From positions 1,984,001 to 2,048,000 of the forward strand of contig NZ_AP021889.1 of NCBI RefSeq assembly GCF_011398355.1: a stretch of DNA of 64,000 nt, in the 5' to 3' direction. A model generated the notes under the pieces. It saw only the letters and a list, made by a program, of their open reading frames with translations. It did not search any database and had not been told where the DNA came from. Positions within the stretch are counted from its first letter, which is position 1. Each line of letters opens with the position of its first letter. This DNA is from Thiosulfatimonas sediminis. GTDB taxonomy: Bacteria; Pseudomonadota; Gammaproteobacteria; Thiomicrospirales; Thiomicrospiraceae. The translations under genes were made by a program, and so were the position numbers. Shown in pieces: positions 1-64,000 of this stretch.

Positions 1-254
1 TTCCATTCCTGCACGGCATTGGTCGCCGCTTGATGATGCCGCTCCATCGCCCGCTCATGCTCTTCAATAAAAAGATTCATGCACTTTTTATAGTCAATAA
101 AGTGCTTGTTAAATTCGGCAAATTCAGCGAAGTTTTGATAAGACGCCGGCTTGACCGGTTTTTGACAGCCGTGCGCAATAGCCGCCTCATCAGCAGCGTA
201 TACCAAAAAAGGAACTTGTAAGACTAAAACCGGAATCCAAAAGACTAATTTCAC
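1..254 (-). CDS. Partial exported protein of unknown function (N-terminal part)
   Basis: Reading leftwards from a GTG at 254, an open frame runs off the window edge (about 84 residues seen). An in-frame stop lies just upstream, so the GTG is the only reasonable start. The first 20 or so residues form a signal peptide (VKLVFWIPVLVLQVPFLVYA), followed by a hydrophilic, helix-prone region with two cysteines (AHGCQKP and YKKCMNLF) and many Glu/His residues. I do not recognise the family. It is inferred to be a small periplasmic protein; the two cysteines might pair there. The short frame on the opposite strand here is its shadow. Confidence 0.6.
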   Translation of the reverse strand, partial: MKLVFWIPVLVLQVPFLVYAADEAAIAHGCQKPVKPASYQNFAEFAEFNKHFIDYKKCMNLFIEEHERAMERHHQAATNAVQEW

Positions 255-424
255 TAATGCGACTCATCTGTAAAATTTTAACATAATAGAAAATCATAAA
301 GCGCATCAAACAAAAAAACAATGTAAATATTGTTTACACTTTGCCGTTAAAAGCGCTCTATCAAACCACCTAATAGAGGAGTCAATCAGCCGTAAAAACA
401 TTTTGATTTTTTTCCATTTGCCTA

Positions 425-452
425 TTGACGCCGGCAGAGAAATCACTAAAAT
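425..452 (+). promoter_or_regulatory. Likely sigma70 promoter of tRNA-Leu
   Basis: TTGACG (425-430) and TAAAAT (447-452) are separated by 16 bp and lie 12 bp upstream of the mature tRNA 5' end, the expected placement for a tRNA promoter. Called by eye. Confidence 0.5.
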
Positions 453-464
453 TCAGCCCATAAT

Positions 465-548
465 GCGAGCGTGGCGGAATTGGTAGACGCACCAGATTTA
501 GGTTCTGGCGCCTTTGGTGTGAGAGTTCGAGTCTCTCCGCTCGCACCA
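465..548 (+). tRNA. tRNA-Leu (anticodon UAG)
   Basis: A complete class II tRNA. The 7-bp acceptor stem is GCGAGCG paired with CGCTCGC, followed by A and an encoded CCA. The D-loop contains GGTAGA, the anticodon loop TTTAGGT lies between CCAGA and TCTGG, there is a long variable arm, and the T-loop is GTTCGAGTC. The anticodon UAG reads CUA/CUG leucine codons. It stands alone with its own promoter and terminator. Confidence 0.97.
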
Positions 549-554
549 TATTCA

Positions 555-588
555 AAACCCTAGTTATTGATTTAACTGGGGTTTTTTC
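555..588 (+). terminator. Rho-independent terminator of tRNA-Leu
   Basis: AAACCCTAGTTA pairs with TTAACTGGGGTTT (one G-T wobble) around a short loop, and a T-run follows directly. It begins only a few bases after the tRNA CCA end. Confidence 0.75.
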
Positions 589-589
589 G

Positions 590-1305
590 TTTCTGGGGGT
601 TGCGATACCCTAAAAAATACCCTAATAGTTTTTACTTCACTCTTATCTAGCCTCCACCACAGCAACTTTGCCGTGATGGGCTTAGATTCCGTAACAAGTT
701 GATTGAGTTTATTTTTTAGATTCCAGAAGACGATGCTCTTCGCTATTCACGTTTTGGTATCTATTCCCATGCTGAGAATTGTTTCATTTTGATTGGTTAA
801 TCATTTTCTTTATAGAAAAATGAACCGATTTTTTCCTGTTGATGCACCTACCCCTAGATACAGTAACGTGCTTAAGAGAAGTTTGCGATCTATGCCCTTG
901 CTAGGATTGGGGTAGATACCAAGCAAATTTTAAAACTTTCCGGCCGGAAGAATTTTGATGACGTTAAAAACGTACAAAAACGAGCAATCATTTCAAATAG
1001 AAAAACCTACGCAAGCGTACAGAAAAACTCATAAAAAAATTTGTTCGCGTTTATTATCAGTGAAGTTCTTACTGATGACTGACACCTTGGTAAACCATCC
1101 CCCAAGTAGCTCCTGAGAAGCTCACTGTCTAACGATCAACTGCAAACCAGCAAACGCTTATCAATCGTTTTGCCTATTCTTAATTATTCTATTGCTAAAA
1201 CGCCTAAATAAAGTTGCTTTTACTACGCACTATTCCCTTGTTTTGAACAGGGAGTTAAGTAAAAATAATCCACAGTAAATAAAACCTACTTCTTGAGGTA
1301 TTTAG
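590..1305. other. Gene-free stretch downstream of tRNA-Leu
   Basis: I see no supportable gene in this stretch. It has the tandem octamer TACCCTAA at 606-613 and 618-625, the related ACCTACCCCTAGATAC and TGGGGTAGATAC near 845-920, and a start-less open frame of 52 codons (876-1034). Such debris behind a tRNA gene is often the trace of a lost integrative element, but no integrase domain or second tRNA end could be recognised, so that origin remains an inference. Confidence 0.4.
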
Positions 1306-3333
1306 ATGGCGACTGCAGAAAAAACCAAAAAAACAATCGAAAGCATTTTTGAAGAATTTTATCTGATTGTAATGAAAGATCATTACATGGCGAGTTTTAT
1401 CAACTCACATCAATTCATGGAGCGTTTGATCCAGTCGCAATCTCATTTTCTGTATCGTGCCCTTTTTGAACTCGAGGCTGAAGAAGTCTATGAGGAATAT
1501 TATAAAATCGGAGCGATTCACTGGAAAATCCGTCTTGATGAAGGCTATCTGTTCAAAATGCTGAATTTCATTGAAGAACAGCTTGCCGAAAAAATTCGTA
1601 CCCAACAAATCCATCTCGATTTCGATAAACTGGATGAAGTTTTCAATAAAATTCGAAACTCGACCGGCTTCGCATACATTTTCGGGAATCTGGATGATAC
1701 GCTTTATGATTTGCGCCCAGTTTCCGAAGAGGGCAAGTATCTGATCACCAATATTAAACGCTTCCGTAACCACCTACTAAAAGTGCATAACTGGGGGTCT
1801 TTAATTTACGATAAAGAGTGTGAGAGTTTTATAAGCGATTTCACCACGGCTGAGCTTGGTAAAGCGCTGGCAACCATCGCTTTCCGCATCAAAAGTCACT
1901 CCAATCGAAAACAACAGCTACAAATTGAAAGCTTGAATAAGAGCATTCACCAAAAAGCGGAACTATCGATTAAATATTACGAGATGGGGAACTACACGCA
2001 AACCCTATTGATGGTTAAACATCTGGTCAACGACACTACTCTGCTCGTCACCCTTTTGGAACAGCACGAACATTATTGGCAAACCAATAAAAACGATATC
2101 ATTATCGGCTTCCTGACCGAGAAAAGTCATGAAGGTGGACTTTTCAGTATTACCACCAATGCCGCGGATGTGAATGGTGCACAACTCAATAAAAGCCTGA
2201 TTTCACAAATTAAGAATCACATCAAAACGGAGCTAAACCGCCACAACAACATCTTTGCTTACGACATGGAAGAAACTCTTTACATCTACAGCGAAGAGCA
2301 ATCAAAACACAAAATAAACCTTCTGAACAGCATTAGCAAAATAGCGAATGATTTTGCCAAGAAAAGCAAAATGTCTATCACTGAAGCACTGTTGAACGTC
2401 GGTTTTATTGATACCAAATATCTGCAGAACCTGACCGCCGAAGAGATGAAAGAAACCATCCGCGTCATGGAAAACCGTACCGAACAACTTCCAAATGACT
2501 CTGGCGAAATCATTAACAGCGTAAACTTCGGCAAAAACATTTACCACATTATCGAAGAGATTAAACAGAACCTATACCTTAAAGAAGTGGTTACCGAAGC
2601 GATTGCCAAACAAGATATCGACCTGCACTTCCATACAATCGTGCACGTCTCCTCAGCAAAAACATTCGGCGCCGAATCATTGGTTCGCATCAAACAAGGC
2701 GATGAAATCATACCTGCCGGACGGTTCATTGATATCGTCAACGACTACAATCTATCGTTACAGTTGGATTTAGCGGTACTGGGTAGATTAATCACCGACA
2801 TGCCGAAGATTTCGAAAAAACTTAAAACGTTATTCGTTAACGTCAATCCGGAAACCATTAAATCCGAGATGGCACTACAGCAATTGAAAACCTTGATTTC
2901 CAAGGCTGGCGAACACGGTTTACGTATCGTTCTTGAATTGACGGAGTACTCACTGACATCGGAATTGGATAGCCTGAAACAACTGCAGGCAGAGAACTTT
3001 GGTATCGCAGTGGATGACTTCGGTACTGGTTACACCAACTTCGAGATTGTTAAGACATTGAAAGATCAAGGACTGATTCAAGTGCTTAAGGTTGACGGAA
3101 GCTTAGTTAAATCGATTAATGAATCAGAAACTGCACAGTCATTACTTGAAGCGATTATCTTGCTCGGAACAAAACTTGGTTTGGATCTGGTTTTGGAATA
3201 TATCGAAGACGAAGAAATCGTTCAAAAACTGCAGGATATCAACAAGCTCTTGGAGTCGGCAGGGATTGTTTTCGGCCAAGGTTGGCATTATTCACGCCCA
3301 CAACCAATCGGTGAGTTGAAGATCGCCTCTTAA
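1306..3333 (+). CDS. Globin-coupled EAL-domain protein (c-di-GMP phosphodiesterase candidate)
   Basis: A 675-residue cytoplasmic signalling protein without membrane segments. Residues about 5-110 look like a globin-coupled sensor, with the candidate proximal histidine at H72 in IGAIHWKIRL. Residues about 145-235 resemble a zinc-binding CZB-type helical domain (HNWGSLIY, later SIHQKAE), though not all ligands are evident. Residues about 245-400 look like a GGDEF domain without its signature. The C-terminus is an EAL domain: the signature is ESL (GAESLVRI, about 457), and NVNP, LELTE, DDFGTG (about 570), LKVDGS and GQGW are present. The usual metal and catalytic acidic residues therefore appear retained, so c-di-GMP hydrolysis is plausible. 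A TTGAGGT ribosome site precedes the ATG. The gene stands alone; the sensor assignment is inference from pattern. Confidence 0.8.
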   Translation: MATAEKTKKTIESIFEEFYLIVMKDHYMASFINSHQFMERLIQSQSHFLYRALFELEAEEVYEEYYKIGAIHWKIRLDEGYLFKMLNFIEEQLAEKIRTQQIHLDFDKLDEVFNKIRNSTGFAYIFGNLDDTLYDLRPVSEEGKYLITNIKRFRNHLLKVHNWGSLIYDKECESFISDFTTAELGKALATIAFRIKSHSNRKQQLQIESLNKSIHQKAELSIKYYEMGNYTQTLLMVKHLVNDTTLLVTLLEQHEHYWQTNKNDIIIGFLTEKSHEGGLFSITTNAADVNGAQLNKSLISQIKNHIKTELNRHNNIFAYDMEETLYIYSEEQSKHKINLLNSISKIANDFAKKSKMSITEALLNVGFIDTKYLQNLTAEEMKETIRVMENRTEQLPNDSGEIINSVNFGKNIYHIIEEIKQNLYLKEVVTEAIAKQDIDLHFHTIVHVSSAKTFGAESLVRIKQGDEIIPAGRFIDIVNDYNLSLQLDLAVLGRLITDMPKISKKLKTLFVNVNPETIKSEMALQQLKTLISKAGEHGLRIVLELTEYSLTSELDSLKQLQAENFGIAVDDFGTGYTNFEIVKTLKDQGLIQVLKVDGSLVKSINESETAQSLLEAIILLGTKLGLDLVLEYIEDEEIVQKLQDINKLLESAGIVFGQGWHYSRPQPIGELKIAS

Positions 3334-3402
3334 TCAAATGCAATCGCAAATAGAAATCCCCTAAAGGTTTTGTTCTTGGGGGGGATTGCTGTCGGTAATC
3401 AA

Positions 3403-4368
3403 TCACAAACCGAACAAGTGCATTAATACCGATAAACTGATTATCGAAAGTACGGTTGAAATAAGTATGGTTTGTGCGGTAACCAAAGCGTCTCTGCGAT
3501 AAAATTCCGCCAACATATATGGTCCCGTCCCTGTCGGCAAAGCCGCCAAAATAATAGCCATCAGCGCCATTTCCGTATCCATCTTAAATACACTGAACGC
3601 AAGCCATGCCACCAACAGTGGTTGCAAAACTAATTTAACGACACTTAAACTCAGTGCGGTCTGGCGGATACTCCAATTTTTTGTACGCTCATCATCCCAC
3701 GCAATCGCTAAAAACAGCCCAAGACTGACCAAAGCAGCGGGGCTGGCCGCACCAGCCAATAGACCTAAAAAATTATCTACCGCTTGCGGCAAACTATAGG
3801 GTGTGGCGGCAAACAAACCACCCGCTATGGGCGCAAAAACTAAGGGATTTTTTAACACTGAGCGTAGCACATTCCAGAGACGCAAATACCAAGCCATTTG
3901 ACGATGCAAGGCACTCTCGATGAGCACAATCGCAAAGCCGAACAATAAAGAGACGACAATCACACTGGCTATGGCCGTTGGTATCTCACTGGCGCTACCA
4001 AACACCAAAAACATCAACGGAAAACCAATATAACCGGTATTGGAATAGGCGGCCGCAAGGCTGTCAACACTGGCATCGGCTAACGACTTATGGCGCAGTA
4101 AACGCCAACCAAGCACCCCAAAAAACACCACAAAGGAAGCAATGCTAAAAACGGCAATGAAGTCGCTTTGCCACATCTGCTGCCAATCACTTTTCGCCAT
4201 AATAGTGAACAACAAAGCCGGCAAAGCTAGCCACACCACAAAACGACTAAGTTCCCGCGCCGCGTGCTCTCCCATAATATGAGTGCGATAAGCAACAAAA
4301 CCGGCAGCAATCAATGCAAAAACCGGAAATAGCACCGAAAACGTATCGAGCGTCTGTTGAATATTCAT
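3403..4368 (-). CDS. AEC-family (auxin efflux carrier-like) membrane transporter
   Basis: A 321-residue integral membrane protein with about ten hydrophobic helices in two halves and the family's conserved central helix breaks (SNTGYIGFPL near residue 110; LPTGTGPYMLAEFY near 280). AEC-family proteins are secondary transporters of organic anions and related solutes across the inner membrane; the substrate cannot be told from sequence. It is convergent with the EAL gene and shares no operon with its neighbours. Length is normal for the family. Confidence 0.85.
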   Translation of the reverse strand: MNIQQTLDTFSVLFPVFALIAAGFVAYRTHIMGEHAARELSRFVVWLALPALLFTIMAKSDWQQMWQSDFIAVFSIASFVVFFGVLGWRLLRHKSLADASVDSLAAAYSNTGYIGFPLMFLVFGSASEIPTAIASVIVVSLLFGFAIVLIESALHRQMAWYLRLWNVLRSVLKNPLVFAPIAGGLFAATPYSLPQAVDNFLGLLAGAASPAALVSLGLFLAIAWDDERTKNWSIRQTALSLSVVKLVLQPLLVAWLAFSVFKMDTEMALMAIILAALPTGTGPYMLAEFYRRDALVTAQTILISTVLSIISLSVLMHLFGL

Positions 4369-4423
4369 ACTTTGGTTTTACCCAAGCCGCGTTTCGCCAT
4401 CGATGAAAAACCTTAAAAAACGT

Positions 4424-4858
4424 TTAAAACGACTTTTGTAAATAAGGATGATAATAATCACAAATTTTAGCCAATTGAGTTTCATCAGCACTCGGATTCA
4501 CGACGGGTAAAGGCGGTAAAAACCCAAGATTACGCATACCTTGTGTACAGCCTTGAATTTTTTGAAATAGCGCAAGATGAAATACTTTTTTTGAAAAATC
4601 GACAACCGTGCGCTGCGCTTCCGCCCGTTTACCACTCTGACACAAATCCAAAAGACGATTGTCCAAATCATTAAGCTGCGCCTCTAGCTGAATCTGCTGG
4701 ATTTCATCAATATCCTGCAGGCAAAGCTCCATTGCGCGCTTTTCATGCGCCAACTGTTTCATTCCAGGTTGAGTAAAATCGGTCGTATCTACTGCGCCAC
4801 TTAGGGTACTCACCGAAAACAACAACGCCACCAAAACCCCTTTGCTATAGCACCCCAT
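4424..4858 (-). CDS. Small exported protein of unknown function
   Basis: 144 residues. The first 22 or so form a signal peptide (MGCYSKGVLVALLFSVSTLS, then GAVD). The mature part is helical with four cysteines (ELCLQD, DLCQSG, QGCTQG, KICDYY), which could form two disulfides in the periplasm. A GAGAGGTG ribosome site supports the ATG at 4858. I do not recognise the family. It lies 55 bp upstream, in gene direction, of the AEC transporter start and could share its transcript. Confidence 0.6.
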   Translation of the reverse strand: MGCYSKGVLVALLFSVSTLSGAVDTTDFTQPGMKQLAHEKRAMELCLQDIDEIQQIQLEAQLNDLDNRLLDLCQSGKRAEAQRTVVDFSKKVFHLALFQKIQGCTQGMRNLGFLPPLPVVNPSADETQLAKICDYYHPYLQKSF

Positions 4859-5032
4859 AACGCACCTCTCAAAAACAAATTAGCACGCAATGATACCCGA
4901 CAAAAATAAAAAGCCGAATTAATAAAATTGATTCAAACCTTGTAGCTTTTGTTATACAGATAAGGCAAGCCTACACAACCTATACAGTTAATGTACAATA
5001 ACTAAACAAAAACTAACAAGGCGTCATATAAC

Positions 5033-5446
5033 ATGAAAACGATGCACACAATTTTAGGTTTTTTAGGACTAATACCATTTATTGGCTTAAGCGCATTAAG
5101 CATTGCAAATTGGCACGCTGCAGATTTCATGCTGGCCAGTTACAGTGCACTCATCATCAGTTTTTTAGCCGGCGCACTTTGGACATGGACGCTGGTCAAA
5201 ACACAGCCAACATGGTTAAGCGTGGTATCGAATCTAATCATGCTAGTGAGCTGGTTACTGCTCTGGCTTGCATGGCATGGTGCTGGCGCAAACATATTCT
5301 TTGCCCTTGCCGCCTTACTAATCACCTTAAATCTAGTTGAATATCAACAGCTCAAAAATGAAATCCCAAGCAACTATTTAACATTCAGAATCCGCCTTAC
5401 TCTGATTGCAAGCTTAAGCCTTCTAAGTGCCGCCGTCTTAAACTAA
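5033..5446 (+). CDS. DUF3429-type small membrane protein
   Basis: 137 residues with about four to five transmembrane helices. The start MKTMHTILGFLGLIPFIGLS and the SFLAGALWTWTL segment match the pattern of DUF3429 inner-membrane proteins, whose role is unknown. It is followed after 12 bp by the flavin-reductase-like gene on the same strand, so the two probably share a transcript ending at the terminator at 6111-6134. Confidence 0.7.
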   Translation: MKTMHTILGFLGLIPFIGLSALSIANWHAADFMLASYSALIISFLAGALWTWTLVKTQPTWLSVVSNLIMLVSWLLLWLAWHGAGANIFFALAALLITLNLVEYQQLKNEIPSNYLTFRIRLTLIASLSLLSAAVLN

Positions 5447-5458
5447 GAGAAAACCACC

Positions 5459-6124
5459 ATGCAAACCCAGCCCCCACAACACCAACATTGGAATAAAAGC
5501 GCGCTAGACAAACTCACTAAAGAACAGAGTATTCATCTAATCAACGCCATCACCGGCATCAAGCCAGCGAATGTGATCGGCTCACAAGATGCCGCTGGAC
5601 ACAGTAATTTAGCGATTTTTAGTTCAATCGTGCATATGGGCAGCCGCCCACCAGTCATTGGCTGTATTTTGCGCCCAAGCATCAACGGCAATCGCCACAC
5701 CTACGAAAACATCAAACAAACCGGCGTCTATACCATCAACAGCGTGTCTTCCGATTGGAGCGACAAAGCACACTACACTTCGGCGCGCTTTGCTCGAAAC
5801 GAATGTGAATTTATCCACTGCGGATTGAACAAACAATATTACGATGACTTTCCCGCCCCTTTCGTACAAGAAGCCGCCATCCAAATCGGCTTAAAACTAG
5901 TCGAAGAAATACCCATTCAAATTAATGACACAAAATTACTGATTGGTGAAGTCGTCAGACTCTCAATTGCCGAACAAGGAATCGACTCAGACTTGCAACT
6001 CAATCTAGAAAAACTCAACCTTACAGGCATCAGCGGCCTCAACCGCTACTACAAACTCGCACTGCAAAAAGAATACCCCATCGCAAAAGTTGGCAAACTC
6101 CCACAAAACAAAAAAGAGGCATAA
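5459..6124 (+). CDS. Flavin reductase-like, FMN-binding split-barrel protein
   Basis: 221 residues. The pattern (FSSIVHMGSRPPVIGCILRP near residue 58, then YTINSVS and HYTSARFARNECEF) fits the flavin reductase-like family, in which the split barrel binds FMN at a dimer interface. Members reduce flavin or other small substrates with NAD(P)H, but the substrate here is unknown. It is cytoplasmic with no signal peptide. It follows the DUF3429 gene closely. Its last codons lie inside the terminator palindrome. Confidence 0.75.
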   Translation: MQTQPPQHQHWNKSALDKLTKEQSIHLINAITGIKPANVIGSQDAAGHSNLAIFSSIVHMGSRPPVIGCILRPSINGNRHTYENIKQTGVYTINSVSSDWSDKAHYTSARFARNECEFIHCGLNKQYYDDFPAPFVQEAAIQIGLKLVEEIPIQINDTKLLIGEVVRLSIAEQGIDSDLQLNLEKLNLTGISGLNRYYKLALQKEYPIAKVGKLPQNKKEA

Positions 6125-6134
6125 TGCCTCTTTT
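6111..6134 (+). terminator. Terminator overlapping the end of the flavin-reductase-like gene
   Basis: AAAAGAGGCAT-A-ATGCCTCTTTT is a near-perfect palindrome with flanking A and T runs, so it could work in both directions. The stop codon TAA forms its centre. Confidence 0.7.
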
Positions 6135-6651
6135 CAAAAATCGGTTAATTTTATTCAGACCCGAATGATTAAATCGAGCACTGAGCATTTTTAGATTTAA
6201 TTTTACTCTGACACCTTTATTTGCACCGCATCCTAGAAAACTAGGGTGTGGGTAAATTGTCGCTTACAGAACTTTGAAGGTTCACAGCAAAACATAACCA
6301 GTGTTTCTGGAGGCGTTGCTGGGCGAGATATCGTTTTATCTAAGAAAGAGAAATAAAGTGCAACAGAATATTGAAAATGCTGAGTATGTGGCTGGCAGAG
6401 ATATTCATAACTCTATTTTGCCTAGGGAGTTACCCGAAACCGAAAAGCAATCATTGTTTTATCGTGCAACAGGGATATCCTGTACCGCAAAAGAAAGAGT
6501 GGAGTTAGAAAAACTGATTTCAGACCATGACTTCACCGCTAAAGAAATCATGATGACCCGCCAAGCTAAAGTGCTTGTTTTTGATGAAACTTCAGGTCAG
6601 TTAAAACTCAAATACAACCCCTTTTTTAAGTACTTTATGTATGTATTATTC

Positions 6652-6671
6652 GTAACCGTCCGGTAAACACC
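6652..6671 (+). repeat. IS66 left terminal inverted repeat
   Basis: GTAACCGTCCGGTAAACACC, matching the right end at 17 of 20 positions. The 8-bp duplication TATTATTC directly precedes it. Confidence 0.93.
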
Positions 6672-6734
6672 TCTTACCAACCACACTTATCTGTGAATAA
6701 TTAGGTGCCCACGTATTTTAAATGGGCACTTATT

Positions 6735-7085
6735 ATGACAGACACACTATCAACGCTTCCCACAGTCAAAAAGATTCGCCGTCGCTACTCACGGGAATTC
6801 AAACAGCAGGTTTTGACCGCTTGCGAGGACCCTAACACCTCGATTGCACAAGTGGCTCGAGACTACGGCATCAATGCCAATCAAATACAGAACTGGAAGC
6901 GTCAGCTTAAAAAACGCCATGCTTCCCAAGCGGCATTTATTCCGCTGGTCTTGAACGATCTGCCGCCGTCATCGCCTCAAACGCTCTTGGTCGAACTGCC
7001 TGCACCTCAAGGCAAGATTGCTGTGCACTGGCCTGTCACAGAATTGGCCAAATTAAGCGCCTTTGTCAAGTCGGTGCAGTCATGA
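6735..7085 (+). CDS. tnpA: IS66-family accessory protein TnpA (helix-turn-helix)
   Basis: 116 residues from ATG 6735. Residues about 15-60 form the helix-turn-helix typical of IS66 Orf1 and IS3 OrfA proteins (RRYSREFKQQVLTACEDP, then IAQVARDYGINANQIQNWKR). It probably binds DNA and assists transposition, although the exact role in IS66 elements is not settled. The stop overlaps the tnpB start as ATGA, indicating translational coupling. Confidence 0.92.
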   Translation: MTDTLSTLPTVKKIRRRYSREFKQQVLTACEDPNTSIAQVARDYGINANQIQNWKRQLKKRHASQAAFIPLVLNDLPPSSPQTLLVELPAPQGKIAVHWPVTELAKLSAFVKSVQS

Positions 7086-7411
7086 TTCGCATTGATCATT
7101 ATTGGCTGGCGACTGAACCCATGGATATGCGTGCAGGACCCGATACCGCATTAGCTCGTGTCATTGCCGTGTTTGGTGAGGCCAAGCCCCATCATGCGTA
7201 TCTGTTTGCCAATAAGCGTGGCAATCGAATGAAGATACTGATCCACGATGGCTTAGGCATCTGGCTGTGTGCTCGACGTTTGAATCAAGGTAAATTCCAT
7301 TGGGCTGAGCTGTGGCGCGGCGATTCCGTGACACTCTCACCTGAACAATGTCTGGCTCTGGTGCAAGGCTTGCCTTGGCAACGGCTCGAGACTTCCTTAT
7401 CACTGAGTTAG
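7082..7411 (+). CDS. tnpB: IS66-family accessory protein TnpB
   Basis: 109 residues, the usual size for IS66 Orf2. The signature regions are present: WLATEPMDMRAGPDTALARV near the start, HHAYLFANKRGNRMKIL and LCARRLNQGKF in the middle. The protein is required for efficient transposition of studied IS66 elements, but its biochemical activity is not established. It is coupled to tnpA by a 4-bp overlap and followed 17 bp later by tnpC. Confidence 0.93.
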   Translation: MIRIDHYWLATEPMDMRAGPDTALARVIAVFGEAKPHHAYLFANKRGNRMKILIHDGLGIWLCARRLNQGKFHWAELWRGDSVTLSPEQCLALVQGLPWQRLETSLSLS

Positions 7412-7428
7412 TCTTTATAATCCGCGGC

Positions 7429-9003
7429 ATGAAAACAATGCCAAACCTCCATCAACTCTCTGCCGACCAGTTACGAACACTGGCGGCGCAGTTATTCATT
7501 CAGGTCGAGACTCAAGAAGCTCGTCTTCAAGAAAAAGACCAACGCATTGCGGCCAATGCCAAAGAGATTCAGCACAAGACCCTAAAAATCGATCAACTCA
7601 CCTATGAGTTAGCCTATCTCAGACGTTTAAAATTCTCACACAAAAGTGAACAGATCAGCGCCTTACAGATGACACTGTTGGATGAAGTGACCGATGCCGA
7701 CATTGCGGCGATTGAATCGGAACTGGATGCGCTTAGAGACAAAACCGACACAGCGCAACCAAAGAAAAAACCTAAGCGTCAGCCGCTACCCGAAAACCTA
7801 CCTCGTCTTGACATCCGTCATGATCCCGAATCCACCACCTGTTCATGTGGCTGTCAATTACGCCATATTGGTGAAGACGTCAGTGAGAAGCTGGATTATC
7901 TGCCCGGGACGTTTCAAGTGGAACGTCATATTCGCTCCAAATGGGCGTGCGATGCCTGTGAAACTCTGATTCAAAAACCGATGCCCCCACAAATCATTGA
8001 CAAAGGTCTGCCAACCTCTGGGTTACTCGCACATCTGCTCATCGCCAAATACGCTGATCACTTACCGCTGTATCGTCAAGCTCAGATCTTTGAACGGGCC
8101 GGTGTTAAATTACCCAGTTCCACTTTAGCCGAATGGGTCGGCGTCTGTGGTGTTCAACTTGAACCGGTGGCTCAAGCACTCAAAGACTTTTTGCTGACGC
8201 AACCGGTCTTGCACGCCGATGAAACCCCAGTGCCCATGCTCAAGCCGGGGAATAAGAAAACCCATAAAGCCTATCTGTGGGCCTACACCAATCCAGCCAA
8301 TGCACAACATAAGGCGGTGTATTACCACTTTAGTGAAGGACGAAACGGCAAGTTTGCACGAGAAGTGCTGCAAGACTGGAAAGGCGCACTGGTGTGTGAT
8401 GACTATCCTGGGTACAAAGCCAGTTTTAAACAAGGCGTGACCGAAGTCGGTTGCATGGCGCATGCCCGTCGTAAGTTCGTGGAACTGCATGAAAGCGGCA
8501 AAAGCACGATTGCCATTCAAGCCATTGAACTAATGGGGCAACTTTACGCGATTGAAAAAGAGATTCAACCCTTAGCCCCAGAGGAACGACAGACCATTCG
8601 GCAGCAAAAATCCAAACCGATTATGGACTTGCTGCTCAAATGGCTGCAGGTCCATCGAGAAAAAGTGCCCAAAGGTGGGGCAACGGAAAAAGTGATTCAC
8701 TATAGCCTGAAACGTTGGGATGCCTTAAGCCGATACCTCGGAGATGGCCGCCTGCCCATCGATAATAACTGGGTGGAAAATCAAATCCGACCTTGGGCGT
8801 TAGGTCGCAAGAATTGGCTGTTTGCCGGCAGTCTGCGCAGTGGTCAACGTGCGGCGAATATTATGAGCTTGATTCAATCGGCCAAGAATAACGGCCTGGA
8901 TCCTTACGCCTATCTCAAAGACGTGCTTGAACGCTTGCCCACCCATAAAGCCAGTCAAATCGACCAACTCCTACCGCACAATTGGCAACCTAGCAACCGG
9001 TGA
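7429..9003 (+). CDS. tnpC: IS66-family DDE transposase TnpC
   Basis: 524 residues from ATG 7429. In order: an N-terminal coiled coil (about 10-75, the IS66 leucine-zipper region), a zinc-finger-like segment (CSCGC, later CDAC), then the DDE catalytic domain with HADETPVPML, VCDDYPGYKASF and the Glu region DNNWVENQIRPWALGRKNW, and the short C-terminal IS66 tail. It catalyses strand transfer at the terminal repeats. All motifs are intact, so the element may be active. The stop lies inside the right inverted repeat. Confidence 0.95.
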   Translation: MKTMPNLHQLSADQLRTLAAQLFIQVETQEARLQEKDQRIAANAKEIQHKTLKIDQLTYELAYLRRLKFSHKSEQISALQMTLLDEVTDADIAAIESELDALRDKTDTAQPKKKPKRQPLPENLPRLDIRHDPESTTCSCGCQLRHIGEDVSEKLDYLPGTFQVERHIRSKWACDACETLIQKPMPPQIIDKGLPTSGLLAHLLIAKYADHLPLYRQAQIFERAGVKLPSSTLAEWVGVCGVQLEPVAQALKDFLLTQPVLHADETPVPMLKPGNKKTHKAYLWAYTNPANAQHKAVYYHFSEGRNGKFAREVLQDWKGALVCDDYPGYKASFKQGVTEVGCMAHARRKFVELHESGKSTIAIQAIELMGQLYAIEKEIQPLAPEERQTIRQQKSKPIMDLLLKWLQVHREKVPKGGATEKVIHYSLKRWDALSRYLGDGRLPIDNNWVENQIRPWALGRKNWLFAGSLRSGQRAANIMSLIQSAKNNGLDPYAYLKDVLERLPTHKASQIDQLLPHNWQPSNR

Positions 9004-9018
9004 TTGCCGGACGCTTAC
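8999..9018 (-). repeat. IS66 right terminal inverted repeat
   Basis: Read on the minus strand it is GTAAGCGTCCGGCAATCACC. The tnpC stop codon lies within it, and the second copy of TATTATTC follows directly. Confidence 0.93.
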
Positions 9019-9232
9019 TATTATTCACAATTAACTCTTTTTTAATCTCATGGTCTGGCATGGAAATTATGACAACTTACAAAATTCACCTTTTCCCAGA
9101 CAATTTAATTTTCATAGCAAGCTTTGCAGGCTACGGTGTCATAATCTATTTATTCGGAAGGTACGGAATTTGGCCTTTTAGACCCATCCAACGCCTTAAG
9201 ATAGCGTTGAATGAGATGAACCAGCAATAACG

Positions 9233-11155
9233 TTAATTTTTAGGGTTTGACTTAAACACCTCTTCGAACATCGGCACCAAGAATTTATTGCCGTATTCAC
9301 TGAGATGGTCATCGTCATAGTAAAGTGGACGGCCGTTTTTTGAGCCATAGCAATATTTGTCATCACAGAGATAAGGCAATGGGTTCAATATTTTTGCTCC
9401 ACACTCAGCTGAAGCTTTATCCTGAGCCTCCCAAACAACCTTATTTACTTGATGATATTCATCTAATGAGATTTTTATATCATCACTTTCTCTACCAAAA
9501 ATAATATTTCTTGATAACGTTTTAGGGACATTAACAGGCATTCCAGGTATCGGTCTAGTCAGATATACATCTTTTGATTCTGCGTAGTGGCAAGTCTGTT
9601 TAACTAAAGAATTCACAAACTCATCCGAATTTTTAAATGTGTGTGACCAAGATGTGTTAACTATAAATAAAGGGATATTTTCTTGGTATTTTTCAATATA
9701 CTTCATTGTTGTGTTATTTGGACCTATACATGATTGAGCTTTTCCATATTCTGAAATAAAAAATGGGCAACCATGCATCCCACCTAAATATAGCACGCTT
9801 TGATTAAACTCATCAGCAGCTTCAAATATTGCACCAGCAACAGCCTCTGAGTGTGAGTCCCCAATAATTATTGCATTAGGTTTGTTTTCTTTTTTATCAC
9901 TAACAATACCGTTAGCAAATAAGCATTCATCATAGCTATCTGAAAAGTGCCTATATCTACAGGAACGAGCTTCCCAGTTACGGTTTGTACTTTCTGATGC
10001 CGCAATGTCAATAGAACGTTCAACTCTATCGGAAAATGTTACATTTTGAATAGCAATGCTAACGAGCAGGAGTATTGATGCAACTGCTGAAATCAATGAA
10101 ACTTCTTTAATTAGATGCGATTTAGTTAGATATTTACGCGTTGGAACTTCAACAAACTTATAAGACAAGTGTGCTAAAACAATACTCAAAATGAAAGCCC
10201 CAATCACCCAACTCCATGTGTTTTGTAAGCTCGAAAAATATAGGGCGACGACTAAGGGCCAATGCCAAAGGTATAAAGAATAAGAGCGGTCACCCAACCA
10301 TTGAGCAAGTTGATTGTCTGTTAATTTACAATTTTCACGGTGTCCTAAAATTATCAGACTAGTTCCAAGAACAGGTACAGCAGCCCAAAATCCTGGCCAA
10401 GAAAGGCTTTCATTTATAAAAAAGAAACTGATAAGAATTAATATCCAGCCAACCCAGTAACCATTTTTCTTTAGGGCTTCTGGCGCAAATCCTTGTTTTG
10501 CTGTTAAATAAACTAAACTACCAGCTAGCAACTCCCAAGCACGGGAAGGTATCAAATAAAAAGCGCCGCTTGGATTTAGTGTGATTAGAAAATTGCTGAT
10601 AGAAAAAGACAATACGAAAACAACTAAAACTCCAATAGTCAAAGCTCTTATATTCTGCCAATATCGCCATATCAGAGAAACAAAAATGGGATACAAAATA
10701 TAGAATTGAGCTTCTACCGCCAATGACCAAGTATGAAGTAACCATTTTTCTTGAGAAGCAGTATCAAAATATCCAGCCTCTCGCCAAAAAAACATATTTG
10801 AGAGAAATCCTATCCCGTATGCTGACTGAGCACCTAACGCTTGATAATCGGGTGTTGGCAACCAAAACCAACCTAATGCTAGTAACACGGCTATGACAGC
10901 GAGTAAAGCGGGCAAAATCCTTCTGGCACGTGCCATATAGAATTTCCAAATGGAAAAGTTCCCTTTCTCATAACCACCCACAATGATTGCAGTCATCAAA
11001 TAACCAGAGATAACAAAGAAAACATCGACCCCAGCAAAACCACCAGGCAAACCAATTAATGAAAAGTGAAATAAAAGAACAGCAATCACTGCCCATGCAC
11101 GCAGACCGTTAATATCCTCTCTGAACTTAACGGGAGAAGGTAAATGTTGATACAT
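9233..11155 (-). CDS. Acyltransferase-3 / SGNH O-acetyltransferase (OatA/OafA-like)
   Basis: 640 residues. The N-terminal 380 or so form an acyltransferase-3 membrane domain of about ten helices, starting with FREDINGLRAWAVIAVLLFH, with GVDVFFVISGYL and RARRILPALL. The C-terminus is a periplasmic SGNH esterase-like domain with GDSHSEAVAG and the His block DDDHLSEYGNKF. Two-domain proteins of this kind O-acetylate surface polysaccharides or peptidoglycan; the acceptor is unknown. The SGNH half is visibly richer in A+T than the membrane half and the neighbouring core genes, which fits a variable surface-modification gene. It ends 2 bp from the end of the IS-interrupted gene, tail to tail. Confidence 0.88.
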   Translation of the reverse strand: MYQHLPSPVKFREDINGLRAWAVIAVLLFHFSLIGLPGGFAGVDVFFVISGYLMTAIIVGGYEKGNFSIWKFYMARARRILPALLAVIAVLLALGWFWLPTPDYQALGAQSAYGIGFLSNMFFWREAGYFDTASQEKWLLHTWSLAVEAQFYILYPIFVSLIWRYWQNIRALTIGVLVVFVLSFSISNFLITLNPSGAFYLIPSRAWELLAGSLVYLTAKQGFAPEALKKNGYWVGWILILISFFFINESLSWPGFWAAVPVLGTSLIILGHRENCKLTDNQLAQWLGDRSYSLYLWHWPLVVALYFSSLQNTWSWVIGAFILSIVLAHLSYKFVEVPTRKYLTKSHLIKEVSLISAVASILLLVSIAIQNVTFSDRVERSIDIAASESTNRNWEARSCRYRHFSDSYDECLFANGIVSDKKENKPNAIIIGDSHSEAVAGAIFEAADEFNQSVLYLGGMHGCPFFISEYGKAQSCIGPNNTTMKYIEKYQENIPLFIVNTSWSHTFKNSDEFVNSLVKQTCHYAESKDVYLTRPIPGMPVNVPKTLSRNIIFGRESDDIKISLDEYHQVNKVVWEAQDKASAECGAKILNPLPYLCDDKYCYGSKNGRPLYYDDDHLSEYGNKFLVPMFEEVFKSNPKN

Positions 11156-11494
11156 GAAAAATTAACTCTTAAAAACAAATAGATTGAATCATATACGAAA
11201 GTACTTATTGAGTCATTGCTATGAAGCTAAATTAATTTTCAAATGGGGACTTTGAAGTGAACCAACTGGTCACTTTACCTTTGGAATAGGTGATGCTTTT
11301 TACACTGGAAAGGTATGGTACTTTGAAGTGAAATACTCATCAATTTGACAGAGTATTTAATATTGCAGATTTAAACCTGTCATTGATAACAGTTATTTGC
11401 TGTAGATATTAAGGCAAAAAAATGCAGATTTCCATACATATATCTAGCTTTTTTTTAAATGCGATTTTAGCGCGCGCTTTTGAAGGAAATATTC
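11156..11494. other. Gene-free spacer upstream of the acyltransferase
   Basis: AT-rich sequence without a credible gene. The only pattern seen is the direct repeat ACTTTGAAGTGAA (near 11249 and 11330). A 49-codon frame starting at 11422 runs into the repeat array and is judged accidental. Confidence 0.4.
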
Positions 11495-11607
11495 GTTCCC
11501 ACGCAGGAGCGTGGGAACGAGATAAACCCGCCATCAAAGTAGATTGCCACGGCCTGAAGGCCTCGCAATGACCGTCGTTTTTTCTAGATGCCTAAAAACA
11601 AAAAAAC
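11495..11607. repeat. Composite intergenic repeat, copy 1
   Basis: The unit starts with the palindrome TTCCCACGC-AGGA-GCGTGGGAA, continues with AACGAGATAAACCCGCC, then GATTGCCACGGCCTGAAGG followed by CCTCGCAATGACCGTC (a second imperfect palindrome), and ends in CTAAAAACAAAAAA, which leads into a terminator-like stem. Copies 2 and 3 are nearly identical. It resembles REP-type intergenic repeats rather than genes. Confidence 0.85.
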
Positions 11608-11632
11608 CAGCGCAAAGTCTGGTCTTTTCTTA
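11605..11632 (-). terminator. Terminator-like stem after repeat copy 1
   Basis: ACCAG/CTGGT stem; on the minus strand it is followed by the T-rich TTTTTTTGTTTTTAG. It is one of four non-identical stems in the same setting downstream of ilvC. Confidence 0.5.
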
Positions 11633-11687
11633 AAACTTTTTTCGAGGCGTTTTGCTGAAGATTGAGACATTTTTATGGGAAGTATGC

Positions 11688-11798
11688 ATTCCCACGCGGG
11701 AGCGTGAGAACGAGATAAACCCGCCGTTAAAGTAGATTGCCACGGCCTGAAGGCCTCGCAATGACCGTCGTTTTTTCTAAATGCCTAAAAACAAAAAA
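11688..11798. repeat. Composite intergenic repeat, copy 2
   Basis: Same unit as copy 1, starting 193 bp later. It has GCGTGAGAA in place of GCGTGGGAA and CTAAATGCC in place of CTAGATGCC. It is preceded by GCGTTTTGCTGAAGATTGAG and a tail also found before copy 3. Confidence 0.85.
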
Positions 11799-11818
11799 GA
11801 GACTCTAAGCCTCTTTTG
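11793..11818 (-). terminator. Terminator-like stem after repeat copy 2
   Basis: AAAAGAG/CTCTTTT stem followed on the minus strand by TTTTTTGTTTTTAGG. The stem differs in sequence from the neighbouring stems while the T-tract is the same. Confidence 0.5.
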
Positions 11819-11850
11819 CATTCCCACGCAGAAGTGTGGGAACGAGATAA
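11819..11850. repeat. Partial copy of the composite repeat
   Basis: Only the first palindrome and the AACGAGATAAA tail are present, with changes in the loop (CACGCAGAAGTGTGGGAA). It sits directly after the terminator-like stem of copy 2. Confidence 0.75.
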
Positions 11851-11901
11851 ATTTTAGCGAGCGTTTTGCTGAAGATTGAGACATTTTTATGGGAAGTATG
11901 C

Positions 11902-12013
11902 ATTCCCACGCGGGAGCGTGGGAACGAGATAAACCCGCCGTTAAAGTAGATTGCCACGGCCTGAAGGCCTCGCAATGACCGTCGTTTTTTCTAGATGCCT
12001 AAAAACAAAAAAA
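11902..12013. repeat. Composite intergenic repeat, copy 3
   Basis: Same unit, 214 bp after copy 2, including the shared 40-bp leader (GCGTTTTGCTGAAGATTGAG onward) at 11861-11900. The almost perfect identity over leader plus unit points to a recent tandem duplication. Confidence 0.85.
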
Positions 12014-12030
12014 CGGCATAAAGCCGGTTC
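12006..12030 (-). terminator. Terminator-like stem after repeat copy 3
   Basis: CGGC-ATAAA-GCCG stem; the minus strand then reads TTTTTTTGTTTTTAGG, the same T-rich tail as the other stems. Confidence 0.55.
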
Positions 12031-12055
12031 TTCAAACATTCAATTTTAGCGAGCG

Positions 12056-12136
12056 TTTTGCTCAAGGTCGAGGCGCTTTTCGGGGAAGTGTACAACTAGT
12101 ACACAACTCGGAAAGCAACAAAGAGATTGAGCTAAC
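12056..12136. repeat. Long imperfect hairpin A with GTGTAC/GTACAC core
   Basis: Arms of roughly 37 nt surround the core GTGTAC-AACTA-GTACAC. TTTTGCTCAAGG on the left mirrors TTGAGCTAAC on the right, and GCGCTTTTC mirrors GGAAAGC. Its left arm is related to the leaders of repeat copies 2 and 3 (TTTTAGCGAGCGTTTTGCT). Confidence 0.7.
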
Positions 12137-12148
12137 AAGCCATCTAAA

Positions 12149-12178
12149 AACAAAAAAACCGACATATAGCCGGCTTTC
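12149..12178 (-). terminator. Weak terminator-like stem between hairpins A and B
   Basis: CCG/CGG based stem (CCGACATATAGCCGG) followed on the minus strand by TTTTTTTGTTTTTAG. It is the first such T-tract met by transcripts leaving ilvC, after hairpin B. Confidence 0.45.
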
Positions 12179-12200
12179 TAAGACAATCCTAAAAAGGAGA

Positions 12201-12285
12201 TAGTTTGTTCGAGTTCAAGGCGCTTTTTGGCGACGTGTACATCGAGTACACGAGCTAAAAAGCAACACAGAAATCGGGCAAACTA
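12201..12285. repeat. Long imperfect hairpin B with GTGTAC/GTACAC core
   Basis: Same family as hairpin A and better paired: TAGTTTG mirrors CAAACTA, GCGCTTTTTGGC mirrors GCTAAAAAGC, and the centre is CGTGTAC-ATCGA-GTACACG. It lies 16 bp after the ilvC stop, so it would form at the 3' end of the ilv mRNA. Confidence 0.75.
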
Positions 12286-12300
12286 GACCTTTTTAAAAAA

Positions 12301-13320
<1,020 letters not shown>

Positions 13321-13388
13321 TTATCCTTAAATCAAAGGCGGAATCGCTTCCGCCGTTAGTTACATAAAAAGTGTTTTGTACGCGTGTC

Positions 13389-13883
13389 TTAGCTAAGCTG
13401 TAGACACTTTTCACCACGAAGAATCCCCATGGTGCCAGAGCGCACGGTTTCCAGAATCAATCCGGAATCCAAAATTTTGATAAACGCATCGAGTTTGGTG
13501 CTGTCACCAACCATCTGAAGGGTATAAGTGGTGCTGGTAACATCAATAATGTCGGCACGGAAAATATCCGCTAAACGCTTATATTCCTCACGCATTTCAC
13601 CGGTTGCGGCAACTTTGATTAACATCAGTTCGCGTTCAATGTGCGCACCTTCTGTTAAATCCAGCACCTTAACCACGTCGATAAGACGGTTAAGGTGCTT
13701 AACGATCTGCTCAATCTCCTGCTCGGTACCCGAGGTAACCAAGGTTAGGCGCGACAAAGATTCGTCTTCCGTTGGTGCGACCGTTAAAGCGTGAATGTTA
13801 TATCCGCGAGCGGAAAACAAGCCTGAGACACGGGATAGCGCGCCTGATTCGTTTTCCATCAGCATTGAAATAATATGTTTCAT
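13389..13883 (-). CDS. ilvN: Acetolactate synthase small (regulatory) subunit
   Basis: 164 residues. The N-terminal ACT domain (MKHIISMLMENESGALSRVS, GYNIHALTVAPTED) binds valine for feedback control, and the C-terminal domain activates the large subunit. Length and motifs match the IlvH/IlvN family. A ribosome site AAAGGGG lies upstream of the ATG. It starts 15 bp after ilvB, consistent with coupled expression. Confidence 0.96.
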   Translation of the reverse strand: MKHIISMLMENESGALSRVSGLFSARGYNIHALTVAPTEDESLSRLTLVTSGTEQEIEQIVKHLNRLIDVVKVLDLTEGAHIERELMLIKVAATGEMREEYKRLADIFRADIIDVTSTTYTLQMVGDSTKLDAFIKILDSGLILETVRSGTMGILRGEKCLQLS

Positions 13884-13898
13884 CTTGTGTTTGCCCCT

Positions 13899-15602
13899 TT
13901 ACACCAAAATCATCTCATTCAAACCTGCGCCCGCCGGAATCATTGGGTACACGTTCTCTTGTTGATCGGTGAGGATGTCTACAAACACCAAACGGTCTTT
14001 ATATTTCTCGGAGAAAACTTCATCCAACTGCGCTTGCATGGTTTTTGGATCTTCAATACGCACGCCAACGTGGCCGTAAGATTCCGCCAACTTAACGAAA
14101 TCCGGTAAAGAGTCCATGTACGACATCGAGTAACGACGCTCATAGAAGAACTCTTGCCACTGACGAACCATCCCTAAGAACCCATTGTTCAAACAGATGA
14201 TCTTGACCGGCAATCCATATTGTAAACAGGTGGACAATTCTTGAATATTCATCTGAATTGACCCTTCACCAGTGACGCAAACGCTGATTGCGTCAGGATG
14301 TGCCATTTGCACACCCATCGCCGCCGGTAGACCAAATCCCATGGTACCCAAACCGCCAGAGTTAATCCAACGACGTGGTTTTTCAAACGGGTAATACTGC
14401 GCTGCGTACATTTGGTGCTGACCAACATCCGAAGATACATAAGCATCACCGTTGGTTGCTTTCCAGACAGCCTGTACTGCCGCTTGCGGTTTAATCTTTT
14501 TGCCCGTGGTGTCGTAACGCAAACAGTTCGTGGCACGCCACTCTTCAATCTGCTGCCACCAGTCCGCCAAAGCCGCCTCGTCCTTTTGCTGTTTGGTGTT
14601 ATCCAAAACTTGAATCATCTCTGTTAAGACTTGCTTAACCGGACCAACAATCGGTATATCGACAATCACGTTTTTCGAAATCGATGCAGGATCAATATCG
14701 ACATGAATGATTTTGGCGTGCGGGCAGAATTTTTCCAGATTACCGGTAACGCGGTCATCAAAACGCGCGCCTATGGCAATGATGACATCCGAATGATGCA
14801 TCGCCAAATTCGCTTCGTAAGTACCGTGCATTCCCAACATACCTAACGCTTGTTTATCAGAAGCCGGAAAAGCCCCCAATCCCATGAGCGTTTGATTAAT
14901 CGGGAAGCCCAATTTACGCGTTAGCGTTGTCAGTTCCTCAGAAGCGTCACCTAAAATGACACCACCACCGGTATACAGAATCGGACGTTTTGCAGAAAGC
15001 ATCATTTCCACGGCTTTCTTAATCTGTCCACTATGGCCTTTTGTTACAGGCAAATAGGAGCGTATCTCAACTTCTTGTGGATAGACATAGTTGCTTTTGG
15101 CGTTTTGAACATCTTTCGGAATATCAACGACAACCGGGCCTGGTCGACCTGTTGTGGCGAGATAGAAGGCTTTTTTGAGCGTCTCTGCCAGATCATTAAC
15201 ATCCTTGACCAAGAAGTTGTGTTTTACGATTGGTCTGGTAATCCCGACAGTATCAATCTCTTGGAACGCATCCAAACCGATTAATGCTGTTGGCACCTGT
15301 CCGGTAATGCACACCATTGGAATCGAATCCATATAGGCGGTTGCAATACCGGTAACCGCGTTAGTCGCGCCAGGGCCGGAGGTTACCAAAACCACTCCTG
15401 GTTTACCTGTAGAGCGCGCATAGCCGTCTGCCGCATGGACAGCCGCCTGTTCGTGACGCACCAAAATATGATTTAGGGTTTTTGCGTCCGTATCTAGGGC
15501 ATCGTAAATCGGCAGTACTGCACCGCCCGGATACCCCCAAATATGCTCTACGCCCTCGTCTTGTAAAAAGTGGACAAGAATTTGGGCACCAGTCATTTCC
15601 AC
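13899..15602 (-). CDS. ilvB: Acetolactate synthase large (catalytic) subunit
   Basis: 567 residues; ThDP-, FAD- and Mg-dependent condensation of pyruvate with pyruvate or 2-oxobutyrate. The N-terminal ThDP domain has [14 protein letters not shown] and the catalytic Glu in [14 protein letters not shown]. The central domain has [20 protein letters not shown]. The C-terminal ThDP-binding motif is [14 protein letters not shown]. The start is a GTG (15602) with AGAGGA 8 bp upstream; an ATG two codons later is possible. It opens the ilvBNC operon. No attenuator-like leader peptide was seen in the 250 bp upstream. Confidence 0.97.
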
Positions 15603-15853
15603 AACAATGGTCCTCTTTGGTTATAGCCAAGTCACCAACAATGGATTACATAGGGCGACTTAGAGAAAAAATCGACGCCCGAACAACATACGCCGTTCAG
15701 GCAGTGAACGCGAAATTATATAGGAAATAAAAAGGCATTAGAACCGTAAGCGATTCTTTTTTCATCTATTTTTTCTATTCCTTGTCATTCGGCAGAAAGG
15801 TTTTTTATCTTCGGCTATTTTACGCCACACACAAAAGGCCACACAAACCGCTT

Positions 15854-16411
15854 TTAGACGCTCTGAAACGAGGTAGCGAACAGTCCTTTTCGGTAGTGAT
15901 TAAGTTCGTCAATCGACTCCAAAATGTCGTCCATCGCCAAATGACTGCCCTGTTTTTGATGGGCGCTATAGACCGCGGGCGCCCAACGTCGTGCCAACTC
16001 TTTTAAAGTACTGACATCCAAATTACGATAATGAAAAAACGCCTCCAATTGCGGCATATGTTCGACCATAAAACGGCGATCTTGGCAGATCGAATTACCA
16101 CACATTGGTGATTTACCGGCCGGCACATAGTCGCTCAAAAACGCGATGGTCTGCTGCTGTGCTGCTTCCATGCTAATTTCACTGGCCTGAACACGTGCCG
16201 TCAGACCGGAATTACCATGATGCGTCACACACCAGTTATCCATCTTATCCAACTCACTTTGCGCGGTCTGAATCGCCAGAACAGGCCCCTTGGCAAGGAT
16301 ATTTAATTGACTGTCGGTGACCACCGTCGCAATCTCAATAATGGTGTGCTCTTTTGGATCCAGGCCGGTCATTTCCAAATCAATCCAAATTAAGTTGTTA
16401 TCTGACTTCAT
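15854..16411 (-). CDS. orn: Oligoribonuclease
   Basis: 185 residues from ATG 16411; the frame is open further upstream, but that part is not family-like. Orn degrades 2-5 nt RNAs, including pGpG, the product of c-di-GMP hydrolysis. DEDDh exonuclease motifs are visible: IDLEMTGLD at the start, the [10 protein letters not shown] block, and [11 protein letters not shown] with the catalytic His/Asp. It is divergent from the M48 protease gene, with 55 bp between starts. Confidence 0.95.
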
Positions 16412-16466
16412 ATTTCTGCTCTTTTCCCTAAAATAGGCAGTTATCTTAACCCATAGGAACGATATC

Positions 16467-17723
16467 GTGATAATGAACTGGATTACCTCAGTGTTCTTGT
16501 TTGCACTGATTTTAAATTTATTGATTGAATTGTGGCTGAATGTCAAAAATCAATTTCACATCGGCTTGCACCGCGACAAGGTACCGACAGATTTTGCTTC
16601 GATAGTGAAACTGGACGACCATCAAAAAGCCGCGGACTACAGCCGCGCCAAACTTCAGCTAGGTCGTTTAGGGTTATTTTACGATGCGGCGATTATTCTG
16701 TTTATGACACTGGGTGGCGGCTTCCAAGACATCTATAATTTATGGGCTGCAAGCTCGCTCGATCCAATCTGGCGCGATGTGGCATTTTTACTCAGCACAC
16801 TTTGGTTCTTATCGATTCTGCACCTGCCCTTCAGCATTATGAGCACCTTTAAAATCGAACAGCAGTTCGGCTTTAACAAAATGACTCCGGCAAAATTCGC
16901 CAGTGATTTAGTTAAACAGTGGTTACTTGGATTGGCACTTGGCCTACCAATTATCTGGGCGGTGGTTTCGATTATGAACGCTTATATCAATGACCTCTGG
17001 TGGCTATACACTTGGGTTGTCTGGATGGGCTTCCAACTGATCTTAATGTGGGCCTACCCAAAATGGATTGCGCCTCTGTTCAATAAATTCACTCCGTTAG
17101 AAGACGGCGAAATGAAACAGCGTATCGAGGCATTATTAGAACGCACCGGATTTGAATCGAATGGTGTATTCGTTATGGACGGTTCGTCACGTTCCGGTCA
17201 CGGCAATGCCTATTTCACCGGCTTTGGCAAAAACAAGCGTATCGTGTTTTTCGATACTCTATTAGAGAAGCTCTCGCCAGAGGAAGTCGAAGCGGTGCTT
17301 GCCCATGAACTGGGGCATTTTAAACATGGACATATCAAAAAACGCTTAATCGAAGCCTCTTTAATGACCTTAGCAGCCTTAGCGTTATTAGGCTGGTTGG
17401 TGCAGCAGCCTCTGTTTTACAGTGGTTTAGGTATGAGCGTCGAATCGCCAGCCATCGCACTTCTGTTATTCATGACCGTGGTACCAATCCTGTTTTTCTT
17501 TCTTGGCCCAATTACCGCGATTAAAAGCCGTAAACATGAATTTGAAGCGGACGCTTTTGCCGCTCAGCACGTCGGCTCGCAACACCTCATTTCCGCGCTC
17601 TTAAAGCTATACCGCGACAACGCCAGCACCCTTACACCGGATGCAAGCTACTCGGCTTATCACGACAGTCATCCGCCGGCGAAAATACGCATTGACCATT
17701 TAAAAGCCCTACAAAATCAATAA
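16467..17723 (+). CDS. M48-family membrane metalloprotease (CAAX protease/Ste24-like)
   Basis: 418 residues with an N-terminal multi-helix membrane domain like that of Ste24-type CAAX proteases and the zinc motif [11 protein letters not shown] near residue 280. The third ligand Glu is in [14 protein letters not shown] near 356, and a conserved [11 protein letters not shown] region comes near the C-terminus. Bacterial members are inner-membrane proteases; the substrate here is unknown. The GTG at 16467 has AGGAAC 6 bp upstream; ATG 16473 is the alternative. phhB follows in the same direction after 18 bp. Confidence 0.9.
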
Positions 17724-17741
17724 GAGAGAATGGAGAAAAAT

Positions 17742-18098
17742 ATGAGTGAACCAACAGCTACCTTACAAAACTTATTAGCACAAAACTGCAGTGAAATTAG
17801 CCCGCAAGATAAACCGTTAATCATTCCGAGTATTGAAAGCAGTCTCAGCCACCTGCAAGGCTGGGATGCACCTTTAAACTATGCGTCAATTAAACGCACC
17901 TTTAATTTTAAAAACTATTATCAAACAGTCGCCTTCATCAATGCCGTCACTTACCTGGCGCAAAAGCAGAATCACCACCCGACCATTTGCTTTGGCTACA
18001 ATCACTGTGAAATTACTTTGTGCACGCACGACATCAAAGGCCTAAGCAACAACGATATGATTATGGCCGCAAAAATTAATGCACTCTATGCCGACTGA
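17742..18098 (+). CDS. phhB: Pterin-4a-carbinolamine dehydratase
   Basis: 118 residues from ATG 17742, chosen because GGAG sits 6 bp upstream; an ATG at 17730 lacks a ribosome site. The family motif is recognisable (NYYQTVAFINAVTYLAQKQN, HHPTICFGYNHCEITLCTHD), with the active-site HH and a later H. The enzyme recycles carbinolamine pterin. No phenylalanine hydroxylase gene is nearby, so the role here may lie in cofactor maintenance. It lies between the M48 protease and rsgA, probably in one transcript. Confidence 0.92.
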   Translation: MSEPTATLQNLLAQNCSEISPQDKPLIIPSIESSLSHLQGWDAPLNYASIKRTFNFKNYYQTVAFINAVTYLAQKQNHHPTICFGYNHCEITLCTHDIKGLSNNDMIMAAKINALYAD

Positions 18099-18134
18099 GC
18101 GCATAATCAACCGCACTTTTTTTAAAGGAATGGC

Positions 18135-19157
18135 ATGGCAAAACGTCGTTTAACTCAACAACAGAAGCGTCGCGTCAGCAGTCAACGCCAAAAACCCACA
18201 GAAAGCGGTGAGCTTAAAAGCGAAAGTGGCCAGCTCGGCGAAGAACGCAACGGCTTAGTCATTACCAGTTTTGGTAAGCGCGTACTTATTGAAGCCGATG
18301 GTGGCGACAATTACACTTGTAAAATTCGCCAACATCTTGGCAAATTGGTTGCCGGTGATAAGGTTATTTGGCGCACAGACATTGAATCTGGCACTGGCGT
18401 CGTGGAAAGTGTGCTACCGCGCACACATGAACTCAGTCGCCCAGGATTTCGTGGACAGACTCGCATGGTCGCGGCAAATATCGACTTTATCGGAATAGTC
18501 ACACCTGTGGTTCCGGGCATTCATCCAGATATGATTGACCGTTATCTGGTTGGCGCAGAGCAACTCGGTATTCCAGCCATTATCATCTTAAATAAAACGG
18601 ATTTATTAGACGATGATGAACATTGGGAAGCGGTCGCAGAACTGCTGACCCCCTATGACGAGATGGAGATTCCCTTAATTCCAGCGTCAACCGTTTCGCA
18701 ACAAGGCCTCGATGAGTTGCAAGAATTTATGCAGGGAAAAAATTCGGTGTTTGTCGGGCCATCCGGGGCGGGAAAATCGTCACTGATTAATGCCTTAATC
18801 CCTGACTTAGACATTCGCGTTGGCGCGCTTTCCGAAGCCACTGGGCTTGGCAAGCACACCACCACTAACAGCATCTTGTACCACTTACCACCGCTGGCCG
18901 ATGGCAGCTATGGTGGGAATTTAATCGACTCCCCAGGCGTACGGCAGTTTAATCCAATGCCCTGCAGTTTAAGCGAACTGGAAAGCTACTATCCCGACTT
19001 TGCCCCTCTTTTAGGGCAGTGCAAATTTAACAACTGCACGCACGGTCACGAACCGGAGTGTGCCATTAAGGCAGCGGTCGAATCCGGCGAAATCGCGTTC
19101 AGTCGCTATCAAAGTTTTCGTAGATTATTGGACGAGTTCAGCCAGCCTGCCAGCTAA
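18135..19157 (+). CDS. rsgA: Ribosome small-subunit biogenesis GTPase RsgA
   Basis: 340 residues. An N-terminal basic tail and OB-fold precede a circularly permuted GTPase domain in the order G4 (NKTD near 155), G1 (GPSGAGKSSLIN near 212) and G3 (DSPGVRQF). The C-terminal zinc knuckle has CKFNNCTHGHEPEC. It acts late in 30S maturation. An AAAGGAATGGC ribosome site precedes the ATG. Its usual partner orn lies a few kilobases upstream on the other strand. Confidence 0.96.
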   Translation: MAKRRLTQQQKRRVSSQRQKPTESGELKSESGQLGEERNGLVITSFGKRVLIEADGGDNYTCKIRQHLGKLVAGDKVIWRTDIESGTGVVESVLPRTHELSRPGFRGQTRMVAANIDFIGIVTPVVPGIHPDMIDRYLVGAEQLGIPAIIILNKTDLLDDDEHWEAVAELLTPYDEMEIPLIPASTVSQQGLDELQEFMQGKNSVFVGPSGAGKSSLINALIPDLDIRVGALSEATGLGKHTTTNSILYHLPPLADGSYGGNLIDSPGVRQFNPMPCSLSELESYYPDFAPLLGQCKFNNCTHGHEPECAIKAAVESGEIAFSRYQSFRRLLDEFSQPAS

Positions 19158-19187
19158 TCAAGCGATTTGTCGGTCATGGGAGCCGGT

Positions 19188-19367
19188 CTATAATCCAGCC
19201 ACCCAAACCGACAAAACATACATCATACCCATTGACCCAAAGACCGCCACAACCCAAAACAAAACAAGCTTCCTCAGCGCTTGCGGTTTATCTATAAAAC
19301 GCAACAGCAGCCAAGAAAGCACAGCCAAAACCAGCACCACCAGCCATAGGCGAATAATCATTAACAT
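19188..19367 (-). CDS. Small two-helix membrane protein of unknown function
   Basis: A 59-residue frame with ATG at 19367 and GAGGGG 7 bp upstream. Almost the whole product is two hydrophobic segments (RLWLVVLVLAVLSWLLLRF and LVLFWVVAVFGSMGMMYVLS) joined by the charged DKPQALRK, a composition unlikely by chance. I do not recognise a family. It is convergent with rsgA (30 bp between stops). The overlapping plus-strand frame at 19060-19401 is judged its shadow. Confidence 0.6.
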   Translation of the reverse strand: MLMIIRLWLVVLVLAVLSWLLLRFIDKPQALRKLVLFWVVAVFGSMGMMYVLSVWVAGL

Positions 19368-19401
19368 TCCAAAGCCCCTCTTGTTAAGTACGCAAGCATA
19401 G

Positions 19402-19792
19402 TATCAATTCGGTATGATTTTGGGCAAAAATTTAGGAAAGCCGCACACCATTATAAGTGCTATTCAAATAAGCGCTGGTTGGTTATGATTGCAAAACCTG
19501 ACGAAGAAAAATCCGAAACCCTTAACAAAACACTGACAATTGAAGTGCAAAACCCCCATCCAAAAACCCTTAAAACACGCAAAATTCACATGTTAAAAAC
19601 AACATTTAACAAACAAATATCTTAGGTTTTTCAAGGGTCTTGGCGCCTTATAAGAGTTCTCTTAACTTTTTAGCGATTAATTAACGCTTGCTCAAGTCTC
19701 TTACCTTGACTCAACTTGGCTTTTCGTATGTAATCTGCACCTAGGGAAAGATCCCGACCTTTTGTTAATGGTGCTTTTAGGAGAGTACAGTT
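19402..19792. other. Intergenic region upstream of the first cytochrome
   Basis: No credible gene. A 46-codon frame at 19485-19625 lacks a ribosome site and has biased, low-complexity content. The 3' part carries a promoter and the ribosome site AGGAGAG for the cytochrome gene. Confidence 0.4.
19706..19734 (+). promoter_or_regulatory. Likely sigma70 promoter of the cytochrome gene at 19793
   Basis: TTGACT (19706-19711) and TGTAAT (19729-19734) with 17-bp spacing, about 58 bp before the start codon. The strong ribosome site TAGGAGAG lies close to the ATG. Confidence 0.6.
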
Positions 19793-20098
19793 ATGAAAAA
19801 CACAATTATTGCTCTAGCTGCGGCTGGTCTAGTTTCTTTTGGTGCAGCAGCTCAAGCTGGTGATGCAGCAGCTGGTCAAGCAGCTTACGCGACTTGTGCA
19901 GGTTGTCACGGTGGTGCTGGTGAAGGTGGTGTAGGTCCTAAACTAGCTGGTCAAGCGACTGCTGACGTTGTTTCTAAGCTTCAAAAATACAAAGCTGGTG
20001 AACAAGTTGGTCCTATGACTTCTATGATGGCTCCAATGGCTGCTGGTCTTTCTGACGCAGACATGGAAAACATCGCTGCTTACGTTGCTGGTCTATAA
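19793..20098 (+). CDS. Periplasmic class I c-type cytochrome
   Basis: 101 residues with a signal peptide (cleavage after about AQA, residue 22) and one heme motif CAGCH (35-39); the likely distal ligand Met is in GPMTSMMAPM. It resembles small cytochromes c5/c553 that shuttle electrons in the periplasm, plausibly from Sox enzymes to a terminal oxidase. Its codons are strongly biased (GCT, GGT), suggesting high expression, and it has its own promoter and terminator. A second cytochrome follows. Confidence 0.92.
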   Translation: MKNTIIALAAAGLVSFGAAAQAGDAAAGQAAYATCAGCHGGAGEGGVGPKLAGQATADVVSKLQKYKAGEQVGPMTSMMAPMAAGLSDADMENIAAYVAGL

Positions 20099-20118
20099 TT
20101 TAAACCGGTAGTAGCGTT

Positions 20119-20147
20119 AAAAACCGCTCTTTATGGGCGGTTTTTTT
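20119..20147 (+). terminator. Terminator of the first cytochrome gene
   Basis: AAACCGC/GCGGTTT stem with a nine-base loop and a T7 run, 20 bp after the stop codon. Confidence 0.85.
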
Positions 20148-20307
20148 ATGCCTATTTTTGACCAAATCAACTCAACTCGGTATTGATTTACCGTTAAAGT
20201 ATAGCAGAGCGATGCCATTACCAAGCATTTCTACTTGATTTACGGCCAAGCAACGCTTAAAGTTTTGTTGTTAAATTATCAGTAAACTCCAATATAAGGG
20301 CTTTCCT

Positions 20308-20607
20308 ATGAAAAAAATTATCCTAGCAGCCGCCGCAACGACCCTACTTGCTTCAACCGCTATGAGCGCCCACGCAGCGCCCGCTAAAGCCGCAACTTGT
20401 GTTGGTTGTCACGGTGCAGACGGCAATAGCATGGTGCCAAACTTCCCTAAGCTGGCCGGTCAGCACGCCTCTTACCTAGAAAAGCAGTTAAAAGACTTCC
20501 GTGATGGTTTTCGTAAAGACGCGACTATGGCTCCTTTTGCCAAAAGCCTAACCGACGACGAAATCAAAGAACTGGCGGCATTCTACGCAAGCCAACCGGC
20601 CAAGTAA
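20308..20607 (+). CDS. Periplasmic c-type cytochrome (c553/c4-like single-heme)
   Basis: 99 residues: signal peptide to about residue 23 (SAHA), heme motif CVGCH (31-35), then GADGNSMVPNFPKLAGQH, which is typical of the cytochrome c4/c553 half-domain, and Met ligand candidate DATMAPFAKSL. It is one domain long, whereas c4 itself has two. It is probably a soluble periplasmic electron carrier. It is separated from the preceding cytochrome by a terminator, so it is expressed independently. Confidence 0.9.
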   Translation: MKKIILAAAATTLLASTAMSAHAAPAKAATCVGCHGADGNSMVPNFPKLAGQHASYLEKQLKDFRDGFRKDATMAPFAKSLTDDEIKELAAFYASQPAK

Positions 20608-20634
20608 TCACGCTTGCTGTTGGTAAAAAAGTAT

Positions 20635-20666
20635 AAAAAAAGGCGCTTTTCGAAAGCGCCTTTTTT
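20635..20666. terminator. Bidirectional terminator between the cytochrome and the FAD oxidoreductase
   Basis: AAAAAAGGCGCTTT-TCG-AAAGCGCCTTTTTT: a strong stem with an A-run on one side and a T-run on the other, placed between two convergent genes. Confidence 0.88.
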
Positions 20667-20686
20667 AATTTACTGAAGCGTAAAGT

Positions 20687-23600
20687 TTACAGCAGAACCT
20701 TTTCCACCCCACCGTTTTTCAAGGTATCGGTAAACTGCTTTTTCCAATTATCACCGTTCAAGTTTTTCGCCAACTCGACCACAATGTAATCCGTTTTTAG
20801 ACCTGTTTCGTTTTCATAACGATTTAAGCCTTGCTGACAAGCTGGACAAGAGGTAAGTAACTTAACATTGCCATCTTTAGCTTGGTCTTCTCCCGTCAAT
20901 TCCTGTATCCCTTTTTTCAACTCAATTGCCTTACGGAAACGTAACTGGGTCGAAATATCTGGACGTGCGGTTGCTAAGGTGCCCGCTTCGGAACAACAAC
21001 GGTCATTTAACTGCACCTCATCGGTTTTCAACAAATCCTTAGCCACTGAAGTACCGTCTTTCAGCTTCATCGGATCGTGACATGGCGCATGGTAAAGATA
21101 CTTTGTGCCTGTCGCGCTCTCTAAAGCAACCCCTTTTTCTTGCAGATACTCGTGAATATCCAGCAAACGACAACCCGGGAAAATACGCTCAAACTCATAT
21201 TTCAACAGTTGGTCCATACAGGTACCGCAAGAAACAATCACCGTTTTGATGTCCAGATAGTTCAAGGTATTAGCGACACGGTGGAACAACGCACGGTTCT
21301 CTGCAGTAATCTGCGCCCCTTTATCGGCTTGCCCTGCTGCGGTTTGCGGATAACCGCAGCACAGATAGCCGGGCGGTAAAACCGTTTGGGCACCGGTTTC
21401 CGAAAGCATGGCAATGGTTGCCAAACCAATATCACTAAACAGACGTTCAGAACCACAACCAGGGAAATAGAAGACCGCATCCGACTCTTCTGAAACCTTG
21501 TTCGGATTCGAAATAATCGGCACCATATTGCTCTCTTCCAAGCCAAGCAATTTACGCATGGTAGGCTGATTTGGCCCAGTATTCAGGGGTTTACGTACAA
21601 AATTGATGACCTGCTGCTGGACCGGAGCAATCTTAGAGGTTTTATGCGGAATTTCTTCCGTCGAACTTTTATTCACCAATCCAAACGACTTGGCAACATT
21701 ATGCCCAAGGGTAATCATATTTGCGCTCCAACCAATCATGGTCTTACGCATCAAATTGATACTGGTCGGGTTGGTTGTATTCAAAAAGAACAAGGCCGCT
21801 TTGGTAGTCAAAGAGAAGCGCTTTTTGCCCATATTGGTCAAAATATTGCGCATCCGAATCGAGACATCACCAAAATCGATATTCACCGGACAAGGGTTAG
21901 CACATTTATGACAAGTGGTACAGTGATCGCCGATGTCGTTCATCGCCTCAAAGTGTTGCAGAGAAATACCGCGACGCGTCTGCTCTTCATACAAGAAAGC
22001 TTCAATCACCTGACCGGTCGCCAATATTTTATTACGCGGCGAATAGAGCAAATTAGCGCGCGGAATATGCGTTTGGCAGACCGGTTTACATTTACCGCAA
22101 CGCAAACAGTCTTTAATGTCGTTATTGAGTTCGTCGAGCTCACTGGCTTCAAGAATAATCGCTTCTTGCTGAACCAAGCTCAAGGATGGCGTATAGGCAT
22201 TCTGTAAACCCGAACCCGGCATCAACTTTCCTTTATTAAAGTGATGATTCGGGTCTACGTCCGCTTTATATTTGACAAAGGCATCAATCTTGGCCTGCTC
22301 CAAATACTGGATTTTGGTCAAACCAATGCCATGTTCGCCAGAAATGACACCACCCAAACGGTGCGCGATTTCCATAATTCGGTCGACCAATTTATCCGCT
22401 TGATGCACCATCACATAATTACCCGAATGCACCGGAATATTGGTGTGAATATTGCCGTCACCTGCGTGCATATGCAATGCAACAAAGAGACGTGCATTAC
22501 GAATTTCAGCGTGTATCGTATCCAAACGTTCCAATACCGCTTCAAAATCAAAGCCCATTAAGGTCTGTTCGATAAACGCTTTGAGCTCGGTTTTATAACT
22601 CACGCGAATATCGCGGCGCAAAAAGAGGTCTAAAATACGATCACCTTCACGCAAGACGGCCGCCTCTAAGTCTGGAAGTAAATCCAAATGCTCACTGACC
22701 GGTTGCGTCAGGTTAATCAACAGCGATTTCCAACGCACGCGTAAATTATGCAAATGGGTCTGGATTGTCGTTAAGCGGTTTTTGAAGTAGTCGGCATTGC
22801 GTCCGGCTGCATTTTCAAAATCGTCTTCTTGCGTAAACTCGGGAATCTCACCATTAAAGTAGGCTTGGAAAGATTCCAAAACCTCAAGCTTATTGGCAAT
22901 CGACATCTCAATATTAATGCGCTCGATTTCGCTGTTGTATTCATTTAAGCGCTCTAGCGGGATCACCACGTCTTCGTTAATTTTAAACGCATTGGTGTGA
23001 GCGGAAATCGCCGCCGTACGAGAACGGTCTAACCAGAAACGTTTACGCGCTTCTTCGGTGACCGCAACAAAACCTTCGGCGTTACGTTTGACTGCAAGCT
23101 CGACGATTTCTTTACAGGTATTGGCGACTTCAAAACCGTTTTCGCCGCAAATATCGGCCAACAAAATCATTTTTGGCAGCTCTTTGCGATCCGCTTTGGT
23201 GTTGTATTTCACCGCACGAATATAACGCTCATCCAAATGCTCCAAACCGGCCAACAGGATACCTTGAGGCTTTTTCGATTCGACATAGTCAATGATTTCA
23301 ACAATCGCCGGAACAGCCAAGCTTAAATCTGTACCGAAAAACTCCAAACAGATGGTTCGGGTAAAGCTCGGCATGCGATGCACAATAAAACGTGCCGAAG
23401 TGATAATCCCGTCACAACCCTCTTTTTGCACACCCGGAAGACCGCTTAAAAATTTATCCGTAACATCTTTTCCCAGACCGGCTTGACGGAAAGCAGAACC
23501 CGGAATTTGTAATAATTCACTTTCTCCGATTTGCGTCTGGCCGTCTTTTTCAAAACGACGGATTTCAAACTCGACCGTATGCTGATCTTGCAGCTTACCA

Positions 23601-24553
23601 AGGTTGTGATTAATGCGATGCACTTCCAACCATTGCGCATCTGGCGTGACCATTTTCCAAGACGCAAGGTTATCCAGAGTCGTGCCCCACAGCACCGCTT
23701 TTTTACCTCCGGCATTCATCGAAATATTTCCGCCGATGGTCGAGGCGTCTTGCGAGGTCGGATCGACCGCAAAAGTATAACCAAATCGCTCCGCCTGCTC
23801 GGAAACCCGACGCGTCACCACGCCGGCGCCGGTTCGAATCGTGGCCACTTTCCCGATTTTTGGTAGGTCTTGCTGTTCAACCAAACTCATAAATTCAAGT
23901 TTTTCAGTATTCAATACAGCAGTATGCTCATGCAATGGAATTGCCCCACCGGTATAGCCGGTACCGCCGCCGCGTGGAATCATGGTAAGACCCAATTCAA
24001 TACACGCCTCGACAATCTCAACCGTCTCTTGTTCAGTATCGGGAGAAATCACCAACAAAGGCAACTCAACACGCCAGTCGGTCGCATCTGTCGCGTGAGA
24101 AACGCGCGCAAGCCCGCTAAAATCGATATTGTCGTCACGCGTCACTTTACGCAAACGTTTGCGCACTTTATCGCGTAATGCCAAGGTATCGGGAAACCAA
24201 GCAGCAAACTTGTGAACCGCTTTAGCCACTTCTGCCGTTAAGTCGGCGGCCATTTGGTTGCCATCTAAACGCTTTTCAACTTCGTTGATGCGATGCTGTA
24301 AAGCACTTATCAAGGCATCTAAACGCTTGCTGTTATTCAGCAAATCATTCTGAATATACGGATTACGCGTTACCACCCACATATCGCCCAAAACTTCAAA
24401 CAGCATACGAGCTGAACGTCCGGTATTTCGTTCTTCACGCAACGTCTCGACCATCTGCCAACCAGATTCGCCTAAAAATCTGCGGACGATTTCCTTGTCA
24501 GAGAATGAGGTGTAGTTGTATGGTATTTCACGAATACGTTTGTTCGGAAGCAT
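20687..24553 (-). CDS. Fused FAD-linked oxidase / Fe-S oxidoreductase (DUF3683 type)
   Basis: 1,288 residues in one chain. About 1-110 is a DUF3683-like N-terminus ([20 protein letters not shown]). About 150-400 is an FAD-binding PCMH domain ([15 protein letters not shown]). About 400-790 is the FAD oxidase C-terminal domain ([22 protein letters not shown]). Two 4Fe-4S ferredoxin motifs follow ([11 protein letters not shown] near 813, [12 protein letters not shown] near 876), then two cysteine-rich CCG domains (CCGYPQ, CCSEAG). This is the GlcD plus GlcF/GlpC plan in a single protein, as in D-lactate or 2-hydroxyacid dehydrogenases feeding the quinone pool. The substrate is not evident. It stands alone, ending at a shared terminator. 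Confidence 0.88.
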
Positions 24554-24715
24554 TGCATTAACCTGTATTAAATTGAGTAAAATTTAGGGGCTATTTTAAT
24601 CGCTGAGGCGATTTAAGAGTTTTTAAATTCACGTTATTTATAAGTACATAAGGCGCTTAACTGTTTTTGTTAAACGCCTATGCAAACCAACGGATCTTTT
24701 GCAGTAAAAAGATAT

Positions 24716-26155
24716 TTACTGAATACGTTTTTTCTGCGTTTTTTTCTTTTTCTTACGCTTGCGCATCAAGGCATCGGCTTTCGCGCGCTCATCCATGCGA
24801 TTCTCAAATTTGGGTTTCGCCTTACGTCCTTCAAATGGGTTTTCGGTGGTTTTGTATTCAATCATCACCGGTGTGCCTGTCCATTTAAACGCCTTGCGGA
24901 ACACATTTGTCAAATAACGTGTATAGCCTTCCGAAAGCTTATCAACCTGATTACCATGCACAATAACACGCGGCGGATTCAAACCACCTAAGTGTGCGTA
25001 ACGTAATTTTACGCGACGACCGGCAATCAACGGTGGCTGATGCTCCAACACAGCTTGTTCTAATACACGGTTTAAATCTGAAGTTGAAATACGTTTAAAG
25101 GCAGCCGTATGAACTTGCTGAATGGTCTTAAATAGATCACCTACACCACTACCGTGTAAAGCAGAGATCAGATGTTGCTTCGCATATTCCACAAACTGCA
25201 AGCGGCGCACCAACTCGGCTTTCACCTTTTCGCGCTGATAAGCGGTTAAGTTATCCCATTTGTTGACCGCCAATACCAAACCACGCCCAGATTCAATCGC
25301 CAACCCGATTAGGGTTAAATCTTGGTCAGTCAATCCTTCGGAACCGTCAATCACCAGCACCACGACGTGCGACTGCTCCATCGCCTCAATGGCTTTTACT
25401 ATCGAAAATTTTTCAATTTTTTCTTTGATGTTCTTACGGCGGCGAACCCCTGCGGTATCAATCAAGGTATAAGACTCGCCATCGCGCTCAAAAGGCACAA
25501 AAATACTGTCTCGCGTCGTACCCGGCATATCGAATGCGACCACTCGCTCTTCACCAATCATTCGATTAATCAGCGTCGACTTGCCGACATTTGGCCGTCC
25601 AATAACGGCGACACGCACACCCGGCTGTTCGTCCAAATCGAAGTCATCAATTTGCTCTTTTGGCGGAATTTTCGGCAAAATCGAATTAATCGCTTGCTCA
25701 ACATTGTCGCCATGCGCCGATGAAATGGCCATTGGATCGCCCATGCCTAATTTAAAAAATTCGGCTTTCGCTATTTCATGGTCAAAACCTTCGGCTTTGT
25801 TGACCAATACCAGTACCGGCTTATCGAACAAACGTACGTAGTTGGCAATTTGCTCGTCGGCCGGCAAAATACCTTGGCGACCATCAACCAAAAAAAGAAC
25901 CGCATCCGCCTCGTCCAATGCGGCACGAACCTGGCCGGCCATTAGCGGATCAACACCTTCCGTTTCGCCACTCAAACCACCAGTATCGACCACAATATAA
26001 GGTTGCGAACCCAAGCGGCCAGTACCATACTGCCGGTCACGGGTTAAACCAGGATAATCTGCAACAATCGCATCACGACTGCGGGTTAAACGGTTAAATA
26101 GCGTAGATTTCCCTACGTTTGGACGCCCTACCAGAGCGATAATCGGTTTACTCAT
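24716..26155 (-). CDS. der: Ribosome biogenesis GTPase Der (EngA)
   Basis: 479 residues with two consecutive GTPase domains, each with GRPNVGKSTL (near residues 8 and 187), DTGG/DTAG switch motifs and NKAE/NKWD, followed by a KH-like domain and a very basic Lys/Arg-rich C-terminal tail. It acts in 50S assembly. It is the downstream end of the bamB-der arrangement, the usual order in gammaproteobacteria, although a hairpin terminator separates the two here. Confidence 0.97.
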   Translation of the reverse strand: MSKPIIALVGRPNVGKSTLFNRLTRSRDAIVADYPGLTRDRQYGTGRLGSQPYIVVDTGGLSGETEGVDPLMAGQVRAALDEADAVLFLVDGRQGILPADEQIANYVRLFDKPVLVLVNKAEGFDHEIAKAEFFKLGMGDPMAISSAHGDNVEQAINSILPKIPPKEQIDDFDLDEQPGVRVAVIGRPNVGKSTLINRMIGEERVVAFDMPGTTRDSIFVPFERDGESYTLIDTAGVRRRKNIKEKIEKFSIVKAIEAMEQSHVVVLVIDGSEGLTDQDLTLIGLAIESGRGLVLAVNKWDNLTAYQREKVKAELVRRLQFVEYAKQHLISALHGSGVGDLFKTIQQVHTAAFKRISTSDLNRVLEQAVLEHQPPLIAGRRVKLRYAHLGGLNPPRVIVHGNQVDKLSEGYTRYLTNVFRKAFKWTGTPVMIEYKTTENPFEGRKAKPKFENRMDERAKADALMRKRKKKKKTQKKRIQ

Positions 26156-26225
26156 GTTGCATGACTCTTTTGCATGTCTTATAGGGTGGCGGCACTTGCC
26201 AACACGCCAACCACGCTTAAAATTA

Positions 26226-26262
26226 AAACACCACTCAATCTAAATTGAGCGGTGTTAGTAAT
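26226..26262 (-). terminator. Terminator-like hairpin after bamB
   Basis: AACACCACTCAAT pairs with ATTGAGCGGTGTT with one mismatch, and the minus strand continues TTTTAATTTTAA. It would reduce read-through from bamB into der. Confidence 0.6.
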
Positions 26263-26291
26263 GTCTAGATGTTAAATTGGGATAACTGGCT

Positions 26292-27509
26292 CTAGTACCA
26301 AGTATCACCATATTTTGCACGGAACTGTGCAAGGTTCGATGGACGGACTTTATAACGACTTATCATACCGCTACCGTCGAACACATAAATAATCTCACCA
26401 TCCACTTCGACACGAACGATTTTATCGCCATCACCATATTCGTTACTGTGCTGAAAACGAGATTGCTCAGTCCCCTGCAGTTTATTAAACCAGTGCAAAT
26501 AACCCCAACTATCGGTGACCAACAGTTGATTTTGATACATTGCCAAATCGCCGATAAATCGATTTTTCATCGACTGCTGTTTCCACAACTGCGCGCCAGA
26601 TTTGGCATCAAAAGCGTAGAGCACATCGTTCTCATCTACTAGGTAAACCGCCTGCTCATCAATCACAAAATCACGTAAACCGGAGACCTCTTTTAAAAAG
26701 ATAAAGTTGCCGTTAGCCGGATTTATCGCCGCTAATTTGCCATGGTATCCTAGCGCGTACAAAACACCGTCACGCAGCTGTAAATTAGCCTGCACGTCAA
26801 CCATGCGTTCTAAATCGGTACGACCCGCTGGAATCGCAATACGCGCTTCCCACTGTAGCTCGCCGGAGACTGTAGAGAGGGCTTGCACAATGCCCGTTTC
26901 CCAAGCGACAAACACAAAATCTTCCGTTGGCAACACTTGCGGTGCACCACGCAAACTCAAACTTGGCATCTGATGTTCTGCGACCCAAATAACCTTGCCA
27001 TCACGGCGGTTCAATGAATACACCTTACCATCTACAGTACGGGTGAAAACCGCGTTGTCAAACACAACCGGCTTGCTCAGAATTTCACTGGAAAGCTGCA
27101 CTTGCCATTGCAGTTCACCGGTGCGAGGATTCAACGCTTTTAAACGCCCTTTTGCTGTGCCGACATACAGGTTACTGCCATCCAACGTTGGGCCAGCAGT
27201 AATGACTTCATCCAAACGACTTTCCCAAGCCACTTGGTCTGTCCAACGGCTCTGATTGTCTTTTTGCAGCGCCGTAACAAAACCTTGTGAATTTGCGACA
27301 AAGACGCGCTCTGGCGATTGCTCGATTGTCAAACCGCGAGTGTCGCCATTCGGCATAGCGACTTGTGCCACTTGCCACTGCAAATCCATCGTTAGCTCAG
27401 AATCCAATGCGGCTTTCGGTGGTTCTTCCAATTTTATGGTCGAAGAACACGCAGCCAAAGCGCTGCTCATAAAAATCACAGCAAAGAGTTTTGACGGAGA
27501 AGCTTTCAT
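26292..27509 (-). CDS. bamB: Outer-membrane assembly lipoprotein BamB
   Basis: 405 residues. The lipoprotein signal peptide ends in the lipobox LAAC (Cys about 20). The mature part is a beta-propeller of PQQ-like repeats (LYVGTAKGRLKALNPRTGEL, VYSLNRRDGKVIW, LYAFDAKSGAQLW). BamB is part of the BAM complex that inserts beta-barrel proteins. It follows yfgM in the conserved hisS-yfgM-bamB-der order. Confidence 0.95.
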   Translation of the reverse strand: MKASPSKLFAVIFMSSALAACSSTIKLEEPPKAALDSELTMDLQWQVAQVAMPNGDTRGLTIEQSPERVFVANSQGFVTALQKDNQSRWTDQVAWESRLDEVITAGPTLDGSNLYVGTAKGRLKALNPRTGELQWQVQLSSEILSKPVVFDNAVFTRTVDGKVYSLNRRDGKVIWVAEHQMPSLSLRGAPQVLPTEDFVFVAWETGIVQALSTVSGELQWEARIAIPAGRTDLERMVDVQANLQLRDGVLYALGYHGKLAAINPANGNFIFLKEVSGLRDFVIDEQAVYLVDENDVLYAFDAKSGAQLWKQQSMKNRFIGDLAMYQNQLLVTDSWGYLHWFNKLQGTEQSRFQHSNEYGDGDKIVRVEVDGEIIYVFDGSGMISRYKVRPSNLAQFRAKYGDTWY

Positions 27510-27642
27510 TGTTTTCCTTTTGCTTGCACGAAGAGTGCATTTTTTAATCGTTTTGATTGCGGCTTTAAGTTAAGACGCCGCGATTATAAACAATCCACCG
27601 ATATAAAAACTGGGCCGAGTATGAATAAGCAGGCGAGCGAAC

Positions 27643-28284
27643 TTACTGAACCAAATCATCCAATTGAATTTGCGCCAAACCGCGCAGCGTATCTTCCGCT
27701 GCTGGATTGTCGGTTACCGCCTTAAAAGCCACACGCGCCGCATCAGACTGCTGTTGTAATAAGGCCAAAACACCAACGGCGTAATCCACATTCGCTTGCT
27801 GACCCGCACTCAGTTTGGTTTTTGTTAGCTGATCTAATGTACCTTGCGCCTTATCAAACGCTTTTTGATCAAGATACAAACGCACCAAACGCAATTGCGC
27901 CACCGCTTTAATTTCAATGTCTTTCGCGTTACTGACGACCCAATCAAACTTTTCAATTGCGTTGTCAATTTTACCGTTATCCAACTCAAATTTAGCGTAC
28001 ATCAATGCAGCCGCCGCCGCATAAGGGCTTTCTGGCGATTCTTGCATCAACTTTAGAGCCTCACGCGACACTTCACCAAAAGTGCCACGTTCAGCATTAA
28101 TCTGCAAGGCTTCAAACGTAGAAGACGCATTGGCTTTAGAAACATACTCTGAATTACTCCAGTAGCGCCACCCCGAGAATGCGAGCACAACCACAAGAAC
28201 CGCACTTAGTAATGCGGTGCCATTCTTTTTCCACCATGATTTGATGGCATCAATTTGTTCTTCTTCGGTTTCATAACGACTCAT
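27643..28284 (-). CDS. yfgM: YfgM-like periplasmic chaperone-associated protein
   Basis: 213 residues: cytoplasmic N-terminus SRYETEEEQIDAIKSWWKKN, one membrane helix (about 22-40), then a TPR-like helical periplasmic domain. E. coli YfgM contacts the SecYEG translocon through PpiD. The start pattern and the position between hisS and bamB are diagnostic. AAAGGGAC precedes the ATG. Confidence 0.93.
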   Translation of the reverse strand: MSRYETEEEQIDAIKSWWKKNGTALLSAVLVVVLAFSGWRYWSNSEYVSKANASSTFEALQINAERGTFGEVSREALKLMQESPESPYAAAAALMYAKFELDNGKIDNAIEKFDWVVSNAKDIEIKAVAQLRLVRLYLDQKAFDKAQGTLDQLTKTKLSAGQQANVDYAVGVLALLQQQSDAARVAFKAVTDNPAAEDTLRGLAQIQLDDLVQ

Positions 28285-28325
28285 GCAAAGTCCCTTTCTG
28301 AAAATAACATAATGTAAAATTTGAT

Positions 28326-29597
28326 TTAATTTAGCTTTGTACCGATGAACTCAACCAGATCATCCCAAGCCACCGTCTCTTGCGGGGAATCATCGCGCAA
28401 TGGCTTAACAGCCGCCACCCTCTGCGCAACTTCTTGATCACCTAGCACGATAGCTAAAGCAGCGCCGGATTTATCCGCTTTTTTAAACTGACTTTTAACA
28501 CTGCCGCCGCCGATATTCATTTGCACATTGGCGTGTGGAAAAGCGTCACGCAGCGACTCTGCCAACACCATTCCCGGGCGCGTCACTTGCTCACCAAACA
28601 ACACCACAAAAAGATCCGCCTGACGTTGTGCCGGCACCAAATTCTTATCCAAAAGCAGCGCAGCCAAACGCTCGATTCCCATCGCGAATCCGACTGCCGG
28701 CGCGGCTTTACCGCCGATTTGTTCAATCAAACCGTCATACCGGCCACCGGCACAGACCGTACCTTGTGCACCTAATTCAGTGGTAACCCATTCAAACACT
28801 GTGCGATTGTAATAATCTAAACCGCGCACCAAATTGGGATTAACAACGTACTCAATTCCACAGTCATCCAAGTGCGCTTTAACCTCGGCAAAATGCGCTT
28901 GCGATGCCTCATCCAAGTGCTCAATCAACTTTGGCGCTTTGGCGATAATATCCGCCATTTCCGGATTCTTACTATCCAAAATACGCAATGGATTGGTGTG
29001 CAGACGACGCAATGAATCCTCATCCAAACGGTCTTGGTATTGACTCAAGTAATTCACCAAAATATCGCGATAAGCCGCACGTGCTTCAATTGAACCCAGA
29101 CTATTAATCTGCAGCTCAAGATTATCTAAACCAATTTGCTCCCACAAACGTGCACTTAAAACAATCAATTCAGCATCAATTTGCGCATCCGCCAATCCAA
29201 AAACTTCAACACCAAATTGGTGAAACTGGCGATAACGCCCTTTTTGTGGACGCTCGTAACGAAACATCGGCCCAGTATAATAAAGTTTTTGAACTTGATT
29301 GTGAGTCAAACCATTCTCAATCACCGCACGCACACAACCCGCGGTGCCTTCCGGACGCAATGTCAAACTATCGCCATTTCGGTCAGCAAAGGTATACATC
29401 TCTTTTTCGACAATGTCGGTCACTTCGCCAATGGAACGCGCAAACAACTCCGTCTTTTCAACAATCGGCAAACGAATCGAATGATAGCCGTATTGCTGCA
29501 TGACCGCTTCGGCATTGGAAATCAAAAAGTCAAAAGCTTCCGCATCAGTTGCGTATATATCATTCATGCCGCGAATGGCGGTAATTTTGTTTGCCAT
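28326..29597 (-). CDS. hisS: Histidine-tRNA ligase
   Basis: 423 residues, class II aminoacyl-tRNA synthetase. It begins with [11 protein letters not shown], has motif 2 ([19 protein letters not shown]), the histidine-specific segments [15 protein letters not shown] and CAGGRYDGL, motif 3 near GFAMGIERL, and the C-terminal anticodon-binding domain. It follows rodZ directly; ispG, which often sits here, is absent. Confidence 0.97.
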
Positions 29598-29639
29598 AAA
29601 GTTACTCAGTTATCGGTTTGAAAAATGGATGATTATCGA

Positions 29640-30146
29640 TTATTGCGCGCTCGAATCCGTGCTGCTACCAGGACTTTGAATAGGACTCAACAACTGCGCC
29701 TCCGGCTGTGGGGATGGCTGCGATGTGGTATTTTTTGGCCATAGCAACCATAGCAATAATGCCACCACAGCAATGCCGAGGAGATAAATAAAAGAACGAC
29801 CAGCCGGACGCGCAAAAAACGGCTTCTTATCGTCAAAACTGTAATAACGCTGCACAGAATGCAAATCGCTAACCACTTGATTACTTGGAAAATAGTGCTC
29901 AATCTGTTCCGTTGGGATATTCAACATAGCCGCGTAGTTACGTACATATCCTCGTTCAAACGGGGTCATGGTCGTTGGCTCTAAGTCGTCACTTTCTAGT
30001 CGACTAAGCTGCTGTAGAGACATATTTAGCTGACTGGATACCGTATCAAGGGTTAAGTGTTGCGCTTCACGTGTTTGGCGCAACAACACATTTAAAGCCA
30101 TGGTATCAATGCTTTGTTCTGACGCCATTCGTTCAACTTCTCTCAT
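29640..30146 (-). CDS. rodZ: Short RodZ-like cytoskeletal/HTH membrane protein
   Basis: 168 residues. The N-terminal helix-turn-helix (about 18-85: LRQTREAQHLTLDTVSSQLN, then PFERGYVRNYAAMLNIP) matches the RodZ cytoplasmic domain that binds MreB. One membrane helix follows (YLLGIAVVALLLWLLW, about 122-138), then only 25 or so Ser/Pro/Gln-rich residues. Standard RodZ continues with a periplasmic beta domain (DUF4115), which is missing. No frameshift remnant is visible downstream. The start could be ATG 30146 or ATG 30128. Context, rlmN upstream and hisS downstream, supports rodZ. Confidence 0.8.
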   Translation of the reverse strand: MREVERMASEQSIDTMALNVLLRQTREAQHLTLDTVSSQLNMSLQQLSRLESDDLEPTTMTPFERGYVRNYAAMLNIPTEQIEHYFPSNQVVSDLHSVQRYYSFDDKKPFFARPAGRSFIYLLGIAVVALLLWLLWPKNTTSQPSPQPEAQLLSPIQSPGSSTDSSAQ

Positions 30147-30152
30147 ACAACG

Positions 30153-31307
30153 TTAACCTTTGTAATTTTGCATTAGATTCATATCCACACGGTGCAAAGT
30201 ACGCTTAGTGCGATCTGTCACCTTCCCAGCCAGCTGACCGCAGGCCGCATCAATATCGTCACCACGTGTTCGACGCACGGTAACATTCAAAGCACCGTTT
30301 TCCAACACTTCGCGGAAACGATGAATTGCGTTGTTTGAAGAACGCTGATAATCGGTATTTGGAAACGGGTTGAACGGAATCAAATTTACTTTGCAAGGCA
30401 AATCGCCTAAAAGCTCAACCAGTTGCTGCGCGTGTTCAAGACGATCATTAACTTGGTCAATCATCACATATTCGACAGTAACGTGTTTTTTACTGTGTCC
30501 GCCTTCGACAAAACGATGCAAACTCGGCATTAAAACTTCTAGCGGGTATTTTTGATTAATGGGAACCAAAATATCACGCAGCTCATTATTTGGCGCATGA
30601 AGCGAAATCGCCAGAGAAACATCAACCTCGTCCTTAATCTTATCAATCGCAGGAACCACCCCGGCCGTACTGATGGTGACACGTCTTTTTGATAAACCAT
30701 AAGCGAAATCATCCATGAGAATGCGCGCCGCTGGGAAAGTATGCGTGACGTTCAATAAAGGTTCGCCCATGCCCATGAAGACAACATTACTGATCCGCCT
30801 TTCTTCTTTTGGCATACAACCCAAAGCTTTATTGGCAACCCACATCTGGGCAATGATTTCCCAGTTTTCCAAATTACGGTTAAAGCCTTGTTTACCCGTG
30901 GCGCAAAAACTGCAATCCAAAGCACAACCCACCTGCGAACTGATGCATAGGGTGCCACGATTCTTTTCAGGGATAAATACCGTCTCAATCGAGTTTTTGT
31001 GGTCCACTTCCAGCAACCATTTAATTGTGCCGTCTTCAGAAATTTGTTCCGCTACTATTTTTGGCGTGCGGACGGTGGCAACCTGTTTTAGCTTTTCGCG
31101 CAAAGACTTACTTAAGTTAGTCATTTCGTCAAAGTCACTCACGCCAAACTGATGAATCCACTTCATCACTTGTCCGGCGCGAAAAGGTTTTTCGTCGATG
31201 CTTTTGAAAAAAGCCTCCATCGCCGCTCGATCCATACCCAGCAAGTCGACCATTTGACTTTTCGTATTTAAATCCGTCATTGCGGAACCTGTATTAAGTT
31301 CTGTCAT
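30153..31307 (-). CDS. rlmN: Dual-specificity RNA methyltransferase RlmN
   Basis: 384 residues from ATG 31307, whose ATGA overlaps the ndk stop; a start at 31322 is possible but lacks support. It is a radical SAM enzyme that makes 2-methyladenosine in 23S rRNA (A2503) and tRNA. The radical SAM motif is [18 protein letters not shown], with SAM-binding GMGEPLLN and the C-terminal methyl-carrying cysteine region ending in [13 protein letters not shown]. It is translationally coupled to ndk. Confidence 0.96.
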
Positions 31308-31738
31308 GCATTGCGACCGCAAATTTCATTATCTGTAAAAAAGAATGCAATTTCTCGCGCAGCACTTTCAGGAGAATCCGAACCGTGCACCGAGTTTTCA
31401 CGAACCGACAAAGCATAATCTGCACGAATCGTCCCTTGCGCCGCTTTGCTCGGATCAGTCACCCCCATCACTTCGCGATTTTTGGCGATGGCATTTTCAC
31501 CTTGCAGCACCTGAACAATTATCGGCCCTGAAATCATATAGTTAACCAACGGCTCATAGAAATCACGCCCTTTGTGTTCGGCGTAAAATTCCTCAGCCTG
31601 TTGTGCGCTCAGATGCAACATCTTGGCGGCCACTACCGTTAAACCGTTGTTCTCTAATCGTTGCAAAATGGCACCAATTAAATTACGTTGAACCGCATCG
31701 GGCTTAATGATTGAGAAAGTACGTTCCACACTCTTCAC
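31304..31738 (-). CDS. ndk: Nucleoside diphosphate kinase
   Basis: 144 residues, nearly all of it the NDK fold: [20 protein letters not shown] at the start, the active-site histidine in [12 protein letters not shown] (about 118), and [15 protein letters not shown]. It equilibrates NTP pools. It heads the ndk-rlmN-rodZ-hisS-yfgM-bamB-der block. Confidence 0.97.
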
Positions 31739-31786
31739 CTAAATTTTTGAATTTCGATATTTTAGCAGGGATTCAGCACGCCATGC

Positions 31787-31820
31787 AGAAAAACAAAAGC
31801 CCCAGACAACGCTGAGGCTA
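31787..31820 (-). terminator. Terminator after the A-type Fe-S carrier gene
   Basis: On the minus strand GCCTCAG-CGTTGT-CTGGGGC (one G-T pair) is followed by TTTTGTTTTT. It separates the iscR/A-type pair from ndk. Confidence 0.7.
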
Positions 31821-31866
31821 AGGCGTAAACATGGGGCATTGAAATCTTTAACGCTTCCCGAGAGGG

Positions 31867-32193
31867 CTAAACGGTAAAAGATTCACCACACCCGCAACTG
31901 TCTTTCACTTTCGGGTTATTGAACTCAAATCCTTCGTTTAGCAAACTTTCACGCACATAATCGATTTCCATACCGTCGATATTTTGCAAACTTTTGCCAT
32001 CTACCACAACTTTCACGCCATAACTTTCAAAGACTTGGTCATCATCACCAATCGCATCGGCATAATCGACAACATATGCAAAGCCGGCGCAACCACTGAC
32101 TCTGGTCGCTACTCGTAAACCCATGCCACTGCCACGTTTACTAATCATTGTATTGACACGTTGCGCAGCCGATTCAGTTAAGGTCACCGCCAT
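31867..32193 (-). CDS. A-type iron-sulfur carrier (IscA/ErpA family)
   Basis: 108 residues from ATG 32193 (GGAG 6 bp upstream; ATG 32196 is too close). The three cluster-binding cysteines are in [13 protein letters not shown] and the C-terminal CGCGESF. A-type carriers deliver Fe-S clusters to target enzymes. Position right after iscR suggests IscA-like use; sequence alone does not separate IscA from ErpA here. Confidence 0.9.
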
Positions 32194-32286
32194 CATTTTC
32201 TCCTAAATTCGATTCTTGTCGATCTCAATCAACAAATTTTAAAGAGTGATTATAGCAAAACCCAAACAAACAAAAATATCTTCAAG

Positions 32287-32718
32287 CTAACCGAATTTCA
32301 CCTCAGCGAGATTCGCTTGCTTTTTATCAAGAATCGATTGAATTGAGATACCCTGCAAAAACACATCGATTGTACCGCTGAGCTGCGTCCATAGTTCATG
32401 CGACAAACACTCTTCGCCATCATGGCAATTCTGCTTGCCTTTGCATTTGCGTGCATCAATCAACTCGTCCACCGCATGAATAATTTGCCCGACAGAAATC
32501 TCACGTGCATGGCGACTTAAACGATAACCACCACCCGGACCACGTGCCGAGGAAACCAACTGCGCACGTTTCAGCTTGGCAAACAACTGCTCCAAATACG
32601 ATAGCGAAATACCTTGTCTTTCAGAAATAAGCGATAAAGTTACCGCACCTTTTTCTTGGTTTAATGCGATATCAATGATCGCTGTCACCGCATAGCGTCC
32701 TTTGGATGTAATCTTCAT
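32287..32718 (-). CDS. iscR: Rrf2-family Fe-S cluster regulator IscR
   Basis: 143 residues from ATG 32718 (AAGGTAG upstream); the frame extends 20 codons further, but those are not family-like. It has the winged-helix start MKITSKGRYAVTAIIDIALN, recognition region GISLSYLEQLFAKLKRAQLV and SARGPGGGYRL, and the [2Fe-2S]-binding cysteines with the following His in CKGKQNCHDGEECLSHELW. IscR senses Fe-S status and represses its own operon. Only an A-type carrier follows; iscS and iscU are not here. Confidence 0.94.
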   Translation of the reverse strand: MKITSKGRYAVTAIIDIALNQEKGAVTLSLISERQGISLSYLEQLFAKLKRAQLVSSARGPGGGYRLSRHAREISVGQIIHAVDELIDARKCKGKQNCHDGEECLSHELWTQLSGTIDVFLQGISIQSILDKKQANLAEVKFG

Positions 32719-32963
32719 ATTTGTAGCTACCTTATTGAGTCTTCCCTGTTCGTTGCTTTGGTCAGAAACGACACGCATTCAGGGTAAATTATTTATAAAT
32801 CGATAAAAATCGTACAATAACCCTGTAAAACATACAACTATTTTGCCGCCTAAATTCAACACTTAGCACAAAGTAATCAGCAACCTTAAGCAGCTTTACC
32901 CAACCGATAAACATTATTTACCATGAGGTTTTTACTCAGTCACCGCAAAACGCTCGCCCCAGC

Positions 32964-33761
32964 TTATTCAGCTACAGACTTTGACGTTTTCAAATGCGCC
33001 GCTTGCTCGGGATCATTTGGCTCTAAAACAGCATCATCCAACTTAGGTAAGTTCATATCAATTTCCGCTCCACCCAAACGTGTTAACTCTTTGGCTAATC
33101 GTTCTAACTTCTCATCTTGCCCTTGAATATGATCCAATAAACTGTAAATTGCCTTTTCAACCGGATCCGACATCTCCTGACTGACACCATACGCATCAAA
33201 ACCAATCTTCTCAGCCATTTTCTCGCGCCGCCGCTTAACATCATCCCCCTTAGGATTGACAACTCGCGCCGGAATACCAACCACCGTTTGCTTATCATCA
33301 ACCGACTTCAACACCACCGCATTCGATCCTACCCGCGCCTCATTACCAATGGTGATTGGCCCCAAGACTTTTGCACCTGCGCCCACCACAACACTGTTAC
33401 CAAGCGTAGGATGGCGTTTACCCGGCTGCCAAGAAGTACCACCTAAGGTAACACCATGGTAAAGCGTGCAATCATCGCCTATTTCTGCGGTTTCACCAAT
33501 TACAACCCCCATACCATGGTCAATAAATAGGCGACTACCAATCTTGGCTGCAGGGTGAATCTCAACGCCCGTCAACCAACGCGCCACACCGGAAACCCAG
33601 CGCGCCAACCATTTTAATCGCCAGTGCCACAACCGATGCGCCATGCGATACAGTAGAATAGCGTGCAATCCTGGATAGGTCGTCAAGACTTCAAAAGTAT
33701 TGCGCGCCGCTGGGTCACGCTCAAAAACACAATTGATATCAGAGCGTAAGCGTTCAAACAT
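32964..33761 (-). CDS. cysE: Serine O-acetyltransferase
   Basis: 265 residues from the ATG at 33761 (AAGGA 8 bp upstream; ATG 33770 is the alternative). It makes O-acetylserine for cysteine synthesis. The helical N-terminal domain is followed by a left-handed beta-helix with hexapeptide repeats ([40 protein letters not shown]) and an acidic C-terminal tail. The start overlaps the trmJ stop, so the pair is coupled. Confidence 0.95.
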
Positions 33762-34533
33762 CACGGTCATCCTTACTGGCTAAGCCAACTTTACGCTGCG
33801 CCGCACTCATCACACCACGTAAAATATCAATCTCTTTTACATCTAACTGCGCACGATTAAACAGGCGGCGCATACGACGCATAAAACGCGCATTTTTTGC
33901 AGGGTCGAGAAATTCAATATCCTGCAACGCTTGATATAGATGATCGTAAAACCCTTCTAACTGATCACTGGTCGCCAACTGATGACGATAACCGTTACTG
34001 TGTACCGATTTAATTTCAGTCGCCATCAAACATTCATAGGCAAAAACCTGCACTGCCGCGCTGATATTCAAAGAGCTGTAGGCAGGATTACTCGGAATAT
34101 GCGATAGATAATTACACAAATCGAGCTCGGCATTACTCAAACCGGAATCTTCACGTCCAAACACCAAAGCCACTTCCGCCGTTGCGTCAGCCGTGATTGT
34201 TTGCAAAGCCACTTTTGCAGTTTGCCGAACATCGAGCTGCGGCCAAGAGACTTTACGTAAACGCGCACTGGCACCAAATGCAATTTGCACCCCCTCAAGC
34301 GCCTGCTCCAAAGAGTCAACAACCTTGGCATCGTTCAAAACATCCGCAGCACTCGATGCACGCGCGGAAGCGACTTGCGACGGATACTCCTTAGGATTAA
34401 CCAAAACCAATTGACTCAAGCCCATATTTTTCATAGCGCGAGCAACCGCACCAATATTTCCCGGATGCGAGGTTTCCACCAAAACGATGCGAATTTTGGC
34501 AAGATTTGGGTCTAAGCGGTAATCTTCAATCAT
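33754..34533 (-). CDS. trmJ: tRNA (cytidine/uridine-32-2'-O-)-methyltransferase TrmJ
   Basis: 259 residues from ATG 34533, which has AGAGAAA upstream and places the family start just before [25 protein letters not shown]-class methyltransferase with the trefoil-knot motifs [14 protein letters not shown] and [20 protein letters not shown]. It modifies position 32 of several tRNAs. The order suhB (divergent), trmJ, cysE, iscR is common in gammaproteobacteria. Confidence 0.93.
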
Positions 34534-34713
34534 GGTTTTCTCTACGTTCTTCAATTTCATTGTGCCGACCAATCAATCTAACAGAATGCTCGGCGGCAAT
34601 ATTCGCTATAATTTGCAACAATTTTTTTCGGCAGACATTGTAACCGTTTCAATGCCCAGAATCAGCTTAAGCTGATCCGAGCCGAGTCGCCACTCTGAAT
34701 CAAAGGACACAAA

Positions 34714-35514
34714 ATGCACCCACTGCTCAATATTGCTAAAGAAGCGGCCGAAGCGGCCGGCCATGTCATTCGCCACTATCAAGAACGTTTTGACCAAATC
34801 ACCGTAGAGCACAAAGGGCGTAACGACTATGTGAGCCAATGTGATTTTGAAGCGGAACAAGCGATTATCAAGACCATTCGCAAATACCACAAGGATCACA
34901 AAATCTTGGCCGAAGAGAGTGGCGCACAAAATGGCACCAGCCCAATCGAATGGATTATTGACCCATTAGATGGCACCACCAACTTTCTACACCAATTCCC
35001 ACAGTATGCGGTTTCAATTGCTGTGCGTGAAAAAGGCAAATTAATGCACGCCGTGATTTATGACCCGCGCGCAGAAGAGATGTTTTCAGCAAGCCGCGGT
35101 TCGGGCGCATACCTCAATAATTACCGTATCCGTGTAAGCGAGCAAAAAACGCTAAACAACGCCTTATTAGCGACCGGCTTTCCGTACCACGATTTTAGTT
35201 ATGTAGACACTTACTTAGCGGGCTTAAAAGTTTTTATGACCAGCACTGCAGGCATTCGCCGTGCCGGCTCAGCGGCTTTAGATTTGGCGTATGTCGCCTG
35301 TGGACGCGTTGATGGCTTTTGGGAGTTCAATCTAAAGCCATGGGACATTGCCGCTGGCATATTGATTATCAAAGAAGCCGGTGGTTTCACCACAGACTTT
35401 GCTGGTAGCGAAAACTACCTAGAAAGCGGTAATATTATCGCCGCCAATCCAAAACTTTTTAAAGAGATGGCACAAGTCATTAGCAAAACAGTACCGCCTG
35501 AACTGCGTAAATAA
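34714..35514 (+). CDS. suhB: Inositol-1-monophosphatase / NusB-linked SuhB
   Basis: 266 residues. Mg-dependent phosphatase motifs are EESG (about 69), the metal site DPLDGTTNF (about 87-95) and LKPWDIAAGILIIKEAGG near the C-terminus. SuhB hydrolyses inositol monophosphate in vitro and acts in rRNA antitermination complexes in E. coli. It has AAAGGAC before the ATG and is divergent from trmJ, as usual. Confidence 0.95.
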   Translation: MHPLLNIAKEAAEAAGHVIRHYQERFDQITVEHKGRNDYVSQCDFEAEQAIIKTIRKYHKDHKILAEESGAQNGTSPIEWIIDPLDGTTNFLHQFPQYAVSIAVREKGKLMHAVIYDPRAEEMFSASRGSGAYLNNYRIRVSEQKTLNNALLATGFPYHDFSYVDTYLAGLKVFMTSTAGIRRAGSAALDLAYVACGRVDGFWEFNLKPWDIAAGILIIKEAGGFTTDFAGSENYLESGNIIAANPKLFKEMAQVISKTVPPELRK

Positions 35515-35560
35515 GTCCACCAAAAAGTCCAGAACAAGTTCTGATTGAAATGATCTGGAC

Positions 35561-36055
35561 TCAGCTCTGCAAAACGCTTAAAGATAAAGACATCAGGATG
35601 GCATCTTCTTTGCCATCCTCTGCGGCGTAATACCCTTTACGCACCCCATCTTCGCTAAAACCCAACTGCTGATACAAACACCTTGCCCTGTGGTTCGATT
35701 CACGCACTTCCAAAAACATCACTTGATATTGCGCAGCCTGCAAATGCTGTTGTAACTGCATAAAGGCGCTTTTCGCCTGCCCTTTTCCTTGACACTCACC
35801 ACGAATACAAAAATTTAAAAGATGGGCCTCATCCAGCACCGTCAATACGCAAGCGTACCCCAGCACATCTCCAGAGGCAGCGCAAAATAGAAAATTAAGC
35901 CCTTGATCAAGACTGTTTTCAAACCCTTTTTGACTCCATGGAAACGCATAGGCTTGGCGCTCGATTGCCAGCACTTCGGGTAAATCCTGCTGATGCATGA
36001 CACGCAAATAACTAAATGAGCAAGCAGCGCAATCGGGTAAAGAAATATTCGACAT
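35561..36055 (-). CDS. rimI: Ribosomal protein S18-alanine N-acetyltransferase RimI
   Basis: 164 residues from ATG 36055; the 74 codons further upstream in this frame overlap holD out of phase and are not family-like. GNAT fold: YLRVMHQQDLPEVLAIERQA, EAHLLNFCIRGECQGKGQAK (acetyl-CoA loop), EVRESNHRARCLYQQLGF. It lies 22 bp after holD, the same pair as in E. coli. Its end falls in an imperfect hairpin shared with convergent suhB. Confidence 0.92.
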   Translation of the reverse strand: MSNISLPDCAACSFSYLRVMHQQDLPEVLAIERQAYAFPWSQKGFENSLDQGLNFLFCAASGDVLGYACVLTVLDEAHLLNFCIRGECQGKGQAKSAFMQLQQHLQAAQYQVMFLEVRESNHRARCLYQQLGFSEDGVRKGYYAAEDGKEDAILMSLSLSVLQS

Positions 36056-36077
36056 CAACAACCTCTGTCTAACTAAG

Positions 36078-36635
36078 CTACCCAAACAGCTTAAGAGCTT
36101 GTTGATAAAAAGATTTTTTAGCGTAAGGATCACCCAACAATGCCTCAAAATTTGGCACAGTGAGAATTTCGACACCCTCGCTAAGGGTTTCATTAATCGG
36201 ATGCCCCTCATCCATCGACAATAGGCGCTCAATCCCCATACCAATGACCTCTTCCACCGAGGCAAACACTTGATCATCCGACATCAGCAAAGCACTATCC
36301 ACAAAAACCACCTGCTCCTCTTGCCAACCAAAAGCCTGCATAATGTTTACCCACAAACGCCACTCCAACGCTTGTTCGTCTTGCCAAAAAGCGTGCAGAC
36401 CATAACCAATCAACACAACTGGACTGGCTAGCTGCACAACCGCCGGAGCAGGCAACGCATCCTGCAAAACAACAGGCGTTTGTTCAGACATTGCACACGC
36501 TGGCTCGATAGTCATTGGATGCAACTCGCTCGATTGCACTCCAAACGCCGGTCGTAACTGCCAACCACCAATCCCTAGCACTTGGTAGAAACCTGCCGAG
36601 AATTTAAGTGCTCCGGGCGTCCTTGAGCTCACCAC
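36078..36635 (-). CDS. holD: DNA polymerase III psi subunit-like protein HolD
   Basis: 185 residues, poorly conserved overall. The N-terminal YQVLGIGGWQLRPAFG matches the conserved start of psi (E. coli: LGITQWSLRRP), and the C-terminal block VEILTVPNFEALLGDPYAKK with KSFYQQALKLF fits the psi ending. Psi links the clamp-loader complex to SSB through chi. The gene precedes rimI, as in E. coli. It opens with two adjacent GTG codons directly abutting the leuA stop, without a clear ribosome site, so coupling to leuA is likely. The linker of about 60 residues after the N-terminal motif looks disordered. Confidence 0.7.
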   Translation of the reverse strand: MVSSRTPGALKFSAGFYQVLGIGGWQLRPAFGVQSSELHPMTIEPACAMSEQTPVVLQDALPAPAVVQLASPVVLIGYGLHAFWQDEQALEWRLWVNIMQAFGWQEEQVVFVDSALLMSDDQVFASVEEVIGMGIERLLSMDEGHPINETLSEGVEILTVPNFEALLGDPYAKKSFYQQALKLFG

Positions 36636-38180
36636 CTACAACCCCACTTGAGGATGCGCTTTCACCGAAGAATCTTTCAACTTATTCAAAGCATTGACGT
36701 AAGCCTTGGCTGAAGCCGTCACAATATCGGTATCCGCTCCCTGACCATTAACAATCCGCCCCGCCTTTTCTAAACGAACCGCGGTTTCACCCAGCGCATC
36801 CGTACCATTGGTGACATTGCTGACTGCATACAACAATAAAGATGAGCCTGACTTTACCATCGATTCAATCGCTTTAAAGGTCGCATCAACAACACCACCG
36901 CCCTGTGCTTTAGCCGTCTGCTCTTGCCCCTCAATCCACAAGGTCACTTCTGCACTTGGGGACTCACCCGTTTCGCTGGCCACCTTCAGCGCCACTAAAC
37001 GGTAAGATTCGTTTTCAACGCGCATGATATTGTTGTCCGTGACCAGCGACTGCAGGTCCTCATCGTAAATTTCATGCTTACGGTCAGCCAATTCTTTAAA
37101 ACGCACAAACGCATCGTTAAGCTCTTGTTCGGTTTCAAACTCAACACCCAACTCTAGCAAACGCGTCTTGAATGCATTTCTTCCCGAATGCTTTCCTAAA
37201 ACCATCTTATTGTCATTCCAACCAACATCTTGTGCCCGCATGATTTCATAGGTTTCGCGATGTTTGAGGACACCATCTTGATGAATCCCTGACTCATGTG
37301 CAAAAGCATTTGCCCCGACAATCGCTTTATTCGGTTGCACCGCAAAGCCGGTAATATTGGCAACCAAACGCGATGCAGGCACAATCTCTTGAGTATTGAT
37401 GCGAGTATCTACGCTGAACACATCTTGACGGGTTTTAATCGCCATCACCACTTCTTCTAGCGCAGTATTTCCTGCACGCTCTCCCAAGCCGTTAATCGTA
37501 CATTCGACCTGACGCGCGCCATTTTGCACCGCCGCCAGAGAGTTAGCGACCGCTAAACCTAAATCATTGTGACAATGCGCCGAAAAAATCGCCTTATCCG
37601 AGTTTGGCACACGAGTTAACAAATCCTTAAACAAAGCACCAAATTGCTCTGGAACATTGTAACCAACCGTATCTGGGATATTAATGGTCGTCGCTCCAGC
37701 GGCTATCACCGCCTCGATCACCCGACACAGAAAGTCGGCATCCGAGCGCCCGGCATCTTCTGGAGAAAACTCGACATTGTCGGTATATTGGCGCGCCATT
37801 TTCACGGCCCAAACAGCACGTTCAACCACTTCGTCCGGCGACATTCGTAACTTCTTTTCCATATGAATCGGCGAAGTTGCTATAAAAGTATGAATCCGTC
37901 CAGAGTTAGCTGGCTTTATCGCTTCACCTGCACGACGAATATCGTTTTCAACCGCTCGCGCCAGACCACAAACCGTACTGTCCTTAATAACACTGGCGAC
38001 CGCTTGCACCGATTCAAAATCGCCGATCGAAGCTGCCGGAAAACCGGCCTCGATCACATCGACGCGTAGCTTTTCGAGCTGCTTGGCGATACGAATTTTT
38101 TCTTCTTTCGTCATAGAAGCGCCGGGACTTTGCTCTCCGTCACGCAAGGTGGTATCAAATATGACTAGATGATCTTTCAT
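36636..38180 (-). CDS. leuA: 2-isopropylmalate synthase
   Basis: 514 residues from ATG 38180 ([20 protein letters not shown]). It condenses 2-oxoisovalerate with acetyl-CoA, the first committed step of leucine synthesis. The TIM barrel has [14 protein letters not shown] and the metal site [13 protein letters not shown], followed by [10 protein letters not shown]. The C-terminal LeuA allosteric domain, which senses leucine, is present (about 395-500, [15 protein letters not shown]). holD begins at the next base after its stop. Confidence 0.97.
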
Positions 38181-38274
38181 GGTTTTCTCACACGTTAGGT
38201 TGGTAGCGCGAAACAGCATTCATTCGGGGTTAAGCACTTTATTTATGACTGCGACAGCGTTAAGCGCCGCAACA

Positions 38275-39099
38275 TTATTTTTTAGGTTCTGTTTCAGTTT
38301 TATCTTCTGCCTCAGACCGCGGCATAGTGTCTGCACTCGGATCAGTCGCAACACTTTCTGACTGTTCACGCTGCTGACGGCGCATTTCGCGGGTTTTACG
38401 CAAGGTAACCAAGGTAATAATCGGCCCCGAAAAGGCGTACAAAAAGATCGCAATAAACAGAATCATTGCCGGCTTAATGCTAATGAACACCAGCACCATC
38501 ACCCCAAGAATAAGCGTCACAAATGACACTTTATTTTTAAGGTTCAACTCCTTAAAAGAGTGAAAACGGACATTGCTAACCATCATTAGGCCGGCAAAAA
38601 CCGTCAAACCAAGGGTAACAACCGGCAACCAATCGTGCATCATCTGGTCATTTTCGACCATCCAGACCAAACCAGCCAATAGAGCCGCCGCTGCTGGGCT
38701 AGGCAACCCTTGAAAATAACGCTTATCAGCGACCCCTACTTGCGTATTAAAACGCGCCAAACGTAGCGCTGCACCAGCCGTGTAAATAAATGCAGCCAAC
38801 CAACCTAATTTACCAAAATCGTGCAATGCCCATTGATAGACCAACAGCGCAGGCGCCAAACCAAACGACACCATGTCCGCCAAACTATCGTATTCTGCGC
38901 CAAACGCGCTGGACGAATTAGTCATACGCGCAATCCGACCATCCAGACCATCAAACACCATGGCAATAAAAATGGCGATCGCGCCCTGTTCAAAATTCCC
39001 TTGCATACCAGCGATAACCGCATAAAAACCAGCGAACAGGGCCGCCGTGGTCATTAAGTTTGGTAGCAGATAAATACCGCGTTCAAATGGTTGTTTCAT
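38275..39099 (-). CDS. pssA: CDP-diacylglycerol-serine O-phosphatidyltransferase
   Basis: 274 residues with about seven membrane helices. The CDP-alcohol phosphotransferase signature DG..AR...G...D...D appears as DGLDGRIARMTNSSSAFGAE followed by YDSLAD near residue 50-75. It makes phosphatidylserine for phosphatidylethanolamine. The acidic C-terminal tail (about 240-274) is hydrophilic and probably disordered. The pssA-leuA pairing is common in related bacteria. Confidence 0.93.
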   Translation of the reverse strand: MKQPFERGIYLLPNLMTTAALFAGFYAVIAGMQGNFEQGAIAIFIAMVFDGLDGRIARMTNSSSAFGAEYDSLADMVSFGLAPALLVYQWALHDFGKLGWLAAFIYTAGAALRLARFNTQVGVADKRYFQGLPSPAAAALLAGLVWMVENDQMMHDWLPVVTLGLTVFAGLMMVSNVRFHSFKELNLKNKVSFVTLILGVMVLVFISIKPAMILFIAIFLYAFSGPIITLVTLRKTREMRRQQREQSESVATDPSADTMPRSEAEDKTETEPKK

Positions 39100-39189
39100 T
39101 ACGTTCTCTTACCCCTAAAAAGTGCTCATTCTAAGATGGCTCTGCCATGATTGCGCTATTCTAACAACAATAACCGTGATGTTTTCGGA

Positions 39190-39717
39190 TTATACAAACA
39201 GGGCTTGATGCTGCGGACTGACCGCAAAATAGGTGGCCGCACCAGCAAACCCGATTCCGTCCATAAACTCATCGTCACGAAACCCCATGGCCTCGACACT
39301 CATCTGGCACGCCGTCATCTGAACGCCCAGCTCGACACAGAGCTCACGTAACTCATCTAACGGAACTTGTCCATTTTGCAGCATGGTTTGCTTAAAACCC
39401 CAAGTGGCTAATCTCTCCATCCCAGGAAGCTGCCAAAAAATCTGCGGTAAACGCCGATTTAAATCGAGTTTTTTAAACCACATAGGCCCGACAGGGCTGT
39501 GCATTTTCATCGCGGGGTTGCCTAAAGGCGAGACCCGCAAATGTGCAGTCTGCTTTAAAACACACTGCAAACCATAAAACGTAAAAAAAATATCGACCTT
39601 TTTATCCATTGCAGCTGCAGTACTCGCCAATATGAAAGTCGGATAGGCCCAATCAAGCGTCCCTTTCGAGTGGATAATACTCAACTGCCCCTCTACTTTC
39701 GGATCTTCTATCGACAT
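39190..39717 (-). CDS. DsrE2-type DsrE/DsrF-like sulfur carrier
   Basis: 175 residues from ATG 39717 (AAAGGAAAGC upstream). DsrE/F-like fold with SKGTLDWAYPTFILASTAAA at the N-terminus and the cysteine regions GLQCVLKQ and VQMTACQMSVEAMG. The latter matches the conserved TACQMSM-like active-site block of DsrE2 proteins, which pass sulfane sulfur in the cytoplasm of sulfur oxidisers. Its start overlaps tusA by 10 bp. In many sulfur oxidisers a rhodanese gene joins this pair; none is seen here. Confidence 0.85.
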   Translation of the reverse strand: MSIEDPKVEGQLSIIHSKGTLDWAYPTFILASTAAAMDKKVDIFFTFYGLQCVLKQTAHLRVSPLGNPAMKMHSPVGPMWFKKLDLNRRLPQIFWQLPGMERLATWGFKQTMLQNGQVPLDELRELCVELGVQMTACQMSVEAMGFRDDEFMDGIGFAGAATYFAVSPQHQALFV

Positions 39718-39941
39718 AAGCTTTCCTTTTTGCGGCATACCAGAAACTCGATCACCGGTGCCTGCGCTAACAATTCACAATGCAATTTTTGCTGCTGACA
39801 AAACGCCGGAATATCTCGCAAACCGCCTTTGTCTTTTAGCAAAACAATAAACGCATTTTCGTCTTGCTGATGATGCAGCGCTTGTTTCAGTTTTATCACT
39901 GGCATCGGGCAAGCCAATGCAGTGCAATCAAGTTTATACAT
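39708..39941 (-). CDS. tusA: TusA-family sulfurtransferase
   Basis: 77 residues, a complete TusA. The CPxP motif with the persulfide-carrying cysteine is LDCTALACPMPVIKLKQAL (Cys about 11). In sulfur oxidisers TusA is a central cytoplasmic sulfur carrier; in other bacteria it serves tRNA thiolation. The overlap with the DsrE2 gene supports the sulfur-oxidation role, which remains inference. Confidence 0.93.
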   Translation of the reverse strand: MYKLDCTALACPMPVIKLKQALHHQQDENAFIVLLKDKGGLRDIPAFCQQQKLHCELLAQAPVIEFLVCRKKESLCR

Positions 39942-40244
39942 ATAAGCATCAGTTAATTTTGGTTAATAATTAAGCAACTATCACACAGAAGCCACCCTAA
40001 CAACACTTTCTCAAGAATCCATGCTGGCGATTCACAATTCATCCATTTTTGTCGCTGGCTTTAACACCGGTAACTTGTCTAAACTAAGTTCAAGCTAATC
40101 GCAAACAACCTGATTGAGCCGCTGTAAAAAACGCTTATTCAGTTGCCAAGCGTAAAGCAGATTCTTTATAGTGTGGCAATTATAAACCAGCAAACGAATC
40201 CTGTTTACGCTGGCCACCACCGAGAATAAAGGTATTCTGCCGTA
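39942..40244. other. Divergent intergenic region between tusA and the bepA-like gene
   Basis: About 300 bp with no credible gene. The stretch around 40160-40190 is AT-rich and probably holds promoters for one or both flanking genes, but I could not pick a convincing -35/-10 pair. Confidence 0.4.
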
Positions 40245-41756
40245 ATGCAAACAACTCACCGCAAACGTCTAAAAGACAGACTTTACAAGCGCTCTTTAAC
40301 AACTTGGTTAAGTGCAAGTTTACTGTGTATGCCGTTGAGTGCAACGCAAGCCATCAATAATTTACCGGATTTAGGCGCGCCAGATTTAGTCGAGTACGAT
40401 CGCGCCACTGAACAACAACTAGGACGCGCGTTCACTCAAGCGCTACATACACAGTTTGACTTGATTAATGATCCTGAAACACTGAATTACATTCGCCAAA
40501 TGAGCTATCAAATTGCCAGCCATAGCGGGCAACAGCGCGAATTTAGTTTTTATGTAATTAATAACGACAGTATCAACGCCTTTGCGGGCCCCAATGGGGT
40601 TATTGGAATTCACACAGGCCTAATCGCCAAAGTCGAAACTGCCGACGAACTCGCATCTGTCATCGCCCATGAAATTGCGCACGTAACCCAACAACATCTC
40701 TCGCGTACCTATGAGTACAACAGCACCCAAGGAACGTTGAATAGTTTTGCAACTTTAATTGCGGCCATTTTAGTGGGCATGGCCAACCCAAATGCTGGTG
40801 TGGCGACGTTGATGGGCGGCATGGGTTTAAATATGGAAGACCAACTGAAAAACTCGCGCGAACATGAAAAAGAAGCCGATAATGTCGGCATTCAAATTCT
40901 CTACGAATCGGGCTATGACCCACATGCAATGGGCGCTTTTTTTGGCAAGCTGGCGAAAGAAAGTCAATTTAACGCATTACAAGTACCGGAAATTTTACGC
41001 ACGCATCCGGTCACATTAAACCGTTTAGCGGCCGCAGAAAGTCGAGCGCAAGTTATGCCGCCCTTCATCATCCGCAACACCCCCAACGATTTAACTTTAA
41101 TTAAATTACGGATTGCCGCGCTCAACAAGCAACTTAATCAAGTGGCTCGCAAAACACTCAGCGCAGATGAGCGCTGTTACTTAGACAACTTACAAGAACT
41201 CGGCAACACATTTCATCAAACACAGCTAAACAGCAGTGCCGAAAAATTAAAATGCTTAGTGAACGCCGCTGAAAAAAACATGATGCAGCCACTATACAGC
41301 ACCCTTTTGGTTGAACGATTGATGCAGTTCTCAAGCCGCAATGCCAAAAACACATTAAACGAATATGTAAAAACAATAAAACAGCTAATCGAATATCAGC
41401 AAGATATTTGGCCAGGCAATTTAGCGGTGCGTATCCGCCATGCCGAACTACTCAATACATTGCATCAACCCGAACAAGCGATGCAGGTTTTACAACAAGG
41501 CTTACAACAAGAATCTAACCAGTTCACGCTGAATAATTATCTGGCACAATTCGCCGATAATGCCGGAAAACAAGCATTGGCAAATTACTATCAAGCGCAA
41601 GCCCAGCTTGCTATTGGTAATTACTCCAGAGCGTTGCACTTTATTGAGCAAGCAGAACGTCTAAATGAACAAAACAAGGAGGGTATAGCACAACAAATCA
41701 ATTATTTCAAAGCCCAGAATCAAGATAAAATACGTAAACCATCCAAAAATAATTAA
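40245..41756 (+). CDS. bepA: BepA-like periplasmic M48 metalloprotease with TPR domain
   Basis: 503 residues. A basic N-terminus and hydrophobic stretch (WLSASLLCMPLSATQA, about 25-40) act as signal peptide. The M48 protease domain has zinc motif HEIAHVTQQH near residue 141 and EADNVGIQILYESGYDPHAM near 208, then a C-terminal TPR region (about 320-495). E. coli BepA (YfgC) degrades or helps assemble LptD and BAM substrates in the periplasm. The family and topology agree; function is inferred from homology pattern. It stands alone upstream of sox. Confidence 0.88.
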   Translation: MQTTHRKRLKDRLYKRSLTTWLSASLLCMPLSATQAINNLPDLGAPDLVEYDRATEQQLGRAFTQALHTQFDLINDPETLNYIRQMSYQIASHSGQQREFSFYVINNDSINAFAGPNGVIGIHTGLIAKVETADELASVIAHEIAHVTQQHLSRTYEYNSTQGTLNSFATLIAAILVGMANPNAGVATLMGGMGLNMEDQLKNSREHEKEADNVGIQILYESGYDPHAMGAFFGKLAKESQFNALQVPEILRTHPVTLNRLAAAESRAQVMPPFIIRNTPNDLTLIKLRIAALNKQLNQVARKTLSADERCYLDNLQELGNTFHQTQLNSSAEKLKCLVNAAEKNMMQPLYSTLLVERLMQFSSRNAKNTLNEYVKTIKQLIEYQQDIWPGNLAVRIRHAELLNTLHQPEQAMQVLQQGLQQESNQFTLNNYLAQFADNAGKQALANYYQAQAQLAIGNYSRALHFIEQAERLNEQNKEGIAQQINYFKAQNQDKIRKPSKNN

Positions 41757-41941
41757 AGACGCTTACCATATAAATTTTTATTACTACTTGATTAAATATT
41801 GCTATAGGAATAACCATTAAATTCCTTGCGTTTAAAAACTAACTGAGTAAGCTTACATCCCTAAGGGCGGGAACGCGCTCTAAAAAATAAAACCCAACAT
41901 ATAATGGGGACGTCGAAAGACACTTTTGGAGGAGAAGAATA

Positions 41942-42319
41942 ATGAATTCTAAAATGAAGCAACTGTTGACTGCTTTGGCCATTTCAAGTGCCGTAATGAC
42001 AGCGCCAGTTAGCGTTCAAGCAGCAGATAAACCAGCTGCTTCCGATGTTGAGGAAGGTAAGAAGCTTGCCTTCAGCCGTTCCAAAGGTAACTGCCTTGCG
42101 TGCCATATGGCAGGTGATGGCGCCCAACCTGGTAATATCGGTCCAGCGCTGATTGCAATGAAATTGCGCTACCCTGATAAGCAAAAGTTGTACAACAAAG
42201 TTTGGGGTACTCCAGATGCAATGAAAGTACCTAACAGTATGATGCCAGAATTCGGTTCTCACGGAATCTTATCTGATGATGAAATTCGAAAAATCGTAGA
42301 CTACATCTACACACTGTAA
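41942..42319 (+). CDS. soxX: Sulfur-oxidation cytochrome SoxX
   Basis: 125 residues: signal peptide (cleaved near VQAA, residue 27), heme-binding CLACH (about 51-55) in the SoxX context FSRSKGNCLACHMAGDG, and Met region PNSMMPEFGSHGILSDDEI. SoxX with SoxA forms the SoxXA cytochrome that attaches thiosulfate to SoxYZ. A very strong ribosome site (GGAGGAG) precedes it. It is the first gene of soxXYZA. Confidence 0.96.
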   Translation: MNSKMKQLLTALAISSAVMTAPVSVQAADKPAASDVEEGKKLAFSRSKGNCLACHMAGDGAQPGNIGPALIAMKLRYPDKQKLYNKVWGTPDAMKVPNSMMPEFGSHGILSDDEIRKIVDYIYTL

Positions 42320-42364
42320 AACAATAAAATTTTTATTAAACCTTAACCGGGAGTTTTAAACCTT

Positions 42365-42835
42365 ATGAAACGTAGATCTTTCCTTAAAGGTACTCTAGCC
42401 ACTGGTGCTGCAGCTGTTGCTGTAAACGCTGGTCTATTAACACCTAGCACTGTTCTTGCTGCTGACTGGAACACTAAAGCATTTACTGCTAAAACAATTG
42501 ATGACGCAGTATCAGCTGTATACGGTTCTGCTGCAACCGCAGCTTCTGGTGACATTAAATTGAAAGCACCAGCAATTGCAGAAAACGGTGCGGTAACGCC
42601 AGTTGAAGTTGATGCTTCTGCAATCGACGGCGTAGAGTCAATCTCTATTCTAGCTAGCAAAAACCCAATCCCGATGGTTTGTGAATATACTTTCGCTGCG
42701 GGTGCTGTAGGTTTCGTTTCTACTCGTATCAAAATGGGTGAAACAATGAACGTTATCGCTATCGTTAATGCTGGTGGCAAACTTCTTAAAACTGAACAAG
42801 AAGTTAAAGTAACTATCGGTGGTTGTGGAGGCTAA
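42365..42835 (+). CDS. soxY: Sulfur carrier subunit SoxY
   Basis: 156 residues. A Tat signal (MKRRSFLKGTLATGAAAVAV) indicates folded export. The C-terminus is the swinging arm ending in VTIGGCGG; its cysteine carries the sulfur intermediates. It pairs with SoxZ. Tat export as a SoxYZ pair is the known route. Codons are highly biased, suggesting strong expression. It lies 45 bp after soxX. Confidence 0.97.
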   Translation: MKRRSFLKGTLATGAAAVAVNAGLLTPSTVLAADWNTKAFTAKTIDDAVSAVYGSAATAASGDIKLKAPAIAENGAVTPVEVDASAIDGVESISILASKNPIPMVCEYTFAAGAVGFVSTRIKMGETMNVIAIVNAGGKLLKTEQEVKVTIGGCGG

Positions 42836-42899
42836 TCCCCCACCACTAAGTTGATTACTTAACGATAACGATTTAAAGAATTTACGAAAAGGAAATAAC

Positions 42900-43211
42900 A
42901 TGGCTATCAATATCCGTATGCGTGGTGCATCAAAAGCTGGTGTTGCTGAGATCAAAGCTCTAATCAAGCACCCAATGGAATCAGGTGTTCGTATGAACAA
43001 AGCTACTGGTAAGCCTTACCCAGCTAAGTACATCGACATGGTTACCATTTCTGTAAACGGCGCTGATGCAATTACTTCTCAGTGGTCTGGTGCAGTTTCA
43101 GCTAACCCATACATGGCTGTTAAAGTAAAAGCTAACGCTGGTGATACCATCAAAGTTGTTCTTAAAGACAACACTGGTGACACTGGTGAAGAAACAATCA
43201 CTCTAAAATAA
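42900..43211 (+). CDS. soxZ: Sulfur carrier partner SoxZ
   Basis: 103 residues, without its own signal peptide, consistent with co-export with SoxY. Motifs include AEIKALIKHPMESGVRMNKA, then PAKYID, SGAVSANPYMAVKVKA and DNTGDTGEETITLK. SoxZ is the non-carrier half of the SoxYZ heterodimer. An AAAGGAAATAAC ribosome site precedes it. A terminator-like hairpin follows. Confidence 0.97.
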   Translation: MAINIRMRGASKAGVAEIKALIKHPMESGVRMNKATGKPYPAKYIDMVTISVNGADAITSQWSGAVSANPYMAVKVKANAGDTIKVVLKDNTGDTGEETITLK

Positions 43212-43226
43212 TTTAGATTGACTGTT

Positions 43227-43256
43227 AAAGGCGTCTAGCTTGCTGGGCGCCTTTTA
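43227..43256 (+). terminator. Attenuator/terminator-like hairpin between soxZ and soxA
   Basis: AAAGGCGTCTAGC pairs with GCTGGGCGCCTTT (G-T wobbles) and is followed by TTTTAAAA. Being inside the operon, it may lower soxA transcript relative to soxXYZ, or protect the 3' end of a processed soxXYZ message. Confidence 0.6.
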
Positions 43257-43303
43257 AAAAAAATAATAATAAAAATAATAGCTCTCGAATTAGGAGGATT
43301 GGA

Positions 43304-44134
43304 ATGAAAAAGACTCTACTAAGCGCTTTGGCTCTAGGTATGTCTATAGCGGCCATCAGCCCAGCGGCAATGGCAGTTGATCCGGAAACAGATCGTCAAC
43401 AGATTGTTGATTATTTCAAAGCAAAAAGCCCAAAAATCGCCTTTGAAGATTACAAAGACGGTGGCTATGTTTACAGTGCTGATAAGCGCTCACAATGGGA
43501 ATCTGTTGAAGAATTCCCTCCCTATTTAGATTCTGTTGATGCAGGGCAAGCTTTGTATGAACAGGATAAAGCCGTGTACGAGAAATGTTTTGGTGATGAT
43601 CCATCAAATGTTCGTTCACACTATCCTTATTTTGATGAAAAAACCCAACAAGTTGTAACGCTTGAATGGGCAATTAATATTTGTCGTGAAAACGCCGGTT
43701 TAAAAGCGTTTAAATACAAAAAAGGTGACATTGCCAATCTAAGCGCTTATTTCGCTTTCCAATCTCGTGGTCAAAAAGTTGACGTCAAGATTGAGTCTGA
43801 AGGCGCTAAAGCAGCTTATAACAAAGGCCGAGATATGTACCTGAAGCCAATCGGCCAGTTGGGACTTTCTTGTGCTAAATGTCACACCTATAATTCAGGA
43901 CGTTACGCTCGTGCTGACTTGTTATCACCGGCACTAGGTCATACTACGCATTTCCCTGTGTTCCGTGCTAAATGGCAAGAATTAGGCACACTTCACCGTC
44001 GCTACGGTGGATGCCATGAGAACATGCGTGCAAAACCGTTTAAACCACAAAGTGAAGAATATCGTAACCTAGAATTCTTCCAAGCCTATACATCAAATGG
44101 CTTGGACATCAATGGTCCTGGTTACCGTCAATAA
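43304..44134 (+). CDS. soxA: Sulfur-oxidation cytochrome SoxA
   Basis: 276 residues with a signal peptide (cleaved near AMA, residue 24). There is one heme motif, CAKCH (about 190), and the catalytic/ligand cysteine in HRRYGGCHENMRAKPF near 236. The cysteines in YEKCFGDD and INICREN probably form the disulfide that replaces the first heme, so this is a mono-heme SoxA. It oxidatively joins thiosulfate to SoxY. GAGGATTGGA precedes the ATG. Confidence 0.96.
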   Translation: MKKTLLSALALGMSIAAISPAAMAVDPETDRQQIVDYFKAKSPKIAFEDYKDGGYVYSADKRSQWESVEEFPPYLDSVDAGQALYEQDKAVYEKCFGDDPSNVRSHYPYFDEKTQQVVTLEWAINICRENAGLKAFKYKKGDIANLSAYFAFQSRGQKVDVKIESEGAKAAYNKGRDMYLKPIGQLGLSCAKCHTYNSGRYARADLLSPALGHTTHFPVFRAKWQELGTLHRRYGGCHENMRAKPFKPQSEEYRNLEFFQAYTSNGLDINGPGYRQ

Positions 44135-44153
44135 TAAAAATTTATCCTCCATT

Positions 44154-44181
44154 TAAGCCCGATTTAATCGGGCTTTTTTGT
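44154..44181 (+). terminator. Terminator of the soxXYZA operon
   Basis: AAGCCCGATT-TA-ATCGGGCTT followed by a T-run, 20 bp after the soxA stop. Confidence 0.85.
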
Positions 44182-44367
44182 TTTTACACCTCCGCGCACC
44201 CGCCACCCACACAGACTTGCCAAACATCGAAATAGTTGATTATTGTGCTCTATCGCTAAGTCGGATAACGCTTTTCTTTAGAGGATAATGCTCTCGCTCT
44301 CCCTTCGCATTTAACTTCTTGTCTGAAAACGAAAGCCTCAACAATGACGTGATTTTACATGCCGAAA

Positions 44368-44395
44368 ATTAAAAACCGGCGTAAGCCGGTTTTTA
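44368..44395 (-). terminator. Terminator of the ilvD-terB-like transcript
   Basis: AAAAACCGGC-GTA-AGCCGGTTTTTAA: a strong symmetrical stem 37 bp after the TerB-like gene's stop, with T-runs in both directions. Confidence 0.8.
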
Positions 44396-44431
44396 ATCAT
44401 TACTAGAGAACAGATAACTTGCGATCAACAA

Positions 44432-44836
44432 TCAGTCATCTTCACCAAGCATTTGCTCGCCTTCAAAGACCCAATCAAATCCTTGGCGTACCCAAGCTTC
44501 GATACGCATTAAAAACTCGGTATTATTCAAGCCCATTTTCTGAGCCAGTAACAATACTTTGTCTTGTTCTTCTTTACCAAAGTGACCATCTTTATAGGAA
44601 AGTTTAATCAACTCTTGTAACGTAATAACGCGTGCTTTTTTGCTATCTAAGACACTCAAGGCTTTATCAATATTCAAATCGCCCTTGTCTAAATCATATT
44701 CAATACCATAAGCATCACTAAAGTCTTTCAAGTATTGCACTTCTTCTTCTGAAATATCGTTATCGGCAGCAGCTAAATTCGCTGCAAGATCAAACACGAC
44801 CTGGCGCTGTTCTTGGGTTAATTGATCGGCAAACAT
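44432..44836 (-). CDS. TerB-like (tellurite resistance/DjlA N-terminal type) domain protein
   Basis: 134 residues, an all-helical acidic protein. The pattern AANLAAADNDISEEEVQYLK, LQELIKLSYKDGHFGKEEQ and MGLNNTEF fits the TerB-like fold, whose acidic repeats may bind metal. Single-domain TerB proteins have no settled function; a metal- or stress-related role is only inference. It starts 37 bp after ilvD and shares its terminator, so it is probably co-transcribed. Confidence 0.75.
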   Translation of the reverse strand: MFADQLTQEQRQVVFDLAANLAAADNDISEEEVQYLKDFSDAYGIEYDLDKGDLNIDKALSVLDSKKARVITLQELIKLSYKDGHFGKEEQDKVLLLAQKMGLNNTEFLMRIEAWVRQGFDWVFEGEQMLGEDD

Positions 44837-44873
44837 CGTGCAACTCCTTACAAGTTCCTGTTATTTTCTAGAA

Positions 44874-46730
44874 TTAATTGTGTTCAATCTGATCGACGTT
44901 ACGTACCGCACCAAATGCCGCACTTGTCGTCATAGCAGCATAGGCACGCAGCGCAGGCGTGATGTGACGTGGACGATTTTCAATCGGCTTCCAAGCCGCG
45001 CGCCCCTTAGTTACCATCGCCTGACGACGTTCAGCCAGTTGCTCATCGGTTAACTGAACGTTAATGGTGCGATTTGGAATATCGATATGAATCATATCGC
45101 CGTTTTCGACCAGACCAATGTTACCGCCCTCTGCCGCTTCTGGTGAAGCGTGACCGATTGATAGACCAGACGTCCCTCCAGAGAAACGCCCGTCGGTTAA
45201 CAACGCACACTCTTTACCCAAACCCTTGGACTTTAGGTAACTTGTCGGGTAAAGCATCTCTTGCATTCCAGGCCCGCCTTTAGGCCCTTCGTAACGAATA
45301 ATTACCACATCTCCGGCTTTGACTTCATCATTAAGAATGCCGGCAACCGCTGAATCCTGTGACTCATAAATACGAGCGGGTCCAGAAAACTTAAAAATTT
45401 CCTCATCAACGCCGGCTGTTTTAACAATACAACCATCCAGTGCAATATTGCCGTACAGGACAGCAAGACCGCCTTCAACGGTATAAGCATGTTCCAAATC
45501 ACGCACACATCCTGCAACAGGATCGACATCGACCGTTTTCCAACGCTTGTCTTGGCTGAAAGCCACCGTTGTGCGCACACCACCCGGTGCCGCACGGAAG
45601 AATTTATGCACCGCTTCATTATCGGTACGACGGACGTCCCATAACTCAATAGCTGCGCCCATTGAAGAGGCATGAACAGTTGGCACATCACGGTTGATTA
45701 AACCGCCACGATCCAACTCACCTAAAATACGCATAATCCCGCCAGCACGATGGACGTCTTCCATGTGGAAAATTTTTGAGTTCGGCGCAACTTTCACCAG
45801 ACACGGAATCTGGCGCGAAATACGATCCATGTCGGCCATCGTAAAATTAACTTCCGCTTCCTTAGCAATCGCAAGTAAATGTAATACTGTATTGGTTGAA
45901 CCACCCATGGCAACATCAATTGCCATCGCATTTTCAAAGGCTTCATAGGTAGCAATCGAACGCGGTAACACGTTTGCGTTATCATCTTCATAATAAGCTT
46001 TCGCCATTTCAACAATACGACGACCCGCTTCTTCAAATAGGTGTTTACGGTCTGCATGAGTAGCCAAAGTTGAACCGTTACCTGGCAAAGCAATCCCTAA
46101 GGCCTCTGCTAAGCAGTTCATCGAGTTGGCGGTAAACATCCCAGAACAAGAACCACAAGTTGGACACGCCGAAACTTCAACCGATTCAATGTCTTCATCC
46201 GAACAGTTACTGTCGGCTGCCATAACCATGGCATCAACCAAATCCAATTTGATTTCAACACCACCTAACACGGTTTTACCTGATTCCATCGGCCCGCCGG
46301 TTACAAAAATGGTCGGGATATTCAGACGCATTGCAGCCATCATCATTCCAGGGGTAATTTTGTCGCAGTTGGAAATACAGACCAACGCATCGGCACAATG
46401 CGCATTACACATATATTCAACCGAATCCGCAATCAAATCACGTGACGGCAAGGAATACAGCATCCCATCGTGCCCCATCGCAATCCCATCATCTACAGCA
46501 ATGGTATTAAACTCTTTCGCCACACCGCCGGCTTCTTCAATCACTCGAGCAACCAACTGTCCCATGTCTTTTAAATGAACGTGCCCAGGGACAAACTGGG
46601 TAAATGAGTTTGCAACGGCAATAATCGGTTTACCGAAATCATCCGAGCCCATTCCGGTTGCACGCCAAAGAGCACGTGCGCCGGCCATATTACGGCCATG
46701 AGTACTGGTTCTGGAACGATATTGAGGCAT
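44874..46730 (-). CDS. ilvD: Dihydroxy-acid dehydratase
   Basis: 618 residues, the length of the E. coli-type enzyme. It dehydrates dihydroxy acids to 2-oxoisovalerate and 2-oxo-3-methylvalerate. The start [20 protein letters not shown], the Fe-S ligands in [12 protein letters not shown] and [17 protein letters not shown], and the C-terminal [15 protein letters not shown] are all present. It is apart from ilvBNC and leuA in the chromosome. It is divergent from argA. Confidence 0.97.
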
Positions 46731-46840
46731 TGATTTGGCTCCTTATTTATACGCGACAAGCACTCTGTTTCAATAGAGATTCGACTTTGTCCGTTTGACT
46801 GTTATACTTAGAAAATTATTCCAACTATTCTCGCACATTC

Positions 46841-48142
46841 ATGCAGCAATCTGAATTAGATTTTATCCAAAGCCTGCGCCAATCCTCGCATTACATCGAG
46901 CAGCACCGCGGCAAAACTTGTGTCATATACCTCCCCGGAGATTTATTACAAAATGCCGATGCTTTACTGTGTCTCAGTAAAGACATTACCCTATTGCATA
47001 CCTTGGGTCTGAAACTGGTATTGGCGATGGGCGCAACGCAACAAATCAACCACGCTTTAGCGCAACAGCAGATTCAATGGCAACAACACCAACAGTGTCG
47101 AATTACCACCTTAGAAATGCTTCCGATTTTTCAACAAATTATCGGGCAAGTGCGCTCGCAATTAGAAGCGGTATTTTGCCAAGCGTCAAATCAGCAAAAC
47201 AAACCCCTCAGCTTGGTTTCCGGAAATTGGGTGATTGCGCAACCCAAAGGCGTGGTAGACGGTGTCGATTTTCAGCACACTGGACAATTGCGAAAAATTA
47301 ACCGCGATGCCATTCAAGCCTGTTTGGATAGCAGTCAAATCGTTTTGCTGACACCCCTTGCTTATTCGCTCACCGGCGAGGTGTTTAACCTCAACACTCT
47401 TGAGCAAGCGTGCGCTATTGCCGAACAGCTTCAAGCGGATAAACTAATGATTTTCCAAAAACCGCAACGCTACGCGACGTTACCGCCGGCGCTAAACCAA
47501 ACCCAAATTCACGGGCTACTGCCAAGCTTAGAAATCAAAACAAAACAGCTATTTGAGCGTATTCAAAAGCTCGGCAAAAGCGTTAGCCGAGTGCACCTAA
47601 TTAATAGCGCAGACCCGTCCAGCTTACTGCTCGAACTCTTTACCCGCGATGGCACCGGTTGCATGATATTCAGCGACCGCTATCACCAAATACGTCCGGC
47701 CACTATTGAAGATGTTGGCGGGATATTAGAAGTCATCGCACCTTTAGAGCAAAAAGGGGTTCTCGTGAAACGCTCGCGAGAACGCCTAGAGCTGGAGATC
47801 CACAATTTCATCGTGATTGAACGCGACCGCAGCATTATTGGCTGCGCGGCTCTATACGCCAATTACCAAAACAGTGGCGAACTAGCTTGTTTAGCGGTGC
47901 ACAGTGATTATCGTGGTCAAGAACTCGGCGAACAGCTATTACAAGAAATTGAAAAAACCGCGCGAACTCATGGCTTAGCACAATTGTTTTTACTGACCAC
48001 ACATACCCATCACTGGTTTATCGAACACGGTTTTAAGCTGGCCACACCGAATGAATTACCACAAGAAAAACAGCAACTCTACAATTATCAACGCAATTCC
48101 AAAGTATTGATAAAACCACTCAAAACCGAAAATAAAGATTGA
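46841..48142 (+). CDS. argA: Amino-acid N-acetyltransferase (N-acetylglutamate synthase)
   Basis: 433 residues in the classical ArgA layout: an N-terminal amino-acid-kinase-like domain (about 1-290) without catalytic kinase role, which binds arginine for feedback control, and a C-terminal GNAT domain (about 295-433, RPATIEDVGGILEVIAPLEQ; acetyl-CoA loop VHSDYRGQELGEQLLQEI). It makes N-acetylglutamate. The presence of argJ in this window means acetyl groups can be recycled, so ArgA would be mainly anaplerotic. Confidence 0.92.
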   Translation: MQQSELDFIQSLRQSSHYIEQHRGKTCVIYLPGDLLQNADALLCLSKDITLLHTLGLKLVLAMGATQQINHALAQQQIQWQQHQQCRITTLEMLPIFQQIIGQVRSQLEAVFCQASNQQNKPLSLVSGNWVIAQPKGVVDGVDFQHTGQLRKINRDAIQACLDSSQIVLLTPLAYSLTGEVFNLNTLEQACAIAEQLQADKLMIFQKPQRYATLPPALNQTQIHGLLPSLEIKTKQLFERIQKLGKSVSRVHLINSADPSSLLLELFTRDGTGCMIFSDRYHQIRPATIEDVGGILEVIAPLEQKGVLVKRSRERLELEIHNFIVIERDRSIIGCAALYANYQNSGELACLAVHSDYRGQELGEQLLQEIEKTARTHGLAQLFLLTTHTHHWFIEHGFKLATPNELPQEKQQLYNYQRNSKVLIKPLKTENKD

Positions 48143-48145
48143 TTC

Positions 48146-48805
48146 ATGAGCCAAACGAAATCCGCCGCGAGCAACGCAGCACCATCCCAAAACGAATACA
48201 CTCCGATGACCATTAAAGAGCGTTTTCGCGGCTTTTTGCCCGTCGTTGTGGACGTTGAAACTGCCGGATTTAATCCGCATACCGATGCTTTATTAGAGGT
48301 GGCGGTGGTCATACTCGAAATGGATGAGTATGGCCGCCTCCAACGTAAGGCGACTTACGACCGTAACATACTGCCTTTTGAAGGCGCTAATTTAGAAGAC
48401 AGCGCCTTAAAATTTATCGGCATGGAAGACCCTTATCACCCATTCCGTAATGCGGTCAGCGAAAAACAAGCGCTACAAGAGTTGTTCAAACCCATCAATG
48501 ATGAAATCAAGGCAACCGAATGCACTCGCGCTATTTTGGTGGGACACAATGCCTTTTTTGATTTGAACTTTGTGCTGGCAGCAGCCGAGCGCAGCAAAAC
48601 AAAATGCCCTTTCCATCAGTTCAGTACTTTTGATACCGTCTCGCTGGCCGGCTTAGCTTACGGCCAAACGGTACTCGCTAAAGCGATGGAAAAAGCCGAT
48701 ATTGAATGGGATAACGCCATGGCGCATTCAGCGGTATACGACACCGAGAAGACTGCAGACTTGTTTTGCAAAATTATTAACGAAACCGAAATGCTTGTCG
48801 AATAA
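48146..48805 (+). CDS. rnt: Ribonuclease T
   Basis: 219 residues. DEDDh exonuclease that trims tRNA and other stable RNA 3' ends. Motifs are PVVVDVETAGFNPHTDALLE (ExoI), GHNAFFDLNFV (ExoII) and the C-terminal HSAVYDTEKTADLF (catalytic His and Asp). It starts 3 bp after argA without a clear ribosome site, so coupling is likely. It is convergent with grxD, which is also its neighbour in many gammaproteobacteria. Confidence 0.95.
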   Translation: MSQTKSAASNAAPSQNEYTPMTIKERFRGFLPVVVDVETAGFNPHTDALLEVAVVILEMDEYGRLQRKATYDRNILPFEGANLEDSALKFIGMEDPYHPFRNAVSEKQALQELFKPINDEIKATECTRAILVGHNAFFDLNFVLAAAERSKTKCPFHQFSTFDTVSLAGLAYGQTVLAKAMEKADIEWDNAMAHSAVYDTEKTADLFCKIINETEMLVE

Positions 48806-48828
48806 TCGAGCGGGCTTCTGTTTTGCAT

Positions 48829-48857
48829 AAAAAAAGCGCCATTGGGCGCTTTTTATA
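48829..48857. terminator. Bidirectional terminator between rnt and grxD
   Basis: AAAAAGCGCC-ATT-GGGCGCTTTTT: a strong stem with A- and T-runs between convergent genes. Confidence 0.87.
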
Positions 48858-48874
48858 AAAGGGTGCGAAAGAAC

Positions 48875-49225
48875 TTACTCCGCAACTTTCGCGTTCGCAG
48901 CAGCCATCAAGTTTTTCAACTCGCCATTTTCAGCCAACTCAAGCGTGATGTCACACCCCCCTTGTAGTTCACCATCAATGTATAACTGCGGGAAAGTCGG
49001 CCAATCTTGATATTTAGGAAGATGTTCAAAAATCAACGCATCCGCCAGTACATTGACAAAAGCAAACTTCTCACCGGTATCGACTAAGGCTTGCGCAGCG
49101 CGGCTTGAAAAACCACAAGATGGCATTTGTGGCGTGCCTTTCATATAAATAACCACTGGGTTATTACTCACCTGCTCGTTAATACGTGCCAGAGTCTCTT
49201 GTACAATTGGGTCTAGGTTTTCCAT
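48875..49225 (-). CDS. grxD: Monothiol glutaredoxin GrxD
   Basis: 116 residues, with the monothiol active site CGFS (KGTPQMPSCGFSSRAAQ, Cys about 38) and the glutathione-binding WPTFPQLYIDGELQGGCDI. CGFS glutaredoxins bind and transfer [2Fe-2S] clusters. AAAGGATTATCAG precedes the ATG. Confidence 0.96.
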   Translation of the reverse strand: MENLDPIVQETLARINEQVSNNPVVIYMKGTPQMPSCGFSSRAAQALVDTGEKFAFVNVLADALIFEHLPKYQDWPTFPQLYIDGELQGGCDITLELAENGELKNLMAAANAKVAE

Positions 49226-49362
49226 CTGATAATCCTTTTAAATAAAACTTTTTAATGGTTGTAGCCATTCTACTTAATTTCATAGAAATTCATAGTTAGA
49301 GTAACTATGGGCTAAAAAACTTCTTTCAAGGGCAAAGCCTCATTGAAAATTCGGCACACAGC

Positions 49363-51186
49363 CTAAAGCGTTTTATCAACGTGTTTTTGCAACCAAAACT
49401 CTAACAAGGCGGCGTGCCATAATTTTGAACCCTGAATCGCCGTAAACGCATTTTCCGCTTCCGGCGCATCCAACAATTCAGTCAGTTTTTGTTGATTAAA
49501 AATCCCGCGTTTTTGCGCTGCTGGAGAAGTCAACAATCCTTTCATAAACTGATAAAAATCACCGCGTACATATTTTAACGCCGGCATAGGAAAGGCCACT
49601 TTCGGACGGTCAATTATTTCATCGGGAACCATGCCACGACCAATCGCTTTCAAAATATGCTTACCCCCGGTTTTCAATTCCGGCGGCGCGGCCATCGCCC
49701 ATTCCACTAAATCATGGTCTAAAAACGGCACACGCGCTTCCAAACTCCATGCCATCGTCATATTATCCACCCGTTTTACTGGGTCATCGACAATCAAAGT
49801 GGTGGTATCCAAGCGCAACACTTGATCCAAAAACGTATCTGCACCACCTTCACTCAAACGATCGCCCACAAACTCACCAGTGACATCACCCACATGATAC
49901 TGTTCATTTATCACCGACAACCACTCTTGATGCGAACGGTCAAAATAGAAAGGGGCAAACGCCTGCAAAGCTTGCTGCGGATCTTGTCCATCAATGTTTT
50001 TACCAGCTTCCGCCATTAAGGGATACCAAAAATAACCGCCAAAGACCTCATCCGCACCTTGTCCAGAAAGCACAACTTTCACTTCTTTAGCCACTTGTTC
50101 AGAAAGCAAATAAAAGGCAACCGCATCTTGTCCGACCATAGGTTCGGACATCGCCGCAACCGCCTCGTGTAATCTAGGAAGGACGGTCTCGTTAGCAATA
50201 TGAAATTTTTTGTGTTGCGTATGATAGCGCTCGGCAACCATATCGGAAAACTCAAACTCATTGCCCTTTTCTTCCGGTGCATCTTCAAAACCAATCGAAT
50301 ACGTTTTGATATTTGCAACACCAGCCTCCGCTAACATCGCCACCAGTAGACTCGAATCCAATCCGCCAGACAACAAAACACCAACCGGCACATCGGCAGC
50401 CGTTAAACGCTTATGCACAGCCTGTTTGAGCGCTTGATGAATGGCCTCTACCCATTGCTCTTCGTTTTGCGGAGTTGCTTGACCTTTAAAGGTCGCGCTT
50501 CTAGGGCGTTGCGCAGTTAGATGCCAATACTGCTTTTTAAATAGTTGCCCATCTGGATTAATGACCATCCAGTGTCCCGGCTCGAGTTTGCGAATCCCTT
50601 TTAAAATGGTATGTGGTGCGGGAATTACCGCGTGCAAAGTCAGCTGAAAATGCAAACCAATCGGATCAATTCCGGTATCAATCCCATCGGTCGCCAACAG
50701 TGCTTGGGTGTTTGAGGCAAAACGCAGACCGCCTTCAACCATCGAATAATAAAGAGGCTTGATGCCAATACGATCTCGCGCCATCAATAGCTGTTGTTGA
50801 TGGTCATCCCAAATGGCAAAGGCAAACATCCCCTCAAAATGATTAACGCACTCCATGCCCCATTGGCGATAGGCCTTTAAAATCACTTCCGTGTCAGAAT
50901 GCGAGTGAAAACTCTGCCCTAACTCGATCAATTCATCGCGCAATGCCACATAATTGTAAATGCAGCCGTTAAACACCAGTGCCAGTTCTTGATCGAGCAT
51001 CGGCTGATGTCCGCCAGACGACAAATCAATAATCGCTAAACGCTTGTGTCCCAAACCAACGTGGCCATCCAACCAAATGCCTTCGTCATCCGGGCCTCGC
51101 TGTTGCATACTTGCCAACATCGGCGCTAAACGCTGTGCGCTTGCCTGTTGCCCGTTAAAATAAATTTCACCACAAATGCCGCACAT
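49363..51186 (-). CDS. AsnB-type glutamine amidotransferase, NAGGN-synthesis-like
   Basis: 607 residues from ATG 51186, which makes Cys2 the nucleophile (MCGICGEIYFNG); 48 upstream codons in frame are not family-like. N-terminal class II glutaminase (RGPDDEGIW, NGCIYNY), then the synthetase domain with PP-loop LSGGLDSSLLVAMLAEAG. Segments HAVIPAPHTILKGIRKL, MSEPMVGQDAVAFYLLSEQV and SGQGADEVFGGYFWYP resemble the amidotransferase that makes the osmolyte N-acetylglutaminylglutamine amide more than housekeeping AsnB. The partner ligase/acetyltransferase gene is not adjacent. If not that, it is asparagine synthase. Confidence 0.8.
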   Translation of the reverse strand: MCGICGEIYFNGQQASAQRLAPMLASMQQRGPDDEGIWLDGHVGLGHKRLAIIDLSSGGHQPMLDQELALVFNGCIYNYVALRDELIELGQSFHSHSDTEVILKAYRQWGMECVNHFEGMFAFAIWDDHQQQLLMARDRIGIKPLYYSMVEGGLRFASNTQALLATDGIDTGIDPIGLHFQLTLHAVIPAPHTILKGIRKLEPGHWMVINPDGQLFKKQYWHLTAQRPRSATFKGQATPQNEEQWVEAIHQALKQAVHKRLTAADVPVGVLLSGGLDSSLLVAMLAEAGVANIKTYSIGFEDAPEEKGNEFEFSDMVAERYHTQHKKFHIANETVLPRLHEAVAAMSEPMVGQDAVAFYLLSEQVAKEVKVVLSGQGADEVFGGYFWYPLMAEAGKNIDGQDPQQALQAFAPFYFDRSHQEWLSVINEQYHVGDVTGEFVGDRLSEGGADTFLDQVLRLDTTTLIVDDPVKRVDNMTMAWSLEARVPFLDHDLVEWAMAAPPELKTGGKHILKAIGRGMVPDEIIDRPKVAFPMPALKYVRGDFYQFMKGLLTSPAAQKRGIFNQQKLTELLDAPEAENAFTAIQGSKLWHAALLEFWLQKHVDKTL

Positions 51187-51247
51187 ACCTTCTGGCTCCT
51201 TTAAAATGAGTGTCGTTATTGTAACAATTTCACCCAAGGCATAAACA

Positions 51248-51898
51248 ATGAAAGTCATTGGACTGACCGGCGGCATCGGCTCCGGAAAAAGCACTTTTTG
51301 CGCATTAATCCGCAAACATGGCATCGCCACAATTGATAGCGATCAGCTTGCCAGACAAGTCGTTGCCCCAAAGACACCAGGTTTAGCCGCCGTGATTGCT
51401 GAATTTGGCACATCGATTCTTCAGCAAGACGGTTCACTGAATCGCGCCGCGCTACGCCAGCAAATCTTTGCCGACCCAAATGACCAAGCGCCAAGACAGA
51501 AACTGGAAGCGATATTGCATCCACTGATTCAAGCACAAACCCAACAACAAATTCGCGGCTATCAACAAGATGCGCGCTATAACGCCCCCTATTTACTGGT
51601 GGCAATTCCATTACTGGTTGAAGGAATCTTGAAAACCGGCTGCAAGCCAAGCTATTTGGATGAGATTTGGGTACTGGATTGTTCTCGAGAAACACAAGTT
51701 GCCCGTGCTAGCCAGCGGGACGGCGCCAGCGTTGAGCAAATTAACAACATTCTGGCTAACCAAGCAAGCCGCCAACAGAGATTAACCTATGCCGATAAAG
51801 TTATTAATAATGAAAACGGCCTAGCCGAGTTGGAAGCTGAAATTACGCGCCTATTGAAAGAAAACATAGACGCGCAACAAGCTCGCCCTAATCACTGA
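51248..51898 (+). CDS. coaE: Dephospho-CoA kinase
   Basis: 216 residues; last step of coenzyme A synthesis. P-loop GLTGGIGSGKSTF (about 6-18), IDSDQLARQVV, HPLIQAQ and LVAIPLLVE are all standard CoaE features, and the closing YADKVINNENGLAELE region is present. AAGGCATAAACA precedes the ATG. The 3' end overlaps glcF by 11 bp tail to tail. Confidence 0.95.
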   Translation: MKVIGLTGGIGSGKSTFCALIRKHGIATIDSDQLARQVVAPKTPGLAAVIAEFGTSILQQDGSLNRAALRQQIFADPNDQAPRQKLEAILHPLIQAQTQQQIRGYQQDARYNAPYLLVAIPLLVEGILKTGCKPSYLDEIWVLDCSRETQVARASQRDGASVEQINNILANQASRQQRLTYADKVINNENGLAELEAEITRLLKENIDAQQARPNH

Positions 51899-53093
51899 AT
51901 AACTCGATCCAATGTTTTACCGGAGTTTTCGTACCCTTCTGCAAATGCATTAAACAGCCGATATTGGCTGTGACAATCACTTCCGGCTCTTTTTCCAAGA
52001 GACTTTGTAATTTCTGCGCGCGCAATTCTTTAGAGAGTTTAGGTTGGAAAAATGAATAGGTGCCCGCCGAACCACAGCACAGATGCGAATCTTGCACCGG
52101 ACTGACACGATAACCTAATTTACGTAACGTTTTCTCGACCACCCCTTGTAACTTCTGACCATGTTGCAAAGTGCAGGGCGAATGAAATGTGATTTTCTGA
52201 TTATCATAATGGGTCAAACTGGATAAATCCTGCTGCAATAAAAATTCAGAAATATCATAGGTCGCAGCAACCACTCTTTGTGCTTTTTCAATATACTCGA
52301 CATCATCCCGCAACAGATGCGCATACTCTTTGACCATGGCTCCACAACCACTGGCATTGGAAATTATCGCCTGTGCGCCTTGGTCTAAATAATCACACCA
52401 CGCATCCACATTGGCTTTAATTTGACGCAAGGCCGCTGTATGCCCAGAAAGATGATGCTCAATCGCCCCACAACATTGCGACTGCGATGTTTGCAGCACA
52501 TGAAAGCCCAACTTGTTCAACACCTTAATGGTCGCCTGATTGATATTCGGCGCTAAGGCCGGCTGAACACAGCCGGCAATCAACAATATCGATTTCTGCA
52601 AGGCATCGGCACGGTCTTGCAACTGCTGCTGTAATGCCAACTCGGCAACTGAAAACTTCAACGCATTAGAGTGACGTAAAAACGGCAAGCATTTCAGTAC
52701 CGTATTAAACAACCAAGGAGTGGTTAAACTTTTACGAACCGAATAGCGCACAAAACGCTGCCAAGGATTACGCGGGCAAGCTTGCTCAACCGCGTCTCGT
52801 CCAATATCCAATAGATGTCCATACTCGACTCCAGATGGGCAAGTGGTTTCACAAGCTCGACACGTCAAGCAACGGTCTAAATGTACCAAGCTGTTTGCAG
52901 AAACCGGGTTTCCCTCTAAAGCGCTTTTAATGAGATAAATGCGCCCGCGAGGTGAATCCAATTCGTCGCCTAAAATCCCATAGGTTGGGCAAGCAGAAAG
53001 GCAGAAGCCACAATGCACGCAACTGCGCAAAATTTTATCGGCTGTCCTGCCCTGTTCTGTGGCCAATAAATCTTCAGGTAAATGGGTCTGCAT
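51888..53093 (-). CDS. glcF: Glycolate oxidase iron-sulfur subunit GlcF
   Basis: 401 residues. Two 4Fe-4S motifs (CVHCGFCLSACP about 27, CLTCRACETTCP about 77) are followed by two cysteine-rich CCG domains (SQCCGAIEHHLSG, LCCGSAGTYSFF). It passes electrons from the GlcD flavin to quinone at the membrane. It is the last gene of glcD-glcE-glcF, starting 5 bp after glcE. Confidence 0.94.
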   Translation of the reverse strand: MQTHLPEDLLATEQGRTADKILRSCVHCGFCLSACPTYGILGDELDSPRGRIYLIKSALEGNPVSANSLVHLDRCLTCRACETTCPSGVEYGHLLDIGRDAVEQACPRNPWQRFVRYSVRKSLTTPWLFNTVLKCLPFLRHSNALKFSVAELALQQQLQDRADALQKSILLIAGCVQPALAPNINQATIKVLNKLGFHVLQTSQSQCCGAIEHHLSGHTAALRQIKANVDAWCDYLDQGAQAIISNASGCGAMVKEYAHLLRDDVEYIEKAQRVVAATYDISEFLLQQDLSSLTHYDNQKITFHSPCTLQHGQKLQGVVEKTLRKLGYRVSPVQDSHLCCGSAGTYSFFQPKLSKELRAQKLQSLLEKEPEVIVTANIGCLMHLQKGTKTPVKHWIELFSD

Positions 53094-53098
53094 AGCGG

Positions 53099-54067
53099 TT
53101 ACAAATCTTTAAAAACGTGATGCGGGTCAAAGACTTTCTTTAAACCCTGCTTAATCTTTTTAACCCCCTTACCATCGTTATGACGCGGTAAGAAGCGGTC
53201 GTCCCATAAGGTCACATACGGGTGTTCAGGTTTATTTTTACTCGAAATCCAGCGACGAGTGCCTCCCATGCCAACCGCCAAGGTACCGTCAATACATGGA
53301 TTGGTGCTTTCCACATCCAAGCGCCATAACTTCTGCCCTGGCTGTAAAACAGGTTTAAATGGGTTTAAGATTTGCCATATTGAATTATCGACCGCTTCAA
53401 CCCCAACGCGATTGGTCTGTTTTGGGTGCGCGCCCATAACACGATAATAAAAATAACCGCGGTAATAGGCCGAACCAGACAAGGGCAAAGACGTCCCCGC
53501 CATCTGATTCATCAGCACAATCGCATCGCACTCCGGCATCTCAATACGGTAGGTAACCTCCTCCACCAATGGCACGACCTTCAAACTAAGTTCGGTTACC
53601 AATGCCATAGACCCTTTCGAACCAGCCAGCATCCGCGATACATCATAGCCCGCAACATTTTTAATCATCTTGCCGCCAAAATTCAATTCACGTCCTTGTC
53701 CATCCAGCAGTTTGGTGCCCAACACATAATCGCGCAACTTACCACGAAACGGCTTTGCCGGTCCGGTCAACGCACAAGCATAGGTACCACCAATCGTTGA
53801 ATTACCGTACTCAGGTGGTTCAAACGCAACCATCTGATTTTTTTCAGCCAAAACTTGATGCAATTCGCTTAGCGTTGTACCGGCTCTCACCGTAATCACT
53901 AATTCAGACGGCTCATACGAAAGCACGCCCGAATAGGCCGCCATAGACAAAAGTTCCGCATCGTTTTTAAGCGGGACTTTGGAACCACCACCGACAATTT
54001 GTAAGGTTTTTTGGTCGACGGCGGCTTCTTTAATCTGTTCAGCCATCTGATTAAATTGTTGCTGCAT
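53099..54067 (-). CDS. glcE: Glycolate oxidase FAD-binding subunit GlcE
   Basis: 322 residues from ATG 54067, which overlaps the glcD stop by one base (TAATG). FAD-binding PCMH fold: KTLQIVGGGSKVPL, VRAGTTLSELHQVL, EPPEYGNSTIGGTYAC, GKMIKNVAGYDVSRMLAG. It lacks the large catalytic C-terminal domain of GlcD, as GlcE proteins do. It is translationally coupled to glcD. Confidence 0.94.
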   Translation of the reverse strand: MQQQFNQMAEQIKEAAVDQKTLQIVGGGSKVPLKNDAELLSMAAYSGVLSYEPSELVITVRAGTTLSELHQVLAEKNQMVAFEPPEYGNSTIGGTYACALTGPAKPFRGKLRDYVLGTKLLDGQGRELNFGGKMIKNVAGYDVSRMLAGSKGSMALVTELSLKVVPLVEEVTYRIEMPECDAIVLMNQMAGTSLPLSGSAYYRGYFYYRVMGAHPKQTNRVGVEAVDNSIWQILNPFKPVLQPGQKLWRLDVESTNPCIDGTLAVGMGGTRRWISSKNKPEHPYVTLWDDRFLPRHNDGKGVKKIKQGLKKVFDPHHVFKDL

Positions 54068-55503
54068 TAAAAACGCTCCAAATGCGCAAATGGCAATTCG
54101 CCATGGTGGACGTGCATATGCCCCAGCTCGGCACAACGGTGAAGCGTTGGCACGGCCTTGCCGGGATTGAGTAACCCAGTGTCATCAAACACCGCTTTGA
54201 TGCCATGAAAAATTTCAAGTTCCGCCCCTTGATACTGGTGACACATCGAATTTAGCTTTTCGACACCGACCCCATGCTCACCGGTAATCGTACCGCCAAC
54301 ATCGACACACAGATTGAGAATATCGCAGCCAAATCTCTCTGTCTGCGCCAACTCACCCGGTTTATTCGCATCGTATAAAATCAGCGGATGCAGATTGCCG
54401 TCACCGGCATGGAACACATTCGCCACACGTAATCCGTACTTTTTCGATAGCTTGGCAATCTCTTCCAATACATACGCCAACTTGCTGCGCGGAATGGTGC
54501 CGTCCATACAATAATAATCCGGCGAATAACGCCCGACAGCAGGAAAGGCATTTTTGCGTCCTTGCCATAGCGCCACCCGTTCGCGCTCATTTTGCGAAAC
54601 GATAATTTTATAAGCTCCTTCAGCGGTAAGAATATCCGCCACGCGCTTAGCATCAACTTGTACCTGGTCGTGACTGCCATCCACTTCGCACAGCAATAAG
54701 GCCTCGGCTTCAGTTGGATAACCCACCTGCGCAAAATCTTCTGCCGCTTGAATCGAAAACTTATCCATCATCTCCAAACCCGCAGGAATAATTCCCTGTT
54801 TTAAAACCGCCGTCACCGCTTCGGCGCACTCATTGACCGATTGGAACGCAGCCATCACCAACTGCGCGGCTTCTGGTTTAGGCAACAGCTTAAGCTTTAT
54901 TTCGACAATGACGCCCAACAACCCCTCAGATCCATTCAGCATTGCCAGCAAATCGACACCATCATCTTTTTCATCAAAAATATACTCTTCGCCATCCATA
55001 TTCAGCACGCGCAGCGAATTGACGTTATGCACCGTCAAACCATATTTTAAACAATGCACGCCCCCCGAGTTTTCAGCCACATTACCGCCAATTGAACAAG
55101 CAATTTGCGATGACGGGTCTGGCGCATAGTAAAGACCATACTGGCGAACGGCTTCCGAGACCTGGATATTGCGCACCCCTGGCTGAACCACGGCAATGCG
55201 CTGCAAAGGGTCGATTTTTAAAATCTTATTCAACTTTGACAAGCCCAACACAATACCGTTTTTCAACGGCAGGGTTCCACCAGCTAAACCAGTGCCTGAA
55301 CCGCGTGTAATCACTGGGGTCTGATACGCTTTACAGATACGCAAAACCTGCTTAACCTGATCATCGGTTTCCGGCAGGACAACCGCCAACGGCTTCTCCC
55401 GATAGGCCGAAAGCGCATCACACTCATACGGTCGACATTGCTCCTCCGTCGCTAATACCGAGGCTTTCGGCAACGCATTTTTTAGTGCTTCAATAACGGA
55501 CAT
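54067..55503 (-). CDS. glcD: Glycolate oxidase catalytic subunit GlcD
   Basis: 478 residues from ATG 55503 (CAAGAGAT upstream). FAD-binding domain with RPYECDALSAYREKPLAVVL, TRGSGTGLAGGTLPL and PDPSSQIACSIGGNVAENSG, then the FAD-oxidase C-terminal domain with VFHAGDGNLHPLILYD and GEHGVGVEKL. It oxidises glycolate to glyoxylate. In an autotroph this fits salvage of phosphoglycolate made by Rubisco; that link is inference. The operon is divergent from a glyoxylate-type aminotransferase. Confidence 0.95.
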   Translation of the reverse strand: MSVIEALKNALPKASVLATEEQCRPYECDALSAYREKPLAVVLPETDDQVKQVLRICKAYQTPVITRGSGTGLAGGTLPLKNGIVLGLSKLNKILKIDPLQRIAVVQPGVRNIQVSEAVRQYGLYYAPDPSSQIACSIGGNVAENSGGVHCLKYGLTVHNVNSLRVLNMDGEEYIFDEKDDGVDLLAMLNGSEGLLGVIVEIKLKLLPKPEAAQLVMAAFQSVNECAEAVTAVLKQGIIPAGLEMMDKFSIQAAEDFAQVGYPTEAEALLLCEVDGSHDQVQVDAKRVADILTAEGAYKIIVSQNERERVALWQGRKNAFPAVGRYSPDYYCMDGTIPRSKLAYVLEEIAKLSKKYGLRVANVFHAGDGNLHPLILYDANKPGELAQTERFGCDILNLCVDVGGTITGEHGVGVEKLNSMCHQYQGAELEIFHGIKAVFDDTGLLNPGKAVPTLHRCAELGHMHVHHGELPFAHLERF

Positions 55504-55575
55504 TTTTATCTCTTGTAAGTGGCAACGGCTAGCCATTATAATTGGGCGCAATCATTTTTCTATAGAGGATAATCT

Positions 55576-56691
55576 ATGCAGTCATTCAATCCACCTATAA
55601 GAACACTTATGGGGCCTGGTCCATCAGATATCCATCCTCGTGTTTTGCAAGCCATGGCTCGCCCAACCATTGGTCACCTTGACCCCGCTTTTATCGGCAT
55701 GATGGACGAAGTAAAAGCACTGCTAAAATACGCTTTCCAAACAAAAAATGAGCTAACTATGCCTGTTTCCGCGCCTGGCTCAGCCGGTATGGAAACCTGT
55801 TTCGTTAATTTAGTCGAACCCGGTGACAAAGTTATCGTCTGTATCAACGGGGTGTTCGGTATGCGCATGAAAGAAAACATCGAACGCTTTGGCGGCGAGG
55901 CGATTGTGGTTGCCGATGACTGGGGCACCGCGGTAACGCCAGCCAAAGTCGAAGCCGCTTGTTGCGCGCATCCTGATGCGAAAATTGTTGCCTTTGTGCA
56001 CGCAGAAACCTCCACCGGAGCTTGCTCCGATGCAAAAACGCTGTGTGAAATTGCCCGTAAACACAACTGCATCAGTATTGTTGACGCAGTAACCTCTCTT
56101 GGTGGCGTTGAGTTACGTGTTGATGACTGGGGGATTGATGCCATCTATTCAGGCACGCAAAAATGCCTCTCCTGCGTACCCGGCATTTCCCCTGTTTCTT
56201 TCTCTGAAAAAGCGCTGGATAAAGTCCGCAACCGCAGCAGCAAAGTACCAAGCTGGTTTTTAGATCTTAACCTCGTGATGGGCTATTGGGGTAGCGGAGC
56301 AAAACGTGCTTATCACCACACCGCTCCGGTGAACACGCTATATGCGCTACACGAATCGCTGGTGATGCTAAAGAACGAAGGGCTGGAAAATGCTTGGCAG
56401 CGTCACGCCAATCTACACCAAGAATTAAAAATCGGCTTAGAAGAAATCGGCATTAATTTTGTCGTAAATGAAGCCGAGCGTTTACCGCAGCTAAACTCAG
56501 TTTGGATTCCAGAAGGCGTTGACGACGCGCAAATTCGTAGCACCCTTTTAAACGAATACAACTTAGAAATTGGTGCGGGACTTGGCGACTTTGCCGGTAA
56601 AGTTTGGCGTATCGGCTTAATGGGCGAATCCTGTAAAAAAGAAAAAGTACTCTTTTGCGTTGCCGCGCTAAAAGCCGTCTTAGGCAAATAA
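55576..56691 (+). CDS. Alanine/serine-glyoxylate aminotransferase-like PLP enzyme
   Basis: 371 residues, fold-type I class V aminotransferase. It opens with TLMGPGPSDIHPRVLQAM, has SAPGSAGMETCFVNL, the PLP-aspartate in SIVDAVTSLGGV, and the PLP lysine in YSGTQKCLSCVPG (about 196). Members convert glyoxylate to glycine using alanine or serine. It is divergent from glcDEF with 72 bp between start codons, so glycolate would pass through glyoxylate to glycine. The amino donor is not resolved by sequence. Confidence 0.88.
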   Translation: MQSFNPPIRTLMGPGPSDIHPRVLQAMARPTIGHLDPAFIGMMDEVKALLKYAFQTKNELTMPVSAPGSAGMETCFVNLVEPGDKVIVCINGVFGMRMKENIERFGGEAIVVADDWGTAVTPAKVEAACCAHPDAKIVAFVHAETSTGACSDAKTLCEIARKHNCISIVDAVTSLGGVELRVDDWGIDAIYSGTQKCLSCVPGISPVSFSEKALDKVRNRSSKVPSWFLDLNLVMGYWGSGAKRAYHHTAPVNTLYALHESLVMLKNEGLENAWQRHANLHQELKIGLEEIGINFVVNEAERLPQLNSVWIPEGVDDAQIRSTLLNEYNLEIGAGLGDFAGKVWRIGLMGESCKKEKVLFCVAALKAVLGK

Positions 56692-56732
56692 GCCCCTTGC
56701 TCAGCCAAATTATTCTAGGCCACCCCACTCCG

Positions 56733-56762
56733 AAAGGCGCAGATAAATCCTGCGCTTTTTTG
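56733..56762 (+). terminator. Terminator of the aminotransferase gene
   Basis: AAAGGCGCAG/CTGCGCTTTTTT stem with a loop of about seven bases and a T6 run, about 40 bp after the stop. Confidence 0.75.
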
Positions 56763-56794
56763 CTTTAACGACTTATCAAAACACCAAGAAGACT

Positions 56795-57577
56795 ATGACA
56801 ACCAATCGCATCGCAAATAAAACCGCTTTGATTACCGGCGCCACCTCCGGTTTTGGTAAAGCCACTGCACACGCTTTAGCACAGATGAATGTCAACCTAA
56901 TTCTGTTGGGACGCCGTTCTGAACGATTACAAGAATTACAACAGACCTTGAGCAATCTGCATCCCAAATTACATCTGCGCACACTTGCTTTAGACATTAA
57001 AAAGTATGATGGGGTAAAGACGGAGTTGGAAGCAATTATGGCAAAAACACCGATAGATATTCTGATTAATAATGCAGGGCTCGCTTCAGGATTAAGCTCT
57101 ATTGTCGATGGCGACTTAGACGATTGGGAGCAAATGATTGACACCAATCTAAAAGGTTTGCTGTACGTTAGCCGCACCATCCTACCGCAGATGAAACAAC
57201 GCAACCAAGGGCATGTGATTAATATTGGCTCTATGGCTGGTAATACCACTTACCCAAACGGCAATGTGTACTGCGCCACCAAAGCCGCCGTTCACACTTT
57301 AGGCCAAGCAATGAATATTGATTTAACGGGCACCGGCATTCGCGTCTGTACGCTTGCGCCTGGCGCCGCCAACACGGAGTTTTCCGAAGTAAGATTTCAT
57401 GGCGATAAGCTGAAAGCGGATAAAGTCTACCAAGGCTTTCAACCGCTTTTGGCCGAAGACATTGCCGAAATGATTGTCTATGTGCTTAATGCGCCTGCCC
57501 ATGTAAACATCCAAAAAGTGGATATGATGCCAACAGCACAACGCACGCCTTATCATTTACATCAGGAAATCGACTAG
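56795..57577 (+). CDS. Short-chain dehydrogenase (YdfG-like)
   Basis: 260 residues. The Rossmann motif is TGATSGFGKATAHALA, with NNAG (about 91) and the catalytic YxxxK as YCATKAAVHTL, followed by LAPGAANTEFSEVRFHGDK. The latter and QKVDMMPTAQ near the end fit the YdfG group of NADP-dependent 3-hydroxy acid/serine dehydrogenases. The physiological substrate is uncertain. Separate from the aminotransferase by a terminator. Confidence 0.87.
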   Translation: MTTNRIANKTALITGATSGFGKATAHALAQMNVNLILLGRRSERLQELQQTLSNLHPKLHLRTLALDIKKYDGVKTELEAIMAKTPIDILINNAGLASGLSSIVDGDLDDWEQMIDTNLKGLLYVSRTILPQMKQRNQGHVINIGSMAGNTTYPNGNVYCATKAAVHTLGQAMNIDLTGTGIRVCTLAPGAANTEFSEVRFHGDKLKADKVYQGFQPLLAEDIAEMIVYVLNAPAHVNIQKVDMMPTAQRTPYHLHQEID

Positions 57578-57676
57578 ACGAGCACCAATCTATTCAAAGC
57601 GTAAAATCCATGGCCAGCGTGTAAACGACAAAAATCAAAGCAAAACGGCTGTTTTGCAAGCAGGCTTATGGGTCAC

Positions 57677-58819
57677 TTAACGGCTTAACAGCACCATGAC
57701 TTCGGCGTGGTGAGTATGAGCAAACATATCAAACACACGTGCTTGTTGAACCCGAAAGCTGGTAAGCATCGCCAAATCCTTGGCTAAGGTCTGCGGATTA
57801 CAGCTGGAATAAATCAGCGTCTGCACACTTGGACTGTTTTCTAGAAAAGCACACAGTTCTGCACCAATGCCTCGACGTGGCGGATTAACGATAACCGTGT
57901 CCGGCATTTCCACTGCGGCTTTTTCAGCACACGCAAACTCATCGGCACTGAGTGCGCGAAACGTCACACTTTCCAATCCCAATTCCGCTGCAGATTGTTG
58001 CGCGCTGGCAATCGCTTGTGAAGAAATTTCAATGCCGATGATCGGCTTCGAAACGCATTGGGCAGCATGCAGAGCAAAGCCACCAACACCACAAAACAAA
58101 TCCCAAAGCTTTTCCGGTTGCGTTTGCATCAACCAAGCTTGAGCCTGTCGATACAATTCGGCTGCAACAGCGTCATTCGTCTGAAAAAAACTTTGCGGCT
58201 TTAAATGCAACGGTAAATCATTCAACCACATGGTTAAACTTTGCTGCGCAGTGAGGATAATCTCCTCCGGCCCCTCAACAATTGCCATCGGTACTGGCTG
58301 AATATTAACAGAAACCACTTGAATCGCCGGACAAGCACTCAAAAGTTGCGCCAATCCCTGACGCATCCGAGCAATCGCCTCTTTAGAGCGCACCACAAAA
58401 CGCACCATCAATCCCTGTTCGCGTTCGCTGTAAGTCAGTAAAACGTATTTCAATTCGCCACTGCGCGCCACAATTTGATAAGGCGCTAAACAGCACGCAG
58501 TAATCCAATCTTTAATCGGAGTGAACGCTTGCGCCATCGCTTGCGGATAAAGCGGACAAGCGCTCAAATCTTGCGCAACCCCAGCATAATCGACAATCCC
58601 CAACTGCGGATTTTGCCAAGTACCACCGACCACCATCTTGGCTTTATTACGAAAGCCAAAAGGGGCGCTCGGCATAATTGGCAACCACTGTTGAGAGCCA
58701 ACCATTGGCAATTGCGCCGCACAGGCTTGCTGTTTTTCGATTAATTGCTGCGCATAGGGTACCGGCAAATTCGTGCAAGAACGACATAAGCCTTGATTAA
58801 AATACTCACATCCGTTCAT
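57677..58819 (-). CDS. rlmC: 23S rRNA (uracil-747-C5)-methyltransferase RlmC
   Basis: 380 residues from ATG 58819, overlapping the previous stop as ATGA. N-terminal Fe-S cysteines in CEYFNQGLCRSC plus the later SACPLYP, SAM site LWDLFCGVGGFALHAAQ, and the catalytic YSSCNPQTLAKDL motif. The short N-terminus without a TRAM domain is typical of RlmC (RumB) rather than RlmD. Confidence 0.93.
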   Translation of the reverse strand: MNGCEYFNQGLCRSCTNLPVPYAQQLIEKQQACAAQLPMVGSQQWLPIMPSAPFGFRNKAKMVVGGTWQNPQLGIVDYAGVAQDLSACPLYPQAMAQAFTPIKDWITACCLAPYQIVARSGELKYVLLTYSEREQGLMVRFVVRSKEAIARMRQGLAQLLSACPAIQVVSVNIQPVPMAIVEGPEEIILTAQQSLTMWLNDLPLHLKPQSFFQTNDAVAAELYRQAQAWLMQTQPEKLWDLFCGVGGFALHAAQCVSKPIIGIEISSQAIASAQQSAAELGLESVTFRALSADEFACAEKAAVEMPDTVIVNPPRRGIGAELCAFLENSPSVQTLIYSSCNPQTLAKDLAMLTSFRVQQARVFDMFAHTHHAEVMVLLSR

Positions 58820-59769
58820 TGTGGGCTCCAAAACTCAGAAATGGCCGCAATGCCTTGCGCACCATGTTTTTTCGCCTGATCAAGCAGTGCTTTCTGCATT
58901 CCGCCGAGCGCATAAACAGGCACTGGAGTTTCTCTGACCATTTCAGCAAATGCTTCCCATCCTAGGGCATCCATATCGGGATGCGTTGCTGTTGGCAACA
59001 CCGGCGATAGCAAAATAAAGTCCGCACCAATCTTTAACGCTTGCGCGATTTCTGCAGAATTATGGACAGAAGCACCAAGGAGTTTGTCTGTGCCAATCGG
59101 CCGGCGGTTATATTCAAATAACTGACTCGAAGCCAACTGGATACCATCTGCCATTGATTGCGCCAGCATCTCCGGCGTGCCATTTAGCATCAATTTCGCT
59201 CCAGCTTGATGCACTGCACCTAGATTATCCTGCGCCAGTTTGACGACGTCGATAGCCTGCAAGTCTTTGGCACGCAGTTGAATCAGCTTAATCCCTTGGC
59301 TAAGAAGCGACCTTACTTTATGACTAAAATCTGTCGCATCGACAAATTTACCACTGATTGCATAGCAATCACCTAATTCCAACGCACTCAGAATGCCGCG
59401 ATTCGCTTCTGGAAAGGTCAATTCGCGCAAGGCGTTTTTGTTGAACCAACGCACCAACTGCCCCTCTTTTCCGTGCGGCGTGCCGTCAAACTCTTCTGTC
59501 TGATAAACGTGCAAACGCACAGTGACATCTGGATACACCCAAGGAATCTCAATCAGCGGTTGCCAGTTGCGAGTTTGCACCCCCAGCTCTTCAATAAATT
59601 CGCGTTCTAGCGCCGCTTGAATGCTTTCACCCGCTTCGACTTTACCACCAGGAAACTCCCAGTGATTGGCGTGACTTTGGTGCTTTTGGCGCAGACTCAG
59701 ACAGATTTCATCTTGGCAGCGCAACACTCCGACTGCAATCGCCAGCTGTGGCGATAAGACTTGATTCAT
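58816..59769 (-). CDS. Nudix hydrolase fused to a ThiE/TenI-like domain
   Basis: 317 residues. About 1-130 is a MutT-type Nudix domain with the box GGKVEAGESIQAALEREF followed by IEELGV. About 135-317 is a thiamine-phosphate-synthase-like TIM barrel (KLIQLRAKDL, GADFILLSPVLPTATHP, PVYALGGMQKA). This fused MutT form is common near secA and argJ in gammaproteobacteria. The Nudix half should remove oxidised dGTP. The barrel half may lack ThiE activity; no other thiamine gene is nearby. Coupled to rlmC. Confidence 0.9.
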   Translation of the reverse strand: MNQVLSPQLAIAVGVLRCQDEICLSLRQKHQSHANHWEFPGGKVEAGESIQAALEREFIEELGVQTRNWQPLIEIPWVYPDVTVRLHVYQTEEFDGTPHGKEGQLVRWFNKNALRELTFPEANRGILSALELGDCYAISGKFVDATDFSHKVRSLLSQGIKLIQLRAKDLQAIDVVKLAQDNLGAVHQAGAKLMLNGTPEMLAQSMADGIQLASSQLFEYNRRPIGTDKLLGASVHNSAEIAQALKIGADFILLSPVLPTATHPDMDALGWEAFAEMVRETPVPVYALGGMQKALLDQAKKHGAQGIAAISEFWSPQ

Positions 59770-59868
59770 CTTTCCTTCCTTATTCCTATGATTGCTCGCT
59801 ATTGTAAGGCAAACTTTTACGATAAAATATCTTCCTTTTTAGTATGTTAGCGACAGGATACGCGTGTT

Positions 59869-60945
59869 ATGAGCCAATATTGGAGCCGATTAGTCCACAG
59901 CTTGACCCCTTATGTACCAGGCGAACAGCCAAAAGTGGATAATCTTATTAAATTGAATACCAATGAGAATCCTTATCCACCGTCGCCACAGGTTTTACAG
60001 GCGATTGCTGAACAGAACAATGAGAAGTTGCGCCTCTATCCTGATCCGAACTCGGATCTGCTCAAACAAGCAATTGCGAACTATCACGGCTTGAACAGCA
60101 CACAAGTTTTTGTCGGCAACGGCTCGGACGAAGTACTGGCACACGCATTTCAAGCGCTGCTAAAACAAGATGCTCCATTGCTATTTCCGGACATCACTTA
60201 CAGCTTTTATCCTGTTTACTGCGGTCTTTACGGCATCGAATACAATAACGTGCCGCTTAATGCTGAGTTTGCGATAGAAGTGGAAGATTATCAGCAGAAA
60301 TGTGGCGGTATTATTTTCCCAAACCCAAATGCACCAACCGGTCGTCTGTTGCCGCTATCGGCGATTAAACAGCTTTTGGAAATGCACCCAAACCGCGTCG
60401 TCTTGGTTGATGAAGCCTACATTGATTTTGGCGGCGAAAGCGCCATCTGTTTGGTCAATGAGTACCCCAACTTATTGGTCAGCCAAACGCTTTCAAAATC
60501 GCGCTCCTTAGCCGGAATGCGCGTTGGTTTTGCGGTCGGGCAAGCACACTTGATTGATGCCTTAGAACGCGTTAAAAACAGCTTTAACTCTTACCCAATT
60601 GACCGTTTAGCGCTGTATGGCGCAACAGCCTCATTTGCCGATGAAGAATATTTCCAAGACGCTTGTCAAAAGATTATCAACACGCGTGAAACCTTGACCG
60701 CAGCGATGACTGACATGGGCTTCAAGGTCATTCCGTCAGCAGCCAACTTTGTGTTCGCCACCCATCCGCAAAAATCAGCAGAAGAACTCGCTTTAGCTCT
60801 GCGCGAACGTAAAATTATTGTGCGCTACTTCAATAAACCACGAATAGACCAATACCTACGCATTACCATTGGGACCGATGCGGAAAACCAAGCGCTGATT
60901 AATGCCCTGAAAACATTAACCGCAAACACAACCTCTGCGGCATAA
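59869..60945 (+). CDS. hisC: Histidinol-phosphate aminotransferase
   Basis: 358 residues, fold-type I PLP enzyme of the HisC family: [19 protein letters not shown] at the start, [28 protein letters not shown], and the PLP lysine in [20 protein letters not shown]. The C-terminal arginine region is [24 protein letters not shown] precedes the ATG. Not in a his operon; convergent with argJ over a strong terminator. Confidence 0.94.
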
Positions 60946-60953
60946 AAGACCAC

Positions 60954-60991
60954 AAAAAAAGCCGAGCTGGAAAATCAAGCTCGGCTTTTTT
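60954..60991. terminator. Bidirectional terminator between hisC and argJ
   Basis: AAAAAAAGCCGAGCT ... AGCTCGGCTTTTTT: an eight-base-pair GC-rich stem with A- and T-runs between convergent genes. Confidence 0.87.
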
Positions 60992-61014
60992 ATGAGAACC
61001 AATTCACGTCACGA

Positions 61015-62244
61015 TTATGAACGATACTCGGCGTTAATCTTCACATAGTCATAAGAAAAATCGCACGTCCAAACCGTTTCATCCACCGTACCGCGTTTTA
61101 AGACAATACGAATATCAATATCGGTTTGCTGCATAACCTCTTGTCCTTGCTCTTCGGTATAGCTGGCTGCACGGCCACCATTGGCGACAATACAGTACTC
61201 ACCCAAATAAATTTCCAAAGCATTAATGTCTAAATTCTCTACACCGGCACGGCCAACCGCCGCAAGGATACGTCCCCAGTTTGGATCCGACGCAAATAAA
61301 GCGGTTTTAACCAACGGTGACAGCGCCACCGCATGCGCCACTTTCAAAGCCTCTTCGGTGGTATGCGCTTGCTCCACAATCACCGCAATAAACTTCGTCG
61401 CCCCTTCCCCATCGCGTACAATTTTTTGCGCCAAATCAGTCATCATTTCTAAGACTGCTGCTGCAAACTGCTGGTAAGCGACTGAACTAACCTCAGTAAT
61501 CTCTGGCATATCCGCCTGTCCCGTCGCACTCAAAGTACAAGCATCGTTAGTGGAGGTATCGCCGTCAACCGTGATACGGTTGAACGATTTGGTGACCGCA
61601 TCAGTCAACGCTTGTTGCAAACACTCTTGGCTGATTTTAGCATCGGTGGCAGCAAAACCAAGCATGGTTGCCATATTTGGGTGAATCATTCCCGAGCCTT
61701 TAGACATACCCGTTAAGGTCACTTGCGCACCGTCAACATCCACCACTTTGCTGTAAGTTTTCGGCACGATATCGGTCGTCATAATCGCACGCGATGCCGC
61801 AAACCAACCATCAATCGCACTATTCGCGCACGCATCCGGAACACCCGCTGCGAATTTTTCCATCGGCAAATTTTGGCCAATTACCCCCGTTGAAAACGGC
61901 AGAATCTGTTGCGGCGAACACCCGAGCTCTTGCGCCACTAAAGCACAGGTTTGCTGCGCATCCAACATGCCTTGCTCACCCGTACCGGCATTGGCGTTAC
62001 CAGCATTAATTAAGAGCGCACGCGGCGCTTGTGTCGCCAAATGCGCTTTGGCCAAAGTGACCGGTGCAGCACAAAATTGGTTGGTCGTAAAGGTTGCCGC
62101 GGTGCGAGTGCCTTCAGCCAGTTCGATAATAACCAAATCTGGTTTACCATTCTTTCTGATTTTTGCGGCGGTGGTGCCCAAATAGATACCACTAATCGGA
62201 TGCAGGGTTTCGGTTTCGGTTTCGGTTTCGGTTGCAGTGCTCAT
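61015..62244 (-). CDS. argJ: Bifunctional glutamate N-acetyltransferase / amino-acid acetyltransferase
   Basis: 409 residues from ATG 62244 (AAAGGAG upstream). ArgJ recycles the acetyl group from N-acetylornithine to glutamate. The self-cleavage site is MSKGSGMIHPNMATMLGF (new N-terminal Thr replaced within KGSGMIHPNMATM context), with NAGNANAGTG, PFSTGVIGQ and ITVDGDTSTND. The N-terminus contains TETETETET, encoded by four tandem ACCGAA hexamers; it lies before the conserved domain and should be tolerated. Confidence 0.95.
   Translation of the reverse strand: MSTATETETETETLHPISGIYLGTTAAKIRKNGKPDLVIIELAEGTRTAATFTTNQFCAAPVTLAKAHLATQAPRALLINAGNANAGTGEQGMLDAQQTCALVAQELGCSPQQILPFSTGVIGQNLPMEKFAAGVPDACANSAIDGWFAASRAIMTTDIVPKTYSKVVDVDGAQVTLTGMSKGSGMIHPNMATMLGFAATDAKISQECLQQALTDAVTKSFNRITVDGDTSTNDACTLSATGQADMPEITEVSSVAYQQFAAAVLEMMTDLAQKIVRDGEGATKFIAVIVEQAHTTEEALKVAHAVALSPLVKTALFASDPNWGRILAAVGRAGVENLDINALEIYLGEYCIVANGGRAASYTEEQGQEVMQQTDIDIRIVLKRGTVDETVWTCDFSYDYVKINAEYRS
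62206..62232 (-). repeat. Hexanucleotide repeat (ACCGAA)4 at the argJ 5' end
   Basis: Four perfect ACCGAA units plus ACC, starting at codon 5 of argJ and encoding alternating Thr-Glu. Copy-number changes would keep the frame. Confidence 0.9.
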
Positions 62245-62307
62245 TTTTTCTCCTTTGCAACTTGGCTCTGGCACTCTAGCGGCCAAAGCAAAAACAGCGT
62301 GCTTAAC

Positions 62308-62346
62308 GAAAAAACCCATCGTGAGAGTCGTCTCAGCGATGGGCTT
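62308..62346 (-). terminator. Terminator of secA
   Basis: On the minus strand CCCATCGCTGAGA pairs with TCTCACGATGGG and is followed by TTTTTTCG, 23 bp after the secA stop. It insulates argJ. Confidence 0.82.
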
Positions 62347-62368
62347 CGGTCTAAATTTGACAGTTATC

Positions 62369-64000
62369 TTAGCTTAATTTGCCGCAACACTGTTTATATT
62401 TTTTGCCCGAGCCACAAGGACAAGGATCATTACGCCCAACCTTTGGTTCATCACGGCGATAAGTGCTTTCATCTTGAACATCCACGGCAGACGCTTCCGC
62501 ACTACCGTTAATCGCGTCCGAAATACTCGCCGCTGCAGGATGATTGGCTTGCAATGTTTGCGGTTGATGAGGTTGATCTTCATAATCCGCAACATCTTGC
62601 TGACCACCAATTTGCACAAGTGACAGAATTTTCACCGTCTCGCTCGTCACTTCATTCAAGAACGCTTTAAATAATTCGCTCGACTCACGGCGATACTCTT
62701 GGAACGGGTCTTTTTGTGCGTATCCGCGCAGGTGAATCCCTCGACGCAGATAATCCATTTCGGAAAGATGCACACGCCATTGTTTATCTATGGTACGTAA
62801 CAGCACTTCTTTTTCAAAATGGTGACGAGTTTTCTCATCCACCACCGACATTTTAGTCAAATAAATCTCTTTTAATTCAGCAACCACTTTTTCAATCAGC
62901 GTTTCTTCGTACAGATTTTTATCTTCTTCCAACCACTGCGCTAAAGGCAGACGCACACCTAATTCCTCATGCAAGGCATTTTCCAAGTTCGGAATATCCC
63001 ACTGCTCATGCAAAGAACCGGCCGGAACATAAATGCCCACCAGCTGTTCGACCACTTGCTCACGCAAACCATCGACCACATCGGTCACTTCAGCCGCATC
63101 GGCCGACATCAACTCATTACGCTGGGTATAGACCACTTTACGTTGTTCGTTCGCAATATCGTCAAACTTAAGCAAATTAGCGCGTTCATCTTGATGTAAA
63201 CGTTCAACTTGTTTTTGTGCACGTTCAATCGACTTGGTGACCATAGTGTGCTCAATCGCTTCATGCGATGTCATACCAAGACGTTTCATCATGCCCTTGA
63301 CCTTGTCAGAAGCAAAGCGGCGCATCAAATCATCATCTAAAGATAGATAGAAACGAGTCACACCGACATCCCCTTGACGACCAGAACGACCGCGCAACTG
63401 GTTATCAATACGACGTGATTCATGGCGCTCAGAAGCAATAACTTTTAAACCACCTAAGGCTAAAACCTGATCATGACGCACTTTCCATGCGGCTTTTACT
63501 TCCGCAATCTGCTCAGCTGTGGCCTCGCCCAACTGTTCAATTTCCAACTCCAAATTGCCGCCTAAAACAATATCCGTTCCACGTCCCGCCATATTGGTGG
63601 CGATGGTAATGGCGCCCAGCCGACCAGCATCGGCAATAATATTGGCTTCTTGTTCGTGGTGTTTGGCGTTCAATACACTGTGTTTGATTTTTTCTTTGTG
63701 GAGTAAGCGCGACAAAAGTTCTGACATTTCAATCGACGCGGTTCCGACTAAAATCGGTTGGCCAGTTACATTGGTTGCACGAATATCTTCAACAATAGCG
63801 GCAAACTTGCCCTCCATATCCAAGAACACTAAATCCGTTAAATCTTGACGCTGTGGCGTTTTATTCGGCGGAATGACTACCACTTCCAAACCGTAGGTAG
63901 AAAGAAATTCACCGGCTTCAGTATCGGCAGTCCCTGTCATCCCCGCTAATTTGTTGTACTGACGGAAATAGTTTTGGAACGTAATCGACGCAAAGGTCTG
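62369..64000 (-). CDS. secA: Protein translocase ATPase SecA (C-terminal part, runs off the edge)
   Basis: About 543 residues of the C-terminal half; the frame continues past the right edge. It covers part of the motor ([58 protein letters not shown]), the helical wing and scaffold regions ([17 protein letters not shown]), an acidic linker, and the zinc-binding tail [13 protein letters not shown] that binds SecB. SecA drives preprotein export through SecYEG. Order secA then argJ is common in gammaproteobacteria. Confidence 0.97.

Follow-up and report, generated by a model that had tools for sequence, protein, structure and literature searches.

The window, that is, the whole 64,000-nucleotide stretch of DNA analyzed here, comes from the genome of a sulfur-oxidizing bacterium, which consists of a single contig of 2,722,826 bp. 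On its minus strand the ketol-acid reductoisomerase gene ilvC is followed, in the same direction of transcription, by an acyltransferase/SGNH gene. The gap between the two is 1.1 kb, and an array of hairpins and terminators occupies positions 12300-11490 of the window, on the ilvC strand. The nearest named records to this IlvC, at 88% identity, are from Thiomicrorhabdus species (in a listing from which this genome and its very close neighbors may be missing), and identity reaches 98% in other genomes of the window's genus. Two genes from the array there is a complete-looking IS66-family insertion sequence (window 6705-9003; HTH_Tnp_1, TnpB_IS66, DDE_Tnp_IS66). Beyond the array, at 11246-11332, GG(G/T)ACTTTGAAGTGAA occurs twice, 71 bp apart, possibly as insertion-sequence remnants.

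Reading away from ilvC, the elements follow in the order full hairpin 1, T1, full hairpin 2, T2, REP-B, REP-A, half hairpin, REP-A, T3, REP-B, REP-A, half hairpin, T4, REP-B, and REP-A (Table 1). An earlier note on this DNA had listed three composites, a partial copy, two long hairpins, and four short stems, and all were recovered using the sequence, a repeat survey, and a terminator finder. The three near-identical 110-bp composites fall within repeat family D1 (11454-11627, 11647-11820, and 11861-12034), the last two copies of which are 93% identical over 174 nt. Units are of two kinds: T1 and T2 stand behind full long hairpins, and T3 and T4 behind truncated half-hairpins fused to the composite. 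Folding of the 821-nt minus strand is 9.1 s.d. below dinucleotide shuffles. Tandem Repeats Finder reported no repeats in the array, presumably because the units are too divergent.

Table 1. Features of the array behind ilvC, in the direction of transcription
Feature	Position in window	Strand	Evidence and remarks
ilvC (ketol-acid reductoisomerase)	12301..13317	-	ORF of 338 aa; Pfam KARI_N and KARI_C; upstream of array
Full hairpin element 1	about 12191..12290	-	R1 88 bits, E 3.8e-18; R2 90.6 bits; starts ~10 nt past ilvC stop codon
Terminator T1	12144..12179	-	Stem AGAAAGCCGGCTATATGTCGGTTTTTT and T-tract TTTTTTTGTTTTTAG; terminator finder and tail pattern
Full hairpin element 2	about 12044..12143	-	R1 107.9 bits, E 3e-23; R2 93.6 bits
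Terminator T2	11999..12030	-	Stem CGGCTTTATGCCG and T-tract; terminator finder and tail pattern
REP-B hairpin, copy 1	11934..11990 (pattern 11947-11979)	-	GGTCATTGCGAGGCC TTCA GGCCGTGGCAATCTA; CGTC-REP-like
REP-A hairpin, copy 1	11899..11933	-	TCTCGTTCCCACGC..GCGTGGGAA
Half hairpin element 3, 3' arm only	11852..11905	-	nhmmer, model positions 48-101, E 1.5e-7
Extra REP-A (the "partial copy")	11817..11851	-	Repeat family D2; contains GTTCCCACGC hairpin only
Terminator T3	11785..11813	-	Stem GAGGCTTAGAGTCTC and T-tract; terminator finder and tail pattern
Composite copy 2	11685..11776	-	REP-B 11733-11765, REP-A 11689-11710
Half hairpin element 4, 3' arm only	11643..11691	-	nhmmer, model positions 48-96, E 9e-5
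Terminator T4	11592..11629	-	Stem CCAGACTTTGCGCTGG and T-tract; terminator finder and tail pattern; stem and flank similar to unit 1 of G030
Composite copy 3	11465..11583	-	REP-B 11540-11572, REP-A 11496-11517; distal junction remnant common to G028

At four sites on the ilvC strand, a G+C-containing stem runs directly into a T-tract on the transcribed strand, as in intrinsic terminators. The four short stems differ, and TTTTTTGTTTTTAG lies directly 3' of each of them on the minus strand, just as the earlier note had it. Its reading of these tails as T-tracts for transcripts leaving ilvC also agrees with the four terminators recovered there, at which termination is predicted. Genome-wide, the tail CTAAAAACAAAAAA occurs exactly four times in 2,722,826 bp, always in the array (11592-11605, 11785-11798, 11999-12012, and 12144-12157), and there are no occurrences on the other strand or of a reversed control pattern. 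None of the four stems has another match in the genome (15-20 nt queries, of limited power). The REP-B pattern has three copies genome-wide, all in the array, and REP-A has two further dispersed copies elsewhere; the composite was not found dispersed elsewhere in this genome.

Related genomes carry the repeats in numbers that differ (one to four units, depending on the species), as the earlier reading would have it. Of 63 genomes of the family searched at the DNA level, 40 gave matches, in many of these behind ilvC, and we compared the stretches downstream from ilvC from 54 further genomes (one genome per species, some of them MAGs). Immediately behind the ilvC stop codon, a ~100-bp hairpin is present in 23 of the 31 ilvC-bearing genomes of the genus (G000, which is the genome of the window, G023-G033, G035-G037, G042, G043, and G047-G052), with a terminator nearly always next. 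It is absent from the other eight, and is thus not essential. Hairpin and terminator occupy the same place behind ilvC in Cocleimonas, a different genus outside the family's list. About half of the 23 genomes, the window's included, have two to four copies, with a unit period (terminator included) of about 140-240 bp, and G023 has an additional partial copy. There are four copies in G050 and G042 and three in G032 and G027; adjacent units are 96%-98% identical in G050, G032, and G027, 92% in G042, and 38%-80% in the others, and this range indicates that amplification happened repeatedly, in some cases recently and in others long ago. Thiomicrorhabdus ZW0627 has a single unit, with a counterpart of full hairpin 1 at the same position, and Thiomicrorhabdus NP51 has two.

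Two other features of these loci deserve mention. A 12-bp palindrome, ACCAGGCCTGGT or close variants, lies some 30-50 bp past terminators downstream from ilvC in G027, G032, and G050, and behind both ilvC and another gene in a further stretch (L005). It looks like a putative protein-binding site, and it is absent from the window's array. In a Methylophaga stretch (L068, 4834-4950), the hairpin core lies just upstream of ilvC, inside the operon and 15 nt past the stop codon of the preceding gene (probably ilvN, named by sequence reading).

Judged from sequence comparison, the ancestral unit is a ~100-bp hairpin situated 5-20 nt past the stop codon, plus a terminator. G028 has one composite (terminator, REP-B, REP-A, and the 3' end of a hairpin), the distal junction of which is as in the window's last composite. 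Because this junction is common to both, the REP-B/REP-A pair would have replaced the 5' arm of a hairpin before the window's lineage and G028 split. The resulting hairpin-REP hybrid is present three times in the array, each time behind a different terminator, and it would have multiplied in the window's lineage after that replacement. Near-identical TTTTTTTGTTTTTA(G) tails stand behind ilvC in G024, G026, G030, and G047, with a different stem, and so the tail is ancestral at this locus. In addition, two or more of the array's terminator regions have similar counterparts at ilvC in sister species. Unit 1 of G030 corresponds to T4 together with its upstream flank (AACGCCTCGAAAAAAGTTTTA..CCAG..CTGG), and unit 2 of G051 to the flank of T2. 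Given an ancestral tail and counterparts of T2 and T4 in sister species, constant tails with variable stems are more likely to reflect old divergence between units, followed by spread of the composite block by recombination across these heterogeneous units.

The earlier note had inferred several events rather than one, and this holds for the duplications. Repeated capture of terminators, by which stems from other loci would have been brought singly into a conserved tail, is not supported. The stems do differ from each other far more than the 93%-identical composite flanks, as capture would predict. However, the tail is found nowhere else in the genome, the short stem queries (with the limited power given above) have no further genomic match, and stems and flanks have their counterparts in the ilvC units of sister species, so that we regard capture as highly improbable.

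The long hairpin is not confined to ilvC. Its core is TCTGCGTTR ... YGCCTTGA, and an alignment of 33 ilvC copies, from which model R1 was built, gives a consensus with 23 pairs, 15 of which have changed on both sides. Of 32 genomes of the genus, R1 finds copies in 30, at 1-19 per genome (nine in the window's genome, at a lax threshold). In the window's family, 40 of the 46 non-ilvC copies whose surroundings were read are sense-oriented and no more than 25 nt behind a stop codon, compared with about three expected under a simple null. Recurrent host genes are rlmH, nrdA, and an MBL-fold hydrolase gene, and others are guaA, gap, purH, argB, aroC, and slyD (these names come from sequence reading, not from a family search). 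Tandem copies are common at these sites too, mostly lacking terminators between them. Behind the MBL-fold gene in G032 (L259), five hairpins follow each other at 105-bp spacing, the copies being near-identical and of two types in the order A-B-A-B-A. Rfam 15 (4227 models) gave no match in window 9000-16000 with E up to 1, and we found no description of the hairpin in the open-access literature on the motif, Thiomicrorhabdus ilvC, gammaproteobacterial MITEs, or the outer inverted repeats discussed below. The family is widespread and apparently unnamed.

Such placement raises the possibility that the hairpin acts as RNA within the 3' UTR, where a protein would bind it or it would slow terminating ribosomes, as reported for REP elements lying within about 15 nt of stop codons in E. 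coli, with selection acting on the mRNA. Sense orientation 2-20 nt behind the stop codon, recurrence behind the orthologous genes rlmH, nrdA, ilvC, and that of the MBL-fold protein, and the conserved internal-loop motifs are all consistent with this. Among 84 diverse copies, 90.8% of cells are paired compared with 61.5% after shuffling, and there are 544 double changes compared with 170 in shuffled and at most 151 in slid alignments; it should be noted that R1 was the model to which alignments A2-A4 were fitted, which biases pair counts toward it. The inner stem of 91 non-redundant copies has 610 Watson-Crick cells, 12 G-U, and 94 other, so that G-U accounts for 0.11 (12/106) of the non-Watson-Crick cells versus 0.18 expected at random (P = 0.08, with an approximate null), and is thus tolerated no better than other mismatches. 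The terminators at these loci contain 15% G-U and tRNAs 5%, but both comparisons are biased by finders that accept G-U, which leaves the within-alignment test as the only clean one. The rarity of G-U has one exception, a conserved T-G next to loop A, and this pair may belong to the motif.

Strong covariation with almost no G-U makes the stem pairing look constrained as DNA rather than RNA. Template-switch repair of palindromes could contribute to the pairing, although one would then expect the conserved loops to be lost. The strict sense orientation behind stop codons in the genus is a counterpoint, as a purely DNA-level element does not need it. Overall, we consider selection on an RNA element unlikely, since in the variable stems G-U is no commoner than any other mismatch, unlike in a normal RNA helix, and most of the copies examined in other lineages are not close behind stop codons. 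The few that are include copies behind groEL (G157) and ilvN (Methylophaga), both named by sequence reading.

Across a class-wide sample of 276 gammaproteobacterial genomes, R1 has matches in 19 and model R2 in 69; the R2 survey scored at most 14 candidates per genome, and several genomes have at least 14 matches. In G069, G096, G131, G266, G334, and others, longer palindromes enclose the core, and their outer inverted repeats are specific to the lineage. These palindromes are scattered and near-identical, and therefore look like MITEs; near-identical dispersed copies also occur in G235. Elements of ~240 bp with ends AGGGCCTGTTAACACT (or close) at L304 and L311 (both G131) and L301 (G274) seemingly comprise two family hairpins in opposite orientation.

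Near-identical dispersed copies (G069, G096, G235, G266, and G334) and lineage-specific outer repeats are what would be expected if the array were a landing and decay zone for selfish MITE/REP-like palindromes, which would have entered the site behind ilvC again and again because they do no harm there, and which would have no host role. The REP-B and REP-A hairpins sharing the same gap, and its expansion to 1.1 kb, also fit. Even so, we doubt this explanation: 23 of the 31 ilvC-bearing genomes of the genus, as well as Cocleimonas, have kept the hairpin behind ilvC, nearly always with a terminator, and persistence of this kind is unusual for neutral insertions.

The reading that we favor, and think probable, is that this stretch behind ilvC is a 3'-end module of ilvBNC that recombination has iterated, and in which each unit pairs a hairpin, formerly a mobile palindrome recognized as DNA, with a terminator, and the whole forms a redundant transcript end. 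The hairpin would have begun as a REP/MITE-like mobile palindrome recognized as folded DNA, then become fixed behind certain genes. Recombination or slippage, to which tandem copies and palindromes are prone, would then multiply it locally. Each terminator is predicted to catch read-through of the preceding one, the hairpins would block 3'-5' exonucleases and so protect the 3' end of the ilvBNC mRNA, and the downstream acyltransferase gene would be insulated by the array. A broader proposal, which we put forward as a speculation and consider unlikely, is that ~100-bp hairpins with conserved loops and Watson-Crick-matched, varying arms are recognized throughout the gammaproteobacteria as folded DNA by a putative host or transposon protein, are placed or maintained strand-specifically behind stop codons, multiply in tandem, and shape the ends of housekeeping transcripts.

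Among known systems, REP elements, BIMEs, and REPINs, with their GTAG and CGTC super-families (Rocco et al. 2013, PMC3733652; PMC3686654), are similar in being short extragenic palindromes, mostly behind genes, with variable stems and a tendency to clusters and tandem arrays. Unlike REPs, the long hairpin is ~100 bp, has conserved internal-loop motifs, and carries no GTAG or CGTC tag. Membership of the GTAG super-family was rejected, as inspection by eye showed no unpaired GTAG (GTRG) beside either the long hairpin or REP-A. CGTC-REPs are marked by an unpaired CGTC at one end and a stem starting with AT (PMC3733652). REP-B has the stem ATTGC..GCAAT, preceded by GGTC in the window and TGTC in G028. 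Mobilization of the hairpin by RAYT/TIRYT proteins was also rejected: of 30 Y1 (PF01797) loci examined in element-bearing genomes, one has an element within 1.5 kb, in a copy-filled genome, and no Y1 transposase gene was found in the window's genome.

MITEs such as ERIC and QMITE2 of Coxiella (PMC5896051) are imperfect palindromes of 100-190 bp, frequently situated in 3' UTRs or across the ends of genes, and resemble the longer palindromes that enclose the core in other gammaproteobacteria. Their marks, terminal inverted repeats and dispersed near-identical copies, are seen in G096, G131, G266, G334, and others, whereas the ilvC copies are only tandem, with terminators between them, are kept at orthologous sites, and have no outer inverted repeats that we could see. 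Serial intrinsic (Rho-independent) terminators share the four stems and T-tracts in the direction of ilvC transcription, but the repeat unit of the array adds a second, structurally conserved hairpin, and its iteration differs by species.

Integron attC sites likewise lie behind coding regions as imperfect palindromes, with structure conserved over sequence and the constraint on folded DNA, and in general terms the hairpin is alike in its placement and in being conserved more in structure than in sequence. It was rejected as an attC site because R'' RYYYAAC and R' GTTRRRY are absent at both ends of the A1 consensus (by eye), and there are housekeeping genes rather than gene cassettes. Most often, interspersed palindromes are linked with a transposase (REP and RAYT) or viewed as stabilizers of RNA. 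Here, one conserved core is both a dispersed repeat in several lineages and a retained tandem element right behind stop codons, with the same housekeeping genes recurring as hosts. The stems of this core vary freely yet avoid G-U, which allows a direct test of whether DNA or RNA is under selection, and the ilvC array provides a natural series of one to four units across sister species in which to follow the gain and loss of terminators at transcript ends.
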